A DNA stretch of 44,904 bases. It comes from Chloroflexota bacterium (GTDB lineage: Bacteria > Chloroflexota > UBA6077 > SHYK01). Numbering within the stretch: the first letter of the stretch is position 1; each line of letters starts with the position of its first letter. The notes beneath the pieces are model-generated. The model saw only the letters and a list, made by a program, of their open reading frames with translations, had not been told where the DNA came from and did not search any database. A program made the position numbers and the translations under genes. The stretch spans positions 1 through 44,904 of the forward strand of contig DASRDP010000065.1 in the NCBI GenBank assembly GCA_035652535.1, given 5' to 3'. Below, piece by piece: positions 1-44,904 of this stretch.

Positions 1-231
1 CCCGCCCCTGCCGTAGCGGGGGAGGGTGGGGGTGGGGGCTGCCCTTCGACGGGCTCAGGGCGAACGGTGGAGATCCGCGATACCCCCGCCCCTGCCGTAG
101 CGGGGGAGGGTGGGGGTGGGGGCTGCCCTTCGACGGGCTCAGGGCGAACGGTGGAGATCCGCGATACCCCCTCCCCTGCCGTAGCGGGGGAGGGTGGGGG
201 TGGGGGCTGCCCTTCGACGGGCTCAGGGGGG
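1..231. repeat. 84-bp tandem repeat (minisatellite), about 2.75 copies in window
   Basis: The period is exactly 84 bp: matching positions are 13, 97 and 181. The first two copies are nearly identical. The third has one base change (CCCCTCCC for CCCCGCCC) and ends in a longer G run at the unique sequence. Each unit holds the core TTCGACGGGCTCAGG and a G-rich block of four runs (GGGGG, GGG, GGGGG, GGGGG, single-base loops), a classic G-quadruplex pattern on the plus strand. Since 84 is divisible by 3, the array stays open in the frame of the minus-strand large-subunit gene that crosses it. The array continues past the left edge, so total copy number is unknown. Confidence 0.95.
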
Positions 232-1559
232 GCAGCCCAGTGGATGGCGTCGGCTACCGCTCGCACCGACTTGTCCAGCCCCAGGCTATAGATCACCGTA
301 CCGGTCGCGTGCGTGTCCCCGTCGTGGAAGAGGTTCCTGAGGCGAAAGTCCACCGGGTCCCAGCCCATCTCCTTCGCGATGATGTCCATCTGCGACTCGT
401 AGGCCCAGCACACCTGCATGATGCCGAAGCCGCGAAAGGCCCCGGCGGGCGGCTTATTGGTGTAGACGCTGAAGGAGTCGATGCGGACGTTGGGGATGAC
501 GTAAGGGCCCGCGCTGGTGTACCCCGACTTGTGCGTGACCCGCGGCCCGATGTCGGCGTAGGCGCCCGTATCCCACAGGATCTGGCAGTCGCGGGCGAGG
601 AGCCGGCCGTCGCGGGTCACGCCCGTCGTGAGGGTCGCCGAGACGCCATGCTTGGTGATGGTGTGGAACTCCTCCTTGCGGCTGAGACGCACCTTGACGG
701 GGCGCCCGGACGCGCGGGCGAGGAGCGCTGTGATCGGCTCGAGCTTCATGTAGAGCTTGCTGCCGAACCCGCCGCCCAGATATGGGACCATGACCCGAAC
801 GTGCGACTCCGGCAGGTGGAACATGTTGGCGAGCATGATGCGCACGTAGGAGGGGCTCTGGGTGGCCGACCAGACCTGGAGTCGGTCGGCGCCCTTCCAC
901 TGGGCGATGGTGCAGTGGGTCTCGAGATCGGCGTGCTGGGTGGCGGGATTCGAAAAGGTGTGGGTGAAGACCCGGTCGGAGCGACGGAGGCCCTCGTCGA
1001 CGTCGCCCCTGCGCAGTTTGTACTGGAAGCAGGCATTGCTCGTGGCGGGCACGTCCTCCCCGCCCAGCAGCTCGATGAGGTCGGCGAAGGTGCCCGCCGG
1101 GACGAGCCGCTCGCAGATGAGGGGCGCGCCGGGGGCCATGGCCGCGTGGACGTCGAACACGGCCGGCAGCTCCTCGACTTCGACGTCGATGAGGTCCAGC
1201 GCCTCCTCCGCCGTGTCGCGGTCGACCGCCGCGACCGCGGCGACCGGGTCGCCCACGTACCGAACCTTGCCGATGGCCAGGGCGGCCTGGTCCTTGAAGG
1301 CCGGACCGGTGAACGGGTCGATGTCCATGGCCAGAAGGTCTGCCCCGGTGAGGACGGCGCGCACGCCGGGGAGTCGACGCGCGCGGCTGGTGTCGACGTT
1401 CAGGATGCGCCCGTGCGGCACTCGGCTTCGGAGCAGCGCGCCGTGGAGCATGCCGGGCAGCGTGATGTTGTCGACGAACTCGAGGCGGCCGGTCACTTTC
1501 TCCCGTCCCTCGACCCGCCGAACGTCGCTGCCGACGATCCCGAAATCCAACGACCCCAT
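1..1559 (-). CDS. Xanthine dehydrogenase/CO dehydrogenase-type large (molybdopterin) subunit, partial
   Basis: Molybdenum hydroxylase catalytic subunit (CoxL/XdhA superfamily), which binds the molybdopterin cofactor and hydroxylates its substrate with water. The ATG at 1559 follows directly on the TGA of the FAD-subunit gene, so the two are translationally coupled. Translation gives GREKVTGRLEFVDNI near the N terminus (the hammerhead domain), then GKVRYVGDPVAAVAA, THTFSNPATQHADLETH, YLGGGFGSK around residue 260 (the conserved GGGFG loop), PAGAFRGFG and GWDPVDFRLRNLF. After Trp441, where family members have a variable linker between the two halves of the cofactor domain, the frame enters the 84-bp repeats and reads a 28-residue unit (PEPVEGQPPPPPSP and so on) to the window edge without a stop. 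Family members are about 760-800 residues, so the C-terminal half should lie to the left. No small 2Fe-2S subunit lies beside it. The family is certain, the substrate unknown. Confidence 0.88.
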   Translation of the reverse strand, partial: MGSLDFGIVGSDVRRVEGREKVTGRLEFVDNITLPGMLHGALLRSRVPHGRILNVDTSRARRLPGVRAVLTGADLLAMDIDPFTGPAFKDQAALAIGKVRYVGDPVAAVAAVDRDTAEEALDLIDVEVEELPAVFDVHAAMAPGAPLICERLVPAGTFADLIELLGGEDVPATSNACFQYKLRRGDVDEGLRRSDRVFTHTFSNPATQHADLETHCTIAQWKGADRLQVWSATQSPSYVRIMLANMFHLPESHVRVMVPYLGGGFGSKLYMKLEPITALLARASGRPVKVRLSRKEEFHTITKHGVSATLTTGVTRDGRLLARDCQILWDTGAYADIGPRVTHKSGYTSAGPYVIPNVRIDSFSVYTNKPPAGAFRGFGIMQVCWAYESQMDIIAKEMGWDPVDFRLRNLFHDGDTHATGTVIYSLGLDKSVRAVADAIHWAAPPEPVEGQPPPPPSPATAGEGVSRISTVRPEPVEGQPPPPPSPATAGAGVSRISTVRPEPVEGQPPPPPSPATAGA

Positions 1560-2432
1560 TCAGCGAATCTCCAAGCCGGCGCGGTCGGCGGCCGATTCGA
1601 GGGTGCGGCGCACGAAGACTTCCGTGACCGTGCGCTTGTAGTCCGCCGAGCCTCGAACGTCGTCCAGCGGCTCTGCCGCGGCGGCATAGCGCCGGGCGAC
1701 CTCGCCGACGTTCGCCTGGGAGAGGCGCTCGCCGCGCAGGATCGCCTCGGCCGATGGGACGCGCAGCGGCCGATTGGCCACGCACCCGACGACGACCCGC
1801 GCCTCCCGCACGCGCCCGTCGTCCGGCTCCAGCAGCGCCGCGACGCCAACGGTCGGCCAGTCGTTCGGCGAGAGGGCGCAGTATTTCCGGTAAGCGCCCC
1901 GAAGGGCTGGCGACGGGGATGGCACGTCCACGTCCACGATCAACTCGTCCGGCTCGAGGCAGGTCTCGTAATAGTCGACCAGGAGATCGCCAACCGGGAG
2001 GCGCCGCAGGCCGCTGGGACCGCGGACACCGACAGTCGCGTCTAGCGCCATGAGCACGGGGGGGAGGTCCATGTGAATGTCCGCCTGGGCGAGATGGCCG
2101 CCGATCGTGGCCACGTTCCGCACGCGGACGTTGCCCACGAGACGTAGCGCCTCCGCGAGAACAGGGAGGCGCTGGGCGAGCTCGGCCGAGCGCTCGATGG
2201 CGCGGAGGGTGGTCGCGGCGCCGATGTGGACCCCGGCCGCGCTCGTGGCGACGCCCTGGAGCGTCGGAATGTCGACGACGCTGATGAGAGCCCGGGCCTG
2301 GAGCAGCCGCTCGCGGAGGAGGGCGATCAGCATCGCACCGCCGGCGATCCACCGCGCGTCGTCCCCGTGCTGGGCGGCGAGAGCGATCGCGTCATCGACT
2401 GTCGTTGGCAGTAGAAGGTCGAAGGGTCGCAC
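1560..2432 (-). CDS. Molybdopterin dehydrogenase FAD-binding (medium) subunit
   Basis: FAD subunit of a three-subunit molybdenum hydroxylase (CoxM/XdhB type), passing electrons from the 2Fe-2S clusters to the acceptor. The chosen start is GTG at 2432 (VRPFDLLLP), with a GGGGG ribosome site just upstream. This gives 290 residues, the usual family length (about 285-295). The two FAD-binding motifs are visible as AGGAMLIALLRERL near residue 40 and ATIGGHLAQAD near residue 110, followed by the C-terminal CO_deh_flav_C region ending in DDVRGSADYKRTV. Its stop directly abuts the large-subunit start. A longer open frame extends upstream, but that extra sequence is not homologous to the family. The paralogue at 25965-26846 is the same type of subunit. 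Confidence 0.9.
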   Translation of the reverse strand: MRPFDLLLPTTVDDAIALAAQHGDDARWIAGGAMLIALLRERLLQARALISVVDIPTLQGVATSAAGVHIGAATTLRAIERSAELAQRLPVLAEALRLVGNVRVRNVATIGGHLAQADIHMDLPPVLMALDATVGVRGPSGLRRLPVGDLLVDYYETCLEPDELIVDVDVPSPSPALRGAYRKYCALSPNDWPTVGVAALLEPDDGRVREARVVVGCVANRPLRVPSAEAILRGERLSQANVGEVARRYAAAAEPLDDVRGSADYKRTVTEVFVRRTLESAADRAGLEIR

Positions 2433-2573
2433 GAATTCGCCCCCGTGAGGAGAGACGCCCGGCACATGGCCGGGGTGGGGTGGGGTCAGTATAGCGCTGT
2501 GTCCCGAGGGGGAGCCACGGGATTGGGGCGACTGGGGTGCCGCTCGTGGGTCACATCCTATGACCATAGCCGC

Positions 2574-2601
2574 TTGACAAGCCGGAAATGCTCTCGATAA
2601 T
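2574..2601 (+). promoter_or_regulatory. Sigma-70-type promoter for the solute-binding lipoprotein gene
   Basis: A perfect -35 TTGACA (2574-2579) is followed after 16 bp by GATAAT (2596-2601). Transcription would start near 2608, giving a leader of about 100 nt before the ATG at 2710. A short palindrome CTATG-AC-CATAG (2558-2569) lies just upstream of the -35 box and could be an operator, though it is short enough to be chance. Confidence 0.75.
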
Positions 2602-2647
2602 TGCCCTAGGCACGAGCCACGGCTGTGGCCCGACGGGCGCAATCCGC

Positions 2648-2661
2648 TCGACGGGCTCAGG
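2648..2661. repeat. Isolated copy of the TCGACGGGCTCAGG repeat core
   Basis: Fourteen bases identical to the core of the 84-bp repeat at the left edge. Here they sit inside the 5' leader of the solute-binding protein mRNA, between the predicted transcription start near 2608 and the ATG at 2710. The flanks do not match the 84-bp unit, so this is a degenerate or solo copy of the same family. Confidence 0.6.
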
Positions 2662-2709
2662 CCCGGCGGCGGGCAGTTGACAAACGGAGTGGCGTGCGGG
2701 AGGGCAGGC

Positions 2710-4401
2710 ATGCGGCAGTGGCGCTTTCTCGCGCTCAGCTGGATGACGATTGCGCTCCTTGCGGCTGGATGCGCGGGAACCCCCGGCGCGCCGCCGCGGA
2801 CCAGTGACGCGGCGTCGTCACGCGCCTCCAGCGGGCCGAAGCACATCGTCGCCGCGATGATGGGGAACCCGCCGACGCCCATCGAAAAAGCGGTCGGTGG
2901 AGGGAGCGGCGGTCGCATACCGGGGATTACGGGGCTGCAGCAGCTCGTGGACGCTGGGCTCACGATCCTCGACGACAAAGGCCACCATTTGCCCCTGGTG
3001 GCCGAGGCTGTGCCGTCGCTGGAGAATGGGCTCTGGATCGTCAGCCCCGATGGCCGCATGCAGACGACCTGGAAGATCCGGCAGGGCGCGACCTGGCACG
3101 ACGGGGCCCCCTTCACGTCGGAGGACCTGGTCTTTACGTCCGTCGTCGAGCAGGACAACGACTTGCCGTTCGAGCGAAATCCGGCCTACCGGATGATCGA
3201 GAGTATCGAGGGACCGGATCCCCAGACCATCGTCGTGAAATGGAAGCAACCCTTCATCGACGCGGACCAGTTCTACATCAGCCCGCAGCTTCCGAAGCAC
3301 ATCCTGGAGAAGCCCTTCATCGAGAACAAGGAGAGCTTCCAGGCCCTTCCGTACTGGAACGTCGAGTTCATCGGTAACGGGCCGTACAAGGTCAGGGAAT
3401 GGGCGCGCGACACGTACACGGTACTGCAGGCGAACGACGCGTGGATCGAAGGTCGGCCGAAGATCGACGAGATCGAGGTGCGCTTCCTCGCCGACGAGAA
3501 CGCCTTCATGGCGAACATTCTGGCGAACCAGATCGACGTCACCATCGGGAAGAGCATCACGCTCGAGCAGACGCTCTCCGTGCGCGACCAATGGGCCAAC
3601 GGCCACATCGAGATGATTCCCGAGACGACCATGAAGATCTGGCCGCAGTTCATCGGCGCCAACCCGCAAATCATCACGAACGTGCAGTTCAGGAAGGCCC
3701 TGATGGCCGCGACGAATCGGCAGGAGATGGTGGACACCATCATGGGGGGCCTCTCGTCTGTGGCGCACTCCAACCTCTTGCCGACGGACGCGGAGATCTC
3801 GGAAGTGGATTCGGCAATCGTGAAGTACCAGTTCGATCCGCGCCAGGCGACGCGGCTGATCGAGGGCCTGGGCTACACGAAGGGCAACGACGGACTCTTC
3901 CACGATCAGGCGGGCCAGCCGCTGAGCGTGCAGATCACCTCGACGGACGAGAACCAGAATACGAAGCCGATGTTCGCGGTGGCCGAATATTGGCAGCAGG
4001 CCGGCGTCGGCACGGAGACGGTCATCATTCCCATTCAGCGCCAGCGCGACCGCGAGTATCGCGCCACGTTCCCCGGCTTCGCGCTCCAGGGCGGAGCGAG
4101 CGGACTGGCCGCACTCCAGAACTCGCACGGATCGCAGGCTCGCCTGCCGGAGAACAACTACACGGGCAGCAACTACTCCCGGTACATCAATCCGGAGTTC
4201 GATGCCCTCCTCGACACGTATGCGAGCACGATTCCGCGCGTCGAGCGGCTTGAGGCCCTCAAAGCGGTCCTGCATATGATGACAGACCAACTGAGCATGA
4301 TGACGCTCTACTACGCGACGTCCAGCACGATGATCAGCAATCGGATGGTGAACGCCGGCCGCGACCCCACGTGGAACGCCCCGCAGTGGGATCTCAAGTA
4401 G
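2710..4401 (+). CDS. ABC transporter solute-binding lipoprotein, family 5 (peptide/nickel/opine type)
   Basis: Extracytoplasmic solute-binding protein (SBP_bac_5), 563 residues. The start at ATG 2710 has a GGAGG site a few bases upstream and gives a lipoprotein signal: MRQWR, a hydrophobic stretch, then the lipobox LAAGC. An in-frame start 33 nt upstream would put extra residues before the signal. Family features include WKIRQGATWHDGAPFTSEDL in the N-terminal lobe, GNGPYKVREW in the middle, and a C-terminal lobe ending in NAPQWDLK. No permease or ATPase gene lies beside it, so it must share a transporter encoded elsewhere or act alone. It is convergent with the response regulator gene; 4402-4468 shows no clear terminator. 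Substrate unknown. Confidence 0.9.
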   Translation: MRQWRFLALSWMTIALLAAGCAGTPGAPPRTSDAASSRASSGPKHIVAAMMGNPPTPIEKAVGGGSGGRIPGITGLQQLVDAGLTILDDKGHHLPLVAEAVPSLENGLWIVSPDGRMQTTWKIRQGATWHDGAPFTSEDLVFTSVVEQDNDLPFERNPAYRMIESIEGPDPQTIVVKWKQPFIDADQFYISPQLPKHILEKPFIENKESFQALPYWNVEFIGNGPYKVREWARDTYTVLQANDAWIEGRPKIDEIEVRFLADENAFMANILANQIDVTIGKSITLEQTLSVRDQWANGHIEMIPETTMKIWPQFIGANPQIITNVQFRKALMAATNRQEMVDTIMGGLSSVAHSNLLPTDAEISEVDSAIVKYQFDPRQATRLIEGLGYTKGNDGLFHDQAGQPLSVQITSTDENQNTKPMFAVAEYWQQAGVGTETVIIPIQRQRDREYRATFPGFALQGGASGLAALQNSHGSQARLPENNYTGSNYSRYINPEFDALLDTYASTIPRVERLEALKAVLHMMTDQLSMMTLYYATSSTMISNRMVNAGRDPTWNAPQWDLK

Positions 4402-4468
4402 GGGCGCGGGCCTGAGTCTCCCCCTCCGCCGCCGCATACATCGGGCTTGGACCACGTGCCAGATCTGG

Positions 4469-5170
4469 TCAGCGTGCCGCCGACTTTGGCGGCTCGGATG
4501 TGAGTCGGATTCCGAGGCCGCGCACGGTGATCAGCATGCCCACCGCGGCGGGGTCTCTCTCGACCTTTCGGCGGAGGCGATGCAGCGCCACGCGCAGTGA
4601 CTCGATCATACTCGGGTCCTGCGTCTCACATGCGTGTTGCAGGAGAACGAAGGTTGGAACAACGGAATCCGCGTTGAGCATCAGGCAGCGAAGGAGTCGG
4701 AACTCCGTCAGGCTGAGATTGAGCGGCGCGCCACTGCTACGGACCTCGTGGCGACGCTCGTCGAGCGTGAGCGGCCCGACCCGGATGACCGATTCGGCCT
4801 GGAGCGGAGCAGCGGCCGCCGTGCGGAGACGAGCGCGAATCCGTGCCAAGAGCTCGCGATAGCCGAACGGCTTGGTGACATAGTCATCAGCGCCGAGGTC
4901 CAGACCGAGGACCCTGTCCTCCTCAGCAGTGCGTCCGGTCAACAACAGAACGGGGACGCTGTGCGTGCGTCGAAGCTCACGGAGCAAGTCGAAGCCAGAT
5001 TCGACGCCGAGGTTCAGATCGAGCACGACGAGGTCTGGCGGGGCAGTCTGGATCTCGAGCATCGCCGAGCGCAGATCGTCGGCGCTGGCCACGGAGTAGC
5101 CCGCACGACGGAGCGCGTCGCCCAGGATGTCCACCAATTCAACGTCGTCGTCGACGAGGAGAATTCTCAC
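4469..5170 (-). CDS. OmpR/PhoB-family response regulator 1
   Basis: Cytoplasmic two-component response regulator, 233 residues. The receiver domain (about 1-120) keeps the acidic pair D7/D8, phosphoacceptor D51 (VVLDLNL), T78 and K100-P101 (YVTKPFGY). The C-terminal winged helix (about 130-225) has TEFRLLRCLMLNADSVVP and a recognition-helix region SLRVALHRLRRKVE. The start is a GTG whose GTGA overlaps the kinase stop, so translation is coupled to the upstream kinase gene. It is the last gene of the unit running from TadE at 10609. Its DNA-binding domain closely resembles that of the second regulator (15243-15950), so both may read the same operator. That shared target is inference. Confidence 0.93.
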   Translation of the reverse strand: MRILLVDDDVELVDILGDALRRAGYSVASADDLRSAMLEIQTAPPDLVVLDLNLGVESGFDLLRELRRTHSVPVLLLTGRTAEEDRVLGLDLGADDYVTKPFGYRELLARIRARLRTAAAAPLQAESVIRVGPLTLDERRHEVRSSGAPLNLSLTEFRLLRCLMLNADSVVPTFVLLQHACETQDPSMIESLRVALHRLRRKVERDPAAVGMLITVRGLGIRLTSEPPKSAAR

Positions 5171-6936
5171 GCGGCGGCGTCCGCCAGCGGGAGAGTGATC
5201 CAGAAGTGAGTTCCGCGGCGGGTCTCGGTGTCGAGTCCGACGTTGCCACCATGCGCCTCGATCGTGCTCTTTACGATGGCGAGGCCGAGGCCAGCGCCGG
5301 GAAGCTGGAGGGAATTGGAGCCGCGGAAGAAACGGGTAAAGACGTTGCCCCGCTCATCAACGGGTATGCCCGGGCCACGATCCTCGACCGTGATTCGGGC
5401 GAACCCATTGGCCGTGTCGACTCGGACGCACACAGGCTCACCGGCGGGTCCGTACGTGGACGCGTTGCTGAGAAGGTTGACGAGGGCCTGGACCACGTAC
5501 CGATTGTGGGCGCGAACGACGAGCCGCTCGTCGGCGACGTCGAAGTCGAGCCTTTGGTCGCGGCCCTCGAGGAGCGGGGCGACGGCATCCGCCGCTTCCG
5601 CGAGGATGGGCATCAGGAGGGTGGGGCGCGGTTTGATGACGAGCCGGCCCGACTGGATGTTCTCGGCGCTCAGCAAGTTGTCCATGAGCGTGTGGAGCCG
5701 GGTAGCCGTGCGTCGGCCAGCGCCTACCAGGTTCGCATATTCGCGAGCGCTCAGTTCGCCGGACTGTGTCGCCAGGATTTCGAGCACGTTCTCGACCACT
5801 GCGAGGGGCGCGCGAATTTCGTGGGCGACGAGCGCCATGTACTGCTCGCGCTGTCGGTTTGCGGTGTCCATCGCGGCAGAGGCGAGGCGCACGTCGATCG
5901 TGCCGCCAGCCAGCCGGACGTGTGCCTGCATGAGGTCAATCTCCCACGGCTCGTATCGATGCGCGTCGTCGTGGACGAGCAGGAGGACGTAAACGCGGTC
6001 GGTGGTGATGCGCCCTGCCACGAGAGTCAGGACCTGCGCACCGCATTCCAGCAACTCGGATGGCACCGTGGATGGTCGGTCGATGCTCGGAGCGATTTGG
6101 ACGCTGGCGCCGCGCCGCAGGTCGGCCAGTGTCTCGCCTGAGAGGATCGCGGCGACGTGCCAATCCTGCAGAGGGCAGCGCCCGCGGTGGATGGCCAGCA
6201 CGTCTACGGCCGCCGCCGCGCCGATGCTGCAAAGGGCGACGGCCTCGGCGCGATAGCGGTGGGCGGCCATTTGCGCGATGATTTCGGCGATTCGGCTTGG
6301 GTCCTGCTCGCCGGCGAGGCGAGCCGCGACGGCGGCCAGCTCCTCGGACCCGGCGATCCGCCCCGCCAGCTCGAGGCCGACGGCGTGGAGGCGCGCCGAG
6401 ATCTCGCGCTGCTCCTCCAGGCTCTTCTGGAGCGCCTCGCCGCGCTGGCGCGCGATCCGCGCATTGAAGGCCATGCTCTGGGTGGCGATGGCGGTGACGT
6501 TGAGGCCGAGATAGTTGAGGAGCAGGTCCGCTAGGGGCACTGCCGTGCGGGCGCCGAGCGCGTGCGCGAACGTGGCATAGGCGAAGGAGACGTAGAGGAG
6601 GTGCGCGACGGCCACCGAGGCGCGCTGGGACCGGCGGACCGAGACGGCCACGGCTCCGGTGTAATAGAGCCCAAGCATGACGCCCTGTTGGCGCGGGGCG
6701 AGCGTGTACGCTGCGCCGAAGCTGATCGCCGCAATGATCGGGAGGAGGAGCGAAGGTTTGCGCCAAATCAGCTCCGAGGTGAGCGCGACCGCACCAATGA
6801 GGCTGAACGCGCCAGCGAGCATGCCCTCCGACAGGAGCCATTCGCCGTAAATCAGAAGCGCGGCGGACACCACGAGCTCCATCACGGTATGGGACTGGGC
6901 GAACCGCTGGAGGGTCTGGTGAATTCGTGCGATCAT
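5167..6936 (-). CDS. Membrane sensor histidine kinase 1
   Basis: Partner kinase of the downstream regulator, 589 residues. Residues about 18-155 form roughly six hydrophobic segments with short loops, so there is no large external domain. A coiled-coil-like linker (about 160-185) and a GAF-like region (about 195-350) follow. Then comes the HisKA domain with phosphorylatable H372 (ALVAHEIRAPLAVVE), and an ATPase domain with N-box NLLSNASTYGP, G1 VEDRGPGIP and G2 GAGLGLAIVK. All catalytic boxes are intact. It lies 29 bp after the TadG/RCC1 gene and overlaps the regulator by 4 nt, and so is probably cotranscribed with the Tad genes from the operator near 10.7 kb. The signal sensed is unknown; a membrane or intracellular cue is likely from the topology. 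Confidence 0.92.
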   Translation of the reverse strand: MIARIHQTLQRFAQSHTVMELVVSAALLIYGEWLLSEGMLAGAFSLIGAVALTSELIWRKPSLLLPIIAAISFGAAYTLAPRQQGVMLGLYYTGAVAVSVRRSQRASVAVAHLLYVSFAYATFAHALGARTAVPLADLLLNYLGLNVTAIATQSMAFNARIARQRGEALQKSLEEQREISARLHAVGLELAGRIAGSEELAAVAARLAGEQDPSRIAEIIAQMAAHRYRAEAVALCSIGAAAAVDVLAIHRGRCPLQDWHVAAILSGETLADLRRGASVQIAPSIDRPSTVPSELLECGAQVLTLVAGRITTDRVYVLLLVHDDAHRYEPWEIDLMQAHVRLAGGTIDVRLASAAMDTANRQREQYMALVAHEIRAPLAVVENVLEILATQSGELSAREYANLVGAGRRTATRLHTLMDNLLSAENIQSGRLVIKPRPTLLMPILAEAADAVAPLLEGRDQRLDFDVADERLVVRAHNRYVVQALVNLLSNASTYGPAGEPVCVRVDTANGFARITVEDRGPGIPVDERGNVFTRFFRGSNSLQLPGAGLGLAIVKSTIEAHGGNVGLDTETRRGTHFWITLPLADAAA

Positions 6937-6965
6937 GGGCGCGGCTCCGGCCGAGCTTCTGCGTG

Positions 6966-9512
6966 CTATTGACGCAGCTCTCCACGAATTTGCCCTGCAA
7001 TGCTGCGAAAAGCGTCGGAAAGATTGATGCTGGTGTCACCCTTCAGTAACGGGTAGTAGTGGTCGCAGCCAATTTTTGATGACGAGATGTGGATCAGCTC
7101 CCAGTCCACGGACATGGCGGACGCGGGGACTGTCGTCTCAAGGCCCTCGGCCGAAGTTCGGTTGGCGCAGTGGTGGGGCGTACCGGTGAGGCCGCTCGCG
7201 CCCGCTTTGAAGATCCCCACGGTGAAGATCTCCACATCGTCGCACGGGGGATTCGTGGTCTGGAGGCATGGCGACTCCTGCACGCCGTTGGCCCCCTTTT
7301 TTAAGCGGATGGCGTCCTGGATTGAGTTGAAGTCGGCGGGCCCGCAGTGCGTGATCAAGGCGTCGCACGTCTGGGTGTTTGGCGGTGCTCCCGGGTAGGT
7401 AAGGTTGTTCTGGCCGTCAGTCATCAGGATGAAGAACTTCTTCGCCTCGGGTCGGCCTCCGTTCGCGAAGATGTTCCAATCAGGAGTCCCTTCTTTGAAC
7501 ACAATGTCCACCGCTGCCCGGTGGTAGGTGCCGGAGCCGCCTACCGCGTCGAGGTAGCACATATAGGTGCCAGGTGGCTGGGCGGGCATGGTGAAACTTG
7601 GCTGGGGAGGCAGGGTCGGGCACGGCGGCACGGGCGCAGGGGTGGCCGCGGCCATCACGAGCTGGTTCCGATCGGCCGTGAGGGGGATGAGGACGTGCGA
7701 GTCTAGCGCGAGGCCGGTGCATGCCACGGCGAGCGTGTGGCCGCCGGCTGCCGTGCCGCCTGCGGAAGCCCAGGTGACGTTGACGACATCGTAGTTTGTG
7801 ACGGGTACGTGGTGCTCGGTGGGTACGTCGCCAGTGCCCAGCTCGCCGTGGGCGTTGCTCCCCCAGACCCAAAGCTGCTTGAAGTTGTCGACCGCGACGC
7901 TGTGAGAATAGCCGGCATAGACGCGCACGATCGCGTCTCCTGCAGGGATGACGAAGCTCACCTGGCGTGGGCTTCGGGAGCACGGGGTGGCCCCAACGGT
8001 GCACGGGGTTGCGTCCACCACGTCGTTGGTCCCGAGCTGGCCGTTGGCGTTGCTGCCCCAGGCCCAGACGGTTCCATCGCTGAGGACCGCGAGGCTGTGG
8101 TTGGCGCCGGCAGCAATGTGGATAACGTTCGCCGGAAAGTCGATCGCGGCGGGTGTAGGCACGTCGTTGTTATCCGTGCCGTTTCCGACCTGGCCGAAGG
8201 TGTTGTCGCCCCACGACCAGATTCGGCTGAGGTTGTTGCTCATGACGACCATGCTATGGTCTCTCCCGGCTGCGAGGAGGGGCAGGCCATCTGCGCCGGG
8301 CTGCGGATTCGTACTCCCGGGGAGCCCGGTGACGGCGGCGGGGGTGGTATGAGCGGATCCGTCCGTCGTGCCGAGGCCGAGCTGGCCGTGGGTGTTATCG
8401 CCCCACGCGTAGACACGCGTCGCGCCGGCTCCCGTGGAGGCAAGGCTGTGCGCCCGGCCCGCGGCGATGCCCGTGACGCTCACGCTGCTCAGCGGGGCCC
8501 CTGGGGTGGTCGGGGTGCCGTCGTCCGACGTGCCGTTCCGGCCGAGCTGGCCCCGGTCGTTCCTTCCCCACGTTTTGAGGTTCCCCGTTCCCGTCCCAAA
8601 GCGTGCCAGGTTGTGGTCTCCGCCCGCTGCGATTTGGCTCACGGTCGTGCTGGGGGAGATGGTCTGCTGGTTGTTGAAGAATGCTGTTGCCGACCCGTTC
8701 ACCTGGTGATGGTCGTTGAGTCCCCAGGCCCTCAGTTTGGGGGTGCCGGACGCAACGGCTGACAGGCTGTGGTTGCCGCCGGCGGATACTTTGACCGAGT
8801 TGGCTGGGTCCGATGTGACGGGCACCCAGCGGTCCGTCGTGCTTGAGTCGCCGATCTGACCGCTGGCGTTGTAGCCAAATGCCACCACGCCGGAAGAGGT
8901 TGCGCAATCTTCGCCCTGGAAGGCCGCGAGGGCGATCTTGTTGGTGATGGGGTTGCTGACGTTTAAGTTGAGGGCATCAACGAACGCAGCGACGGCAGCT
9001 CGCAGCTCTGGTAACGTACCCGGGTCTTCCGTCTGCATGCTTTGCGTAAGGTCCACGACGATCGCAATATCGTTGTCGCCGCGACCCGGTGCACCCACCG
9101 CGGATCGCTTGAGGGGAATGTTGTTGATGCCGACGATCCGCCAAAAGAGGGTGGGCTTGTTGCGCGTGACCTCGACCTTCATCGTGTCGAGCTGGCCGGT
9201 GTTGGGGTCGGTCGTTTCGGCATAGTGGATTACGTCGCCCTTGGCCGTGGAATACCCCTGGTTGTTGAGAAACGCCGTTGCCGTCGCCTCGCCAGATATG
9301 GCGCCGGGCGTTGGCGCGTAGAGCATCCCTCGCGCGCCCGCGAGCGCAGCCGTATCGATGGCGTTTTGGATGCTTTGCTCCTCGACGAGAATCGATCCGT
9401 AGTCGATGCCCGATCCCACGGCGAGGATGAGCATGAACACGGCGACGGTGAGGAGCACCATCATCTGCCCAGGGTGTCGGCGCCGTGCACGGAATCCCCA
9501 GGGGTTTTTCAT
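6966..9512 (-). CDS. TadG-like protein with a seven-repeat RCC1 propeller inserted in its vWA domain
   Basis: An 848-residue envelope protein. Residues 1-140 form a TadG/TadE-type N terminus: basic start, one hydrophobic segment (17-36), then QSIQNAIDTAALAGARG, the Tad signature. A von Willebrand A domain begins at 148 with the metal site DLTQS (154-158). It is interrupted from about residue 205 by seven RCC1-like repeats, seen as FGYNASGQIGD (212), WGLNDHHQVNG (263), WGRNDRGQLGR (315), WGDNTHGQLGL (370), WGDNTFGQVGN (434), WGSNANGQLGT (485) and WGSNAHGELGT (550). The vWA fold resumes near 597 (VLIPLTADRNQL) and carries MTDG (697-700). Several cysteines suggest disulphides outside the membrane. 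vWA domains bind ligands through a metal site; RCC1 propellers are protein-interaction platforms. An adhesin or pilus-tip-like role is inference. Confidence 0.88.
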   Translation of the reverse strand: MKNPWGFRARRRHPGQMMVLLTVAVFMLILAVGSGIDYGSILVEEQSIQNAIDTAALAGARGMLYAPTPGAISGEATATAFLNNQGYSTAKGDVIHYAETTDPNTGQLDTMKVEVTRNKPTLFWRIVGINNIPLKRSAVGAPGRGDNDIAIVVDLTQSMQTEDPGTLPELRAAVAAFVDALNLNVSNPITNKIALAAFQGEDCATSSGVVAFGYNASGQIGDSSTTDRWVPVTSDPANSVKVSAGGNHSLSAVASGTPKLRAWGLNDHHQVNGSATAFFNNQQTISPSTTVSQIAAGGDHNLARFGTGTGNLKTWGRNDRGQLGRNGTSDDGTPTTPGAPLSSVSVTGIAAGRAHSLASTGAGATRVYAWGDNTHGQLGLGTTDGSAHTTPAAVTGLPGSTNPQPGADGLPLLAAGRDHSMVVMSNNLSRIWSWGDNTFGQVGNGTDNNDVPTPAAIDFPANVIHIAAGANHSLAVLSDGTVWAWGSNANGQLGTNDVVDATPCTVGATPCSRSPRQVSFVIPAGDAIVRVYAGYSHSVAVDNFKQLWVWGSNAHGELGTGDVPTEHHVPVTNYDVVNVTWASAGGTAAGGHTLAVACTGLALDSHVLIPLTADRNQLVMAAATPAPVPPCPTLPPQPSFTMPAQPPGTYMCYLDAVGGSGTYHRAAVDIVFKEGTPDWNIFANGGRPEAKKFFILMTDGQNNLTYPGAPPNTQTCDALITHCGPADFNSIQDAIRLKKGANGVQESPCLQTTNPPCDDVEIFTVGIFKAGASGLTGTPHHCANRTSAEGLETTVPASAMSVDWELIHISSSKIGCDHYYPLLKGDTSINLSDAFRSIAGQIRGELRQ

Positions 9513-9548
9513 CAGCCTCTCCTTCGCGTGCGCGGTGCCCGCGAACGC

Positions 9549-10082
9549 TCAGCCATTCGGAATCGCCGGCTCCGCCAGCATGTACATCGTGTAACTTGGC
9601 AAGCTCGTCGGGATCCCAACTTGAAACCGACCGGGGATGCCGAACACGTGCGGGAGGAAGATGTTCGGGCCTGCGTCGTAGGAGACCGTCACGCTGATCA
9701 CGTCGTTGCGCGCCGCAACGCGGATCGGCTGATTGGCTGCATCGACGCATCCTAGGATGGGGTCCACGGTCATGCATGGAGGGCAAATCTGGATGCCCTT
9801 TAGGCCAGGGTTCGGTATCCCGCTGGATGGGCACGTCGCCTTGGGCATCTGGGCAGCGGTCAGGTTCGATGGGATGCGAGCAACAATCTGGGCGATATTC
9901 GTGTCATCGGTGTTGTGTGGGTGCACGGCGACCCACCGCGCGGCGTCACGGGTGATGTTCAAGACACTCAGATACGTAAGAAAGAGGATTATGAGTTGGA
10001 GGAGCGCAAGGCCAAAAAACACGATAATGGGCAGCATCAGGGCGAACTCGACCAGTGCCTGGCCCCTTGACCTGACCCTCAT
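9549..10082 (-). CDS. TadE-like pseudopilin protein
   Basis: A 177-residue TadE-family protein. The short basic N terminus is followed by GQALVEFALMLP and one long hydrophobic segment (about 12-38), the processing and membrane region typical of TadE/TadF pseudopilins. A beta-rich extracellular part with cysteines follows (CPSSG, CPPC, C in the middle). Its ATG overlaps the stop of the upstream TadE-like gene by 4 nt, and 36 bp separate it from the TadG/RCC1 gene. In Tad systems these proteins are exported minor components of the Flp pilus; here no Flp pilin or Tad motor gene is present in the window. Confidence 0.88.
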   Translation of the reverse strand: MRVRSRGQALVEFALMLPIIVFFGLALLQLIILFLTYLSVLNITRDAARWVAVHPHNTDDTNIAQIVARIPSNLTAAQMPKATCPSSGIPNPGLKGIQICPPCMTVDPILGCVDAANQPIRVAARNDVISVTVSYDAGPNIFLPHVFGIPGRFQVGIPTSLPSYTMYMLAEPAIPNG

Positions 10083-10609
10083 TCCATCACCATCGAAGCG
10101 CTATAGGTGCGCGGGCCGGTGGGGATTCCGACGTGGAAGCTGCCGATGTTCGCGCCCGCGGGAAAGAAAATCACGCCCGATGCCTGGATGTCGTACGTGG
10201 CGGTGACCGTGATGGCGCCGCTTGGGGCACGCCCTGCGCACTTGGGAGGTATCGAGCTGTCCAGTGACGGGCAGGATGGATCGATTGAGAGCTGGATCAA
10301 CGACGGCCGGAGGGTGAGCGGGTTGCCGGAAGCATTGGCGACCGGTGTGCCCTGTGGGTTGACGAAGTTTTCCCCTCGCGCGTGATGGAGCGCGTTCGCG
10401 TCGACAGTGTCGCCCCAGTTCACGGCGAGCCACCGGGTCGTTTCGCGGGTCACGCGCATGAGGCTATATTGCTGTAGCGCGATTACGCCCATCTGGACTA
10501 CCGGTAGGAGCGTGAGCAGAAAGACCGTAATGACCAGGGCGAATTCGACGATCGCTTGACCGTTCGGTCGAACCCGCACCGCTAACCGGGACAAGACTGC
10601 TTGTGTCAA
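10079..10609 (-). CDS. TadE-like pseudopilin protein, first gene of its unit
   Basis: A 176-residue TadE-family protein with GQAIVEFALVITVF at residues 17-30, a transmembrane segment to about residue 45, then an extracellular domain with a CPSLDSSIPPKC pair. It resembles the next gene in length and layout (C-terminal GANIGSFHVGIP versus GPNIFLPHVFGIP), so the two look like an old tandem duplication. It is the first gene of the minus-strand unit that ends with the response regulator at 4469. The operator at 10661-10718 lies 51 nt upstream of its start codon. Confidence 0.87.
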   Translation of the reverse strand: MTQAVLSRLAVRVRPNGQAIVEFALVITVFLLTLLPVVQMGVIALQQYSLMRVTRETTRWLAVNWGDTVDANALHHARGENFVNPQGTPVANASGNPLTLRPSLIQLSIDPSCPSLDSSIPPKCAGRAPSGAITVTATYDIQASGVIFFPAGANIGSFHVGIPTGPRTYSASMVME

Positions 10610-10660
10610 CGGATCTCCGAATGGAAGGGATTTCCGCGCGGAAGATAGTCATATCCGCCA

Positions 10661-10718
10661 TTACCATGCTATTGTTTGCGCCTTACAGTTGCGTACATAA
10701 AGAACATTAGCTGTTACA
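10661..10718 (-). promoter_or_regulatory. TGTAA operator, site A
   Basis: Read on the minus strand: TGTAA (10718-10714), 16 bp, TGTA (10697-10694), 6 bp, TGTAA (10687-10683), 9 bp, AATAG (10673-10669), 5 bp, TAA (10663-10661). The spacing is identical to sites B, C and D. The 21- and 10-bp offsets are whole helical turns, as expected for OmpR/PhoB-family dimers bound in tandem on direct repeats. It lies upstream of the TadE-TadE-TadG/RCC1-kinase-regulator unit. The rest of the gap (10719-10897) is locally AT-richer, with nothing recognisable. Confidence 0.8.
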
Positions 10719-10897
10719 CTTCGTTTCACTGCCATCTTGGTGTTAAAGCCGACGACTTCATGAAGAACCCACGAAAAAACGGATGTAGTCAGCATAGAAG
10801 CGACAGAAGAGGGCAGCGCTAACGTGGCCAGATACCGAGAGGATTCGACGCGGACCGCGATTGCACCCGTCTCGATGGCATGAATCAGGCAGATTGG

Positions 10898-11203
10898 TTA
10901 GTCTGCCGCATCGGCGCCACTCGTTGAATTGTTCGTCTCTTCCATCACGGTGATGTGCGCCTTGTTTATCGAGACGAACGAGGTCCACATCGTCGATCCG
11001 TTGGGCTCGACAACGACAGCGTCGGTCACGGCGATGAACTGCTCGGTGTCGCGCTCGAGGAGGTCGAGCACACGTGTCCCCGGCACGAGATAGACGCTGC
11101 CGCGAATCTCCAGCCCGCTGTCGGTGCGAATCAGGGCGGGGTGAGGGACGCGGCGCGTGCGATCGAAGGACTGGGTCCCGATGCCGCGGTGGCTGAGGCT
11201 CAT
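10898..11203 (-). CDS. Small soluble protein of unknown function
   Basis: A 101-residue protein without a signal peptide or membrane segment. The core (about 30-88) reads as a compact beta-rich domain: RGSVYLVPGTRVLDLLERD, FIAVTDAVVVEPNG, FVSINKAHITVMEE. Short proteins with a 'VPGTRxxDLL ... F(I/L)AxTDA ... FVxxNxxHI' pattern occur in many bacteria as uncharacterised domains; I do not assign a function. Its ATG overlaps the stop of the upstream membrane-protein gene (ATGA), so the pair is a coupled two-gene unit behind operator site B. The acidic Ser/Thr-rich tail (NNSTSGADAAD) looks disordered. Confidence 0.65.
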   Translation of the reverse strand: MSLSHRGIGTQSFDRTRRVPHPALIRTDSGLEIRGSVYLVPGTRVLDLLERDTEQFIAVTDAVVVEPNGSTMWTSFVSINKAHITVMEETNNSTSGADAAD

Positions 11204-11697
11204 GTGGTCCAGGCTTGCCAGCGCGCGGTCAAGGTGGCGTGAGCGAATGCAGCGACGCGAATGAGGGCACTGACCGCGACAAATGAGATGCAGAAGACCA
11301 GGACGGTCGGAAAAACACAGATGAGCGCAACGGCAGCGAGTGGGAAGTCGGCATCCGCTGGCGCATTGAGCTCGGACACACTACTGATGCCCTCCGCGAG
11401 AGCGAGCGCGCTCATCGCCGCCGCGGCGCACGCGGAGATCGGTGTGGGATGGCGAAGCGCGAACGCGCGCCAGCCCCCGCCGAACCGTGCAAAAGCCAGA
11501 ATTCCGGTGACCAGGAAGACAGTCGCCATCGGCGACAGATCGGATGACCACGCCCAAATTCGTGCGACCACTTGGGACTCGGTCATGCACATGGCGAGCG
11601 CAAACGCAGCGGCTGCGAACGCCGCGACCCGCGGATGATGTCGCCGCCACGTCAGAATGCGTCTCAGCGCTGTTGCCGCGATGCGAAACATGCGCAA
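11200..11697 (-). CDS. Four-segment membrane protein of unknown function
   Basis: About 165 residues with four hydrophobic segments (approximately 24-40, 56-74, 86-105 and 119-148) and a basic cytoplasmic N terminus (RRILTWRRHHP). No known family is recognised. The TTG at 11697 or the ATG two codons later (11691) could be the start; neither has a good ribosome site. Operator site B ends only 19 nt upstream, so the mRNA leader must be very short or absent. It overlaps the next gene by 4 nt. Its size and topology mirror the membrane protein at 11801-12346; the two may be diverged duplicates. Confidence 0.65.
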   Translation of the reverse strand: MRMFRIAATALRRILTWRRHHPRVAAFAAAAFALAMCMTESQVVARIWAWSSDLSPMATVFLVTGILAFARFGGGWRAFALRHPTPISACAAAAMSALALAEGISSVSELNAPADADFPLAAVALICVFPTVLVFCISFVAVSALIRVAAFAHATLTARWQAWTT

Positions 11698-11716
11698 ACG
11701 GTATCGCGGGGGAGGG

Positions 11717-11774
11717 TGACACGTCCGTAAAGAACGGTTTACACGTGCGTACGTTTCGCGCTTTTGACGTTACA
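11717..11774 (-). promoter_or_regulatory. TGTAA operator, site B
   Basis: Minus strand: TGTAA (11774-11770), 16 bp, CGTA (11753-11750), 6 bp, TGTAA (11743-11739), 9 bp, TACGG (11729-11725), 5 bp, TCA (11719-11717). The spacing is the same as at sites A, C and D. It lies in the 103-bp gap between two membrane-protein genes, immediately upstream of the gene starting at 11697. Confidence 0.8.
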
Positions 11775-11800
11775 GTTGTGGGCCGGTGCGCCGCGGATGC

Positions 11801-12346
11801 CTACGAACGGGGGACGAAGCGGAGAACAGTCCATGCGCCGACAAATCCCACGGTAGCGGCGAGGAGCGCCGTGAGCGCGAGGGACGCTGCGGCGTTAATG
11901 GGATCCACCCCGTCAACGGACGTCTGACTGCCCGCGACGATCAATCCCGCGAGAGCCGAGCCTGCGAGGAGCGCGAGGTAGCCCGCGACCGCCGACGCGA
12001 GAACGGCCGGGTGACGTGTGGCCATAGACCGCCAGATGAGCCGAAGGCGAATGTACGCGACGGCGAACACGGCCATGTGTGCTGCCACGACGGGGGACGG
12101 GTCCGCCGGCCAATGCCAGAGCGCTGCCGCCGCGCGAGAGGTGATGGTCGACACGGCGATCGCGTAGGAGGCGCAGACAGCGGATGCTTGCCACCGGTGA
12201 CGAAGCTCCCGCTCGGAAAGGCGATGGGTCCAGCTATTGGGGACGGCGAGCACGGGGGCGTCTCCTTCAGCGTGGCGTTCGTGCTGCTGGCGCGTCTGTC
12301 GGCCAGTGATTGGGAGCACGGGGCGGGCGGGTTTGGTGCGGGCCAT
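11801..12346 (-). CDS. Membrane protein of unknown function
   Basis: 181 residues. The N-terminal 45 residues are polar and basic (cytoplasmic). About four hydrophobic segments follow (approximately 53-75, 84-100, 112-136 and 146-174). No family is recognised. Its ATG follows directly on the TGA of the upstream secreted protein (TGAATG), so it is translated in coupling with that gene and belongs to the unit beginning with TadE at 14933. The layout resembles 11200-11697, although sequence identity is not obvious by eye. Confidence 0.6.
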   Translation of the reverse strand: MARTKPARPVLPITGRQTRQQHERHAEGDAPVLAVPNSWTHRLSERELRHRWQASAVCASYAIAVSTITSRAAAALWHWPADPSPVVAAHMAVFAVAYIRLRLIWRSMATRHPAVLASAVAGYLALLAGSALAGLIVAGSQTSVDGVDPINAAASLALTALLAATVGFVGAWTVLRFVPRS

Positions 12347-12895
12347 TCACGCGGCGCAGTCCGATTCCGCCGAGACCAGGGCGAGGTTGGAGACGCCCAA
12401 TGAAACCGGGAAGACCATCACCACCTCCATGGTGTCGCCGGGCATGATCACCTCGTAGGGGTGCTGTACGCCGTAGTCGCGGGCGACGGTCAATAGGAGT
12501 TGTCGGTCTTGAGACATCGGATAGTGGCGCCCGAGATCGTCGACGAGGTCGATCGTCTCCGCCGGCAGTGCCACGATATGGGCCTGATTGGTGACGTCCA
12601 TGACGATTACCACCCACATGGACCCGGCCGGGGCTCCTCGGTCCACCACGGTCGCGAGCCACTCGGCCGATGCCACGCTCATGTGAAAACGGTTCTGGTC
12701 TCGACACGCATCCACCGTTTGATTCACGAGCGTCGAGCTTGGTGATCGCGTTTCGCCACTCCCAACAGGTTGACCACGGGCAGTGTCGGAAGCGCCTGCG
12801 ATTGCGACGCAGAGAATCGCAGCCAGTGCGCGCGCGCAAGGCCTCTGCGGATAGGGAACGTTCCCCTGTCGCAGGGATTGAATGGGCTTTGGCAA
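12347..12895 (-). CDS. Secreted protein with a DUF4352-like beta-sandwich domain
   Basis: 182 residues. An N-terminal hydrophobic stretch (ARALAAILCVAIAGASDTARG) reads as a signal peptide. The rest looks like the immunoglobulin-like fold of DUF4352-type proteins: GSMWVVIVMDVTNQ, DLVDDLGRHYPM, a YGVQHPYEVIMPGDTMEVV turn, and VFPVSLGVSNLALVSAE at the end. Two cysteines (C64, C180) could pair outside the membrane. The open frame begins with TTG right after the stop of the TadG-like gene; a GTG twelve codons further in is also possible. DUF4352 proteins are secreted or lipid-anchored with unknown partners. Placement between Tad genes and a membrane protein suggests an envelope role. Confidence 0.65.
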   Translation of the reverse strand: MPKPIQSLRQGNVPYPQRPCARALAAILCVAIAGASDTARGQPVGSGETRSPSSTLVNQTVDACRDQNRFHMSVASAEWLATVVDRGAPAGSMWVVIVMDVTNQAHIVALPAETIDLVDDLGRHYPMSQDRQLLLTVARDYGVQHPYEVIMPGDTMEVVMVFPVSLGVSNLALVSAESDCAA

Positions 12896-14053
12896 TCAGC
12901 TACTCAAGCGCACGATCAGCGGCCCGTTATCGCCGGGGTGAAACTCTGTGCCGGTCCCGCCCGACACAATGGCCGTCCCAACTAGATGCGCCTTCGTGCA
13001 GTTGGCGGCGGTGCATCCGGAAGGAGGTGATCCACCTGGCAAGAGCTGGAAAACCCCCCACGTAACGACGCACACATTGCGGGTCGGTGGCGCGCCATCG
13101 CGGGTGCAGTCATTGCCATGCGTTGGGTCGTTCGCATTCACCATAATCGGCAGAACGGTGAAACAGTTTCCTGCCTGCACCTCGGCGGAGTCGTGGCAGT
13201 TAGGCAATCCGGCAATCGTGGCACGGATGGGACCGGCGTGGTCTCCAGGCTGGTACTGCATCCAGCACGGGACCTCTGGATCGCAGTCCAAGTCGCCGTC
13301 GTCGCCTTTGAATGACGATCCCGCCCATCCGCAGCCACCATCGCTCTGGCCAACTTTGCTTCCGTGGACAACGAAAATGGGTGCCGTTGGCGTCGGCGCT
13401 GGTGGCGTCGCCGTGAGGTTAAAGATGACCTCAGGGCGAATCGACGGTGGGGTGTGAGAATAGTCCAGGAGCCCGCCGGGAAAGAACGTCAAGTCCTGCA
13501 TCAGGCCGTCCGCGCAAACCACGATCGGCGGATTGGTGCCTCCGGTCAGCACTTGGAGATTGGCCGTCGCCTGCGCATTGACGGTGAGGGTCGAAAAGCC
13601 GGGGACGAGCTTGACGAAGAACGTCGGAAACGTCTTGGTGACCATGACTTTGACACCGGTCGCCGATGCCTGTGATACAGCCGCCCCGGCGTTGTCGATG
13701 AAGCTCCACGACGTTGAAACGACGGTGGATCCGCTCGACGCGCCGGCGTTCGCCGTGGCGTTGGACGTGATATCGGTGTTGAAGTTGGGCGATGCGGGCG
13801 GGGTGCCCAACGATCGCGCCAGATCCGCCAGACCCGCCAGCGCTCCTGCGTCAGCGCCATTCTGCGCCGCCCGCCGCTGGGCCAGCATGTTTCCGCCGTC
13901 GATGGCAAGGCCGACCGCGGCCATGATGGGGATGAGCGAGAGAGCTGCCAGCACGAGAACCTGCGCGCGCCTCCGGGGTGGGCTCGGCGGTTTCCTCTGC
14001 GCACCTCTCCCGCTCGGTCCGATCCTTCCTACGCGGATAGCCGGTTGCATCAT
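12896..14053 (-). CDS. TadG-like (Tad domain) protein
   Basis: 385 residues. A basic Arg/Pro-rich N terminus is followed by one hydrophobic segment (AQVLVLAALSLIPIMAAVG, about 30-48) and the Tad signature GLAIDGGNMLAQRRAAQNGADAGALAGL. The large C-terminal part is probably extracellular, with many cysteines (CGW, CDPEVPCW, NCHD, NCTRD, NVCVV, CTAANC). No vWA metal motif is visible, unlike the TadG/RCC1 protein in the other unit. It starts 4 nt before the end of the upstream TadE-like gene (ATGA overlap). Tad-domain proteins are exported and anchored by the N-terminal segment; cargo or partner unknown. Confidence 0.82.
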   Translation of the reverse strand: MMQPAIRVGRIGPSGRGAQRKPPSPPRRRAQVLVLAALSLIPIMAAVGLAIDGGNMLAQRRAAQNGADAGALAGLADLARSLGTPPASPNFNTDITSNATANAGASSGSTVVSTSWSFIDNAGAAVSQASATGVKVMVTKTFPTFFVKLVPGFSTLTVNAQATANLQVLTGGTNPPIVVCADGLMQDLTFFPGGLLDYSHTPPSIRPEVIFNLTATPPAPTPTAPIFVVHGSKVGQSDGGCGWAGSSFKGDDGDLDCDPEVPCWMQYQPGDHAGPIRATIAGLPNCHDSAEVQAGNCFTVLPIMVNANDPTHGNDCTRDGAPPTRNVCVVTWGVFQLLPGGSPPSGCTAANCTKAHLVGTAIVSGGTGTEFHPGDNGPLIVRLSS

Positions 14054-14478
14054 TCGACGACCATCTCGGCGGAGCTGGTCAGTGTCAGGGTGCCCGGTAG
14101 CTTGATGAAGGCGACCGGCGCGTACGGGTAGCTCACCGTCACCTTGATGAGGTCACCGGCGGCGCGTGGCGTGGCGGTGGAAAAGGCGACAGGCGTCTGG
14201 TTGGCGACCGGCGTCGCGGAGTCCACCGAATAATTGGAGATCTGCACGACGGCGGTGGCCCCTGGGGCGATGATGACCTCCCGCACGCGGGCGGTGACCG
14301 TCGCGTCGTTCCTACCGGCGATGGCCCCGGTTCGCGCTCCCTCGCGCGCGGCGTTGGCGACGCTCGAGTACTCGAACATCAAGCGTCCCAGCTCGAATAC
14401 GCCGTAGAGCAGCACGAAGAACGCGCTCCCGACGATGGCAAACTCCACCATGGCCTGGGCTAACGTCAATCGCGTCAT
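14050..14478 (-). CDS. TadE-like pseudopilin protein
   Basis: 142 residues from the ATG at 14478, which overlaps the preceding TadE-like stop by 4 nt. The N terminus MTRLTLAQAMVEFAIVGSAF matches the TadE pattern (Q-x-M-V-E-F-A), then a transmembrane segment to about residue 30, then NAAREGARTGAIAG, the helix common to TadE proteins. The C-terminal half is beta-rich (LIKVTVSYPYAPV). An upstream-extended reading frame exists but lacks homology and covers the neighbouring gene. Confidence 0.87.
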   Translation of the reverse strand: MTRLTLAQAMVEFAIVGSAFFVLLYGVFELGRLMFEYSSVANAAREGARTGAIAGRNDATVTARVREVIIAPGATAVVQISNYSVDSATPVANQTPVAFSTATPRAAGDLIKVTVSYPYAPVAFIKLPGTLTLTSSAEMVVE

Positions 14479-14933
14479 AGCATCTGCATGGTGGCTGAGC
14501 GGGTGAAGTGCTCCGTGCTCCCCAACACGGCCTTGACCATCGGTGTGAAGAAATTGACGTCGTAGGTCACCGAAACGGTGACTTGCTGCTGAGAAGCCGG
14601 CGTGGTTGGAGAAATGGTGATATTTCCGTCGGGGATCGAGAGCCCTGGAGCCGCCCGCTTCACTGTGGCTTTCACACTCGGCGTGAAGCTGGCTGAACTC
14701 GAATCGGCGGTGATGGCGTAGCGAGCGCCCTCGCGGGCCGCGTTGCGGACGGTCACGTCGTAGTAGAAGAAGCGGCCGATATCTACCGTCGCGGACAGGA
14801 CGAGCACGAGCGGGATCCCGATGAACGCGAACTCCACGAGCGATTGGCCGCCCTTGCGTCCAATCGTTCGGCAGCCGCCGCGCAGGGCAGCGTCGAGTCG
14901 GCGAATTGTCATCGAATGACACCCGTCCACCAC
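14475..14933 (-). CDS. TadE-like pseudopilin protein, first gene of its unit
   Basis: 152 residues. GGQSLVEFAFIGIPLVLVL (about 28-46) is the TadE membrane signature, followed by VTVRNAAREGARYAI and a beta-rich exported domain. The GTG at 14933 has GGGAGAA seven bases upstream; the ATG at 14912 lacks a ribosome site, so the GTG is preferred. It is the first gene of the unit 14933 to 11801 (TadE, TadE, TadG, secreted protein, membrane protein), and operator site C lies 99 nt upstream. Confidence 0.87.
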   Translation of the reverse strand: MVDGCHSMTIRRLDAALRGGCRTIGRKGGQSLVEFAFIGIPLVLVLSATVDIGRFFYYDVTVRNAAREGARYAITADSSSASFTPSVKATVKRAAPGLSIPDGNITISPTTPASQQQVTVSVTYDVNFFTPMVKAVLGSTEHFTRSATMQML

Positions 14934-15032
14934 GGTTCTCCCGGCGAGGATCCCTCGCGACCTGTGCCCGGTGCACCCGCGCCCTTCGCCGGGTGCAGCG
15001 TGGTTCTTCCTAAACGACAGGTTACGGGCGTA

Positions 15033-15090
15033 TGACCGAACCGTTGCCAGCTCTTTACAGTCCCGTACATCTCGGGATCGCGGCGTTACA
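15033..15090 (-). promoter_or_regulatory. TGTAA operator, site C
   Basis: Minus strand: TGTAA (15090-15086), 16 bp, TGTA (15069-15066), 6 bp, TGTAA (15059-15055), 9 bp, AACGG (15045-15041), 5 bp, TCA (15035-15033). It sits in the 309-bp gap between the second response regulator gene and the TadE gene at 14933. Nothing else recognisable is in that gap. Confidence 0.82.
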
Positions 15091-15242
15091 TTTCGATGAC
15101 AGAGCCGTATTGATTCGCGGAAGCAGCGTTCATGACGAGAAATCGGTCGGGATCACTGACAGGCGCCGCATCTTGGGCTCCGTGGCCGGTCGTCGATTGG
15201 TCCGGCGCGGCAGGCGCGCGGGCAACCGTGCACAGCCCCGGG

Positions 15243-15950
15243 CTACGCCTCCTCGGCGGATGGGTCGGCGCTGAGGCGAATCCCCACACCGGTGACCGTG
15301 AGGAGGAGCTTCGGGTTCGCCGGGTCGTCCTCGATCTTTCGCCGAAGCCGGTGGAGGGTCACGCGGAGGACGTCGGCCGCGCCCGGGTCCGTCTCGCCCC
15401 AGATCTGTTGCAGCAAGGTCCGCGTTGGCACCACGGCGTCCGCGTTGAGCATGAGGTACCGGAGGAGGCGGAACTCTGTGACCGTGATGTCCAAGGGGCG
15501 GCCGTCCTTGCGCACCTCGTGGCGACGCGCATCGAGCACGAGGGGCCCAACCTCCAGCACTTCCGCTGCCGGCGCTGGCTCCGGCGTCGTGAGGCCGCGC
15601 GTGCGCAGGCGCGACCGGATACGCGCCAGCAGCTCGCGATAGCCGAAGGGCTTGGTGAGATAGTCGTCCGCGCCGAGATCGAGCCCGAGCACCTTGTCAT
15701 CCTCGGACGTCCGAGCGGTGAGCAGCACGACCGGCAGGTCGGACGTCCGTCGCAGCTCCTTCAGGATGTCAAAGCCGGACGTTCCGCTCAGGTTCACGTC
15801 GAGCACGACGAGGTCCGGGGGATTCTCGCGAATCTGCCTGTACGTCGACGCCGCGTCCACCGCCTGGCTGACCGAGTAGCCGGCCCGGCGCAGGGCGCCA
15901 TCCAAGATGTCGAGCAGATCCCGATCGTCGTCGACGAGGAGAATGCGCAT
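15243..15950 (-). CDS. OmpR/PhoB-family response regulator 2
   Basis: 235 residues. The receiver domain has D7/D8, phosphoacceptor D51 (VVLDVNLSG), T78 and K100-P101 (YLTKPFGY). The winged-helix domain has TEFRLLRYLMLNADAVVPTRTLLQ and the recognition region DVLRVTLHRLRRKIE, closely matching regulator 1. Its ATG overlaps the kinase TGA by one base (TGATG). It is the natural candidate, with regulator 1, to bind the TGTAA operators around it, including site D upstream of its own operon. The family is certain; the target assignment is inference. Confidence 0.94.
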   Translation of the reverse strand: MRILLVDDDRDLLDILDGALRRAGYSVSQAVDAASTYRQIRENPPDLVVLDVNLSGTSGFDILKELRRTSDLPVVLLTARTSEDDKVLGLDLGADDYLTKPFGYRELLARIRSRLRTRGLTTPEPAPAAEVLEVGPLVLDARRHEVRKDGRPLDITVTEFRLLRYLMLNADAVVPTRTLLQQIWGETDPGAADVLRVTLHRLRRKIEDDPANPKLLLTVTGVGIRLSADPSAEEA

Positions 15951-17830
15951 CAGCCGGCGTCACTGACCGGCAGGGTGAACCAGAAGCGGCTCCCAACGCC
16001 GAGCTGAGTCTCGAATCCGACCGTTCCTCCGTGCGCCTCGACCACGGCCTTCACAATGGAGAGTCCCAGCCCGACACCCGGCTGCTGACCCGAGCTGGAT
16101 GCGCGATAGAAGCGCTGGTAGAGTCCCGCCCACTCTTCGGGCGGGATCCCGGGCCCCGTGTCCTCGACGCTCATGCGAATAAACCCCGTCGCGAACTGAT
16201 CTGCTCGAACGCGAATCACGCCGCCGACCGGCCCATAGGTGGATGCGTTGATCAGCAGGTTGGTCAGCGCCTGAACGATATAGCGTGAGTGCGCCATGAC
16301 GAACACGCGCACGCTCGGCAGCTCCGTCTCGATCCGTTGATTTCGTCCTTCCACGAGGAGGGACACGCTGTCGATCGCCTCGGCGACGATCGCCGCGAGG
16401 GCTGTCCGGCGCGGGGACACGACGAATCGGCCGGACTCGACGTTGCCCGCGCTCAGGAAGTTGTCCATCAACGTATGGAGCCGCATGCTCGTGCGCCGCG
16501 CGGTACTGACGACTTCGTCGAACTCCTTGGTGCTCAGGTCGCTGGCCTCGGTGGCCAGAATCTCGAGCGCGCCTTCGAGGACGGCGAGGGGCTCCCGAAG
16601 CTCGTGGGCCACGTAGTACACGAGCTGCTCCTTGAAGCCGCTTGCCTCCACCACGTCGTGGAACTGGGCGTGGAGTCTGAGCCGGGCCTGCTCCAGCTCG
16701 GTCGCGACTGGGGCGAGCTCGGCGTCGGCGATCTGGGGCACGGGCGTGTCCATGTCGCCCTGGCGCATTCGGCCGGCTGCTGCCGCGAGCGCCATCGCCG
16801 GCGCGGACTCTCGGGTCCGCCACACGTGCAGGATCGCCGTGCGAAGAACGGCGAAGACGATGAGAATCGGGATCGCGAGGATGATGATTCTTCGCGGCTC
16901 GCTCGCGTCGCTGACTGCACTGAGGGCCAGAGTGGCCACGGGCGTGCCGTCGATGCCAACGAGGGGTGCGAAGAGCGCCCGGACGTGGCCGCCCGGCGTC
17001 TCGCGGTCGGCATACGCCGTCTGGCTCGCCGCTGTTTCCGGGGCCCCGCCGAGCGGGTCGGCGCTTCCGATTCCCGTTCGGATCCCGCGCTGATCGGACA
17101 TGGTGGAGAGGAGCAGCTCGCCTCCGACGTAGAGGCTGGCGTCGAGGCCCGTGCGCTGGCGAATGGCGTCCAGACCCGGGGCGTCCAGGTGCGAGACGAG
17201 CGCGAGCACGGCGACGAGGTTACCGCCCTCCCGTTCGACCTTGGGCACGAACGCGACAATCGCGGGGAACCGACCGGAGCAGAGAACCAGACCAGCCGTC
17301 TCGTGGCCGGCGGCGAGGGAAGTGAAGCCTGGCAGCTCGCGCATATGCTGCTGATCGGTGCAGCGATGGTCGGCGGAGCGTTGGGCCAGCACCGCCCCGG
17401 AGGGGTCAGAGACGACGATGTTGTCAACACGGGGAGCGACCCGCAGGGCGCCAAGTTCGCGCGCCAGCGCGAGCGGATCGGCCGAGATCAGCGCCGCGTC
17501 GAGGCTGGCATCGTCGGCGAGGAGGTATCCGAGCGCGACCAGCTCCCCGCGCGTCTCGTCGATCTCCGCTTGAAGGAGACTCGCTTCGCCGGCGAGCCGC
17601 GCGTCGATCTCTTGCTGGATGTGCTGCTGGAACACCCAGGTCGTTGGGAAGAGAATGACGGTCACCACTGCGCCGATCTCAATGATATGGAGCGCAAACG
17701 ATCGCGCGATGGCCCAGCGTCGGCGCCAGAGGATTGCGAGTTGGCCGATGTTCAGCAGAGGCTGGCGCACGATAGGCGATTCCTCGGAGCGAGCGCGGGC
17801 CAGGGGCACCCGTTGCGTCCCCGCAGCCAT
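15950..17830 (-). CDS. Sensor histidine kinase 2 with a large extracytoplasmic sensor domain
   Basis: 626 residues. A basic N terminus precedes membrane segment 1 (about 43-68). An external domain of about 245 residues follows (69-312), with the look of a double Cache/PAS-like sensor (DNIVVSDPSGAVLAQRS, then FPAIVAFVPKV). Membrane segment 2 (about 313-336) leads to a HAMP-like linker, a HisKA domain with H409 (YYVAHELREPLAVLE), and an ATPase domain with N-box NLLINASTYGP, VEDTGPGIP and GVGLGLSIVK. From the H-box on it resembles kinase 1, while the input halves are unrelated, so the two kinases probably read different cues into similar regulators. The external ligand is unknown. Confidence 0.93.
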   Translation of the reverse strand: MAAGTQRVPLARARSEESPIVRQPLLNIGQLAILWRRRWAIARSFALHIIEIGAVVTVILFPTTWVFQQHIQQEIDARLAGEASLLQAEIDETRGELVALGYLLADDASLDAALISADPLALARELGALRVAPRVDNIVVSDPSGAVLAQRSADHRCTDQQHMRELPGFTSLAAGHETAGLVLCSGRFPAIVAFVPKVEREGGNLVAVLALVSHLDAPGLDAIRQRTGLDASLYVGGELLLSTMSDQRGIRTGIGSADPLGGAPETAASQTAYADRETPGGHVRALFAPLVGIDGTPVATLALSAVSDASEPRRIIILAIPILIVFAVLRTAILHVWRTRESAPAMALAAAAGRMRQGDMDTPVPQIADAELAPVATELEQARLRLHAQFHDVVEASGFKEQLVYYVAHELREPLAVLEGALEILATEASDLSTKEFDEVVSTARRTSMRLHTLMDNFLSAGNVESGRFVVSPRRTALAAIVAEAIDSVSLLVEGRNQRIETELPSVRVFVMAHSRYIVQALTNLLINASTYGPVGGVIRVRADQFATGFIRMSVEDTGPGIPPEEWAGLYQRFYRASSSGQQPGVGLGLSIVKAVVEAHGGTVGFETQLGVGSRFWFTLPVSDAG

Positions 17831-18070
17831 ACGCTACGCTTCCAGCACGCCGCGCAGCATTCCAGATCGCCGCGCGCTTCCTTGCTGCGTCCAGCGAACA
17901 GCTCCCGGCCAGTAGCCGGCCGCGCGCACAGTGCGGCGGAAAGGCCCGGATTCGACTCCGCGGTGTCTACACGGGCGCGTACGGCCAAACAGGGCAGAAG
18001 GGCGATCTACGCCAAGAACGTGTGTGGTCGAAACGCTCGACAACTCGGCCGAAGATATACGAGCCCGGCA

Positions 18071-18128
18071 TGACGCGGCCGTTGAAATGTGATTACAGAC
18101 CCGAACATTGACGGAATTGTGCATTACA
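18071..18128 (-). promoter_or_regulatory. TGTAA operator, site D
   Basis: Minus strand: TGTAA (18128-18124), 16 bp, TGTT (18107-18104), 6 bp, TGTAA (18097-18093), 9 bp, AACGG (18083-18079), 5 bp, TCA (18073-18071). It lies in the 386-bp gap upstream of kinase 2, suggesting autoregulation of the kinase/regulator pair. The leader to the ATG at 17830 would be over 200 nt; 17831-18070 shows no other gene. A further CGTAA (minus strand) lies just outside the site at 18139-18135. Confidence 0.8.
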
Positions 18129-18216
18129 GAATCGTTACGTTGCATCCATCTTGGCCGGGGCACGGTGATCGTGATTCGCGCGTGGTCCTGACGCGCGCCC
18201 AACCCGGCCCCGGACT

Positions 18217-19563
18217 CTACGGTTTGAGGGCGACAACGCGCCGCCGTCCGTCCGCCCGATCGAGGGTGGAATGGTGGCGACCGTGCAGCTCACGACCGGC
18301 AGCCTCGAGCGCTTCCGCCTGCCGAAAGAGGTCGAGCACGACTGGAGGGACCGGCATGTGGCGAAAAAGCCCGTCGCCCGAGGATGCGGCTGGCCTTCCC
18401 CAATGGGCGTTCCCATGCTTCTTGCGCTCCTGGGGCAACTCCACGAACCTGGCCGCCTCCGCGTCCCGGTACACTTCCATCGGCTCCTCGCCGCGCGCGA
18501 CCCGATCGATCTGCTCGTCCAGAAGCTGTCGGTACATGATGATGCCGGTATCCGACGCGCCGAGCTTCTCGTGCTGGCGCTCCGCGATGGCGCCCTGGGT
18601 GACCCAGGCCATCATGTCCTGACCGAGGGTGAAGTCGACCAGCGCGTCGCCACTCTCGTCCTGCCACGGGATCTGGTGCACGCTGACACGCTCCTGCACG
18701 TCCCGCGGGACTGGGATGCCGGGTCGGTAGCACTTGTAGAGCACGTGAAGCGTGTGGGTGTCGTCCATCGGAACCCGTATCTGGAAGGATGAGGCGGCGA
18801 CTGCGCCGGTCTTCAGCGTGTACGGGAAGACAACGGGGTGGCCGACACGCCAATCGTCGTCTTCCTCGCTTCCACCCGCCTCGATTCGTCGCTTGATCAT
18901 TCCATGATCGAAGCGGTCGAAGCCGATGCGTGTGTGCCCACGCAGCGTGCGCGGCCGGAAGGGCTCACCGCGCTCGGCGGCACGGCGCTCGTTGACGAAA
19001 TTGGTGTAGTAGCCGTGGAGCCATTCGACGTGGGTTGCATCGAGGGAGTTCTCCATAGCCTGGACCCAATTACACGGAAGCACCGTGAAGCCGATCTGCC
19101 GGATGGCGTCGTCGCACACGAACAGGTCGTAGCCCGGCAGGAAGGGCGCGGGTGTGGGACCCAGATAGGCGAACACGAGGCCGCCCAGGACCTCGACGGG
19201 ATACGAGACTGCGCGAACGCGATCCTTGAACGTGCTGTCGGATGGCTCGGCGGGCTGGTCGAGGCACTGCCCATCCCGGGCGAAAGCCCAACCGTGGTAG
19301 GGACAGCGGATCCCGTTCGCTTCAGGGATCCCGTAATAGAGGGAGATCCGGCGGTGGGGACACGGCTCGGCGATCAGTCCGAAGGCGCCCGAGCGATCTC
19401 GGTAGAGAACGAGGTCTTCGCCGAGCAGGCGAACGCGCTTCGTCGGGCGCGCGTCAAACTCGGCCACGCCGGCAATCGGGTGCCAGTAGCGGCGCAGGAG
19501 GTCACCGCCCGGCGTCCCTGGCCCCACGCGCGTCAGCTTCTCATTCAGCTCGCTCGACAGCAT
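18217..19563 (-). CDS. Rieske-type ring-hydroxylating oxygenase, phthalate 4,5-dioxygenase-like
   Basis: Oxygenase component of a Rieske non-haem iron system, 448 residues, the size of phthalate-type oxygenases. The N-terminal Rieske domain has ligands C68/H70 (CPHRR) and C87/H90 (CPYHGW). The catalytic domain has the iron motif D175-x2-H178-x4-H183 (SLDATHVEWLH), and GQDMMAW with the downstream GAIAERQHEKLGASD signature of the phthalate family. It is the last gene of a minus-strand operon after a 4,5-dihydroxyphthalate decarboxylase-like gene and a Gfo/Idh dehydrogenase, the same three activities as in aerobic phthalate catabolism. No reductase gene is present in the window. The substrate is probably a carboxylated aromatic, but phthalate itself is not proven. 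Confidence 0.9.
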   Translation of the reverse strand: MLSSELNEKLTRVGPGTPGGDLLRRYWHPIAGVAEFDARPTKRVRLLGEDLVLYRDRSGAFGLIAEPCPHRRISLYYGIPEANGIRCPYHGWAFARDGQCLDQPAEPSDSTFKDRVRAVSYPVEVLGGLVFAYLGPTPAPFLPGYDLFVCDDAIRQIGFTVLPCNWVQAMENSLDATHVEWLHGYYTNFVNERRAAERGEPFRPRTLRGHTRIGFDRFDHGMIKRRIEAGGSEEDDDWRVGHPVVFPYTLKTGAVAASSFQIRVPMDDTHTLHVLYKCYRPGIPVPRDVQERVSVHQIPWQDESGDALVDFTLGQDMMAWVTQGAIAERQHEKLGASDTGIIMYRQLLDEQIDRVARGEEPMEVYRDAEAARFVELPQERKKHGNAHWGRPAASSGDGLFRHMPVPPVVLDLFRQAEALEAAGRELHGRHHSTLDRADGRRRVVALKP

Positions 19564-19663
19564 TGCTCATACCCCCGCCGTGGCGCTTTTCGTGCACATA
19601 GTAGCCGAAGTTGTGCCTGGAAGCCGGCGTGGCGAGCGCCCGTGTGCGGCGGGCGCGAGGCGC

Positions 19664-20818
19664 TCATTCGGGCGCTGGGCACTGATGGGCCAGGGTGATG
19701 GTGCGGCCCTCCCGCGACGACTGGAGAATGCCGAGGATGACTTCGAGGGTCGCCAGACCCCAGCGTCCGTCTGGGAAGACCGATGTCCCGCCGGCGATGG
19801 CCTGGGCCATCGCGCGCAGGTCCCCGGCGCGGTCTCGGTACGGGGGGCAGATGATCTCCTCGCATCCGTCGTCCGTGTACACGTAGATGCCGTCTGGCGA
19901 CTGGCGTAGGTCACCGTACTCACAGCTGACGACGGTGAGACCGAAGATCGGCTGCCTCCGCTCGCGGTCAGGGCGGGGCCGCTCCAGCCGCGGTTTCGTG
20001 TAGAAGGTGGCTGGATCTGCGGGGGCGGTCTGCCGGACCTGCCGTCGGTAGCCGGCCGACGAGGCGAACCCACTTTCGCCGACTCCCCACGTCAGGTCGG
20101 TGATGTTGAAGTAGCCATAGCCATTGAAGACGAGGGTCGCCGGCGCGCCATTCTCGAACTCGAGAAGCGCCGTGTAGTCCCCCTCCGTCTGGAAGCTCGA
20201 GTGCCATCGTCCCGCATACGCTCGAACACTGCGCACCATTCCGCCGCCGATGCGCCGAACGATCTCGATTTGATGCGGCCCCTGGCGGAAGACGACGCCG
20301 CCGCCCATCGACGTATCCAGCTCGGCCGGCAGTCGTGGACTCCGCAGCCAGCCCTTGTAGCTCCACGCATGAATCCCGATGAGGCGGCCGAGGCGCCCGC
20401 TGGCGACGATCTCCCGCATCTTCACGACGGGCGCGTCGCTGGCGTGGGAGTGGAGGAGGAGGCGGATCCGGCTGCGCTCGGCGGCCTCCACCATCGCCTC
20501 GGCCTGATCGAGGGTGATCGCCATTGGCTTTTCCAGGATAACGTGCACGCCGTTTTCGGCGGCGCAGATCGTGTGCTCAGCGTGAAATGGGTTTGGCGTG
20601 GCGATCCAGACGGCGTCGACGGCCCCGCTCCGGCACATGGCCTCGACGCTTTCAAACGCACGCACGGACGGGAAGTCGTGGCGAAAGGCCTCGCGCGCCT
20701 CGGCGCGCACGTCTGCGACGGCCGTGAGCTCCACGGTCTCCTCGCGCGCGAAGTAGGGCGCGATCTGCCGGCCTTCATTGCCGAGGCCCGCCAGCCCCAA
20801 TCGTATTCTGGTTGCCAC
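19664..20818 (-). CDS. Gfo/Idh/MocA-family oxidoreductase, cis-dihydrodiol dehydrogenase-like
   Basis: 384 residues from a GTG with GGGGAGA upstream. The N-terminal Rossmann fold has GLAGLGNEG, then the family signature EKPMAI near residue 98. The C-terminal alpha/beta domain has GGGVVFRQGPHQIEIVRRIGGG and FGLTVVSCEYGDLRQS. Phthalate 4,5-cis-dihydrodiol dehydrogenase (Pht4) belongs to this family and would restore aromaticity after the Rieske reaction. The gene sits between decarboxylase-like and Rieske genes, fitting that role. The paralogue at 30582-31784 shares GGNVVFNQGPH and FGLTIVSCEHGDIRQS and also sits near a Rieske gene. Confidence 0.88.
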   Translation of the reverse strand: MATRIRLGLAGLGNEGRQIAPYFAREETVELTAVADVRAEAREAFRHDFPSVRAFESVEAMCRSGAVDAVWIATPNPFHAEHTICAAENGVHVILEKPMAITLDQAEAMVEAAERSRIRLLLHSHASDAPVVKMREIVASGRLGRLIGIHAWSYKGWLRSPRLPAELDTSMGGGVVFRQGPHQIEIVRRIGGGMVRSVRAYAGRWHSSFQTEGDYTALLEFENGAPATLVFNGYGYFNITDLTWGVGESGFASSAGYRRQVRQTAPADPATFYTKPRLERPRPDRERRQPIFGLTVVSCEYGDLRQSPDGIYVYTDDGCEEIICPPYRDRAGDLRAMAQAIAGGTSVFPDGRWGLATLEVILGILQSSREGRTITLAHQCPAPE

Positions 20819-20830
20819 GTGCGTCTCCCC

Positions 20831-21817
20831 TCAGGTGAGATCCAGAGTCTCTGGCGCGAAGAGCTCGTCCGTTGCGACGCGGCGCTCACACAGCCCCTGC
20901 TCGTAGACGTAGAGGGTGAGGGCCTCAATGCTGCTGCGGTTCGCCGCGACGCCGTAGGGCCACGGATCGTTCCCGAAGATCTCGCGCTCCTCGTCGAGGT
21001 ACGCCTGGAGCCAGGTAAGCGTGGTCCGCGGGGCGCCGGTCTGGCGCAGCCATTCATAACACCGCGCCTTCGATTGGCTGAAGGCGCGGTACAGGCTCGC
21101 CGCGATCCATCGATGCTCCTCGTAGATGGACCGCCTCAGCGCCACGACGTGCATGATGGGTACGATGCCCGTGCGGCGATAGTAGTCGGCCTCGACTCGA
21201 TGGTAGTCGGGGAACAGCCGTCGAACGCGAGAAGCGCCCTGCAGGAATACGCGCGGGATCGAGGCGCACACCACCGCGTCCAGCGCGCCCCGCTCGAGCA
21301 TGTCGCCGAGAATCGATCCGTCAGGTGTCTGCTCGATCTTCACGTTGCTGGGCAGGCGTGGCGCGAGGGGGAGGATCTTCGCGGGGGTATCGAGTCCGCC
21401 GATGAGCCAGTGGATCTGTTCGGGCGCCACGCCGTAGTCGTGCTGCAACAGGCCACGAATCCAGACGGCCGCGGTGATGGTGTAGTCGGGTACGCCGACC
21501 CGTTTCCCGATCAGGTCCTGAGGAGCTTCGATTCCGCTATCCGTGTTGACGTAGATAAAGCTATGGCGAAACAAGCGCGACGTGAAGACCGGGATGCCGA
21601 TCAAGTCGCGGCTTCCACGCCCGATGGCGTTGGTGAGGCTGGAGAATGACATCTCCGCGACGTCGAACTCCCCGTGGAGAACGCGAACGAACAGTTCGTG
21701 GGGCACGTTCACGGGTTCCCAGGCGATCTCGAATCCGTCCGTGGGCACTGAGCCATCGAAGAGCGCCCGCGTACGATCGTAGTCGCCGCACCCGACGCTG
21801 AGCCGGAGGGTTGGCAT
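20831..21817 (-). CDS. 4,5-dihydroxyphthalate decarboxylase-like protein (Pht5 family)
   Basis: 328 residues from the ATG at 21817, with GAGGGA eight bases upstream. Characteristic opening MPTLRLSVGCGDYDRTRALFDG, then FDVAEMSFSSLTNAIGRG, GKRVGVPDYTITAAVWIRG and a C-terminal FGNDPWPYGVAANR. The family has a periplasmic-binding-protein fold but no signal peptide here, as expected for the cytoplasmic decarboxylase. It is first in the operon, 12 bp before the dehydrogenase. Homologues also include plain substrate-binding proteins of the NMT1/THI5-like group, so decarboxylase activity is probable rather than certain. Confidence 0.85.
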   Translation of the reverse strand: MPTLRLSVGCGDYDRTRALFDGSVPTDGFEIAWEPVNVPHELFVRVLHGEFDVAEMSFSSLTNAIGRGSRDLIGIPVFTSRLFRHSFIYVNTDSGIEAPQDLIGKRVGVPDYTITAAVWIRGLLQHDYGVAPEQIHWLIGGLDTPAKILPLAPRLPSNVKIEQTPDGSILGDMLERGALDAVVCASIPRVFLQGASRVRRLFPDYHRVEADYYRRTGIVPIMHVVALRRSIYEEHRWIAASLYRAFSQSKARCYEWLRQTGAPRTTLTWLQAYLDEEREIFGNDPWPYGVAANRSSIEALTLYVYEQGLCERRVATDELFAPETLDLT

Positions 21818-21985
21818 CGGCGTTCCCTCGCATAGTGGCCGTATTTCGACGCGATTGTACGCGGTTCCGCGAGGGACGGGTTGAGCCGGTTGGCTGGGCG
21901 TGCCATGATTGCAGCAGCCCGCCCGTCGCGGAGACGCGGCCGCGCCCGGCGATGCATGAACCGAACGAGGAGTGAGGAAACACCG

Positions 21986-23143
21986 ATGGAGATCGAAACG
22001 GAGCCGCGAATAACCGGACCCACGACGAGCTGGGCCGGAGCCGTCGCCCAGTTTACTCGGGGGTTCGCATACGATCGGTGGCTCGACACGGTCGGGCTCC
22101 CCGTCCATCGAGGGTTCTTTGTGGAGGACCTTCGGACCGTGCCCGTTGCTCCGTGGGAGGAGCGCGAATGTGGCGCGGCCTTCATCCAGCTCTCCGGGCA
22201 GGAGGGCGTGAGCGAGGCGCGGGTTTGCGAGGTGCCTCCGGGCGCGACCCTGCCTCCATTGAAAATGGGCGTGGACGAGGCCGTGTACGTCGCCGCCGGC
22301 GTCGGGCTGGCGACGGTCTGGGCCGATGAGGGTGGGCCGAAAACGACGTTTGAGTGGCAGCCGCGCAGCCTCTTCTTCATCCCGCGCAATTACACGTGCC
22401 AGCTTTCGAACGCGCGCGGTCATCAACCGGCGCGCCTGCTGCATTACAACTATCTGCCCCTCGCGATGTCGATGATCCAGGAAGTGGACCACTTCATCAA
22501 CAACCCGCACGGCAGGGCGCCGGCCAGCCCCACCGACGGAGAGATGTACGCCGAGGCGCGCGCGGTTGAGCTGAAGAACGCCGCGGACACCCGCCGAAAG
22601 TTCTGGTACGGCAATTTCTTTCCGGACATGCAGGCGTGGGACAAGCTCGAGTCGTTGCGATCACGGGGCGCGGGCGGGCAGTCCGTGCTCATGGGGTTCC
22701 CCCATTCCGAGATGAGCGCCCACATGTCGGTGTTTCCGTCCCGAACCTACAAGAAGGCGCACCGGCACGGACCCGGACGCGTCATCGTGATTCCCGGCGG
22801 CGAGGGCTTTTCGGTCATGTGGGTCGAGGGCGAAGAGCAAGTGCTCGTGCCCTGGCACGAGGCCAGCATGTTCGTGCCGCCGGACCGTTGGTTCCATCAG
22901 CATTTCAATGTCGGGGCGGAGCCCGCCCGATACCTGGCGCTGCACCCCATGCGCCAGTTCATTGGCCACGGCGAGCAGGTCGAAGACCTGGCGCGCGATC
23001 AGATCGAGTACACGGCCGAGGCGCCGTGGATCCGCCAGCATTTCGAAGAGGAGCTGGCGAAGCGCGGAATCACGTCACTGATGCCGCCGGACGTGTACGT
23101 TGATCCCGAATATGAATGGAAGGCCCCCGGCGGCGGTGACTGA
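21986..23143 (+). CDS. Bicupin protein, copy 1
   Basis: 385 residues from the ATG at 21986, with an AGTGAGGA-type site; another ATG ten codons upstream is possible. Two cupin barrels are seen. The N-terminal one (about 85-155) lacks the HxH metal motif (LPPLKMGVDEAVYV). The C-terminal one carries H259/H261 (YKKAHRHGPG) and H304/H306 (RWFHQHFNVG), a likely metal site. It is divergent from the phthalate-type operon across a gap of about 170 bp that must hold both promoters. The paralogue is at 24308-25453. Function unknown; a metal-dependent dioxygenase or isomerase acting on aromatic metabolites is a guess from context. Confidence 0.8.
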   Translation: MEIETEPRITGPTTSWAGAVAQFTRGFAYDRWLDTVGLPVHRGFFVEDLRTVPVAPWEERECGAAFIQLSGQEGVSEARVCEVPPGATLPPLKMGVDEAVYVAAGVGLATVWADEGGPKTTFEWQPRSLFFIPRNYTCQLSNARGHQPARLLHYNYLPLAMSMIQEVDHFINNPHGRAPASPTDGEMYAEARAVELKNAADTRRKFWYGNFFPDMQAWDKLESLRSRGAGGQSVLMGFPHSEMSAHMSVFPSRTYKKAHRHGPGRVIVIPGGEGFSVMWVEGEEQVLVPWHEASMFVPPDRWFHQHFNVGAEPARYLALHPMRQFIGHGEQVEDLARDQIEYTAEAPWIRQHFEEELAKRGITSLMPPDVYVDPEYEWKAPGGGD

Positions 23144-23158
23144 CTCGTCGCCGCGCGT

Positions 23159-23455
23159 TTAAGCCTTCGGGAGGAAGCCGGGAGTGAAAAGCGCGTGGAC
23201 GGGGAAGATCTCGACCCTGGGTTGCGTCTCGATTCCCACCTGCTTCACGCCTTGTGCGAGACGCGTGTCGACGAAGCGCTGGAAGTCCTCCGCACTGTCC
23301 CACACGTCCACGACGCGCAGGCCTGTGTCGCCGAATGCGGAGACGTGAAACCGGGCTCCAACGGGGACGTTGCCCTCCCAGTTGACGAGAGAGCGCGCCG
23401 CTTCGTATTGCTCTTTCGTGACGCCGTCCCACTCCATGATCATCACTACGCTCAT
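23159..23455 (-). CDS. Small dimeric alpha/beta-barrel-like protein
   Basis: 98 residues, soluble. The pattern MSVVMIMEWDGVTKEQYEAARSL, then GARFHVSAFGDTGLRVVDVWDSAEDFQRFVDTRL, is that of small ferredoxin-fold (antibiotic-biosynthesis-monooxygenase or EthD-like) proteins, which form dimers around a small ligand. Such genes often sit in catabolic clusters as accessory or detoxifying proteins. It lies 15 bp from the end of bicupin 1 in convergent orientation. No catalytic residue can be named. The 114-bp gap to the toxin gene shows nothing else. Confidence 0.75.
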   Translation of the reverse strand: MSVVMIMEWDGVTKEQYEAARSLVNWEGNVPVGARFHVSAFGDTGLRVVDVWDSAEDFQRFVDTRLAQGVKQVGIETQPRVEIFPVHALFTPGFLPKA

Positions 23456-23569
23456 GTTGCTCCCCCCGTACTCCCCGTGATTGGGGATTGTGGTCGCGGG
23501 TCGAGGGCGGATGATACCAGACCTCGCGACTTCGGAGTCGCCTTCTGGAGCGGCGTCCGGACCACGAGG

Positions 23570-23995
23570 TTAATAGAGCAGGTCCAGAGCGCGGCTCCGG
23601 GTTGGGCCGAGACGGATGACGGCGAAATCGGCGTCGTAGGACCACGCGCGAAAGGCGCGAACGCGCTCCATCGCGGCGAAGCACAGGCGATCGGTGAGGG
23701 CGAAGTCCTGGTCAGGCCAGTCCTGTCCGAGCTGCCACGCTCGGGCGTAGTCCTCGCGGGCGACAGGCTCGACGGCCAGTCCGCCGGCCGCGAGCCCCTG
23801 GAGCAAGCGATCGGCCGCCTGACGACCGGCCGCGGCGCGGAGCAGCCGCCACAGCTCCACGGCCACCGCGTCGATCGTCCATAGCGGCTCCCGCTGGTCG
23901 CGCACCTGCTGCGCCGCGCGCGCGGCCTCCGGGTGATGCCGGTCGCTACGATTCAGCAACGCGAAGAGGGCGCTCGTGTCCGCGAATGTCGCCAA
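23570..23995 (-). CDS. PIN-domain toxin, VapC-like ribonuclease
   Basis: 141 residues. The acidic metal-binding residues of the PIN fold are in place: D6 (FADTSALFALL), E47 (AVELWRLL), D97 and D102 (DFALTDRLCF), and the DADF pair near residue 121. VapC toxins cleave tRNA or rRNA. The start is a TTG at 23995, chosen because MATFADTSAL must begin there and GAGGAGAT lies just upstream. This makes a 50-nt overlap with the antitoxin gene, so toxin synthesis should depend on antitoxin translation. Confidence 0.88.
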   Translation of the reverse strand: MATFADTSALFALLNRSDRHHPEAARAAQQVRDQREPLWTIDAVAVELWRLLRAAAGRQAADRLLQGLAAGGLAVEPVAREDYARAWQLGQDWPDQDFALTDRLCFAAMERVRAFRAWSYDADFAVIRLGPTRSRALDLLY

Positions 23996-24230
23996 GGATC
24001 TCCTCGTAGAGCATCTGGTCCTTCTGTGTCGCGACGTCCGTCGGCTCGCGGGTGCTCACGGCGCCGATGAGATCGGTCAGGTCCGTGGGAGGGCTTTCCT
24101 CGGAGATGAGGTACTGTTCCACCAGCCCGCGCACGATGGCCGCCATGGAGGAGCCCGACCGGTCGGCCGCGCGTTGCAGCGCGGCGTACTCGGCCTCGCT
24201 CAAGTAGATCTGCGTGGCACGCCTTGTCAT
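23946..24230 (-). CDS. Ribbon-helix-helix antitoxin, VapB-like
   Basis: 94 residues from the ATG at 24230 (MTRRATQIYLSEAEYAAL); an ATG at 24263 in the same frame is possible. The N-terminal 45 residues fit a CopG-type ribbon-helix-helix DNA-binding fold (RRATQIYLSEAEYAALQRA). The acidic C terminus (about 50-94) should wrap the PIN toxin. Usual partner and order for VapBC: antitoxin first, overlapping the toxin. The pair probably represses its own promoter in the short gap 24231-24307. Confidence 0.85.
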   Translation of the reverse strand: MTRRATQIYLSEAEYAALQRAADRSGSSMAAIVRGLVEQYLISEESPPTDLTDLIGAVSTREPTDVATQKDQMLYEEILGDIRGHERPLRVAES

Positions 24231-24307
24231 GATAACACCGCCCAACGTTAGTGGCGATATCATACGCGATCTATGCCATCATTACAAGGCCCGGGCCTGC
24301 CCGCCCC

Positions 24308-25453
24308 TCAGCTTTGGTAGTCCCACTCATATGCGCGGTCCTGGTAGGCCTTCTCGGGCATCAGGCTGACCAATCCGCGCTTTCTCAGCTCGCTCTCAAA
24401 AGTCTGACGGATCCAGGGGTCCTCATCCGGGTACTCGATCTGGTCCCGGGCCCGGTCCTCGATTCGCTCGCTCTGCATCACGCCGCGTGGAGCATGAAAC
24501 GCCAGGTAGCGCCCGGCCGCACCACCGACGTTGAAATGCTGGTGGAACCAGCGGTTGGGCGGGACAAACACGCTCCCCTCGTGCCACGGGATGAAGACCT
24601 TGTCTTTCCCCTCTTCCCACATTACAGAGTAGCCTTCGCCGCCCGGGATGATGATGACGACGCCGGGTCCGTGGCGATGCGCCTTCTTGTAGGTCTGGGC
24701 CGGGAACACCGACATGTGGTTCGTGATGGTCGAGCCGGGATAGCGGATCCAGACGACATGGCCGCCAGCCCCGCGGCCGCGGAATGGAACCAGGCTGTCC
24801 CATGCCTGCATATCCGGGAAGAAATTCCCCAGCCAGTAGGCCATGCCCTGGCTGAGACCGGGCGCGTTCTTGCCCTCGACCGGCATCGAAATCTTCGCTT
24901 CCGAGTAGAAGTCGGCGCCTGCCGCGGCCAGCGAATCGGAGCGGCCGTAGGGATTATCGAAGAAGAATTCCGGGTCGGGAGCCAGCGTCATGGCGATGGG
25001 GAGATGGTTGTAGTGGAGGAGTCGCGCGGGGCGATTCCCCTGGGCGTTGCTGAGCTGGTGGGTGCAGTTCCGGGGCAGCATGAACAGACTGTGCGTCTGC
25101 CACTCAAAGGTCCGCGGGGCGCCGCCGTCGGGCGGCGTCACCGTGGTGAGGCCGCGGCCATCGGCGACGTAGACGATCTCGTCGAGGGCGAACTTCAGCG
25201 GCCGGAGGGACTTCCCCGGTGGGATCTCGGTCACACGCGCTTCGGTGATGCCCTCCTGGCCCGCCAGCTTCAAGATCGCCGCGTTACACCCGCGCTCCTC
25301 CCACCAGGCCACCTCGACGGTGCGCACGTCCTCGACGTAGTACCCGGTGTGGATCGGGATCGGGAGCGTCTCCAGCCAGAGTTCGTACGGGCGCTCATAA
25401 TCGACCGTGATCCGTCGCATCCGCTCGCCGGGTGAAGTCTGTGTCTGCGCCAT
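24308..25453 (-). CDS. Bicupin protein, copy 2
   Basis: 381 residues, clearly paralogous to 21986-23143. Shared blocks include NFFPDMQAWD, HMSVFPAQTYKKAHRHGPG, IPGGEGYSVMW and RWFHQHFNVGG. Metal ligands HRH and HQH are conserved in the C-terminal barrel and absent in the N-terminal barrel, as in copy 1. It lies downstream of the CoxS-CoxM-CoxG genes on the same strand, 45 bp after CoxG, so it may be cotranscribed with that molybdenum hydroxylase set. The two copies face each other as a large diverged inverted repeat with the toxin-antitoxin pair between them. Confidence 0.8.
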   Translation of the reverse strand: MAQTQTSPGERMRRITVDYERPYELWLETLPIPIHTGYYVEDVRTVEVAWWEERGCNAAILKLAGQEGITEARVTEIPPGKSLRPLKFALDEIVYVADGRGLTTVTPPDGGAPRTFEWQTHSLFMLPRNCTHQLSNAQGNRPARLLHYNHLPIAMTLAPDPEFFFDNPYGRSDSLAAAGADFYSEAKISMPVEGKNAPGLSQGMAYWLGNFFPDMQAWDSLVPFRGRGAGGHVVWIRYPGSTITNHMSVFPAQTYKKAHRHGPGVVIIIPGGEGYSVMWEEGKDKVFIPWHEGSVFVPPNRWFHQHFNVGGAAGRYLAFHAPRGVMQSERIEDRARDQIEYPDEDPWIRQTFESELRKRGLVSLMPEKAYQDRAYEWDYQS

Positions 25454-25498
25454 CGTGTCCCCCTGCTCGCCATCTGCTCTGGCGAAGACGTCCCGCCA

Positions 25499-25960
25499 CT
25501 ATCGGCCGGCCGCGATCGCCTGCTGGAGATTCTTGGCGAACTCGTTCATCGTCTGCTCGGCTTTCTTTCGAATGATCGGCTGGCCGAACTCGCCGATGCG
25601 ACCCATGACCTGGGCATCGGTCTCCATCAACAGCTCGGTGCTGTTGGGATTGCCGGGCGTCTGCGTGAGGGCCATGCTCATCACCGCCTTCACGGCGCCG
25701 CCCGCGCGCTTATCGGCCGCGTCGGCTCGCATGGACGCCTTCTTCGCCGCGTCGTCCTTCTCCGTGATCGACACGTCCCCCTGCAACGCCAGCTTGATGG
25801 GACCGACGGCGACCTTGATCGTTCCCCGATAGCGATCGTCGCCGAGGGGCTCGACAGAGTCAACGCCCGGGGCGCAGGTGGCCACCTTGGGCACGTCCAT
25901 GAGGAACGCCCAGACCTGATCGATGGGCGCGGGAATCGTCGCCTTGTGCTCGAACTTCAT
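25499..25960 (-). CDS. CoxG-like SRPBCC protein
   Basis: 153 residues from the ATG at 25960 with a GGGAGG site. MKFEHKATIPAPIDQVWAFLMD is the typical start of CoxG-type SRPBCC proteins. It continues PKVATCAPGVDSVEPLGDDRYRGTIKVAVGPIK and ends in an amphipathic helix (TMNEFAKNLQQAI). CoxG proteins accompany CO dehydrogenase-family enzymes and are thought to help assemble or anchor them at the membrane. It is 4 bp after the FAD-subunit gene. Confidence 0.88.
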   Translation of the reverse strand: MKFEHKATIPAPIDQVWAFLMDVPKVATCAPGVDSVEPLGDDRYRGTIKVAVGPIKLALQGDVSITEKDDAAKKASMRADAADKRAGGAVKAVMSMALTQTPGNPNSTELLMETDAQVMGRIGEFGQPIIRKKAEQTMNEFAKNLQQAIAAGR

Positions 25961-25964
25961 CGTC

Positions 25965-26846
25965 TCAACCTCCCTGTCGGCCGTTACTTCGCTCGAGGAG
26001 GCCGCGCAGGGCGCGCGAGGTCCAAACGCGCGCCATCTCGCGCTTGTAGCGCGCCGAGCCTCGAACGTCGTCGATGGGGTCCACCTCCTCGCGGACCAGC
26101 TCGGCCGCGTCGTCGATTGCCTGCGGCGTGATCTGTTTGCCGCTGAGGGCGTCTTCCACCTGGTGGGCCCGGATCGGTGTGGGGCCAGCCGAGCCGAGGG
26201 CCACGCGAACGTGCTCGCACCGCCCATCGGTGCCGAGCTTCAGCGCCGCCGCGACGGAGACCGTGGCATAGTCGTCCTCGGTTCGCGGCAGGAACTTGAC
26301 GTAGGTCGTGAGGACGCCGTCTGGCAGGCGCGGGAAGCGGACGGCCGTCAGCAGCTCGCCCTCCCGCACAGCCGTCTGGAAGAAGTCCTCGAAGAAGCCG
26401 TCTATGGGGATGGCACGCTCCCCGCTCTTGCTCGCGACCACGGCCTCGGCGTCGAGGGCCAACAGCATCGGGGGCGGGTCCTGCGCCGGGTCGGCGTGGA
26501 CCAGATTGCCGCCGATCGTCGCCTGGTTGCGGATTCGCACCGTGGCGATCCGCGAGAAGTTCTCGGCCAGGGTGGGGCAATACGCCGACGTTTCCTTGGC
26601 GCGCTCCACCTCACGATGGGTCGTGGTGGCCCCGATCTCGAGCCCGCCGCCCGGGACGGAACGCACGCCGCGCAGCTCGCGGATGTTGCGCAAACCGACG
26701 ACGTGTCCCGGCTGCACCAGCCCCTGCTGCATCATGAGCATGAGCGAGGTACCACCGGCCATGAAGTGGGCGTCATCTCCGTAGCGCCCCAGCAGGTCGA
26801 GCGCCTCCGCGGTTGAGGTCGCTGGATGGAAATCGAACTCTCGCAT
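25965..26846 (-). CDS. Molybdopterin dehydrogenase FAD-binding (medium) subunit, second copy
   Basis: 293 residues from the ATG at 26846 (MREFDFHPATSTAEALDLL). FAD motifs: MAGGTSLMLMMQQG near residue 31 and ATIGGNLVHADPAQD near residue 109. C-terminal DDVRGSARYKREMA matches the family. It starts one base after the small-subunit stop. Together with the small subunit and CoxG it forms a molybdenum hydroxylase operon that lacks the large catalytic subunit. Confidence 0.9.
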   Translation of the reverse strand: MREFDFHPATSTAEALDLLGRYGDDAHFMAGGTSLMLMMQQGLVQPGHVVGLRNIRELRGVRSVPGGGLEIGATTTHREVERAKETSAYCPTLAENFSRIATVRIRNQATIGGNLVHADPAQDPPPMLLALDAEAVVASKSGERAIPIDGFFEDFFQTAVREGELLTAVRFPRLPDGVLTTYVKFLPRTEDDYATVSVAAALKLGTDGRCEHVRVALGSAGPTPIRAHQVEDALSGKQITPQAIDDAAELVREEVDPIDDVRGSARYKREMARVWTSRALRGLLERSNGRQGG

Positions 26847-26847
26847 G

Positions 26848-27390
26848 TCAGGACCCCGCGATCCGGTGCGTCGGCCCCGACAAGCCCGCGGCACCCGCGG
26901 GAATGGGCACCGGGGCAGAGACCTCCGCCGCCGCCATGATGGACTCCACGATCTTGTAGTAGCCGGTGCACCGGCAGAGGTTGCCCATCATCCAGCGCTT
27001 GACCTCATCCACGGTCGGGTGCGGGTTCTCGGCCAAGAGCGCCGTCGCCGCCATGATCTGGCCCGGGGTGCAGATGCCGCACTGGAACCCGCCGTGGCGG
27101 ATGAAGGCGTCCTGCAGGGGGGTTAGCGGTCCGCCTTCCGGCGACAGGCCCTCGATGGTCGTCACCGTCGCGCCGTCGACGTACGTGGCCGGCAAGAGGC
27201 ACGCCGACATCGTATTGCCGTCGACGATCACCGTGCAGGCGCCGCACACGCCGACGCTGCAGCCCTCCTTCGTGCCGGTGAGGGCGAGGTCCTCACGGAT
27301 GAGATCGATGAGCCGACGATGGGCGGGGACGGAAACCTGCCGAGGCTCGCCGTTGAGGGTGAAGCGCAATTCGTGAGTGCTCACATCCAC
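26848..27390 (-). CDS. Molybdenum hydroxylase 2Fe-2S (small) subunit
   Basis: 180 residues. The plant-ferredoxin cluster ligands appear as GCSVGVCGACTV with a following Cys (SACLLP). The second cluster has FQCGICTPGQ and NLCRCTGYYKIV. These are the two standard clusters of CoxS/XdhC-type subunits, which relay electrons from the molybdenum site to FAD. The C-terminal 25 residues are Pro/Ala-rich and look like a linker. It is first in a minus-strand operon behind a good promoter at 27447-27474. Confidence 0.93.
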   Translation of the reverse strand: MDVSTHELRFTLNGEPRQVSVPAHRRLIDLIREDLALTGTKEGCSVGVCGACTVIVDGNTMSACLLPATYVDGATVTTIEGLSPEGGPLTPLQDAFIRHGGFQCGICTPGQIMAATALLAENPHPTVDEVKRWMMGNLCRCTGYYKIVESIMAAAEVSAPVPIPAGAAGLSGPTHRIAGS

Positions 27391-27446
27391 TTACTCCGTC
27401 GTTCATGGCGGACGCGGGCCCTGAGAACCAGCGTCCGGGCACCACT

Positions 27447-27474
27447 ACTATAGCCGTGGATGGACCGGCGTCAA
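27447..27474 (-). promoter_or_regulatory. Sigma-70-type promoter for the CoxS-CoxM-CoxG operon
   Basis: On the minus strand TTGACG (27474-27469) is followed after 16 bp by TATAGT (27452-27447). Transcription would start near 27440, about 50 nt before the small-subunit ATG at 27390. Confidence 0.65.
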
Positions 27475-27852
27475 GCCGAGGGAACAGGGAAGAGGGACGG
27501 ACGGGAACGTGGACGCTGATCGCGGACGGTGATTTCTCGCGCGGCCTGAATGCCCCGTCGCAGGGAAAGAAGCATCCTCTTGGGGGTTAGTTGCCGGACG
27601 GGGCGTTGGAACGGCGAGGGGCGGCGGCTACCGGACTTCCCACAGCTGGCCGTTCCAGCCGGTGTTGTTGGCGTGGACGCCGCCAATGCGGTTGTTCACC
27701 AGGACGGCGGATCGGTGACGGCCCGATTCGCTTCAGTGGGTCAGATCAGGCATGCCCCTCGGGCGCGCGGGATCGGTGCCCATTATAGACACGGCGCGAC
27801 GTATGATGCTTCCGAGCAGCGCGGCCAAGGGGATTGGCGCGGAGGTAATGAC
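27475..27852. other. Non-coding divergent region
   Basis: About 380 bp between the molybdenum hydroxylase promoter and the Rieske gene. A TATGAT (27802-27807) could be the -10 box for the plus-strand gene, without a convincing -35. ATTATA (27782-27787) reads TATAAT on the minus strand in a context (GCCCATTATAG) that recurs upstream of the isochorismatase-fold gene at 39401. No small gene, RNA or terminator is recognised. Confidence 0.5.
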
Positions 27853-29094
27853 GTGCTGACCAGGGAAGAGAACGAGCTGTTGACCAGGACCGGGCCGGGC
27901 ACGCCCGGTGGCGAGCTGATGAGGCGCTACTGGCAGCCCGTCGCGCTGGAGGCGGAGCTGCCGCCGGGGAGCCCGCCGCTACCCGTTCGGCTGCTGGGTG
28001 AAGATCTGGTCCTCTTCCGGGACGAAGCTGGGCGACCCGGTCTCCTGGGTGTGCATTGCGCGCATCGCGGCGCCGATCTCAGCTACGGGCGGCTGGAGGA
28101 TGGCGGGCTGCGATGCATCTACCACGGCTGGCTGTACGACGCGACCGGCCATTGTCTCGAACAGCCCGGCGAGCCGGCCGGGAGCTCGTTCCACGAGCGC
28201 GTGCGCCAACCTGCGTACCCGTGCGTGGAGACGGGCGGCTTCATCCTCGCGTACCTTGGTCCGGGAGAGCCGCCGCTCGTCCCCGGCTTCGATTTTTTGC
28301 ACGCGCCGCCGGAGCGCCGCGAGGTGGCGAAGGTCATCCGGGCATGCAACTACCTGCAGGGGAACGAGGGGAACTTCGACCCGCACCACGTCCCGCTCCT
28401 GCACTGGACGGCGGCCGGCGCCTTCGGCTCCGCGGCGCCGCTGGGTCCAAAGCGGCGGTGGCTGAAACCGACGACGGAGATCGAGACGACCGAGTTTGGC
28501 GTGCGCCTCTACGCTATCCAGGAAGCGCCGGACGGCGCCACGCACGTCGGGATCCACCTGTTCATCGTGCCGAACTTCAGCGCCTTCAGCTTTCAGGAGG
28601 GCGGCGACGGGTACGGCGTGAACTGGCACGTGCCCATTGACGACACGGCCCACTGGGTGTACCGAGTCCAGTTCTCGCGGGACCGGCAGGTCGACCACGA
28701 GGCGATCCGGAAGAGTCGGCTCGCGCCGAGCGATCCGGTGCGCAATCGGGCCAACCGCTACCGGCAAGACCGCGAGGAGATGACGGAACGGAGCTTTGCC
28801 GGCCTGGGGGTCTCGTTTCCGGACCAGGACGCCTGCGTCACCGAGGGGGCTGGGCCGATCCAGGACAGGACGCAGGAGAACTTGGGGGCGAATGACAAGT
28901 GCATCGCCGCCTCGCGGTTGTTTTTGCTTCGGGCGATTCGCGAGCTACTGGCGGGGAAGGAGCCGCCCATGTTCACGCGGAACCCGCTGGAGCGCCGCGA
29001 GATCCGGCTGGTGGCGGGCGGCATCCAGGTCCCAGCGGGTGTCGATTGGCGGGGCTATGTCAGGGAGCTGATCGGAGAGAAAGCGGCCGTGTGA
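27853..29094 (+). CDS. Rieske-type ring-hydroxylating oxygenase, phthalate-family, second copy
   Basis: 413 residues from the GTG at 27853, preceded by GGAGG. Rieske ligands: C69/H71 (HCAHRG) and C88/H91 (CIYHGW). Catalytic iron motif: D176-x2-H179-x4-H184 (NFDPHHVPLLH). The third-ligand region is FPDQDACVTEGAGPIQD, then RTQENLGAND. It is a single-gene unit, followed by a convergent DinB-like gene. It is closer to the oxygenase at 33283-34581 (shared TRTGPGTPGG, CIYHGWL, YGVNWHVPIDD) than to the one at 18217-19563. The substrate is unknown and no reductase is nearby. Confidence 0.9.
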   Translation: MLTREENELLTRTGPGTPGGELMRRYWQPVALEAELPPGSPPLPVRLLGEDLVLFRDEAGRPGLLGVHCAHRGADLSYGRLEDGGLRCIYHGWLYDATGHCLEQPGEPAGSSFHERVRQPAYPCVETGGFILAYLGPGEPPLVPGFDFLHAPPERREVAKVIRACNYLQGNEGNFDPHHVPLLHWTAAGAFGSAAPLGPKRRWLKPTTEIETTEFGVRLYAIQEAPDGATHVGIHLFIVPNFSAFSFQEGGDGYGVNWHVPIDDTAHWVYRVQFSRDRQVDHEAIRKSRLAPSDPVRNRANRYRQDREEMTERSFAGLGVSFPDQDACVTEGAGPIQDRTQENLGANDKCIAASRLFLLRAIRELLAGKEPPMFTRNPLERREIRLVAGGIQVPAGVDWRGYVRELIGEKAAV

Positions 29095-29158
29095 TCCTCC
29101 GTCGATCGGCGCAAGGCGTCGACGGTCGCGCCTAACCCGCAGTGAGCCGTCAGGTGCG

Positions 29159-29602
29159 TCAGCGCCCTTGCTCGTCCTTCGCGCGGCCCTCGGCCACCCC
29201 GCGCAGGATCTCCCTCCGATAGGCACGCTCGATGTCCGCCAGGTGCTCCACGATGCGCTGGATCGACCAGTCGCCCTCGTCCGGCCCCGCTCGGGCGAAC
29301 TCCTCGTCGGAGAGGCTGAGAAACAGCGCTTCCAGCTCGCCGAGGAGTCCCTGCGCCTTCATGAGGAGGATCTGGGGCTCTGTAGCGCTCCAGCCGCGCT
29401 CCCGAAGGAGCTTCTGCGCGTGCTGGAGATGGTCGAGCTGGTGCGACGTGAACGCGCGGAGCAGGAAGTTCACCGATCGGTCGGTGCCGGCCCACCGGGC
29501 CGGGTAGCGGCAGTCTGACTCGGCCAGGGTGAGCAGCGATCGCAACGTCTCATCGCGTTCGTGGCGGAGGTTCGCCACGGCAGCCTCGGCCAGCTTTCCC
29601 AC
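29159..29602 (-). CDS. DinB-superfamily protein
   Basis: 147 residues. Four-helix-bundle pattern with the potential metal-binding histidines of DinB/YfiT proteins: H54 and H58 in the SHQLDHLQH helix and one in WSIQRIVEHLADIERAYRR. Such proteins are often metal-dependent thiol transferases or hydrolases; function cannot be set from sequence. The start is a GTG at 29602. Its AGGAGG ribosome site lies inside the 77-bp repeat copy that begins at 29605, so the repeat boundary coincides with the 5' end of this gene. Confidence 0.8.
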   Translation of the reverse strand: MGKLAEAAVANLRHERDETLRSLLTLAESDCRYPARWAGTDRSVNFLLRAFTSHQLDHLQHAQKLLRERGWSATEPQILLMKAQGLLGELEALFLSLSDEEFARAGPDEGDWSIQRIVEHLADIERAYRREILRGVAEGRAKDEQGR

Positions 29603-29604
29603 GC

Positions 29605-29681
29605 ATCGCCCTCCTATTTGACCCTCGGGTCGGCACCCCTATATACAACAGCATCGGCGGGCGTGCCATTGGACGCGGGGC
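29605..29681. repeat. 77-bp direct repeat, copy 1
   Basis: Matches 30475-30551 with one mismatch (GCGTGCC versus GCGTACC). The offset between copies is 870 bp. It contains the DinB ribosome site on the minus strand and a plus-strand sigma-70 promoter. The sequence diverges abruptly at both ends. Confidence 0.95.
29618..29645 (+). promoter_or_regulatory. Sigma-70-type promoter in repeat copy 1, driving hicBA
   Basis: TTGACC (29618-29623), a 16-bp spacer, then TATATA (29640-29645). The predicted start near 29652 leaves a leader of about 190 nt to hicB at 29843, with no open frame of note in it. Confidence 0.7.
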
Positions 29682-29842
29682 GGTATCTCGCGGTCCGGGA
29701 GCGGATCGCGGTGAATTTGGCCGTGCGAAACGGCACCCTGAGGGCGATGATTCGACGGCCCCTGGCGAGCCGTTTGTCAGCGACGTGGAGAGGCAATGAC
29801 GCGCGACGGCGAGGCGGCGTTCACCAGGGAGGAGAGCTGACT

Positions 29843-30094
29843 ATGGCGCGTGTGTACCGAGTGCCCGTTGTGCTGACGCCTCAGGCCGAGGGAGGTTATA
29901 CGGTGACCTGTCCGGCCCTGACGGGGCTGGTCACTGAGGGTGACTCACTTGAGGAAGCGCTGGCGAACGTCCGCGACGCGCTTCGCGCTACGCTCGAGCT
30001 GTACGAAGACACGGGCCGGCCTATTCCGAGCGGCCTCGTCCAAGACCCCGAGGCAGGGGCGGTGGAGTTTGACCTCCTGGTCCCCTCTCTGTGA
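29843..30094 (+). CDS. hicB: HicB-like antitoxin
   Basis: 83 residues from the ATG at 29843, with GGAGAG upstream. The partial RNase H-like HicB fold is plain: YRVPVVLTPQAEGGYTVTCPALTG, then TEGDSLEEALANVRDAL and an amphipathic helix ending EDTGRPIPSG. It stops soon after the fold, without the C-terminal helix-turn-helix or ribbon-helix-helix domain that many HicB proteins use to bind their operator, so autoregulation may be absent or need another factor. The stop overlaps the hicA GTG (GTGA). Confidence 0.9.
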   Translation: MARVYRVPVVLTPQAEGGYTVTCPALTGLVTEGDSLEEALANVRDALRATLELYEDTGRPIPSGLVQDPEAGAVEFDLLVPSL

Positions 30095-30303
30095 ACTACA
30101 GTCGAGCCGCCGCCAGGCTGCGGCGGCTCGGCTGTCTGGAGCTGCCGAGGCGCAGCGGTGGTTCACACCGCAAGTGGAGCAATCCGGCCACGGGTGGGAT
30201 CACTGTCCTCCCTGATTGGGGACCCAAGGATCTGAAGCTCGGGACGCTGCGAGCAGCGGTGCGAGACCTGGGGATTGACTGGGAGACATGGGTGAACGCG
30301 TAA
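30091..30303 (+). CDS. hicA: HicA-like mRNA interferase toxin
   Basis: 70 residues starting at GTG, overlapping hicB by 4 nt. It has the small double-stranded-RNA-binding-like fold of HicA toxins: RLRRLGCLELPRRSGGSHRKWSNP with the catalytic histidine in GGSHRKW, then ITVLPDWGPKDLKLGTLRAAVRDLGI. HicA cleaves mRNA when HicB is lost. Antitoxin-first order occurs in a subset of hic loci. A very stable hairpin covers its first codons (30099-30134). Confidence 0.92.
   Translation: MNYSRAAARLRRLGCLELPRRSGGSHRKWSNPATGGITVLPDWGPKDLKLGTLRAAVRDLGIDWETWVNA
30099..30134 (+). other. Strong RNA hairpin at the hicA translation start
   Basis: The arms 30099-30113 and 30120-30134 pair over 15 bp with one G-U, closing a 6-base loop (CAGGCT). 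The stem begins six bases after the hicA GTG, so it lies where an initiating ribosome sits. It encodes SRAAARLRRLGC, so protein constraint may contribute, but the pairing is nearly perfect. Confidence 0.8.
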
Positions 30304-30474
30304 CGTTGTTCAAGCGTGCAATGACGTAGGTAGCGAGGTTCGCTGACGGCAACTCGGTCGGACCGCTCATTGTCGAAAGTCCGTCCGGCAGTCCCAATCC
30401 TCGACCGAGGTGCGACGCCTCTCACATCTATTGCTCGTCTATTGCTCGTCGAGATTCTGCGCCCGCTGGAGATG

Positions 30475-30551
30475 ATCGCCCTCCTATTTGACCCTCGGGT
30501 CGGCACCCCTATATACAACAGCATCGGCGGGCGTACCATTGGACGCGGGGC
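30475..30551. repeat. 77-bp direct repeat, copy 2
   Basis: Second copy of 29605-29681, one mismatch. The upstream flank differs from copy 1 and includes an 11-bp tandem duplication (TATTGCTCGTC twice, near 30429-30450). Copy 2 keeps the AGGAGG of the DinB start region although no DinB gene follows here, so copy 2 carries a remnant of the DinB 5' region. Confidence 0.95.
30488..30515 (+). promoter_or_regulatory. Sigma-70-type promoter in repeat copy 2, driving the six-gene catabolic operon
   Basis: TTGACC (30488-30493), 16 bp, TATATA (30510-30515), identical to the promoter in copy 1. Transcription would begin near 30522, about 60 nt before the GTG at 30582. Confidence 0.7.
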
Positions 30552-30581
30552 TCGGGCACCGAGCTGCGAAAGGAGAGGCAT

Positions 30582-31784
30582 GTGGCAGCGGCCGACCAGG
30601 CGAGCACGCGGGTCCTGCGCATGGGCATCGCGGGGCTCGGGATCGCGAGCACCCAGATCCTCCCGGCCTTCGCCGGCCGGCCGCATCTCCAGGTCGCGGC
30701 GGCCGCCGACATCCGGCCCGAAGCCCTGAAGAAGTTCGCGCAGGAGTTCGAGGCGGAGACCTACACCAGCGTGGCCGAGATGTGCGCCAGCCCGAACGTT
30801 GACGCGGTCTACGTCTGCAGCCCCAACCACTTGCATTGCGAGCACGTGGTCGCCGCCGCTAAGCACGGCAAGCACGTCATCGTCGAGAAGCCGATGGGGC
30901 TCGACCTCGCCGAGTGCGAGCGGATGAACTCTGCAGCGGAGCGGAACGGCGTCCGCCTGCTCTGCGGCCACACCCACAGCTTCGACGCGCCGATTCAGAA
31001 GATTCAGCAGATCGTCCAGGGCGGGGATCTCGGTAAGCTCCGCATGATCAACACGTGGAACTTCAACGAGTTCATGTACCGTCCCCGGATGCCGCACGAG
31101 CTGGACCCCAAGGTCGGCGGCAACGTGGTGTTCAATCAAGGCCCGCACATGGTGGATGTCGTCCGGCTCATCGGCGGCGGGATGGTCCGCAGCGTGCGGG
31201 CGATGACCGGCAACTGGGACGCGGACCGAAAGACGGACGGGGCGTGGTGCGCCTATCTCGAGTTCGAGGATGGCACGCCCGCCACGCTCGTCTACAACGG
31301 GTACGGCCACTTCGATACGGCGGAATTCTTCTGGTGGGTGGGTGAAGGTGGACAGCCTCGGTCGCCGGAGACGAATCTCCGGGTGCGCCGCGCGCTGAAA
31401 GAATCTGGCGACGAGACGCTCCTCAAGGAGTCACAGCGTTACGGCGGTTCGCGCACCCAGGGCCGGGAAGAGGGTGGTGGCGAGCGCCACCAGCCGTTCT
31501 TCGGGCTTACCATCGTGAGCTGCGAGCACGGAGACATTCGGCAGTCGCAAGATGGCCTGATCATCTATGGCGACGAGAAGAGATGGGAGGAGCCTGTTCC
31601 CCTCGGAGCGCACGGCCGCGCCGCGGAGCTGGATGAGCTGTACGACGCCGTCGTCAATGGCAGGCCCGTGCGTCACGATGGACGCTGGGGCGAAGCCACG
31701 CTCGAAGTCGTGTTGGGCATCATGGAGTCGGCGCGCCGGCGCGCCGAAGTCTTCATGTCCCACCAGGTTCCGACCCCGCATTGA
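30582..31784 (+). CDS. Gfo/Idh/MocA-family oxidoreductase, dihydrodiol dehydrogenase-like, second copy
   Basis: 400 residues from the GTG at 30582, behind AGGAGAGG; the overlapping ATG at 30580 is in another frame. NAD(P)-binding fold with GIAGLGIAS, then VYVCSPNHLH and EKPMGLDL near residue 104. C-terminal domain: GGNVVFNQGPHMVDVVRLIGGG. It shares FGLTIVSCEHGDIRQSQDG with the copy at 19664-20818. It carries an extra loop rich in Arg/Gly/Glu (about 285-310). It is the first gene of a tightly spaced operon with UbiD, Rieske, solute-binding, amidohydrolase and cupin genes. Oxidation of a cis-dihydrodiol formed by the Rieske enzyme is the likely role, by analogy with Pht4. Confidence 0.87.
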   Translation: MAAADQASTRVLRMGIAGLGIASTQILPAFAGRPHLQVAAAADIRPEALKKFAQEFEAETYTSVAEMCASPNVDAVYVCSPNHLHCEHVVAAAKHGKHVIVEKPMGLDLAECERMNSAAERNGVRLLCGHTHSFDAPIQKIQQIVQGGDLGKLRMINTWNFNEFMYRPRMPHELDPKVGGNVVFNQGPHMVDVVRLIGGGMVRSVRAMTGNWDADRKTDGAWCAYLEFEDGTPATLVYNGYGHFDTAEFFWWVGEGGQPRSPETNLRVRRALKESGDETLLKESQRYGGSRTQGREEGGGERHQPFFGLTIVSCEHGDIRQSQDGLIIYGDEKRWEEPVPLGAHGRAAELDELYDAVVNGRPVRHDGRWGEATLEVVLGIMESARRRAEVFMSHQVPTPH

Positions 31785-31823
31785 ACGTCAAAGGGCATCG
31801 CGAGCGGCGAGAGGAGGCGCACC

Positions 31824-33248
31824 GTGGCCGTGGCGGCAAAGCAGCGCGTGCAATATCGAGACCTACGCGAGTACCTAGACCTCCTGGAGGAGGCCGGGCT
31901 CCTCACCCGGGTCACGGGCGAGGTTGACCTGAAGCACGAGATCGGGGCGCTCTGCACCTACGGAATGGAGCACGGCGGTCCAGGCCTCATCTTTGAGAAC
32001 GTAAAGGGCTACAAGGGCAAGCTGCTTGTCAGCAACATCATCTACAGCGTGGAGCAGCTCGCCCTCGCATTCAATACCGAGCCCGACGCCGAAAAGATCT
32101 ACTCGATCATCGTCGAGGGTCACAAGAATCGCATCCCGTCGGTGGTGCTGGACTCGGGCCCGTGCAAAGAGGAGAAATTCTTCGGCGACGACGTGAATCT
32201 GCTGGAGATGCCAACGCCCTGGTGGCACGAGCTCGATGGCGGCCAGTACATCGGGACGGCCGCCGGCGTGATCGACCGCGATCCAGACACCGGCATCCTC
32301 AACATGGGCACCTACCGCGCGATGATCGTCGATAAGAACACGCTGACCATCTGCGGGCAGCTCAGCCCGCGAGTCCTCAAGAACGAGGCGCGCGGTCAGG
32401 CGACGAAGCTGGCGATCGCCATCGGCATGGATCCCCTGCTGACCCTCGCCTCTGGCAGCCCGGTGGCCGTCGACGAGAACGGCTATATGGAGTACGAGGC
32501 CGCGGGCGCATGGCGCGGCGCGCCGACGGAGCTGGTCAAGTGCGAGACGAGCGATCTCCTCGTTCCCGCGAACGCCGAGTACATCATCGAGGGGGAGCTT
32601 CGGCCGGGCGAGCGCCACGTCGAAGGGCCGCACGGCGAGGCCGGCGGATTCTACGGCCAGAACGAGCAGGCGTTCCTGATCCACGTCGACTGCGTGACCC
32701 ATCGCCGCAATCCCGTGAACTACGGCATCATCTGCCTGCTGGAAGAGGACTACCCGCGCTGGCTCTTTCGCTCCGGGGCGTTCCAGGATCGGCTTCGGCG
32801 CGATGCGCCGGACCTTCCGGTCAAGCGCGCGTATCTCCCGGAGCTCGGCGGCCGGGGCTGGGGCGGCATCATCGTCGCGGCCGATATCCAGGATCCGAGC
32901 GACGCCCGGCGCATCGTCGACGCTTGCTGGCGAATCACTCCCAACCGCTGGGTGATCGTCGTCGACGACGATTGCGACGTGCGGAACTGGAACGAAGTCA
33001 TGTGGCGGGTCGTCACGGCGGTTCGACCCCGAGAAGACGTCTTCACCGGGAAGGCGGTCCACGACACGTTGATGAACGGGCAGCGGTCGCGCGCCGAAGA
33101 GTACGACATCGATAGCCAGATCCCCGACCCGACGGGGCTCAACGCTTCGTTCAAGTTCAAGTTCAAGAACCTGGCCCCCATCAACAAGGTGAGCAGCGGC
33201 TTGATGAGCAAGGCTGCCGCCCGGTGGCGCGAGCTGGGGCTGCCATGA
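31824..33248 (+). CDS. UbiD-family decarboxylase
   Basis: 474 residues from the GTG at 31824, with GAGAGGAGG upstream. UbiD-family (de)carboxylases act on aromatic or alpha,beta-unsaturated acids using prenylated FMN. Recognisable blocks: RDLREYLDLLEEAGLLTRV at the N terminus, NMGTYRAMIVDKNTLTICG mid-protein, and ANAEYIIEGELRPGER with EGPHGEAGGFYG, which carry the catalytic glutamates of the family. C-terminal VVDDDCDVRNWNEVMWRV is also typical. No UbiX-type prenyltransferase gene lies in the window, so the cofactor must come from elsewhere. It lies 39 bp after the dehydrogenase and 34 bp before the Rieske gene. Decarboxylation of the hydroxylated intermediate is inferred. Confidence 0.92.
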   Translation: MAVAAKQRVQYRDLREYLDLLEEAGLLTRVTGEVDLKHEIGALCTYGMEHGGPGLIFENVKGYKGKLLVSNIIYSVEQLALAFNTEPDAEKIYSIIVEGHKNRIPSVVLDSGPCKEEKFFGDDVNLLEMPTPWWHELDGGQYIGTAAGVIDRDPDTGILNMGTYRAMIVDKNTLTICGQLSPRVLKNEARGQATKLAIAIGMDPLLTLASGSPVAVDENGYMEYEAAGAWRGAPTELVKCETSDLLVPANAEYIIEGELRPGERHVEGPHGEAGGFYGQNEQAFLIHVDCVTHRRNPVNYGIICLLEEDYPRWLFRSGAFQDRLRRDAPDLPVKRAYLPELGGRGWGGIIVAADIQDPSDARRIVDACWRITPNRWVIVVDDDCDVRNWNEVMWRVVTAVRPREDVFTGKAVHDTLMNGQRSRAEEYDIDSQIPDPTGLNASFKFKFKNLAPINKVSSGLMSKAAARWRELGLP

Positions 33249-33282
33249 CGCGGCAAACGACCCCGTACGTGGAGGTGTCACC

Positions 33283-34581
33283 ATGCTGACCCAGGAGCAA
33301 AACGAGCTGCTGACGCGCACCGGTCCTGGCACGCCGGGCGGCGACCTGCTGCGGCGATACTGGCAGCCGGCCGCCCTCTCCGAGGAGCTGCCGGCGGGCG
33401 GAGCGCCGGTACCCATTCGCCTGCTGGGTGAGGACCTCGTTCTGTTTCGTGAGTCTTCGACCGACTCGGGCCAGCCCGGACGGCCTGGGCTTCTCGGCCT
33501 GCACTGTCCCCACCGCGGTGCGGATCTGAGCTACGGTCGCCTGGAGGATGGCGGGATTCGCTGCATCTATCACGGCTGGCTGTTTGACGTGAACGGCAAG
33601 TGCCTGGAGCAGCCCGGCGAGCCCGCGGGCTCGACGTTCCACGAGCGGATTCGCCAGACGTCGTACCCCTGCCACGAGGCCGGGGGGATGATCTTCGCGT
33701 ACCTCGGGCCGGGCGAGCCGCCCCTGTTCCCCAGCTACGAGTTTCTCCACGTTCCGGAGGGCAATCGCTACGTCACCAAGACGGTCTACGAGTGCAACTA
33801 TCTCCAGGGAAACGAGGGCAACATCGACCCCGCGCACCTCTCGTTCCTCCACCGGTTCCTTCGGGAGGACCCGAACACCGCCCGCCCCGCGACCCTCAGC
33901 ACGAACGGTAACGTTTCATCCAACGAGCTGTTCGGCCGCGATCCGGCGCCGACCATCGAGATCGAGCAGACGGACTTCGGGATCAGAATCTTCGCGCTGC
34001 GCGACGCGGGAGACGACGACCGCTACGTGCGTGTGTCCAACTTCATCTATCCGAACCTCTCCGCCTTCGCGGGCGGCGGGCGCGGCGACGGATACGGGGT
34101 GAACTGGCACGTGCCCATCGACGACGAGCGGCACTGGAAGTACATGATCAACTTCAATCGGAAGCAGCCGCTCGACGGCGCGGAAGCGCGCCGCGGGATC
34201 GGGATCGAGATCGGCCCGGACTACCGTCTCCGACGCAGCCGCGAGAACCGGTACCTGCAGGACCGGGAGGAAATGAAGACGCGCAGCTTCATCGGCCTGG
34301 GGAGCTTCTTCCACGTTCACGACGCCATGGCGACGGAAGGGCCCGGCAGGATCCAGGACCGCACGCAGGAGCACACGGGCTACACGGACAAGGCGATCGT
34401 GATGCAGCGGCTCTTGCTCCTCAAGGCGATCAACGACGTGCAGGAGGGCCGTGACCCGCCCCACGTGATTCGCACGCAGGGGGCGAACAATCTTGGACAC
34501 ATCGGAGCCGTCGACGTCGTGGTTCCGAACTCCGAGGACTGGCGAAGCATCTGGAAGCGGTACCTCCCATACGATCAGTGA
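33283..34581 (+). CDS. Rieske-type ring-hydroxylating oxygenase, phthalate-family, third copy
   Basis: 432 residues from the ATG at 33283, with a GGAGG site. Rieske ligands: C75/H77 (HCPHRG) and C94/H97 (CIYHGW). Iron motif: D182-x2-H185-x4-H190 (IDPAHLSFLH). Third-ligand region: HVHDAMATEG, then GRIQDRTQEHTG. It is the best match within the window to the oxygenase at 27853-29094 and has small inserts relative to it (for example SSTDSGQPG near residue 60). The next gene starts inside its stop codon (GTGA). No reductase or ferredoxin gene is present in the operon. Confidence 0.91.
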   Translation: MLTQEQNELLTRTGPGTPGGDLLRRYWQPAALSEELPAGGAPVPIRLLGEDLVLFRESSTDSGQPGRPGLLGLHCPHRGADLSYGRLEDGGIRCIYHGWLFDVNGKCLEQPGEPAGSTFHERIRQTSYPCHEAGGMIFAYLGPGEPPLFPSYEFLHVPEGNRYVTKTVYECNYLQGNEGNIDPAHLSFLHRFLREDPNTARPATLSTNGNVSSNELFGRDPAPTIEIEQTDFGIRIFALRDAGDDDRYVRVSNFIYPNLSAFAGGGRGDGYGVNWHVPIDDERHWKYMINFNRKQPLDGAEARRGIGIEIGPDYRLRRSRENRYLQDREEMKTRSFIGLGSFFHVHDAMATEGPGRIQDRTQEHTGYTDKAIVMQRLLLLKAINDVQEGRDPPHVIRTQGANNLGHIGAVDVVVPNSEDWRSIWKRYLPYDQ

Positions 34582-36347
34582 CGGGTCTGGCGCTGATGAG
34601 GGTCCGTCTCCCACTTCGCCTGGGACTCGCGGCGTGCGCGGTTGCGGCGGCAGCGTGCACCGCCCCGGGGACGAGCCAGCCCAGCGCTCCGCGCGGACCG
34701 GAGGCGGCGACGAGGTCTGGCGGCAGCCGAACGATGACCATGATCGTGCGCTACGAGGTGACCGACCTCGCCGCGAAGATCCCTGGAAGCAGCAGCCCCG
34801 TCGTAACGAAGCGGCTCTTCAACGCCGATCTTGCCCTCATCGATGGCCAGGGACGACCGCGGCCGGATTTGGCGGCGGACCTGCCGCGTCTCAACACCGA
34901 CGCGTGGCGGTTGTATCCCGACGGTCGGATGGAGACGACCTACCGGCTCCGTCCGAGCCTGACGTGGCACGACGGGCAGCCGCTGACCGCGAACGATTTC
35001 GTGTTTGCCGCGCGGGTCTATCAGAATCCTTCCTTCGGCATCTTCACGCCCCAGCCGCAGGACCGCATCGGCCAGGTGCTGGCGCCCGATCCCCAGACCC
35101 TCGTCATTCAGTGGAATGCCGCGTACCCGGGCGCCGGCGCCCTCATCTTTGGCGACCTGGACCCGCTTCCGCGGCACATCCTCGAAGGGCCATTGGCCGC
35201 AGTCGAAGACGGATCCGCCGCCCCGGACACGTTCGTGAACCTACCCTTCTGGACGACTGACTACGTGGGCGCTGGCCCGTACCGGCTCGAGCGCTGGACG
35301 CCGGGCGCGCAGTTCGACGCGGCGGCGTTCGACGGCTACGCCCTCGGCAGGCCGAAGATCGATCGCATCGTGGTGCGGATCATCGGCGACGAAAACGCCG
35401 TCCTGAGCGCCGTGCTCGCGGGCAACGCCGACTTCACCGCGGACTTCACCCTCCGATTCGAGCATGGGCAGGTGCTGAAGCGCGAGTGGGAAGCCCTGGG
35501 CAAAGGGAAGGTGATGTTCAAGCCCAGCAGCGCCGTGGTGCAGATGGTGCAGCTTCGACCGGAGTTTGCGGCGCACCCCGGCCAGCTCGACGCGCGCGTC
35601 CGGCGCGCAATGGCGGCGACCATCGACCGCGACGCCCTGAACGCCGGCCTCTTCGAAGGGCAGGGATTCACCGGCGACACACTGGTCCCGCCGACGGTCT
35701 CGTACTTTGCGGACGTCGATCGAGCGATCACGAAATATCCCTATGACGTCCGCCGCGCCGAACAGTACATGGCCGAGGCGGGTTATACGAAGGACCAGGA
35801 CGGCTTCTATGCGACGCGGACCGGCGACCGGTTCCACACCGACGTTCGCGTCACCGCGGGTCCGGAGTTCGAGCGCGGCCAAGCGATCCTCATCGACACC
35901 TGGCGTCGGGCGGGTTTCGACGTGAGTGGATCGGTCCTGGCCGCCGCGGAGGCCCGCGACCGAGAAGCCCGGCAGACATTTCCGGGCATGGCATCCCGCG
36001 GCGGCGGATTCGAGGAGCGGAGCCTGATAGGCGCGGAGATCGGCTCGGCGGCCAATCGATGGACCGGCGACAACCGCGGAGGCTGGTCGAGCGCCGAGTA
36101 CGACCGCGTGTACGATTCCTTCTCCGGGACGCTCGATCGGGACGAGCGCGAGCGGCTTGGCATCCAGATGCTGAAGCTCATCAGCGACGACGTGCCGGTC
36201 TACCCGATGTATATTGGGCTCCAGGTGAACGCGCAGGTGGCCGGCCTCTCCGGGCCTGATCCGGGCACGTCCGGCTTCGGGGCGCTGTCGCCCGCGACGC
36301 TGCCGTACTGGAACATCGGCGAGTGGGAGCTTCGCGCAGAGCAATGA
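34578..36347 (+). CDS. ABC transporter solute-binding lipoprotein, family 5
   Basis: Up to 589 residues. The GTG at 34578 overlaps the Rieske stop by 4 nt; the ATG at 34596 would give the neater signal MRVRLPLRLGLAACAVAAAAC, with Cys as the lipidation site. Family-5 features: TYRLRPSLTWHDGQPLTANDFVF, TDYVGAGPYRLERW and RPKIDRIVVRIIGDENA. It is the transport gene of the catabolic operon, presumably capturing the aromatic or a conjugate, but no permease or ATPase accompanies it. It resembles the proteins at 41038 and 42784 (shared TWHDGxPLTAxDFVFA and DYVGAGPYK/R patterns). Confidence 0.9.
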   Translation: MTGLALMRVRLPLRLGLAACAVAAAACTAPGTSQPSAPRGPEAATRSGGSRTMTMIVRYEVTDLAAKIPGSSSPVVTKRLFNADLALIDGQGRPRPDLAADLPRLNTDAWRLYPDGRMETTYRLRPSLTWHDGQPLTANDFVFAARVYQNPSFGIFTPQPQDRIGQVLAPDPQTLVIQWNAAYPGAGALIFGDLDPLPRHILEGPLAAVEDGSAAPDTFVNLPFWTTDYVGAGPYRLERWTPGAQFDAAAFDGYALGRPKIDRIVVRIIGDENAVLSAVLAGNADFTADFTLRFEHGQVLKREWEALGKGKVMFKPSSAVVQMVQLRPEFAAHPGQLDARVRRAMAATIDRDALNAGLFEGQGFTGDTLVPPTVSYFADVDRAITKYPYDVRRAEQYMAEAGYTKDQDGFYATRTGDRFHTDVRVTAGPEFERGQAILIDTWRRAGFDVSGSVLAAAEARDREARQTFPGMASRGGGFEERSLIGAEIGSAANRWTGDNRGGWSSAEYDRVYDSFSGTLDRDERERLGIQMLKLISDDVPVYPMYIGLQVNAQVAGLSGPDPGTSGFGALSPATLPYWNIGEWELRAEQ

Positions 36348-36383
36348 CCCGGCGCCGAGCGGGGCCGGGCGAAGGAGTCAACG

Positions 36384-37562
36384 ATGGCGAGAACGTACCG
36401 CGTCGTTTCCGCTGACTCGCATCTGGATCTGAACCCGGAAGTGTGGACGAATCGCGTGCCGGCCAAGTGGCGCGACCGCGCCCCGAAGCGCATCGTACTG
36501 CCCAACGGGTCAGACGCCGTGCAGTGCGACGGGGGGCCGCCCAACTCGATCGGCATCACGCGGAACGTGGGCGTGCCGTTCGAGGAGATCCCCTTCATGG
36601 TGCCGAAGTTCTCCGAGCCGGTCGGAAATGGAACGCCGCAGCAGCGCATCGCGGAGATGGACCGGGACGGGGTTGACGCCGAGATCCTCTTCACCTGGGC
36701 CGACCAGATGTTCCGGAACGCCAAAGACGACGACCTGTACCTGTGCCTCGTCTCAACGTACAACGAGTACCTCGCCGAAGAGTACATGTCGGTCGCGCCG
36801 GACCGGCTCATTCCCCAGGGGACGATTCCCACCACCGGCGTCGACGACGCGATCCGCGAGCTGGAGCACTGCAAGCGGCTGGGATTCAAAGGCGTGACGC
36901 TCACGACGTTTCCCAGCGGCCACGGCTATCCGACGGCGGAAGACGATCGATTCTGGGCAGCCGCCGTCGAGATGGAGATGGCCCTTGCGCGGCACTTTGG
37001 TGGACGGTTTGGCAAGTTCGGCGGGCCAGGTCGCCAGGAGCCCGTGTTCAAGTATCCGCGCGTCATCGAGTCGCCGGACAACCACAAGGACGACGCCTTG
37101 GCGCTCCTGTTTTCAAACCAGGGTGCGCAATGGGCCATGGGAGCGATGCAGCTCGCGTACGCGGGCGTGTTCGACCGGTTTCCGACGCTCCAGATGTACT
37201 TCGCCGAGACGATGGCCGGATGGATTCCCTTTTGCCTCTTCATGCTCGACGACAACTATCGGCGCTACCAGCCGATGATGCGGCACTTCTGGGGCCTGGA
37301 GGACCTGGAGCGGATGCCGAGCGAGTACATGAAGGAGCACACGTACTGGGGGACGCTCTACGATCCGGTCGGCATCCAGCTTCGGGATGCCATCGGCGCG
37401 GACCGAATCATGTTCGGCACGGATTTTCCCCATGCCGCGGGCGATTGGCCCAACACCCAATCGGTGGTCATCCCCGACATGTTCCGGGGGGTGCCCCAGG
37501 GCGACGCGCACAAGATCCTGGCCGGCAACGCTGTGCGGTACTGGCATCTCGACAAGAGCTGA
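36384..37562 (+). CDS. Amidohydrolase_2-family protein (ACMSD/gamma-resorcylate decarboxylase-like)
   Basis: 392 residues. TIM-barrel metal-dependent enzyme: SADSHL at the N terminus supplies the first metal-ligand motif, MDRDGVDAEILF follows near residue 95, and FGTDFPHAAGDW near residue 350 holds the conserved catalytic Asp. The MALARHFGGR segment (near 200) replaces the usual 'LPVxLH' strand but retains a histidine. The family contains non-oxidative decarboxylases of aromatic acids and hydrolases. In an operon that already has UbiD it may act on a different intermediate, for example a ring-cleavage product. Spacing is 36 bp and 11 bp to its neighbours. Confidence 0.88.
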   Translation: MARTYRVVSADSHLDLNPEVWTNRVPAKWRDRAPKRIVLPNGSDAVQCDGGPPNSIGITRNVGVPFEEIPFMVPKFSEPVGNGTPQQRIAEMDRDGVDAEILFTWADQMFRNAKDDDLYLCLVSTYNEYLAEEYMSVAPDRLIPQGTIPTTGVDDAIRELEHCKRLGFKGVTLTTFPSGHGYPTAEDDRFWAAAVEMEMALARHFGGRFGKFGGPGRQEPVFKYPRVIESPDNHKDDALALLFSNQGAQWAMGAMQLAYAGVFDRFPTLQMYFAETMAGWIPFCLFMLDDNYRRYQPMMRHFWGLEDLERMPSEYMKEHTYWGTLYDPVGIQLRDAIGADRIMFGTDFPHAAGDWPNTQSVVIPDMFRGVPQGDAHKILAGNAVRYWHLDKS

Positions 37563-37573
37563 GGGGCGGCTTG

Positions 37574-38590
37574 ATGAGCGACGTTGGCACGACCACCGAA
37601 GACCTGGAGCGGTTTCTCGCTGAGCACCACCTCGCCGGCGCGGGCCTGAGCAGGGCTCACCTCCCGCCGCCCCGAAAGGGCAACGCCGCGGCCTACTGGA
37701 GCTGGGAAGGGATTCGCGCGGGCCTGCTCCAGTCGGGCAAGATCGTGACCGTGGGGCCAGATGCTATGACTGGCATGCGGTCGGTCACCGGCGTCGAGGC
37801 GCGCAACTTCCCCATCTGGATGAATGTGCAGATCTTGATGCCCGGGGAACGCACGCAGGCTCACCGGAACATGCGGAGCGAAACGCGGCTCGTCGTCGAA
37901 GCGCCGGAAGAAGCGGTATTCGTGTGCGACTTCGAGGCGTACCCCATGAAGCGGGGCGACGTGGTGATCAGCCCCAATTGGACGTTTCACGACCACTGGA
38001 ACCAGGGCTCCACGCCGGCCCTCTTCGTCGACGGGTACGACAACGGCTATATGGGCGCCAACATCAACGAGCGCTTGCCGAACGACGCCCCGTACCAGGA
38101 GATCAGCCGGCCAGAAGGTTACGCTGTGAACGCCCTGGGACTCGGCGAAGGCGTGGCGGGACCCGTCTTCCCCCTACCGGTCGTCCGCTATCCGTGGGCC
38201 GAGACGGAGGCTGCGCTCGCCGCGATGCGAGCAAGCGAAGTCGACGGGGACCCGTACGACGGCCTACGCCTGATGTTTCGGAGCCCGGTCGACGGCGGGC
38301 CGACGCTCCCGACGATGGCCTGGCACGTCCAGCTCCTGACCCCTCATCAGAAGACACTGAGCCATCGGCACAACAGCAACGTCTTCTATCACGTCTTCGA
38401 GGGCGAGGGCCTGACCATCATTGACGGCGAGCGACTCGAGTGGCACAAGGGCGATATCTTCGCCATCCCACCATGGGCGTGGCACAGCCACGAGAACACG
38501 ACCCGTCAGGACGTAGTCCTGTTCTCCATCGACGATTGGCCGGCCAAATCGAAGCTGGGCTTTTACCTCAAGGAAGAATCCCCGCGCTAG
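37574..38590 (+). CDS. Gentisate 1,2-dioxygenase-like bicupin
   Basis: 338 residues from the ATG at 37574, with GAGGGG upstream; a longer open frame upstream is not homologous. The layout is that of gentisate/salicylate/1-hydroxy-2-naphthoate dioxygenases: N-terminal barrel with PGERTQAHRNMRSETRLVVE and PNWTFHDHWNQG, C-terminal barrel with LSHRHNSNVFYHVFEGEG and PPWAWHSHEN. In known enzymes the iron is held by His-x-His in the N-terminal barrel. Here that motif is H97-R-N99, whereas the C-terminal barrel keeps H264/H266 and H304. It ends the six-gene operon and would be the ring-cleaving step. Confidence 0.85.
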   Translation: MSDVGTTTEDLERFLAEHHLAGAGLSRAHLPPPRKGNAAAYWSWEGIRAGLLQSGKIVTVGPDAMTGMRSVTGVEARNFPIWMNVQILMPGERTQAHRNMRSETRLVVEAPEEAVFVCDFEAYPMKRGDVVISPNWTFHDHWNQGSTPALFVDGYDNGYMGANINERLPNDAPYQEISRPEGYAVNALGLGEGVAGPVFPLPVVRYPWAETEAALAAMRASEVDGDPYDGLRLMFRSPVDGGPTLPTMAWHVQLLTPHQKTLSHRHNSNVFYHVFEGEGLTIIDGERLEWHKGDIFAIPPWAWHSHENTTRQDVVLFSIDDWPAKSKLGFYLKEESPR

Positions 38591-38620
38591 TCGGTGCCCT
38601 GCTCAGCGGCGCTGAAGGTG

Positions 38621-38690
38621 TGTCACGCTGACGGCAGCGAAGCATCGCTCTCAGACGAGATCCTTCGGGCTGCGCCGCCAGGATGGCCAT
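38621..38690. repeat. Degenerate long inverted repeat between convergent genes
   Basis: Left arm 38621-38648 (TGTCACGCTGACGGC then AGCGAAGCATC) and right arm 38657-38689, whose complement reads TGGCCATCCTGGCGGC then CCGAAGGATCTC, are imperfect mirror images. The pattern resembles a palindromic intergenic repeat type seen in many environmental genomes. It lies between two gene 3' ends and might serve as a bidirectional terminator, though there is no T run. Confidence 0.55.
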
Positions 38691-38704
38691 TCCATCCCAC
38701 GCCA

Positions 38705-39373
38705 TCAGCGGAACGAGATGAGGTCCGTTCGGCTCAGCGTGACGCGGGCCTCGGCAAGGGGGGTGTTGTCCGCGTTTGCAAAGCCCGGCTCGTGAAGGAG
38801 CTGGTATTGGGCGACGTACGTCGTGAAGTCGTCGGGTGACGAAATCCCGTCCTGGGCGACGACGACCGTGTATCCCCGAAGGTTCGCCTGGAAGCTGGTG
38901 TAGAGGACCGCTCCGTTGGCGGATACGCCGACGAGCACGGCCGTCTGGATGCCGTGCGAGGCGAGGATGTCCGCGAGATCCGTCTGGTAGAACTTGTCGG
39001 ACCGGCCCGTGACGACCGGTTCTCCCTCGCGGGGAGCCACCTCTGGCAAGACGTTGCCGCCGGTTGTCGTGGAGTACACGACGAGCGCCCCCGCCTCCCT
39101 GGCGCGATCGAGGAACCGCGCCACCGTGCCGATTGAGTCGACACACGCCGGGTACTGAAGGCACACGCGGTCGTTCATATCGAGCACGAGATACGCGGTC
39201 GTCGATGCGTCGAGGGTCACCGGGACGGGGTCGGGAAGGGGTGGCGCTTCCTGGGCGCGCGCGCTCCCGGACTGTGGGGGGATCGCGGTCAGAAGCGCCG
39301 ACGCGATGGCAAGGGATGCGAGATGGGCGACGCGAGCCCGAAGCGCCTGCCGAACGAAGTCGATTCGCAACAT
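38705..39373 (-). CDS. Secreted isochorismatase-fold protein lacking the catalytic cysteine
   Basis: 222 residues from the ATG at 39373, with AGGAGGG upstream. The N-terminal signal peptide (hydrophobic LASLAIASALLTAI, then SARAQEA with an AxA-type cleavage site) is unusual for this normally cytoplasmic family. The fold is clear: YLVLDMNDRVC (D65), a long helix, then SDKFYQTDL (K127) and AVLVGVSANGAVLYTSFQANLRGY. In active isochorismatase/nicotinamidase-type hydrolases the last block has Cys where this protein has A155 (expected G-V-x-x-N-x-C-V-x-x-T). It keeps two of the three catalytic residues, so hydrolase activity is doubtful. It could be a binding protein. Confidence 0.85.
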   Translation of the reverse strand: MLRIDFVRQALRARVAHLASLAIASALLTAIPPQSGSARAQEAPPLPDPVPVTLDASTTAYLVLDMNDRVCLQYPACVDSIGTVARFLDRAREAGALVVYSTTTGGNVLPEVAPREGEPVVTGRSDKFYQTDLADILASHGIQTAVLVGVSANGAVLYTSFQANLRGYTVVVAQDGISSPDDFTTYVAQYQLLHEPGFANADNTPLAEARVTLSRTDLISFR

Positions 39374-39401
39374 TCACCCTCCTGCTCGAATCTGGCGCCC
39401 A

Positions 39402-39407
39402 TTATAG
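39402..39407 (-). promoter_or_regulatory. Candidate -10 box for the isochorismatase-fold gene
   Basis: A perfect TATAAT on the minus strand (39407-39402) lies 28 bp upstream of the ATG at 39373. No good -35 box is seen at the proper distance (a TCGACC is only 14 bp away). Confidence 0.45.
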
Positions 39408-39469
39408 GACGCGGACGCGGGGTCGAGCCCTGGGCCCTGCGCCGGACGCCCCGCGCTCGCAAACGAGGG

Positions 39470-40903
39470 TCAGCTCGACGAGCCCACCTCGGACGCAGGT
39501 ATGAACGGGCGCAGGATCGCGTCGACGGAGCCCTCGGGCAGGGACCACACCTGGCGGGCTACTTCGGGCGCGAACGGGCGATCGACGAGCTGGCCGAACT
39601 TCTCTTCCAGACCCGCGCGATCGACGGGATTCTCCGGCGAGCCGAGCGGGTCTGGCTGTCGAGCTTCGAGCGTTGTGCCGTCCCGGAGGCGAATCATCAC
39701 CGCGGCGGGCCAGTGGTCGGGATACGCCGCGTCGAGCTTCGCGTCCCGGTAGCAGGAGACCTTTTGCATCAGGCCTCGGATGACGGGATCGTCCACCGCG
39801 GCCAGACAGTAATCGCGGTAGCCCGCCCCGCCGCGAGCGAGCGCGATCGCGGCGGCAAAGGCAGCGCTGAACTGCGCGTCGACGACGTTGCGCGGGGCCC
39901 GCTTCTGCTCGATGGGCTCGGCCACCAGGAGGGCGCCGCCACTCAAGACGCCCAGGCGGATCTCCTCCACGTCTTCGAGTGCGATCTCATGCCCGCGCCG
40001 GATCTGGAGGACGCAGTCGATCAGGCCGTGGTTGTAGCGACAGCAGGCGTAGGGCTTGATCGAGACGCGCATCAGTTGAAGCTCGGCACCGAGACCGGCG
40101 GTCGCCTCGGCCGCGAGCGGGGAGTCGGAGTGTCCTCGGAGCAGGCCGAGCGGCCCTTCGATGGCGGTGGATGGGCCGGTAAATCCGGCCGCCGCGAGCC
40201 GCGCTGCGACGACACCGCAGTGGGCGGCCCATCCGGCGTTGAGCCGCTTGGTCCACGAGCCGTCGCTCAGGTACTCGAGCGACCCCGCCGCCATCGTTCC
40301 CGCGACCCCGAGGGCATGCGCGGTGCGCTCCGCGTCGAGGCGCAGCAGCGTCGCGGAGGCCGCGGCGGCCCCGAATGCGCCAGCGACCCCGGTGGGGTGA
40401 AAGCCGCGTCGATATGCGGATGCCGCGTTGAGGGCATTTCCCACGCGCATAGTCACTTCGTAGCCGGCCGCCACCGCGACCAGGAGGTCTTCGGCGCGTG
40501 ACCCGAGCTCCTCGCTCAGCGCGAGCGCAGCCGGGAAGACGGCCACGCCCGGATGCAGAGAAGAGCGCGCGGTGACGTCGTCCATCTCGAGGGCGTGGGC
40601 CGCCGTACCATTGGCCAGGGCTGCCCAGGCGGCCGGCGCGCCCGTCGGGTCGCCGAGGATGGAGGCGGCGCCGGGGGGCGAGAGCGCCCGAATCGACCTC
40701 ACGGCGGCCTGGCTCGACTCGGTGTCCATGCCCCGAAAACAGACGCCGAGAAAGTCGAGGAGCAGCTCCTTGGCGCGCTCGACAGGCGCGCGCGGTAGGT
40801 CGGCGAAGCGCAGCTCGGCGCAGAAGGCGGCGAGCTGGGCGGCGATGCTGGACTCGTGCGGGGCGCTCGGCGTTCCCCACCTCCGCGTTCGTGGGCCTTG
40901 CAC
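39470..40903 (-). CDS. MmgE/PrpD-family protein
   Basis: About 477 residues from the GTG at 40903. The open frame reaches to 40981 but those residues are not family-like, and no ATG lies nearer the conserved start. Typical blocks: RAKELLLDFLGVCFRG, ANGTAAHALEMDDV, HPGVAVFPAALALSEELG, RRGFHPTGVAGAFGAAAAS, YLSDGSWTKRLNAGWAAHCG and IKPYACCRYNHGLIDCVLQI. The family includes 2-methylcitrate dehydratase, cis-aconitate decarboxylase and itaconate-related enzymes. A dehydratase or decarboxylase of a small polycarboxylic acid, perhaps downstream of ring cleavage, is plausible but unproven. It is divergent from the solute-binding gene at 41038. Confidence 0.88.
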   Translation of the reverse strand: MQGPRTRRWGTPSAPHESSIAAQLAAFCAELRFADLPRAPVERAKELLLDFLGVCFRGMDTESSQAAVRSIRALSPPGAASILGDPTGAPAAWAALANGTAAHALEMDDVTARSSLHPGVAVFPAALALSEELGSRAEDLLVAVAAGYEVTMRVGNALNAASAYRRGFHPTGVAGAFGAAAASATLLRLDAERTAHALGVAGTMAAGSLEYLSDGSWTKRLNAGWAAHCGVVAARLAAAGFTGPSTAIEGPLGLLRGHSDSPLAAEATAGLGAELQLMRVSIKPYACCRYNHGLIDCVLQIRRGHEIALEDVEEIRLGVLSGGALLVAEPIEQKRAPRNVVDAQFSAAFAAAIALARGGAGYRDYCLAAVDDPVIRGLMQKVSCYRDAKLDAAYPDHWPAAVMIRLRDGTTLEARQPDPLGSPENPVDRAGLEEKFGQLVDRPFAPEVARQVWSLPEGSVDAILRPFIPASEVGSSS

Positions 40904-41037
40904 CGGATCGTAGGCGCGACGGGGCTGGCGCGTCAATCGGGCGCTGGACAACGGTGACGGAAGAGCGGGCGGTATGATCACGCAAAGAACCGGTCGTCAC
41001 ATCCCTGTGGAGAGAGCATGCGAATTCGGGAGGACCC

Positions 41038-42774
41038 ATGCGAGGACCACGAATAGCGCCAGTGCTGGCCGCCCTCACGATCTATCTGGCCGCCTGCGCG
41101 CCGGCGGCGCCCGCGCCGCGAGGGGCGGCCGGCGGAGGTGGAGAGGGCGGTGCGCCGAGCGGAGGACGGGGATTGACCCTCACGCTGGTGGTGCGCTACG
41201 AGGTGTCCGACCTGGGCGCGAAGGTCGTGGCGGGGGGACCATCGAGCGCGACGAAGCGCGAGTTCAACGCGGCCCTGTCCCTGATCGACGGCACCGGATC
41301 CCCGCAGCCATACCTCGCGGCGAGTCTCCCCCAGGTCAACACCGACTCGTGGCAGGTGACGCCCGACAACCACATGGAGACAACGTACCGACTGAAGCCA
41401 AACCTCACGTGGCACGACGGCTCGCCGCTGACCGCGGATGATTTCGTCTTTGCCTACCACGTGTACACGGCGCCCGGGATCGGGGGGTTTATCAGCAAGC
41501 CGCAAGACCAGATCGAGTCGGTGGAGGCGCCGGACCCGCGAACCGTCGTGATTCGCTGGCGCAGCCTGTATCCGGGGGCCGGCTCCCTTTCCGATGGCGA
41601 CCTCGACCCGCTGCCCCGCCACATCCTCAGCAGCGCGCTGGATGCCTTCCTCCAGGACCCGACCGATCAGGACGTGCTGATGGGCAGCTCGTTCTGGACG
41701 ACGGACTACGTGGGCGCGGGGCCGTTCAAGCTGGTCGAATGGACGCAGGGGACGTCCATCGAGGGCAGCGCGTTCGATGGTCACGCGCTCGGTCGGCCCA
41801 AAATCGATCGCCTGGTCGTTCGGTTCATTCCGGACGAAAACACGGCGATGACGAACCTGCTCGCGGGCTCCGCCGACATCGCGACCGACAATGCGCTCCG
41901 ATTCGAACATGCCATTGAGCTGCAGCGGCAGTGGGGCCCGGACAATCGGGGCGGGACGGTCCTGATGCGGCCGGGCACCCGCCACCAGATCCTCGTCCAG
42001 TTCCGGTCGGACTTTCTGAAGACTCGTGCGCTCTCCGACGTGCGCGTCCGGCGCGCCCTGATGCACGCGATCGATCGCCAGGCCCTCAACGACGCGCTGT
42101 TTGAAAACCAGGGGTTGATGGCGGAGTCGTTCGTGCCGCCCGGGCTCCCGTATTACGACGATGTGCAGCGAGCCATCACGCGCTATCCATTCGACCCGAC
42201 CCGAACCGAACAGCTCATGAACGAGGCGGGCTATTCGAAGGACGCCAGCGGCACGTTCGTGAGCGCGTCGGGCGAGCGGTTTCGCCCAACCGTCCAGACC
42301 GACTCCGGCGCGCAATTCGATCGGGAGATGAGCATCATCCAGGATGGCTGGGCCCGGATTGGAATCGACATCCAGCCGGTGCTCCTCGCCGCGGTCCAGG
42401 TGCGGAACAACGAGGTGCGCAACACGTTCCCGGACCTGTACATCACTTCCACGGGCGTGTATGAATCGGCCCTCAACATCTTCTACTCGGGCGAGATCGG
42501 GACGGCGGCGAACCGCTGGGCGGGGAACGACCGCAACGGGTGGGTGAACCCCGAGGTCGATCGCCTGTGGCAGGCATTCAACTCGACGCTGGACCGCTCG
42601 CAGCGCAACCAGGACATCGTGAGCATGATGAAGATCATCAGCGACGAAGTGCCGTCGCTGCCGCTCTACTTCAACATCAGCCCGATCGGGTTTGTGGCGT
42701 CGTTGAAGGGTCCGGCGGCGGGGACGACCGAGACCCTGGAATTCTGGAACGTGGCGGAGTGGACCAAGTCGTGA
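41038..42774 (+). CDS. ABC transporter solute-binding lipoprotein, family 5
   Basis: 578 residues from the ATG at 41038, with GGGAGG upstream. Lipoprotein signal MRGPRIAPVLAALTIYLAAC with the lipobox LAAC, then a long Gly/Ala/Pro linker. Family-5 blocks: TTYRLKPNLTWHDGSPLTAD, TDYVGAGPFKLVEW, RPKIDRLVVRFIPDENTAM, and C-terminal VPSLPLYFNISPIGF. A TATGAT at 40973-40978 is a candidate -10 box without a clear -35. It is convergent with the next solute-binding gene, the two stops being about 10 bp apart. Confidence 0.91.
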   Translation: MRGPRIAPVLAALTIYLAACAPAAPAPRGAAGGGGEGGAPSGGRGLTLTLVVRYEVSDLGAKVVAGGPSSATKREFNAALSLIDGTGSPQPYLAASLPQVNTDSWQVTPDNHMETTYRLKPNLTWHDGSPLTADDFVFAYHVYTAPGIGGFISKPQDQIESVEAPDPRTVVIRWRSLYPGAGSLSDGDLDPLPRHILSSALDAFLQDPTDQDVLMGSSFWTTDYVGAGPFKLVEWTQGTSIEGSAFDGHALGRPKIDRLVVRFIPDENTAMTNLLAGSADIATDNALRFEHAIELQRQWGPDNRGGTVLMRPGTRHQILVQFRSDFLKTRALSDVRVRRALMHAIDRQALNDALFENQGLMAESFVPPGLPYYDDVQRAITRYPFDPTRTEQLMNEAGYSKDASGTFVSASGERFRPTVQTDSGAQFDREMSIIQDGWARIGIDIQPVLLAAVQVRNNEVRNTFPDLYITSTGVYESALNIFYSGEIGTAANRWAGNDRNGWVNPEVDRLWQAFNSTLDRSQRNQDIVSMMKIISDEVPSLPLYFNISPIGFVASLKGPAAGTTETLEFWNVAEWTKS

Positions 42775-42783
42775 TTGGAGCCG

Positions 42784-44544
42784 CTACTGCGTCCACTCCC
42801 ACTCGTGGATGTTGCGCAGTGGACTTCCGCCTTTGAGGGACGTGCGGATCTTCGGGCCCTTGAGGCTCGCGACGTGCGCCCATGCGCGGGAGTGCCAGTA
42901 GAGGAAGATGCCGGGAAGATCCGCGCTCACGATCTTCTCCATCTGAATTGTGAGCCGAAGGAGCTGATCGGGGTTGACCTCCTCGAGGGAGCGGTCGATG
43001 AGGCCGTCCAGCTCGGGGTTCGAGTAGTTCCCTCGGTTGCCGCCCGACCAGCGGTTGGCGGCGTTCGGGATCTCATCGGTGTGGTACTGGGTGATCAAGT
43101 TCGATCCCACGGCCAGCATGCCGGGCAGCTTGGCGCGATCCTCGCGCGTCCCGCTGGAGGGGAATCGCTTTGACACCGCGTCGAACCCGAATTGCTTGAG
43201 CTGGGCGACGATAATCGAGTTTTCCTGCTCGAAGAGGGAAGCGCCGCCGGTGAACCAGACGGGCAGCTCTGCGCCCGTCCCGCGTGGGGTCAGCCACCCG
43301 CCGCCGGAGCCGCGCGTGTAGCCGGCCTCGATCATGAGCTGCTCGGCCCGACGAGGATCGTAGGGGTATTTGGTGATCTCGCGGTCTACCTGTGGGTAAT
43401 ATTCCTCGCCCGGATGGGTGCGCGCATCGGCGAGGAGTCCATGGCCGCCCGTCACCACGTCGTACGACTCCTTCTTGTCGATGGCATGGGCAATGGCCTG
43501 CCGGACCCGAACGTCGGTAGCGATCTCCGGCGGGGAGGCGAACTCGGGATTGAACTGGAAATTGAGGGTGCGTGAGCCGAGCGCCTCCCACAGGACGACG
43601 CCCGCTCCTCGCGAGACCCAGTCGCGCTCCAGAATCAGCCCCTCCTCGGCGCGGAACAGGTCGGCGGCGAAGTCCACATCGCCGGCGATGGTCGCTGCCA
43701 GGGCGGCGTTCACGTCCGGAATGCCCCGGATGCTGACCCGATTGATCTTCGGTCGCCCGAGGATGTGGGCGTCGAAGGCGGAGGCCTCGATGGAGACGGC
43801 CGGGTCGTAGCTGTCCACCTTGTAGGGACCGGCGCCCACGTAGTTGGTGTTCCAGAACGGACTGTTGGGCAGCGACGCCTCGGAGCCCTCGACGCTCTGG
43901 CGGTGCTGGGCCTCGAGGATGTGCCGCGGCAAGGGTGGGAGCTCGTCTGTCAGTCGACCGGCATCGGCATATCGCTCACTCCAGCGGATAACCACGGTGG
44001 ATGGGTCGGGGGCGAGCACCTGGGACATGAAGCGGATCGGGATGCTGCGGTCGACGCCGTACGCGGGAGTGGCGTAGACCTCCCACGCGAAGACGAAGTC
44101 CTCCGCCGTCAACGGCTGGCCGTCGTGCCAGGTCAGGTTGGGTTTCAGCGTGTAGGTCGTCTCCATCGAACCGTCGGGGAACAGCTTCCACGAGTCGGTA
44201 TTGAGCTTCGGGAGCGCGGAGGCGAGATAGGGCGAGACTCGGCCGCGGTCGTCGGCGATGGCGAGCGTCGCGTTGAATATCGTGCCGGCGACGTTTTCGG
44301 CTACGCCGGTCGCGGCGCCGGTGCCGCCGGCCAGCCCCTTCGCGGCGAAGTCGGTGGGGACCTGGTTGGCGACGATCACGAGGGTGTGCTGTCCCGCGTG
44401 GGCGTCCGCGGGCGCGGTCCCCTCTGGGCGACTGGGTTGTGGGCTCTGGCAGGCGCTGAGTCCGAGCGATGTGGCCAAAGCGGCGAGGGTGATCGCGGTA
44501 GTCAGGTGTGGATAGTCCACCGAACTCCTCCGGATGGTCGTCAC
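42784..44544 (-). CDS. ABC transporter solute-binding lipoprotein, family 5
   Basis: About 586 residues with the GTG at 44544, which overlaps the upstream gene's stop by 4 nt (GTGA) and gives a basic signal start (TTIRRSS) before the lipobox LSAC. Alternatives are the ATG at 44556 and a GTG at 44523, which has a perfect GGAGGAG site but no basic residues. Family-5 features: TYTLKPNLTWHDGQPLTAEDFVFA, NYVGAGPYKVDSYD, RPKINRVSIRGIPDVNA, and C-terminal LPGIFLYWHSRAWAHV. It sits in tandem behind another gene of the same family. Confidence 0.88.
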   Translation of the reverse strand: MTTIRRSSVDYPHLTTAITLAALATSLGLSACQSPQPSRPEGTAPADAHAGQHTLVIVANQVPTDFAAKGLAGGTGAATGVAENVAGTIFNATLAIADDRGRVSPYLASALPKLNTDSWKLFPDGSMETTYTLKPNLTWHDGQPLTAEDFVFAWEVYATPAYGVDRSIPIRFMSQVLAPDPSTVVIRWSERYADAGRLTDELPPLPRHILEAQHRQSVEGSEASLPNSPFWNTNYVGAGPYKVDSYDPAVSIEASAFDAHILGRPKINRVSIRGIPDVNAALAATIAGDVDFAADLFRAEEGLILERDWVSRGAGVVLWEALGSRTLNFQFNPEFASPPEIATDVRVRQAIAHAIDKKESYDVVTGGHGLLADARTHPGEEYYPQVDREITKYPYDPRRAEQLMIEAGYTRGSGGGWLTPRGTGAELPVWFTGGASLFEQENSIIVAQLKQFGFDAVSKRFPSSGTREDRAKLPGMLAVGSNLITQYHTDEIPNAANRWSGGNRGNYSNPELDGLIDRSLEEVNPDQLLRLTIQMEKIVSADLPGIFLYWHSRAWAHVASLKGPKIRTSLKGGSPLRNIHEWEWTQ

Positions 44545-44904
44545 GCGCGCGTCCATCGCCACGTGTGAACGTCCCACGTGTTGCCTTTTTGGGCGGGGGA
44601 GCGAGGGCCGGGCCCGGCGAGGCCCGCGCGCGACGCGATATTCTCCGTGACGTAGGTCAGAGTAACGATGGCCACGTCGTCCATCAACAACCGGTGGGCA
44701 TGGAGGAACGCGTTGGTGCGCTCTCGGTCGTCGAGGCTCGTGGTGGCGACTTGCACCAGGCGATCGTACTCGGTATTGATCCAGCAGCCCACGTTCTTCC
44801 CGACGAACCGCGCGTCAGCGCGGGGACACTGGTCCGCCGTGAAGTTCTCCATGGCTGTCGGGTCGTCGTACACGCCGGCGGTGGCGTACAGCCCGGGGAA
44901 CAGG
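44541..44904 (-). CDS. ABC transporter solute-binding protein, family 5, C-terminal part only
   Basis: About 121 residues to the right edge; the N-terminal part lies outside the window. The segment LFPGLYATAGVYDDPTAMENF, then CWINTEYDRLVQVATTSLDDRERTNAFLHAHRLLMDD and TWDVHTWRWTRA, corresponds to the C-terminal lobe of family-5 binding proteins (compare NPEVDRLWQAFNSTLDRSQR at the same point in the 41038 protein). Its stop overlaps the start of the next gene. Confidence 0.83.
   Translation of the reverse strand, partial: LFPGLYATAGVYDDPTAMENFTADQCPRADARFVGKNVGCWINTEYDRLVQVATTSLDDRERTNAFLHAHRLLMDDVAIVTLTYVTENIASRAGLAGPGPRSPAQKGNTWDVHTWRWTRA

Follow-up and report, generated by a model that had tools for sequence, protein, structure and literature searches.

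A molybdenum-hydroxylase large-subunit gene at the end of a contig from an uncultured Chloroflexota bacterium reads without a stop into a tandem array of an 84-bp, hairpin-bearing repeat. The favoured explanation, with a probability of about 0.6, is that a composite hairpin repeat, normally intergenic, was inserted in frame in the linker of the hydroxylase and was then multiplied as the 84-bp array, the second half of the gene lying beyond the contig edge. Insertion of such hairpins into genes is a recurrent process in this lineage, and the recurrence of in-frame hairpins inside genes is the strongest support for the insertion reading. From the hydroxylase locus alone, continuation of the frame, gene loss and assembly error are inseparable. 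The window analysed here is the whole 44,904-nucleotide stretch, which is the entire contig C65, so that base 1 is a contig end. The source assembly consists of 168 contigs totalling 4.45 Mb and is 98.3% complete and 4.56% contaminated. The features at this end of the window are as follows.

3–1559, minus strand: molybdenum-hydroxylase large-subunit ORF, 519 aa, open through the array with no stop before the contig edge.
237–1559, minus strand: N-terminal half of the large subunit, 441 aa to Trp441, with MoCoBD_1 and a/b hammerhead domains and a strong coding signal.
1560–2414, minus strand: FAD-binding subunit of the same enzyme, lying immediately 5' of the large subunit, an order common to the orthologs (L122, L123).
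1–228, minus strand: tandem array of the 84-bp composite unit (TRF: period 84, 2.7 copies, 99% match, one mismatch).
1–26, no strand: hairpin element B, contig-edge copy, from sequence reading and window search.
85–110, no strand: hairpin element B, middle copy, its stem predicted in a single-strand fold.
169–194, no strand: hairpin element B, gene-nearest copy, which exactly fits the genome-wide pattern.
18–38, and again 102–122 and 186–206, plus strand (the template strand of the gene): G-run GGGGGAGGGTGGGGGTGGGGG, of a potentially quadruplex-forming type.
43–67, plus strand: element A (REP-like), copy 1, from window search.
127–151, plus strand: element A, copy 2, from window search.
211–228, plus strand: element A, truncated copy at the gene junction, read from the sequence.
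204–238, no strand: candidate junction feature read from the sequence, a 9-bp inverted repeat, GGGCTGCCC (204–212) and GGGCAGCCC (230–238).

The ORF can be assigned to the xanthine dehydrogenase family of molybdenum hydroxylases, since it contains both the a/b hammerhead domain (PF01315; the Pfam match Ald_Xan_dh_C covers residues 23–132) and MoCoBD_1 (PF02738; residues 174–410). MoCoBD_2 (PF20256), the C-terminal half of the cofactor domain, is absent from the 519-aa ORF, which ends at the contig edge; the matching region is found in both orthologs. Residue 441 is a tryptophan (window 239–237), and directly after it the array begins, encoding 28-residue units of VSRISTVRPEPVEGQPPPPPSPATAG(A/E)G in the frame of the large subunit. 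The initial annotation had described the 84-bp repeat as remaining open in this frame on the minus strand, and its coordinates and frame are correct. Codon-usage scoring, trained on the hydroxylase ORFs of the source genome itself, finds the minus frame strongly coding between approximately 300 and 2400, with no coding signal in the array. An array which lacks a coding signal and is nonetheless in frame fits repeat-derived sequence read in frame. No Rfam family matches anywhere in the window.

The 84-bp unit is composite. In plus-strand order it consists of hairpin B, CCCKCCCCTGCCGTAGCGGGGGAGGG, the overlapping G-run and then element A, CCTTCGACGGGCTCAGGGCGAACGG. Within the window elements A and B occur solely in the array, against a chance expectation of 0 for each. 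The junction inverted repeat flanks the truncated copy of element A and overlaps the Trp441 codon. Four of the six reading frames of the unit contain no stop, and shuffling an 84-mer of this composition leaves any given frame open in 62% of cases; openness is therefore likely to arise by chance, and frame and divisibility by three are by themselves weak evidence for a functional insert. An unusual single-strand stability of the unit was also considered and dismissed: it does not exceed that of shuffled sequences (z 0.61), so that hairpin strength provides no argument here.

Both elements are dispersed well beyond the window. The hairpin B pattern, CCCTCYCCN{3,10}GGRGAGGG, is present at 36 genomic sites and its backwards control at 3, and element A has 15 near-matches genome-wide against 0 for the control; both are thus dispersed multicopy palindromes in the manner of the RPE-like coding repeats. 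Across 16 genomes of the order the hairpin B pattern is found between 1 and 188 times, well above control in about 10 of them and near control in the others (G004 and G006, for example). Most copies of A and B lie between genes, several between convergent ones, as judged from codon-usage scoring of the flanks. The B sites listed have no conserved terminal GTAG/CGTC tag: the B copy of the window has GTAG solely in its loop, where most other B copies have GCAG, and copies of element A vary at the corresponding position. A single Y1_Tnp gene was detected in the genome (C36), with neither A nor B in its flanks of approximately 1.5 kb, although a RAYT scoring below threshold or falling in an assembly gap is possible. 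Given the unconserved tags and the lack of a RAYT link, the element is not classed as a GTAG/CGTC REP, though it behaves like one. A literature search with the element A string or its peptide gave no match. The initial annotation had seen in the array a mobile or expanding intergenic repeat colonising a coding sequence. An intergenic-type repeat in frame, recurring elsewhere, agrees with this; mobility, with no dedicated transposase linked to the repeat, is suggested by the dispersed copies.

The position of the array emerges from comparison with two orthologs from same-family genomes, both recorded as Chloroflexi MAGs and both without the array. The ortholog on JAERMM010000034.1 (G002:C72; 83%) is an intact ORF of 797 aa, and that on WHTR01000115.1 (G004:C17; 82%) is an intact ORF of 791 aa; in each case an ORF for the FAD subunit precedes the large subunit and one for the [2Fe-2S] subunit follows it. 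Similarity stops exactly at W441, the start of a variable linker of 19–21 residues in the orthologs, which lies between the two halves of the cofactor domain. Thus the window gene ends its homology with '...AVADAIHW', whilst the orthologs read '...AVADAIGW', EKTAPIPYQAVQPANGPLRKA, 'RGKG...' and '...AVADAVAW', DYREASAPHPTGDGARHLV, 'RGKG...'. The earlier placing of the 28-residue units after Trp441, at the natural linker between these halves, is borne out.

The same linker is interrupted in nicotinate dehydrogenase (PDB 3hrd), a member of the same enzyme family, in which NdhL ends and NdhM begins ('KKRGKG') within it. A covalent join is not needed in this homologue, and the fold evidently tolerates interruption at this point. 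The interruption there is a subunit boundary, however, whereas in the window gene it is an in-frame repeat insert. A natural subunit split of the same kind, with the second half encoded by a separate gene past the array and the array itself being intergenic or a C-terminal tail, is suggested by the NdhL/NdhM precedent, but it is very improbable given that both closest orthologs are single ORFs of 791–797 aa and that the array has no stop in the gene frame within the contig.

Unlikely, but a more serious competitor, is a true truncation, in which rearrangement or deletion between hairpins removed the C-terminal half together with the small subunit and left an N-terminal fragment running on, by chance, into an intergenic array. 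In its favour, the fragment lacks MoCoBD_2, chance read-through is expected of a unit open in so many frames, and neither the C-terminal half nor the small-subunit ortholog is found in an assembly of such completeness. A search of the assembly with the PF20256 profile and the C-terminal half of the orthologs returned only paralogs (best 39%), as did a search for the small-subunit ortholog as a marker of the mate contig (best 52%). The contig ends within the array, however, so that absence of the downstream sequence is expected from fragmentation. The break coincides exactly with the domain linker, whilst a break placed at random among some 800 residues would hit a 20-residue linker in only about 2.5% of cases. 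Over the 441 residues of the N-terminal half, comparison with the orthologs gives dN of 0.11–0.13 and dS of 0.83–1.10 (dN/dS about 0.10–0.15), the values between the two intact orthologs being 0.12 and 1.35. The low dN and high dS indicate that this half was under purifying selection until recently, and, since its dN is no higher than between the orthologs, any loss must be recent. A complete gene from a sister genus, described below, has hairpins at the same linker with its second half in place.

An assembly artefact would place the anomaly in the contig rather than the gene: a tip that is chimeric or looped into the repeat, the real gene continuing without the array. The array does start at contig base 1, assembly errors gather at contig edges, metagenome assemblies break at short composite repeats, and two other contigs of the assembly (C109 and C101) likewise end in or beside hairpin clusters. 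Against this, the full 84-bp unit occurs at no other locus, so that an obvious source for a chimera is lacking, the junction keeps to both linker and frame, and the same architecture is found well inside other contigs (C126, C22 and G003:C9), which makes an artefact quite improbable. No other contig of the assembly shares a long stretch of the array, and the junction cannot therefore be bridged. Partial pieces at the end of C128 and the start of C19 were considered as the mate of C65 and rejected, as they seem to belong to a single other paralog that is interrupted by the contig ends. These pieces (L064 end and L063 start) appear to be another hydroxylase large subunit split across two contigs.

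The insertion reading draws most on genes elsewhere, in-gene cases having been counted from selected genome stretches. A different hydroxylase gene from another genus (g4; G003:C9, L100) is a complete ORF of 842 aa with all three domains. Two B-type hairpins (L100:2752–3012) lie in frame in it, at the linker where the window gene has its array, and the second half comes after them. An AlphaFold model of this protein (pTM 0.87) has both halves confident, with the insert, residues 440–482, at a pLDDT of about 35–38. Among 45 hydroxylase large-subunit ORFs (106 kb) convincing B elements are confined to this gene and that of the window, at this linker in both; a further B match, in the L016 hydroxylase ORF, is degenerate and was judged spurious.

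In the source genome itself, a prophage-like region on C126 includes a 599-aa terminase ORF (L075:289–2085, equivalent to C126:24788–26584) with two in-frame hairpin-B inserts of roughly 40 and 60 residues, at C126:25681 and 25934. These are without counterpart in six related IMG/VR terminases, with the one exception that a related terminase carries a different repeat at the first site. The AlphaFold model of the terminase, with a mean pLDDT of 44.6, is too poor for use. The portal gene of the same region (L075:2079–3641; phrog_64, E 3e-43) has an in-frame hairpin-B insert, beginning PTPPSPAAAGKG, where relatives have a shorter segment or none. A 727-aa ABC exporter (L168:6888–9068, minus strand) carries an in-frame hairpin at C22:7876, between FSY (of a VSFSY segment) and ALDDVSF in the nucleotide-binding domain, a stretch unmatched in solved homologues. 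An in-frame insert in a complete gene that is missing in homologues is thus found at the two terminase sites, in the G003 hydroxylase and in the ABC exporter; in the C65 gene the left junction of the insert is the only one visible. The likeness in principle to Rickettsia palindromic elements drawn in the initial annotation is upheld by these hydroxylase, terminase, portal and exporter genes.

Palindromic repeats inside genes are already known, from Rickettsia and from the REPs of PMC3733652. PMC2996958 cites the Rickettsia elements (RPE) together with coding palindromes from Wolbachia and Methanocaldococcus; like those described here, these are palindromic repeats, dispersed and lying in the reading frame of ordinary protein genes, typically in parts that are non-structured. 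The present case differs from RPE in its host phylum, in its much more G+C-rich sequence and in having a composite unit in tandem array within one gene, the likeness being one of functional class, by description. Intragenic REPs and 'REP-decorated' proteins were reported by Di Nocera et al. (2013; PMC3733652), whose text describes REP clusters encoding 43–82 residues and lists Chloroflexi among phyla with GTAG repeats. According to the same passages these too are short palindromes, mostly intergenic, often between convergent genes and sometimes wholly within ORFs; they differ from hairpin B and element A, which have neither the conserved terminal GTAG/CGTC tag nor a detected RAYT link. In the accessible portions of PMC3733652 no mention was found of the hydroxylase linker or of phage terminase and portal sites. 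Less expected are the inserts in genes for phage packaging and the fact that a single enzyme linker has been used repeatedly.

Under the insertion reading, a composite REP-like repeat (B, G-run and A) of normally intergenic type would have entered the 19–21-residue linker in frame. Local multiplication, by slippage or unequal recombination, would then have produced the tandem array of 84 bp (3 x 28), a process that the junction inverted repeat (204–212/230–238) and the G-run may have favoured. Any multiple of 84 would preserve the frame, giving a protein with an extruded, unstructured Pro/Gly-rich loop around which both domain halves could fold. In needed genes only inserts that keep the frame would be expected to survive. 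The second half would lie in frame beyond the contig edge, where assembly was presumably halted by the array, and the protein may be made and active. Copy number might also vary between strains and tune or break the enzyme, as the initial annotation suggested.

A wider proposal is tentative and rather doubtful: that intergenic hairpins recurrently and preferentially colonise protein domain linkers across this Chloroflexota lineage, both in chromosomal enzymes and in prophage packaging genes, the window holding a REP-seeded coding minisatellite, an in-frame and length-variable array of 28-residue units in a working enzyme, at the point that forms a subunit boundary in a related enzyme. The terminase and portal genes of a related phage, IMGVR_UViG_3300018063_000626 (L174/L178), contain in frame another repeat family, composed of GAGTCGC/GACTCGG heptads that have inverted arms, at about 3970–4045, 4768–4815, 5337–5397 and 6173–6240, once at the first terminase site of hairpin B. 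The same hydroxylase linker has thus been hit in two genes of two genera, and one terminase linker by different repeat families in two related phages, which makes site preference versus survival at tolerant linkers a testable question. There are few places in which non-coding palindromic repeats are seen to become protein, and the findings add to them an uncultured Chloroflexota lineage together with its prophages. They also carry a warning for annotation, in that translated repeats may account for Pro/Gly-rich stretches such as RPEPVEG or PPSPAxAGEG.

Two ORFs beside the C126 portal gene (L075:4660–5226 and 3964–4656) contain element-A peptides in frame (HGEPVEPRTDALRQAQGER; SPRLALRQTQGE), the peptide in L075:4660–5226 being followed by a tandem VGERED repeat. 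The ABC exporter on C22 ends in a second repeat-derived tail.

Follow-up and report, generated by a model that had tools for sequence, protein, structure and literature searches.

The locus at 6966..9512 raises the question of whether one protein can combine a Tad-type pilin module with a single von Willebrand A (vWA) domain that holds a complete RCC1 propeller, and if so, what role such a protein may have. The locus lies in a 44,904-nucleotide stretch of DNA (hereafter, the window) that covers positions 1 to 44,904 of contig DASRDP010000065.1 from a Chloroflexota bacterium (GenBank assembly GCA_035652535.1). On the minus strand, an uninterrupted open reading frame of 848 aa extends from an ATG at 9512 to a stop codon at 6966-6968. 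Using Pfam and profile searches, we annotated its product as a putative TadG/CpaL-like modular minor pilin with an RCC1 propeller dividing its vWA domain.

Domain organization of the 848-aa protein

The protein begins with a Tad/pilin module (residues 15-147; 9072..9470, minus strand), the end of which was set by analogy with CpaL (PMC12607857). Pfam identified a Tad domain (PF13400) at residues 15-61 with an E value of 3.6e-9, above the curated cut-off. The hydrophobic stretch of the pilin helix begins after G15, at a class III-like site (GQMMVL); the strict prepilin glutamate at +5 is missing here and likewise in the orthologues. The module is followed by a first vWA segment (residues 148-206, beta1-alpha1-beta2; 8895..9071) assigned from profile alignments, an inserted propeller of seven RCC1 repeats (residues 207-597; 7722..8894) assigned from Pfam, AlphaFold2, and Foldseek, and a second vWA segment (residues 598-848; 6969..7721) assigned from motifs and profile alignments, all on the minus strand. 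An RGD tripeptide (residues 144-146; 9075-9083, minus strand) directly precedes vWA beta-1 (GRGDNDIAIVV); the orthologues lack it, and it is probably there by chance. In promoter and terminator scans, the signal was no higher than in shuffled sequences.

The RCC1 propeller

A sequence-only reading of this locus had counted seven blades of the form WG-x-N-x-x-G-Q-(L/V)-G. The number of repeats holds, with motifs that begin at residues 212, 263, 315, 370, 434, 485, and 550, but the exact motif occurs in only four of the seven; the remaining three read FGYNASGQIG, WGLNDHHQVN, and WGSNAHGELG. Pfam identified six RCC1 repeats inside an RCC1-like domain (RCC1, E value 9e-56; WD40_RLD, E value 6.9e-66 over residues 209-587). 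In the propeller model predicted by AlphaFold2 from an alignment with RCC1 relatives, pLDDT is about 80-95 for most of residues 210-560 and falls to <50 at 563-569 and from 572 onward, where the final strands of blade 7 lie; for closure of this blade, the sequence is thus better support than the model. Using Foldseek, we matched the model to the complete propellers of UVR8, HERC2, and RPGR, and the match to UVR8 has a TM-score (target) of about 0.8 over about 380 columns. The resemblance to RCC1 is one of fold and repeat only, and a secreted bacterial pilin would not be expected to have Ran exchange activity.

Over most of its length, the propeller shares no more than about 37-38% identity with its best RCC1 matches, so none of the sampled RCC1 genes is its recent source. 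At third codon positions, G+C is alike in the insert (0.82) and its flanks (0.77-0.79). Other RCC1 genes are present in the same genome, which holds no further copy of the insert at >46% identity. One protein of this genome, 1607 aa long (L089:1179-5999, contig C144), has an unusual architecture of its own in which FecR, DUF3344, and an RCC1 propeller are joined.

A single vWA domain on both sides of the insert

All five residues of the MIDAS metal site were found: D154, T156, and S158 in the motif DLTQS (residues 154-158; 9053-9039), T662 (7529-7527), which was assigned via a GxGT motif common to the relatives, and D699 (7418-7416), all on the minus strand. The Pfam VWA match is weak and sub-threshold (E value 3e-4, residues 684-705), as expected for a domain that is split. 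We built a family profile from four propeller-free relatives only (in genomes G040, G006, G002, and G010). This profile hits both flanks of the propeller in order, with 141.5 bits over residues 8-234 and 63.6 bits over residues 666-847, and deletion of residues 207-594 lifts its score from 193.9 to 219.1 bits. A Tad-vWA family profile also aligns in the correct order to both halves of solved vWA structures, including that of the fimbrial Mfa5, and PF00092 was detected at an E value of 0.01 or better in 6 of 9 family members.

The border just past the propeller, where MAFFT misplaces residues, was set by profile and local alignments. There, the residues DSHVLIPLTADRNQLVMAA pair with DQTVLTGLTADKAMLIRLA of the G040 protein (p 0.005, 1000 shuffles), and their pairing with the G006, G002, or G010 protein was not significant relative to shuffles. 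AlphaFold2 gave pLDDT <50 across the vWA and pilin parts because the alignment held RCC1 relatives only and none of those parts. It is well supported at the sequence level that the whole propeller is inserted in a single vWA domain of a TadG-like protein. This agrees with the sequence-only reading, which had placed an RCC1 propeller between vWA halves and assigned DLTQS and a later MTDG (residues 697-700) to one domain; both motifs are at those positions, and the RCC1 and Tad matches given above identify the other parts.

The variable loop in propeller-free relatives

Propeller-free relatives from the same order or phylum are 593 aa (G006), 531 aa (G002), 553 aa (G010), and 486 aa (G040) in length, and more distant ones occur in G349 and G276 (432 and 435 aa). 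Based on comparison with these proteins, the propeller sits exactly between Cys203 (8904..8906, minus strand) and Cys598 (7719..7721, minus strand), the N- and C-terminal borders of a variable loop after vWA beta-2 that it replaces. The loop between the cysteines has 9, 9, 23, 31, 42, and 91 residues in the six relatives, with the second cysteine of the G010 protein a less certain counterpart, versus 394 residues in the 848-aa protein. A disulphide between C203 and C598 is predicted. In another genome (G021), an open frame of 253 aa (L084:4910-5668) holds nothing of an orthologue but its second vWA half, possibly owing to a frameshift, decay, or an assembly error.

Gene neighbourhood and Tad machinery

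The 848-aa gene closes a TadE-TadE-TadG triplet on the minus strand. Two genes predicted to encode TadE-like minor pilins (9549..10082, PF07811 E value 9.5e-9; 10079..10609, PF07811 E value 1.1e-7) overlap by 4 bases and are separated from the 848-aa gene by a 36-base gap. TadE neighbours are kept beside the propeller-free orthologues in G006, G002, G040, and G010, and in G040 the orthologue is followed by RcpC/CpaB. Contig C110 of the window's genome, separate from the contig with the triplet, carries RcpC-, TadZ-, TadA-, TadB-, and TadC-like genes and a weak Flp match, of which the RcpC and Flp matches are below the curated cut-off.

On the other side of the 848-aa gene, 29 bases downstream, is a gene predicted to encode a sensor histidine kinase with HisKA and HATPase_c domains (5167..6936), and the gene of an OmpR-type response regulator (4469..5170) overlaps the kinase gene by 4 bases; all are on the minus strand. 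The sequence-only reading had the 848-aa gene cotranscribed with the kinase, which fits the close spacing, but relatives do not keep this pairing. Beside the four orthologues, the kinase/regulator pair is missing, and the genes downstream are instead a peptidase, a transporter, a cytochrome oxidase, and RcpC. A divergently oriented response regulator lies near the G002 orthologue.

The window contains a second Tad/TadE pair (12896-14976, minus strand), which consists of a 385-aa Tad protein without a vWA domain and a TadE protein; it is located ~2.3 kb upstream of the triplet, with small membrane-protein open reading frames in between. Near this pair is another histidine kinase (15950-17830, minus strand) with a weak dCache_3 sensory match. 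Between 18217 and 44577 are several Rieske/LigXa_C oxygenases, three SBP_bac_5 solute-binding proteins, CoxG, and an amidohydrolase, and this part of the window looks like an aromatic-compound catabolic region.

Occurrence of the fusion and of RCC1 genes

The Tad-type family profile matched 152 of 400 genomes in a sample of one phylum. No RCC1 motif was found in the Tad frames read from those 152 genomes (about 20 with a vWA MIDAS motif). The combination of Tad, vWA, and RCC1, for which a domain-architecture search had been proposed together with the sequence-only reading, thus occurs in this gene and in none of the other Tad frames read from the sample, so that the fusion is a singleton in a one-phylum survey. 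Among viral contigs, Tad-vWA family profiles identified no relative, and a protein query identified one RCC1 locus. Among the papers searched, none brought RCC1, vWA, and pilin together.

RCC1 genes occur in 14 of the 29 genomes of the class. Two genomes of the same order, G008 and G009, have 72 and 95 RCC1 repeat matches, respectively, in many separate genes (e.g., L092, L105, and L118), which looks like a lineage-specific expansion in bacteria.

Discussion

We interpret the 848-aa protein as a TadG/CpaL-type minor pilin of a Tad pilus tip, in which an RCC1 propeller, acquired in an insertable vWA loop, would form a second binding head, and we give this interpretation a probability of about 0.72. 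The pilin helix would insert in the membrane, and the protein, probably together with the two TadE proteins, would prime and cap the pilus. The vWA domain, with its complete MIDAS metal site, would project from the pilus end. The cysteine-framed variable loop after vWA beta-2 would have gained a complete seven-bladed propeller in this lineage, and that propeller may give the tip an additional binding head, with other cells or a surface as the probable target. The pilus-tip location is plausible given the triplet of genes, the presence of a Tad machine in this genome, and characterized analogues; along with an adhesive role, ligand binding by the MIDAS and propeller, and a signalling link to the kinase, it is something we infer. 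Points that weigh against our interpretation are the separate contigs of the triplet and the Tad machine, the missing glutamate at +5, the low pLDDT (<50) of the vWA and pilin parts, and the restriction of the fusion to one genome of the survey.

The same tight gene run could be read differently, with the product as a membrane-resident TadG-like envelope protein that has no pilus-tip role and acts as an extracytoplasmic receptor whose vWA domain and propeller bind a ligand and then signal to the adjacent histidine kinase. The gaps of 29 and -4 bases to the kinase and regulator genes are consistent with this, as is the kinase itself, which has an N-terminal hydrophobic region and no recognized extracytoplasmic sensor domain. 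However, the kinase pair is absent beside four orthologues, whereas the TadE genes are conserved, and a Tad machine is present in the genome; we consider a receptor unlikely. Somewhat more doubtful still is a version in which the head formed by the propeller bears load or binds a ligand and is coupled mechanically to the MIDAS via the vWA loop, with the kinase and regulator reading its state. If that were true, the coupled propeller and MIDAS together with the kinase and regulator would form a dedicated pilus-tip sensing module.

The origin of the insert also allows other explanations. A recent non-adaptive insertion, by non-homologous recombination with an RCC1 gene, would leave the propeller passive and perhaps non-functional; the singleton status of the fusion in our survey and the abundance of RCC1 genes, both in the class (14 of 29 genomes) and elsewhere in the same genome, would fit such an event. 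It is hard to reconcile with 848 codons in an intact frame, with nearest RCC1 matches of only about 37-38% identity, and with the similar third-position G+C of insert and flanks, and we regard it as improbable, to about the same degree as the membrane receptor. The genome is a draft in 168 contigs, and an assembly fusion of a Tad-vWA gene with an RCC1 gene was therefore considered as well. Such a fusion would have had to join the genes in frame twice, each time precisely at the loop border, and then resume the vWA domain with its second half; the genome also holds no other copy of the insert above 46% identity, and we reject this explanation as very improbable.

For the Tad tip minor pilin that we favour, each half of the design is already known in other pilus-tip proteins, and their combination was seen in one searched genome. 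The sequence-only reading had proposed a new adhesin or pilus-tip-like architecture. Its tip assignment is plausible for the reasons given above, but the word "new" was too strong because CpaL has an insert-split vWA domain and PilX2 has an RCC1 propeller on a minor pilin. In CpaL of Caulobacter crescentus, a Tad minor pilin, the pilin module (residues 27-147) is followed, as in the 848-aa protein, by a vWA domain whose two segments (148-203 and 384-626) enclose a beta-rich insert (204-383), with a MIDAS formed by D160/T162/S164/T470/D515 (PMC12607857). The first vWA segment of CpaL ends nearly as far from the MIDAS as C203 in the 848-aa protein; however, the insert of CpaL consists of two six-stranded beta-barrels rather than an RCC1 propeller, and cpaL, an orphan, lies apart from the main pilus cluster (PMC12607857), in contrast to the 848-aa gene, which is part of a TadE-TadE-TadG run. 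PilX2 of Nanosynbacter lyticus TM7x is likewise a minor pilin that bears a seven-bladed RCC1 propeller, and its deletion reduced host binding from 10.6% to 4.6% of host cells, equal to the level of a major-pilin mutant (PMC12206443). Unlike the 848-aa protein, PilX2 belongs to a Saccharibacteria type IV pilus and not a Tad pilus, its propeller is C-terminal, and no vWA domain is reported in it (PMC12206443).

Pilins of modular build occur widely, in 264 architectures (PMC8179133). The PilY1/PilC tip adhesins also have a vWA domain and a beta-propeller in one chain, but theirs is an IPR008707 propeller, C-terminal to the vWA domain, in a protein without a pilin module of its own (PMC8179133); an IPR008707/Neisseria_PilC propeller was not found in the 848-aa protein, whose propeller matched RCC1-type families only. 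PilB of Streptococcus sanguinis and RrgA resemble the 848-aa protein in having a pilus-presented vWA domain with a MIDAS flanked by extra arms, although these arms are short, include no propeller, and occur in other pilus types (PMC8179133). TadE/F/G-like pilins make up Tad tips as modular complexes, and in the Kil/Tad tips (KilL-KilM-KilN, TadE/F/G) there are three minor pilins, of which the large TadG-like one has a variable domain; the accessible part of that account describes neither the split vWA domain nor the RCC1 propeller of the 848-aa protein (PMC12075869).

Two recent observations, the insert-bearing vWA domain of a Tad minor pilin and the RCC1 propeller as a candidate tip adhesin, are thus joined in one protein. 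It appears from this that, in Tad tip pilins, the loop behind vWA beta-2 is a site that can accept new binding heads and leave the vWA core intact. In integrin alpha subunits, a vWA domain is inserted in a propeller; the nesting in the 848-aa protein, with a propeller inside a vWA domain, is the reverse.

Follow-up and report, generated by a model that had tools for sequence, protein, structure and literature searches.

A conserved putative response-regulator operator-promoter heads the four gene units of an accessory TadE/TadG island in a Chloroflexota bacterium

Cell-surface functions are prominent in WalR regulons. The half-sites of WalR/VicR read TGTWAH-N5-TGTWAH, and some known VicR sites have half-sites set a further helical turn apart (N15, N17; PMC4168254). 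Such half-sites with an 11-bp pitch have also been described in actinomycetes for GlnR (GTnAC-n6-GTnAC; PMC10704036) and MtrA (PMC5650626), and GlnR can use a further half-site past a 16-bp spacer (PMC10704036). The PhoB dimer overlaps and covers the -35 region (PMC3348028). In Pectobacterium, an OmpR-type two-component system activates the flp/tad genes (PMC3767616). Among the papers searched, none describes the element reported here.

We analysed a 44,904-nucleotide stretch of DNA from a Chloroflexota bacterium (the window), in which four copies of an element, S1 to S4, lie in an island of TadE/TadG-type genes together with a pair of paralogous two-component systems (HK1-RR1, HK2-RR2). The half-site, the 11-bp direct repeat and the OmpR-family regulator are all like those of WalR/VicR (YycF); the differences are that the dimer boxes, up to three in number, keep a fixed register with a -10, and that an extra CG comes past the half-site. 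The fixed three-dimer layout also distinguishes the element from MtrA and GlnR sites, and the helix core differs as well (RVT-HRLRRK here, NVHVQRLRAK in the MtrA/GlnR comparison). As in the E. coli pho box, direct repeats replace the -35, and RR2 has a full receiver and winged helix like PhoB, whereas the half-site sequence, box number and regulon differ. The best NCBIfam models for RR2 are MtrA (the top match, at 197 bits with a 300-bit cut-off), YycF (191.8 bits, far below 340), RpaB and PhoB (177.8 bits, below 296.2). Since the scores fall below every cut-off, RR2 would work like these families but is assigned to none of them. As in Pectobacterium, an OmpR-type system adjoins Tad genes, although there it is the core tad cluster that is controlled and here it would be accessory TadE/TadG operons. 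The kind of switch is already known; the regulon is new.

The 14 minus-strand genes of the island form exactly four units, and every unit lies behind one site, as the first-pass annotation had claimed with the HK2-RR2 operon included (Table 1). S4 precedes HK2-RR2, S3 precedes TadE-TadE-TadG and two small genes, S2 precedes the genes for a predicted membrane protein and for a protein of the DUF6812 family, and S1 precedes TadE-TadE-TadG(RCC1)-HK1-RR1. RR1 and RR2 share 64% identity, each has a receiver (PF00072) and a winged-helix domain (PF00486), and their recognition regions are near-identical, as had also been claimed; HK1 and HK2 are 37% identical. Tad genes of the island are of the TadE and TadG types only, short of a complete Tad/Flp locus, which would hold Flp pilin, CpaB, the TadA ATPase, TadB and TadC together. 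Matches to TadA, TadB and TadC in this genome are found together on contig C110, beside Flp-like, CpaB-like and CpaE-like genes named from sequence. Because TadA, TadB and TadC lie there and not in the island, the island is, by its predicted gene content, a set of accessory TadE/TadG genes rather than a whole Tad locus. No element was detected within the 10-kb stretch of the core tad locus at E values up to 5. A candidate fifth site on contig C143 was considered as a driver of a TadA-like ATPase gene, but this was not supported; it is followed by a GT87 gene, with about 1.6 kb between that gene and the ATPase.

Table 1. Features of the island and its putative operator-promoters, in window positions. 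E, E value of the 12-site model.
Feature	Position	Strand	Details
RR1, RR2 paralogue, last gene of S1 unit	4469..5170	-	helix ESLRVALHRLRRKVE
HK1, sensor histidine kinase	5167..6936	-	
TadG-like protein, S1 unit	6966..9512	-	Tad N-terminus, RCC1 repeats, vWA-like part
TadE-like pseudopilin, S1 unit	9549..10082	-	
TadE-like pseudopilin, first gene of S1 unit	10079..10609	-	
S1, putative operator-promoter of TadE-TadE-TadG(RCC1)-HK1-RR1	10642..10729	-	E 2.8e-10
S1 box 1	10729-10713	-	weak
S1 box 2	10697-10683	-	
S1 box 3	10676-10660	-	degenerate
S1 -10	10647-10642	-	TATCTT
DUF6812 protein, S2 unit	10898..11203	-	
Predicted membrane protein, first gene of S2 unit	11200..11691	-	hydrophobic sequence; no Pfam match
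S2	11698..11774	-	E 2.3e-12
S2 single upstream half-site	11774-11769	-	
S2 box 2	11753-11739	-	
S2 box 3	11732-11716	-	
S2 -10	11703-11698	-	TACCGT
Gene at end of S3 unit	11801-12346	-	no Pfam match
Gene at end of S3 unit	12347-12895	-	no Pfam match
TadG-like protein, S3 unit	12896..14053	-	
TadE-like gene, start of S3 unit	14050-14490	-	overlaps next
TadE-like gene, start of S3 unit	14475-14933	-	
S3, putative operator-promoter of TadE-TadE-TadG operon	15014..15101	-	E 1.2e-13, best in own genome
S3 box 1	15101-15085	-	
S3 box 2	15069-15055	-	
S3 box 3	15048-15032	-	
S3 -10-like	15019-15014	-	TGTCGT, imperfect
RR2, OmpR/PhoB-family response regulator	15243..15950	-	Pfam Response_reg + Trans_reg_C; helix DVLRVTLHRLRRKIE
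HK2, sensor histidine kinase	15950..17830	-	dCache_3-like sensor (weak), HisKA, HATPase_c
S4, putative operator-promoter of HK2-RR2	18052..18139	-	E 6.6e-12
S4 box 1	18139-18123	-	CGTAACGATTCTGTAAT
S4 box 2	18107-18093	-	TGTTCGGGTCTGTAA
S4 box 3	18086-18070	-	TTCAACGGCCGCGTCAT
S4 -10	18057-18052	-	TATCTT

The first-pass annotation had described four elements in the same orientation with equal spacing. All four were recovered where it had placed them, on the minus strand and in the gaps ahead of the units, with identical spacing in 4/4. The pattern TGTAA-N16-NGTN-N6-TGTAA has four matches in the window, compared to a mean of 0.21 in shuffled sequence even with two mismatches allowed. The genome-wide search that had been proposed found exactly four matches in the whole 4.45-Mb genome, S1 to S4, all on the minus strand, and the reversed control pattern found none. 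When a stricter pattern was searched genome-wide with up to three mismatches, S1 to S4 matched with zero mismatches, nothing was found at one or two, and only chance-level matches appeared at three. The shuffle, reversed-control and mismatch counts lead us to reject a chance origin for the four sites.

To define the element, 12 sites from the window and from relatives were aligned, and this alignment was the basis for both the half-site consensus and a sequence-only model. Its information peaks correspond to six half-sites and a TAnnnT hexamer. The element consists of six TGTAACG-like half-sites, or three dimer boxes, arranged as direct repeats with a 10-11 bp pitch on one helix face, and the consensus, with approximate spacers, is TGTAAC-N5-TGTAACG-N14-TGTACG-N4-TGTAAC-N6-TGTAACGG-N3-TGTNACG-N11-TAnnnT. 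Half-sites start at approximately -82/-71, -50/-40 and -28/-18 from the -10, which supports the helically phased OmpR/PhoB-type operator proposed in the first pass. The 58-bp triple repeat described there is real, but its frame was incomplete; counted from its upstream half-site to the -10, the element spans about 77-88 bp, and it has up to six half-sites in three dimer boxes. The suggestions that WACGG and TCA form a core promoter, or an ECF-type -10 with TGTAA as -35, were not supported; those bases are the third dimer box, which in relatives is a complete pair of half-sites (TGTAACGG-N3-TGTNACG).

A TAnnnT hexamer is present in 11 of the 12 aligned sites, the exception being S3 (T in 12/12, A in 11/12 and T in 12/12 at the three fixed positions), and in these 11 its distance from the start of the last half-site is 17-19 bp. 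A consensus -35 is absent, and the promoter-proximal box sits in its place. The arrangement of a TAnnnT at fixed distance from a putative activator box that replaces the -35, as in sigma70-type activator-dependent promoters, is seen in 11/12 aligned sites, and also in one site outside the set (G284). Read from sequence, the element is a conserved operator-promoter of known mechanism that serves a new small regulon.

Compared with relatives, the window has more degenerate sites, and the most upstream half-site is absent from S2 and a poor copy in S1. The -10 of S1 is followed by GGAG and the TTG start (10609) of the first TadE gene. The S2 unit has its ATG (11691) 6 nt past the -10, so the transcript from this site is likely leaderless.

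Conservation in relatives, another check that had been proposed, was found, mostly adjoining the orthologous regulator. In G010, a genome of the same order but another family, an exact match is laid out in the same way; its repeats are clearer, and TATGGT stands in register as the hexamer. Using a weight matrix built from S1-S4 and this relative, we found the element just 3' of an RR2-like gene in G027, G010, G005, G015 and G011, and more weakly also in G001; these loci scored 20-45, compared to a maximum of 8.5 in shuffled window sequence. S3, just 3' of RR2, occupies the same position. The 12-site model was then applied to 29 genomes of the class at E below 1e-4. Only 7/29 reached this threshold, and these are the same seven that have a regulator matching RR2 at E 1e-75 or better (chance 6e-7), an agreement that is partly circular because most aligned sites came from the surroundings of RR2-like genes and then entered the model; G010a, G010c and the new sites G001:C398 and G011:C153 were detected independently of RR2 loci. 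High-scoring sites in the class are mostly just downstream of an RR2-like gene and often ahead of an exported-protein gene, and the element is conserved across other genera and families. No further genome reached 1e-4 in a scan of 400 genomes of the phylum. Regulators associated with sites in relatives are 54-61% identical to RR2, versus 48-53% to RR1, and the helix core (V/L)RV(T/A)(V/L)HRLRRK is common to most RR2-like regulators. Judged from these sequence comparisons, the element is very probably the place where RR2 binds at a promoter.

Outside the class, nine genomes encode an RR2-like regulator, and the loci of eight were inspected (all except G321). Two of them support the association. 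In G284, half-sites at -11, 0, 42 and 53 and a TAAGGT at 70 lie about 400 bp 3' of the RR2-like gene, ahead of an exported protein. In G137, a partial site (E 0.00067) directly 3' of the RR2-like gene also precedes an exported protein, with no -10 in register. The five inspected f56 genomes (G153 counted) and G040 have an RR2-like gene with no site near it and none at E 1e-4 genome-wide. Since these six genomes have a similar regulator and show no element, the association is not obligatory. Several weaker candidates were discarded: in G048, G049, G060 and G026, matches to the bare TGTAA pattern are close to control level and have no further part of the element; those in G217 and G123 fit the three-half-site pattern, lack the other half-sites and are below the control count; and a site in G004, whose two partial boxes fit the opposite strand best, was not counted.

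We consider it probable that each element is a sigma70-type promoter activated by a response regulator, with three head-to-tail dimers of an OmpR/PhoB-family protein on TGTAACG-like half-sites along one helix face. The ligand would most likely be phosphorylated RR2, perhaps also RR1, with RR2 and/or RR1 binding S1 to S4. The promoter-proximal dimer would cover the -35 place and help RNA polymerase to the TAnnnT about 18 bp downstream, so that the regulator would activate rather than repress, in a phosphorylation-dependent manner. The operator adjoining RR2 would drive an exported-protein operon, here TadE/TadE/TadG; an operator in this place, ahead of such an operon, is kept in several relatives. 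RR2 would also be autoregulated through S4, and HK1-RR1, encoded in the S1 unit, would close another loop. Activation would be self-reinforcing because copies of the element head both HK2-RR2 and the operon that ends in HK1-RR1. We suggest more tentatively that both paralogous systems read the same three-dimer operator, ahead of their own and of surface-protein operons. If so, two sensory inputs would meet on one promoter type, and nested positive feedback would give switch-like deployment of accessory TadE/TadG structures, independent of the core Tad machine.

Which paralogue binds is the point at which an alternative has most weight. RR1 could be the main ligand, or both could bind while RR2 serves other targets: the RR1 helix is near-identical to that of RR2, its gene ends the S1 unit, and the Ala at its sole differing core position is also found in the G137 regulator, which has an adjoining site. 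However, the site-associated regulators of relatives are closer to RR2, the layout of regulator gene and then operator matches RR2-S3, and RR1 lacks the usual WG motif ahead of the recognition helix, so we regard this reading as rather unlikely. The regulator could instead be a repressor, as there is overlap between the proximal box and the -35 position, and some targets of WalR-type regulators and of MtrA are repressed (PMC4168254, PMC5650626). With no consensus -35, though, the promoters look activator-dependent, and a box-to--10 distance that is fixed across distant genomes fits polymerase contact better than obstruction; repression is accordingly improbable.

ECF promoters bear a superficial likeness to TGTAAC with CGT or TCA 15-17 bp on, and the elements could be read as ECF sigma promoters with TGTAAC as -35 and GTA/TCA as -10. 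This is very hard to reconcile with a six-fold tandem repeat that ends in TAnnnT in 11/12 sites and of which the supposed -10 is a half-site; furthermore, no sigma-factor gene is found among the island genes, and the occurrence of the element tracks a response regulator. Finally, shared orientation and spacing within 7.5 kb might suggest a recent duplication or a functionless repeat. The copies are 75-86% identical at motif columns versus 21-35% at the others, and since identity is high only at the motif, they are not recent duplicates, as the first-pass annotation had argued. The elements are also conserved in other genera and families and are always just ahead of units. The background identity outside the motif refutes recent duplication, and we give this explanation virtually no weight.

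Activation by RR2 would mean that the accessory TadE/TadG genes are controlled separately from the core Tad locus. The element provides a readable, testable regulon and promoter model for a lineage whose response-regulator targets are probably unmapped. It also offers a recipe for finding the targets of this regulator family, namely a regulator-adjacent operator ahead of an exported-protein gene. In relatives, the operator commonly follows a kinase and a regulator, and behind it comes either an exported protein or another kinase-regulator pair; the order RR2, S3, TadE/TadG fits this layout. A second pair is right behind the element in G005, G015 and G011, and a regulator is right behind it at G011 C153. 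The element precedes a cyclic-nucleotide-binding protein with a regulator at G010 C34 and, in G027, a cyclic-nucleotide-binding protein and a large secreted S8-protease-like protein. Secreted proteins, with secretion or export judged on N-terminal sequence rather than with a signal-peptide program, are right behind the element at G010 C80 and C36, at G001 C31 and C398, and in G284 and G137.

In the class relative G001, both sites carry the same alteration of the second (middle) dimer box, TTGAACGTGTTTTCAA, and the regulator encoded on contig C31 has a changed recognition helix, VRMAIHRLRRK. Judged from these sequences, regulator helix and operator box possibly co-vary in G001.

A candidate fifth site in the own genome (TGTACAG..CGTAAT..AGTAATAG..TGTAAT, then TATCTT) is weaker than the four window copies, S1-S4, and sits where a GT87 glycosyltransferase gene begins; with a genome-wide E of 0.007, it is unproven. 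The weak site of G011 adjoins UDP-glucose/GDP-mannose dehydrogenase and glycosyltransferase genes, with a regulator gene on the opposite side, and these neighbours hint at surface polysaccharide as a target. Directly behind the operator in G027 and G010, genomes from two different families, are stand-alone cyclic-nucleotide-binding proteins.

Features of the operator and its neighbours
Feature	Position	Strand
G001 site, altered second box	L072:1762-1846	
G001 site, altered second box	L094:1451-1532	
Weak site, G011 C403	L097:1116-1178	+
Candidate fifth site	C143:16109-16171 (L101)	-
Cyclic-nucleotide-binding protein	L046:5991-6503	
Cyclic-nucleotide-binding protein	L052:8405-8869	
S4 -10 to HK2 ATG	17834-18060	-
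TadG-like protein, S1 unit	6966-9512	-

The operator was not found at the RR2-like gene loci (L112, L113, L114, L115, L116) of five genomes of f56, a family outside the class. Two conserved tRNA-like genes, recognised by eye, follow the RR2-like gene at these loci.

Within the window, the gap of about 220 nt between S4 and the kinase gene HK2 contains an open frame with its stop just before HK2, a candidate leader peptide or regulatory leader. The TadG-like protein comprises, in order, a Tad N-terminus, an RCC1-repeat domain and a vWA-like end.
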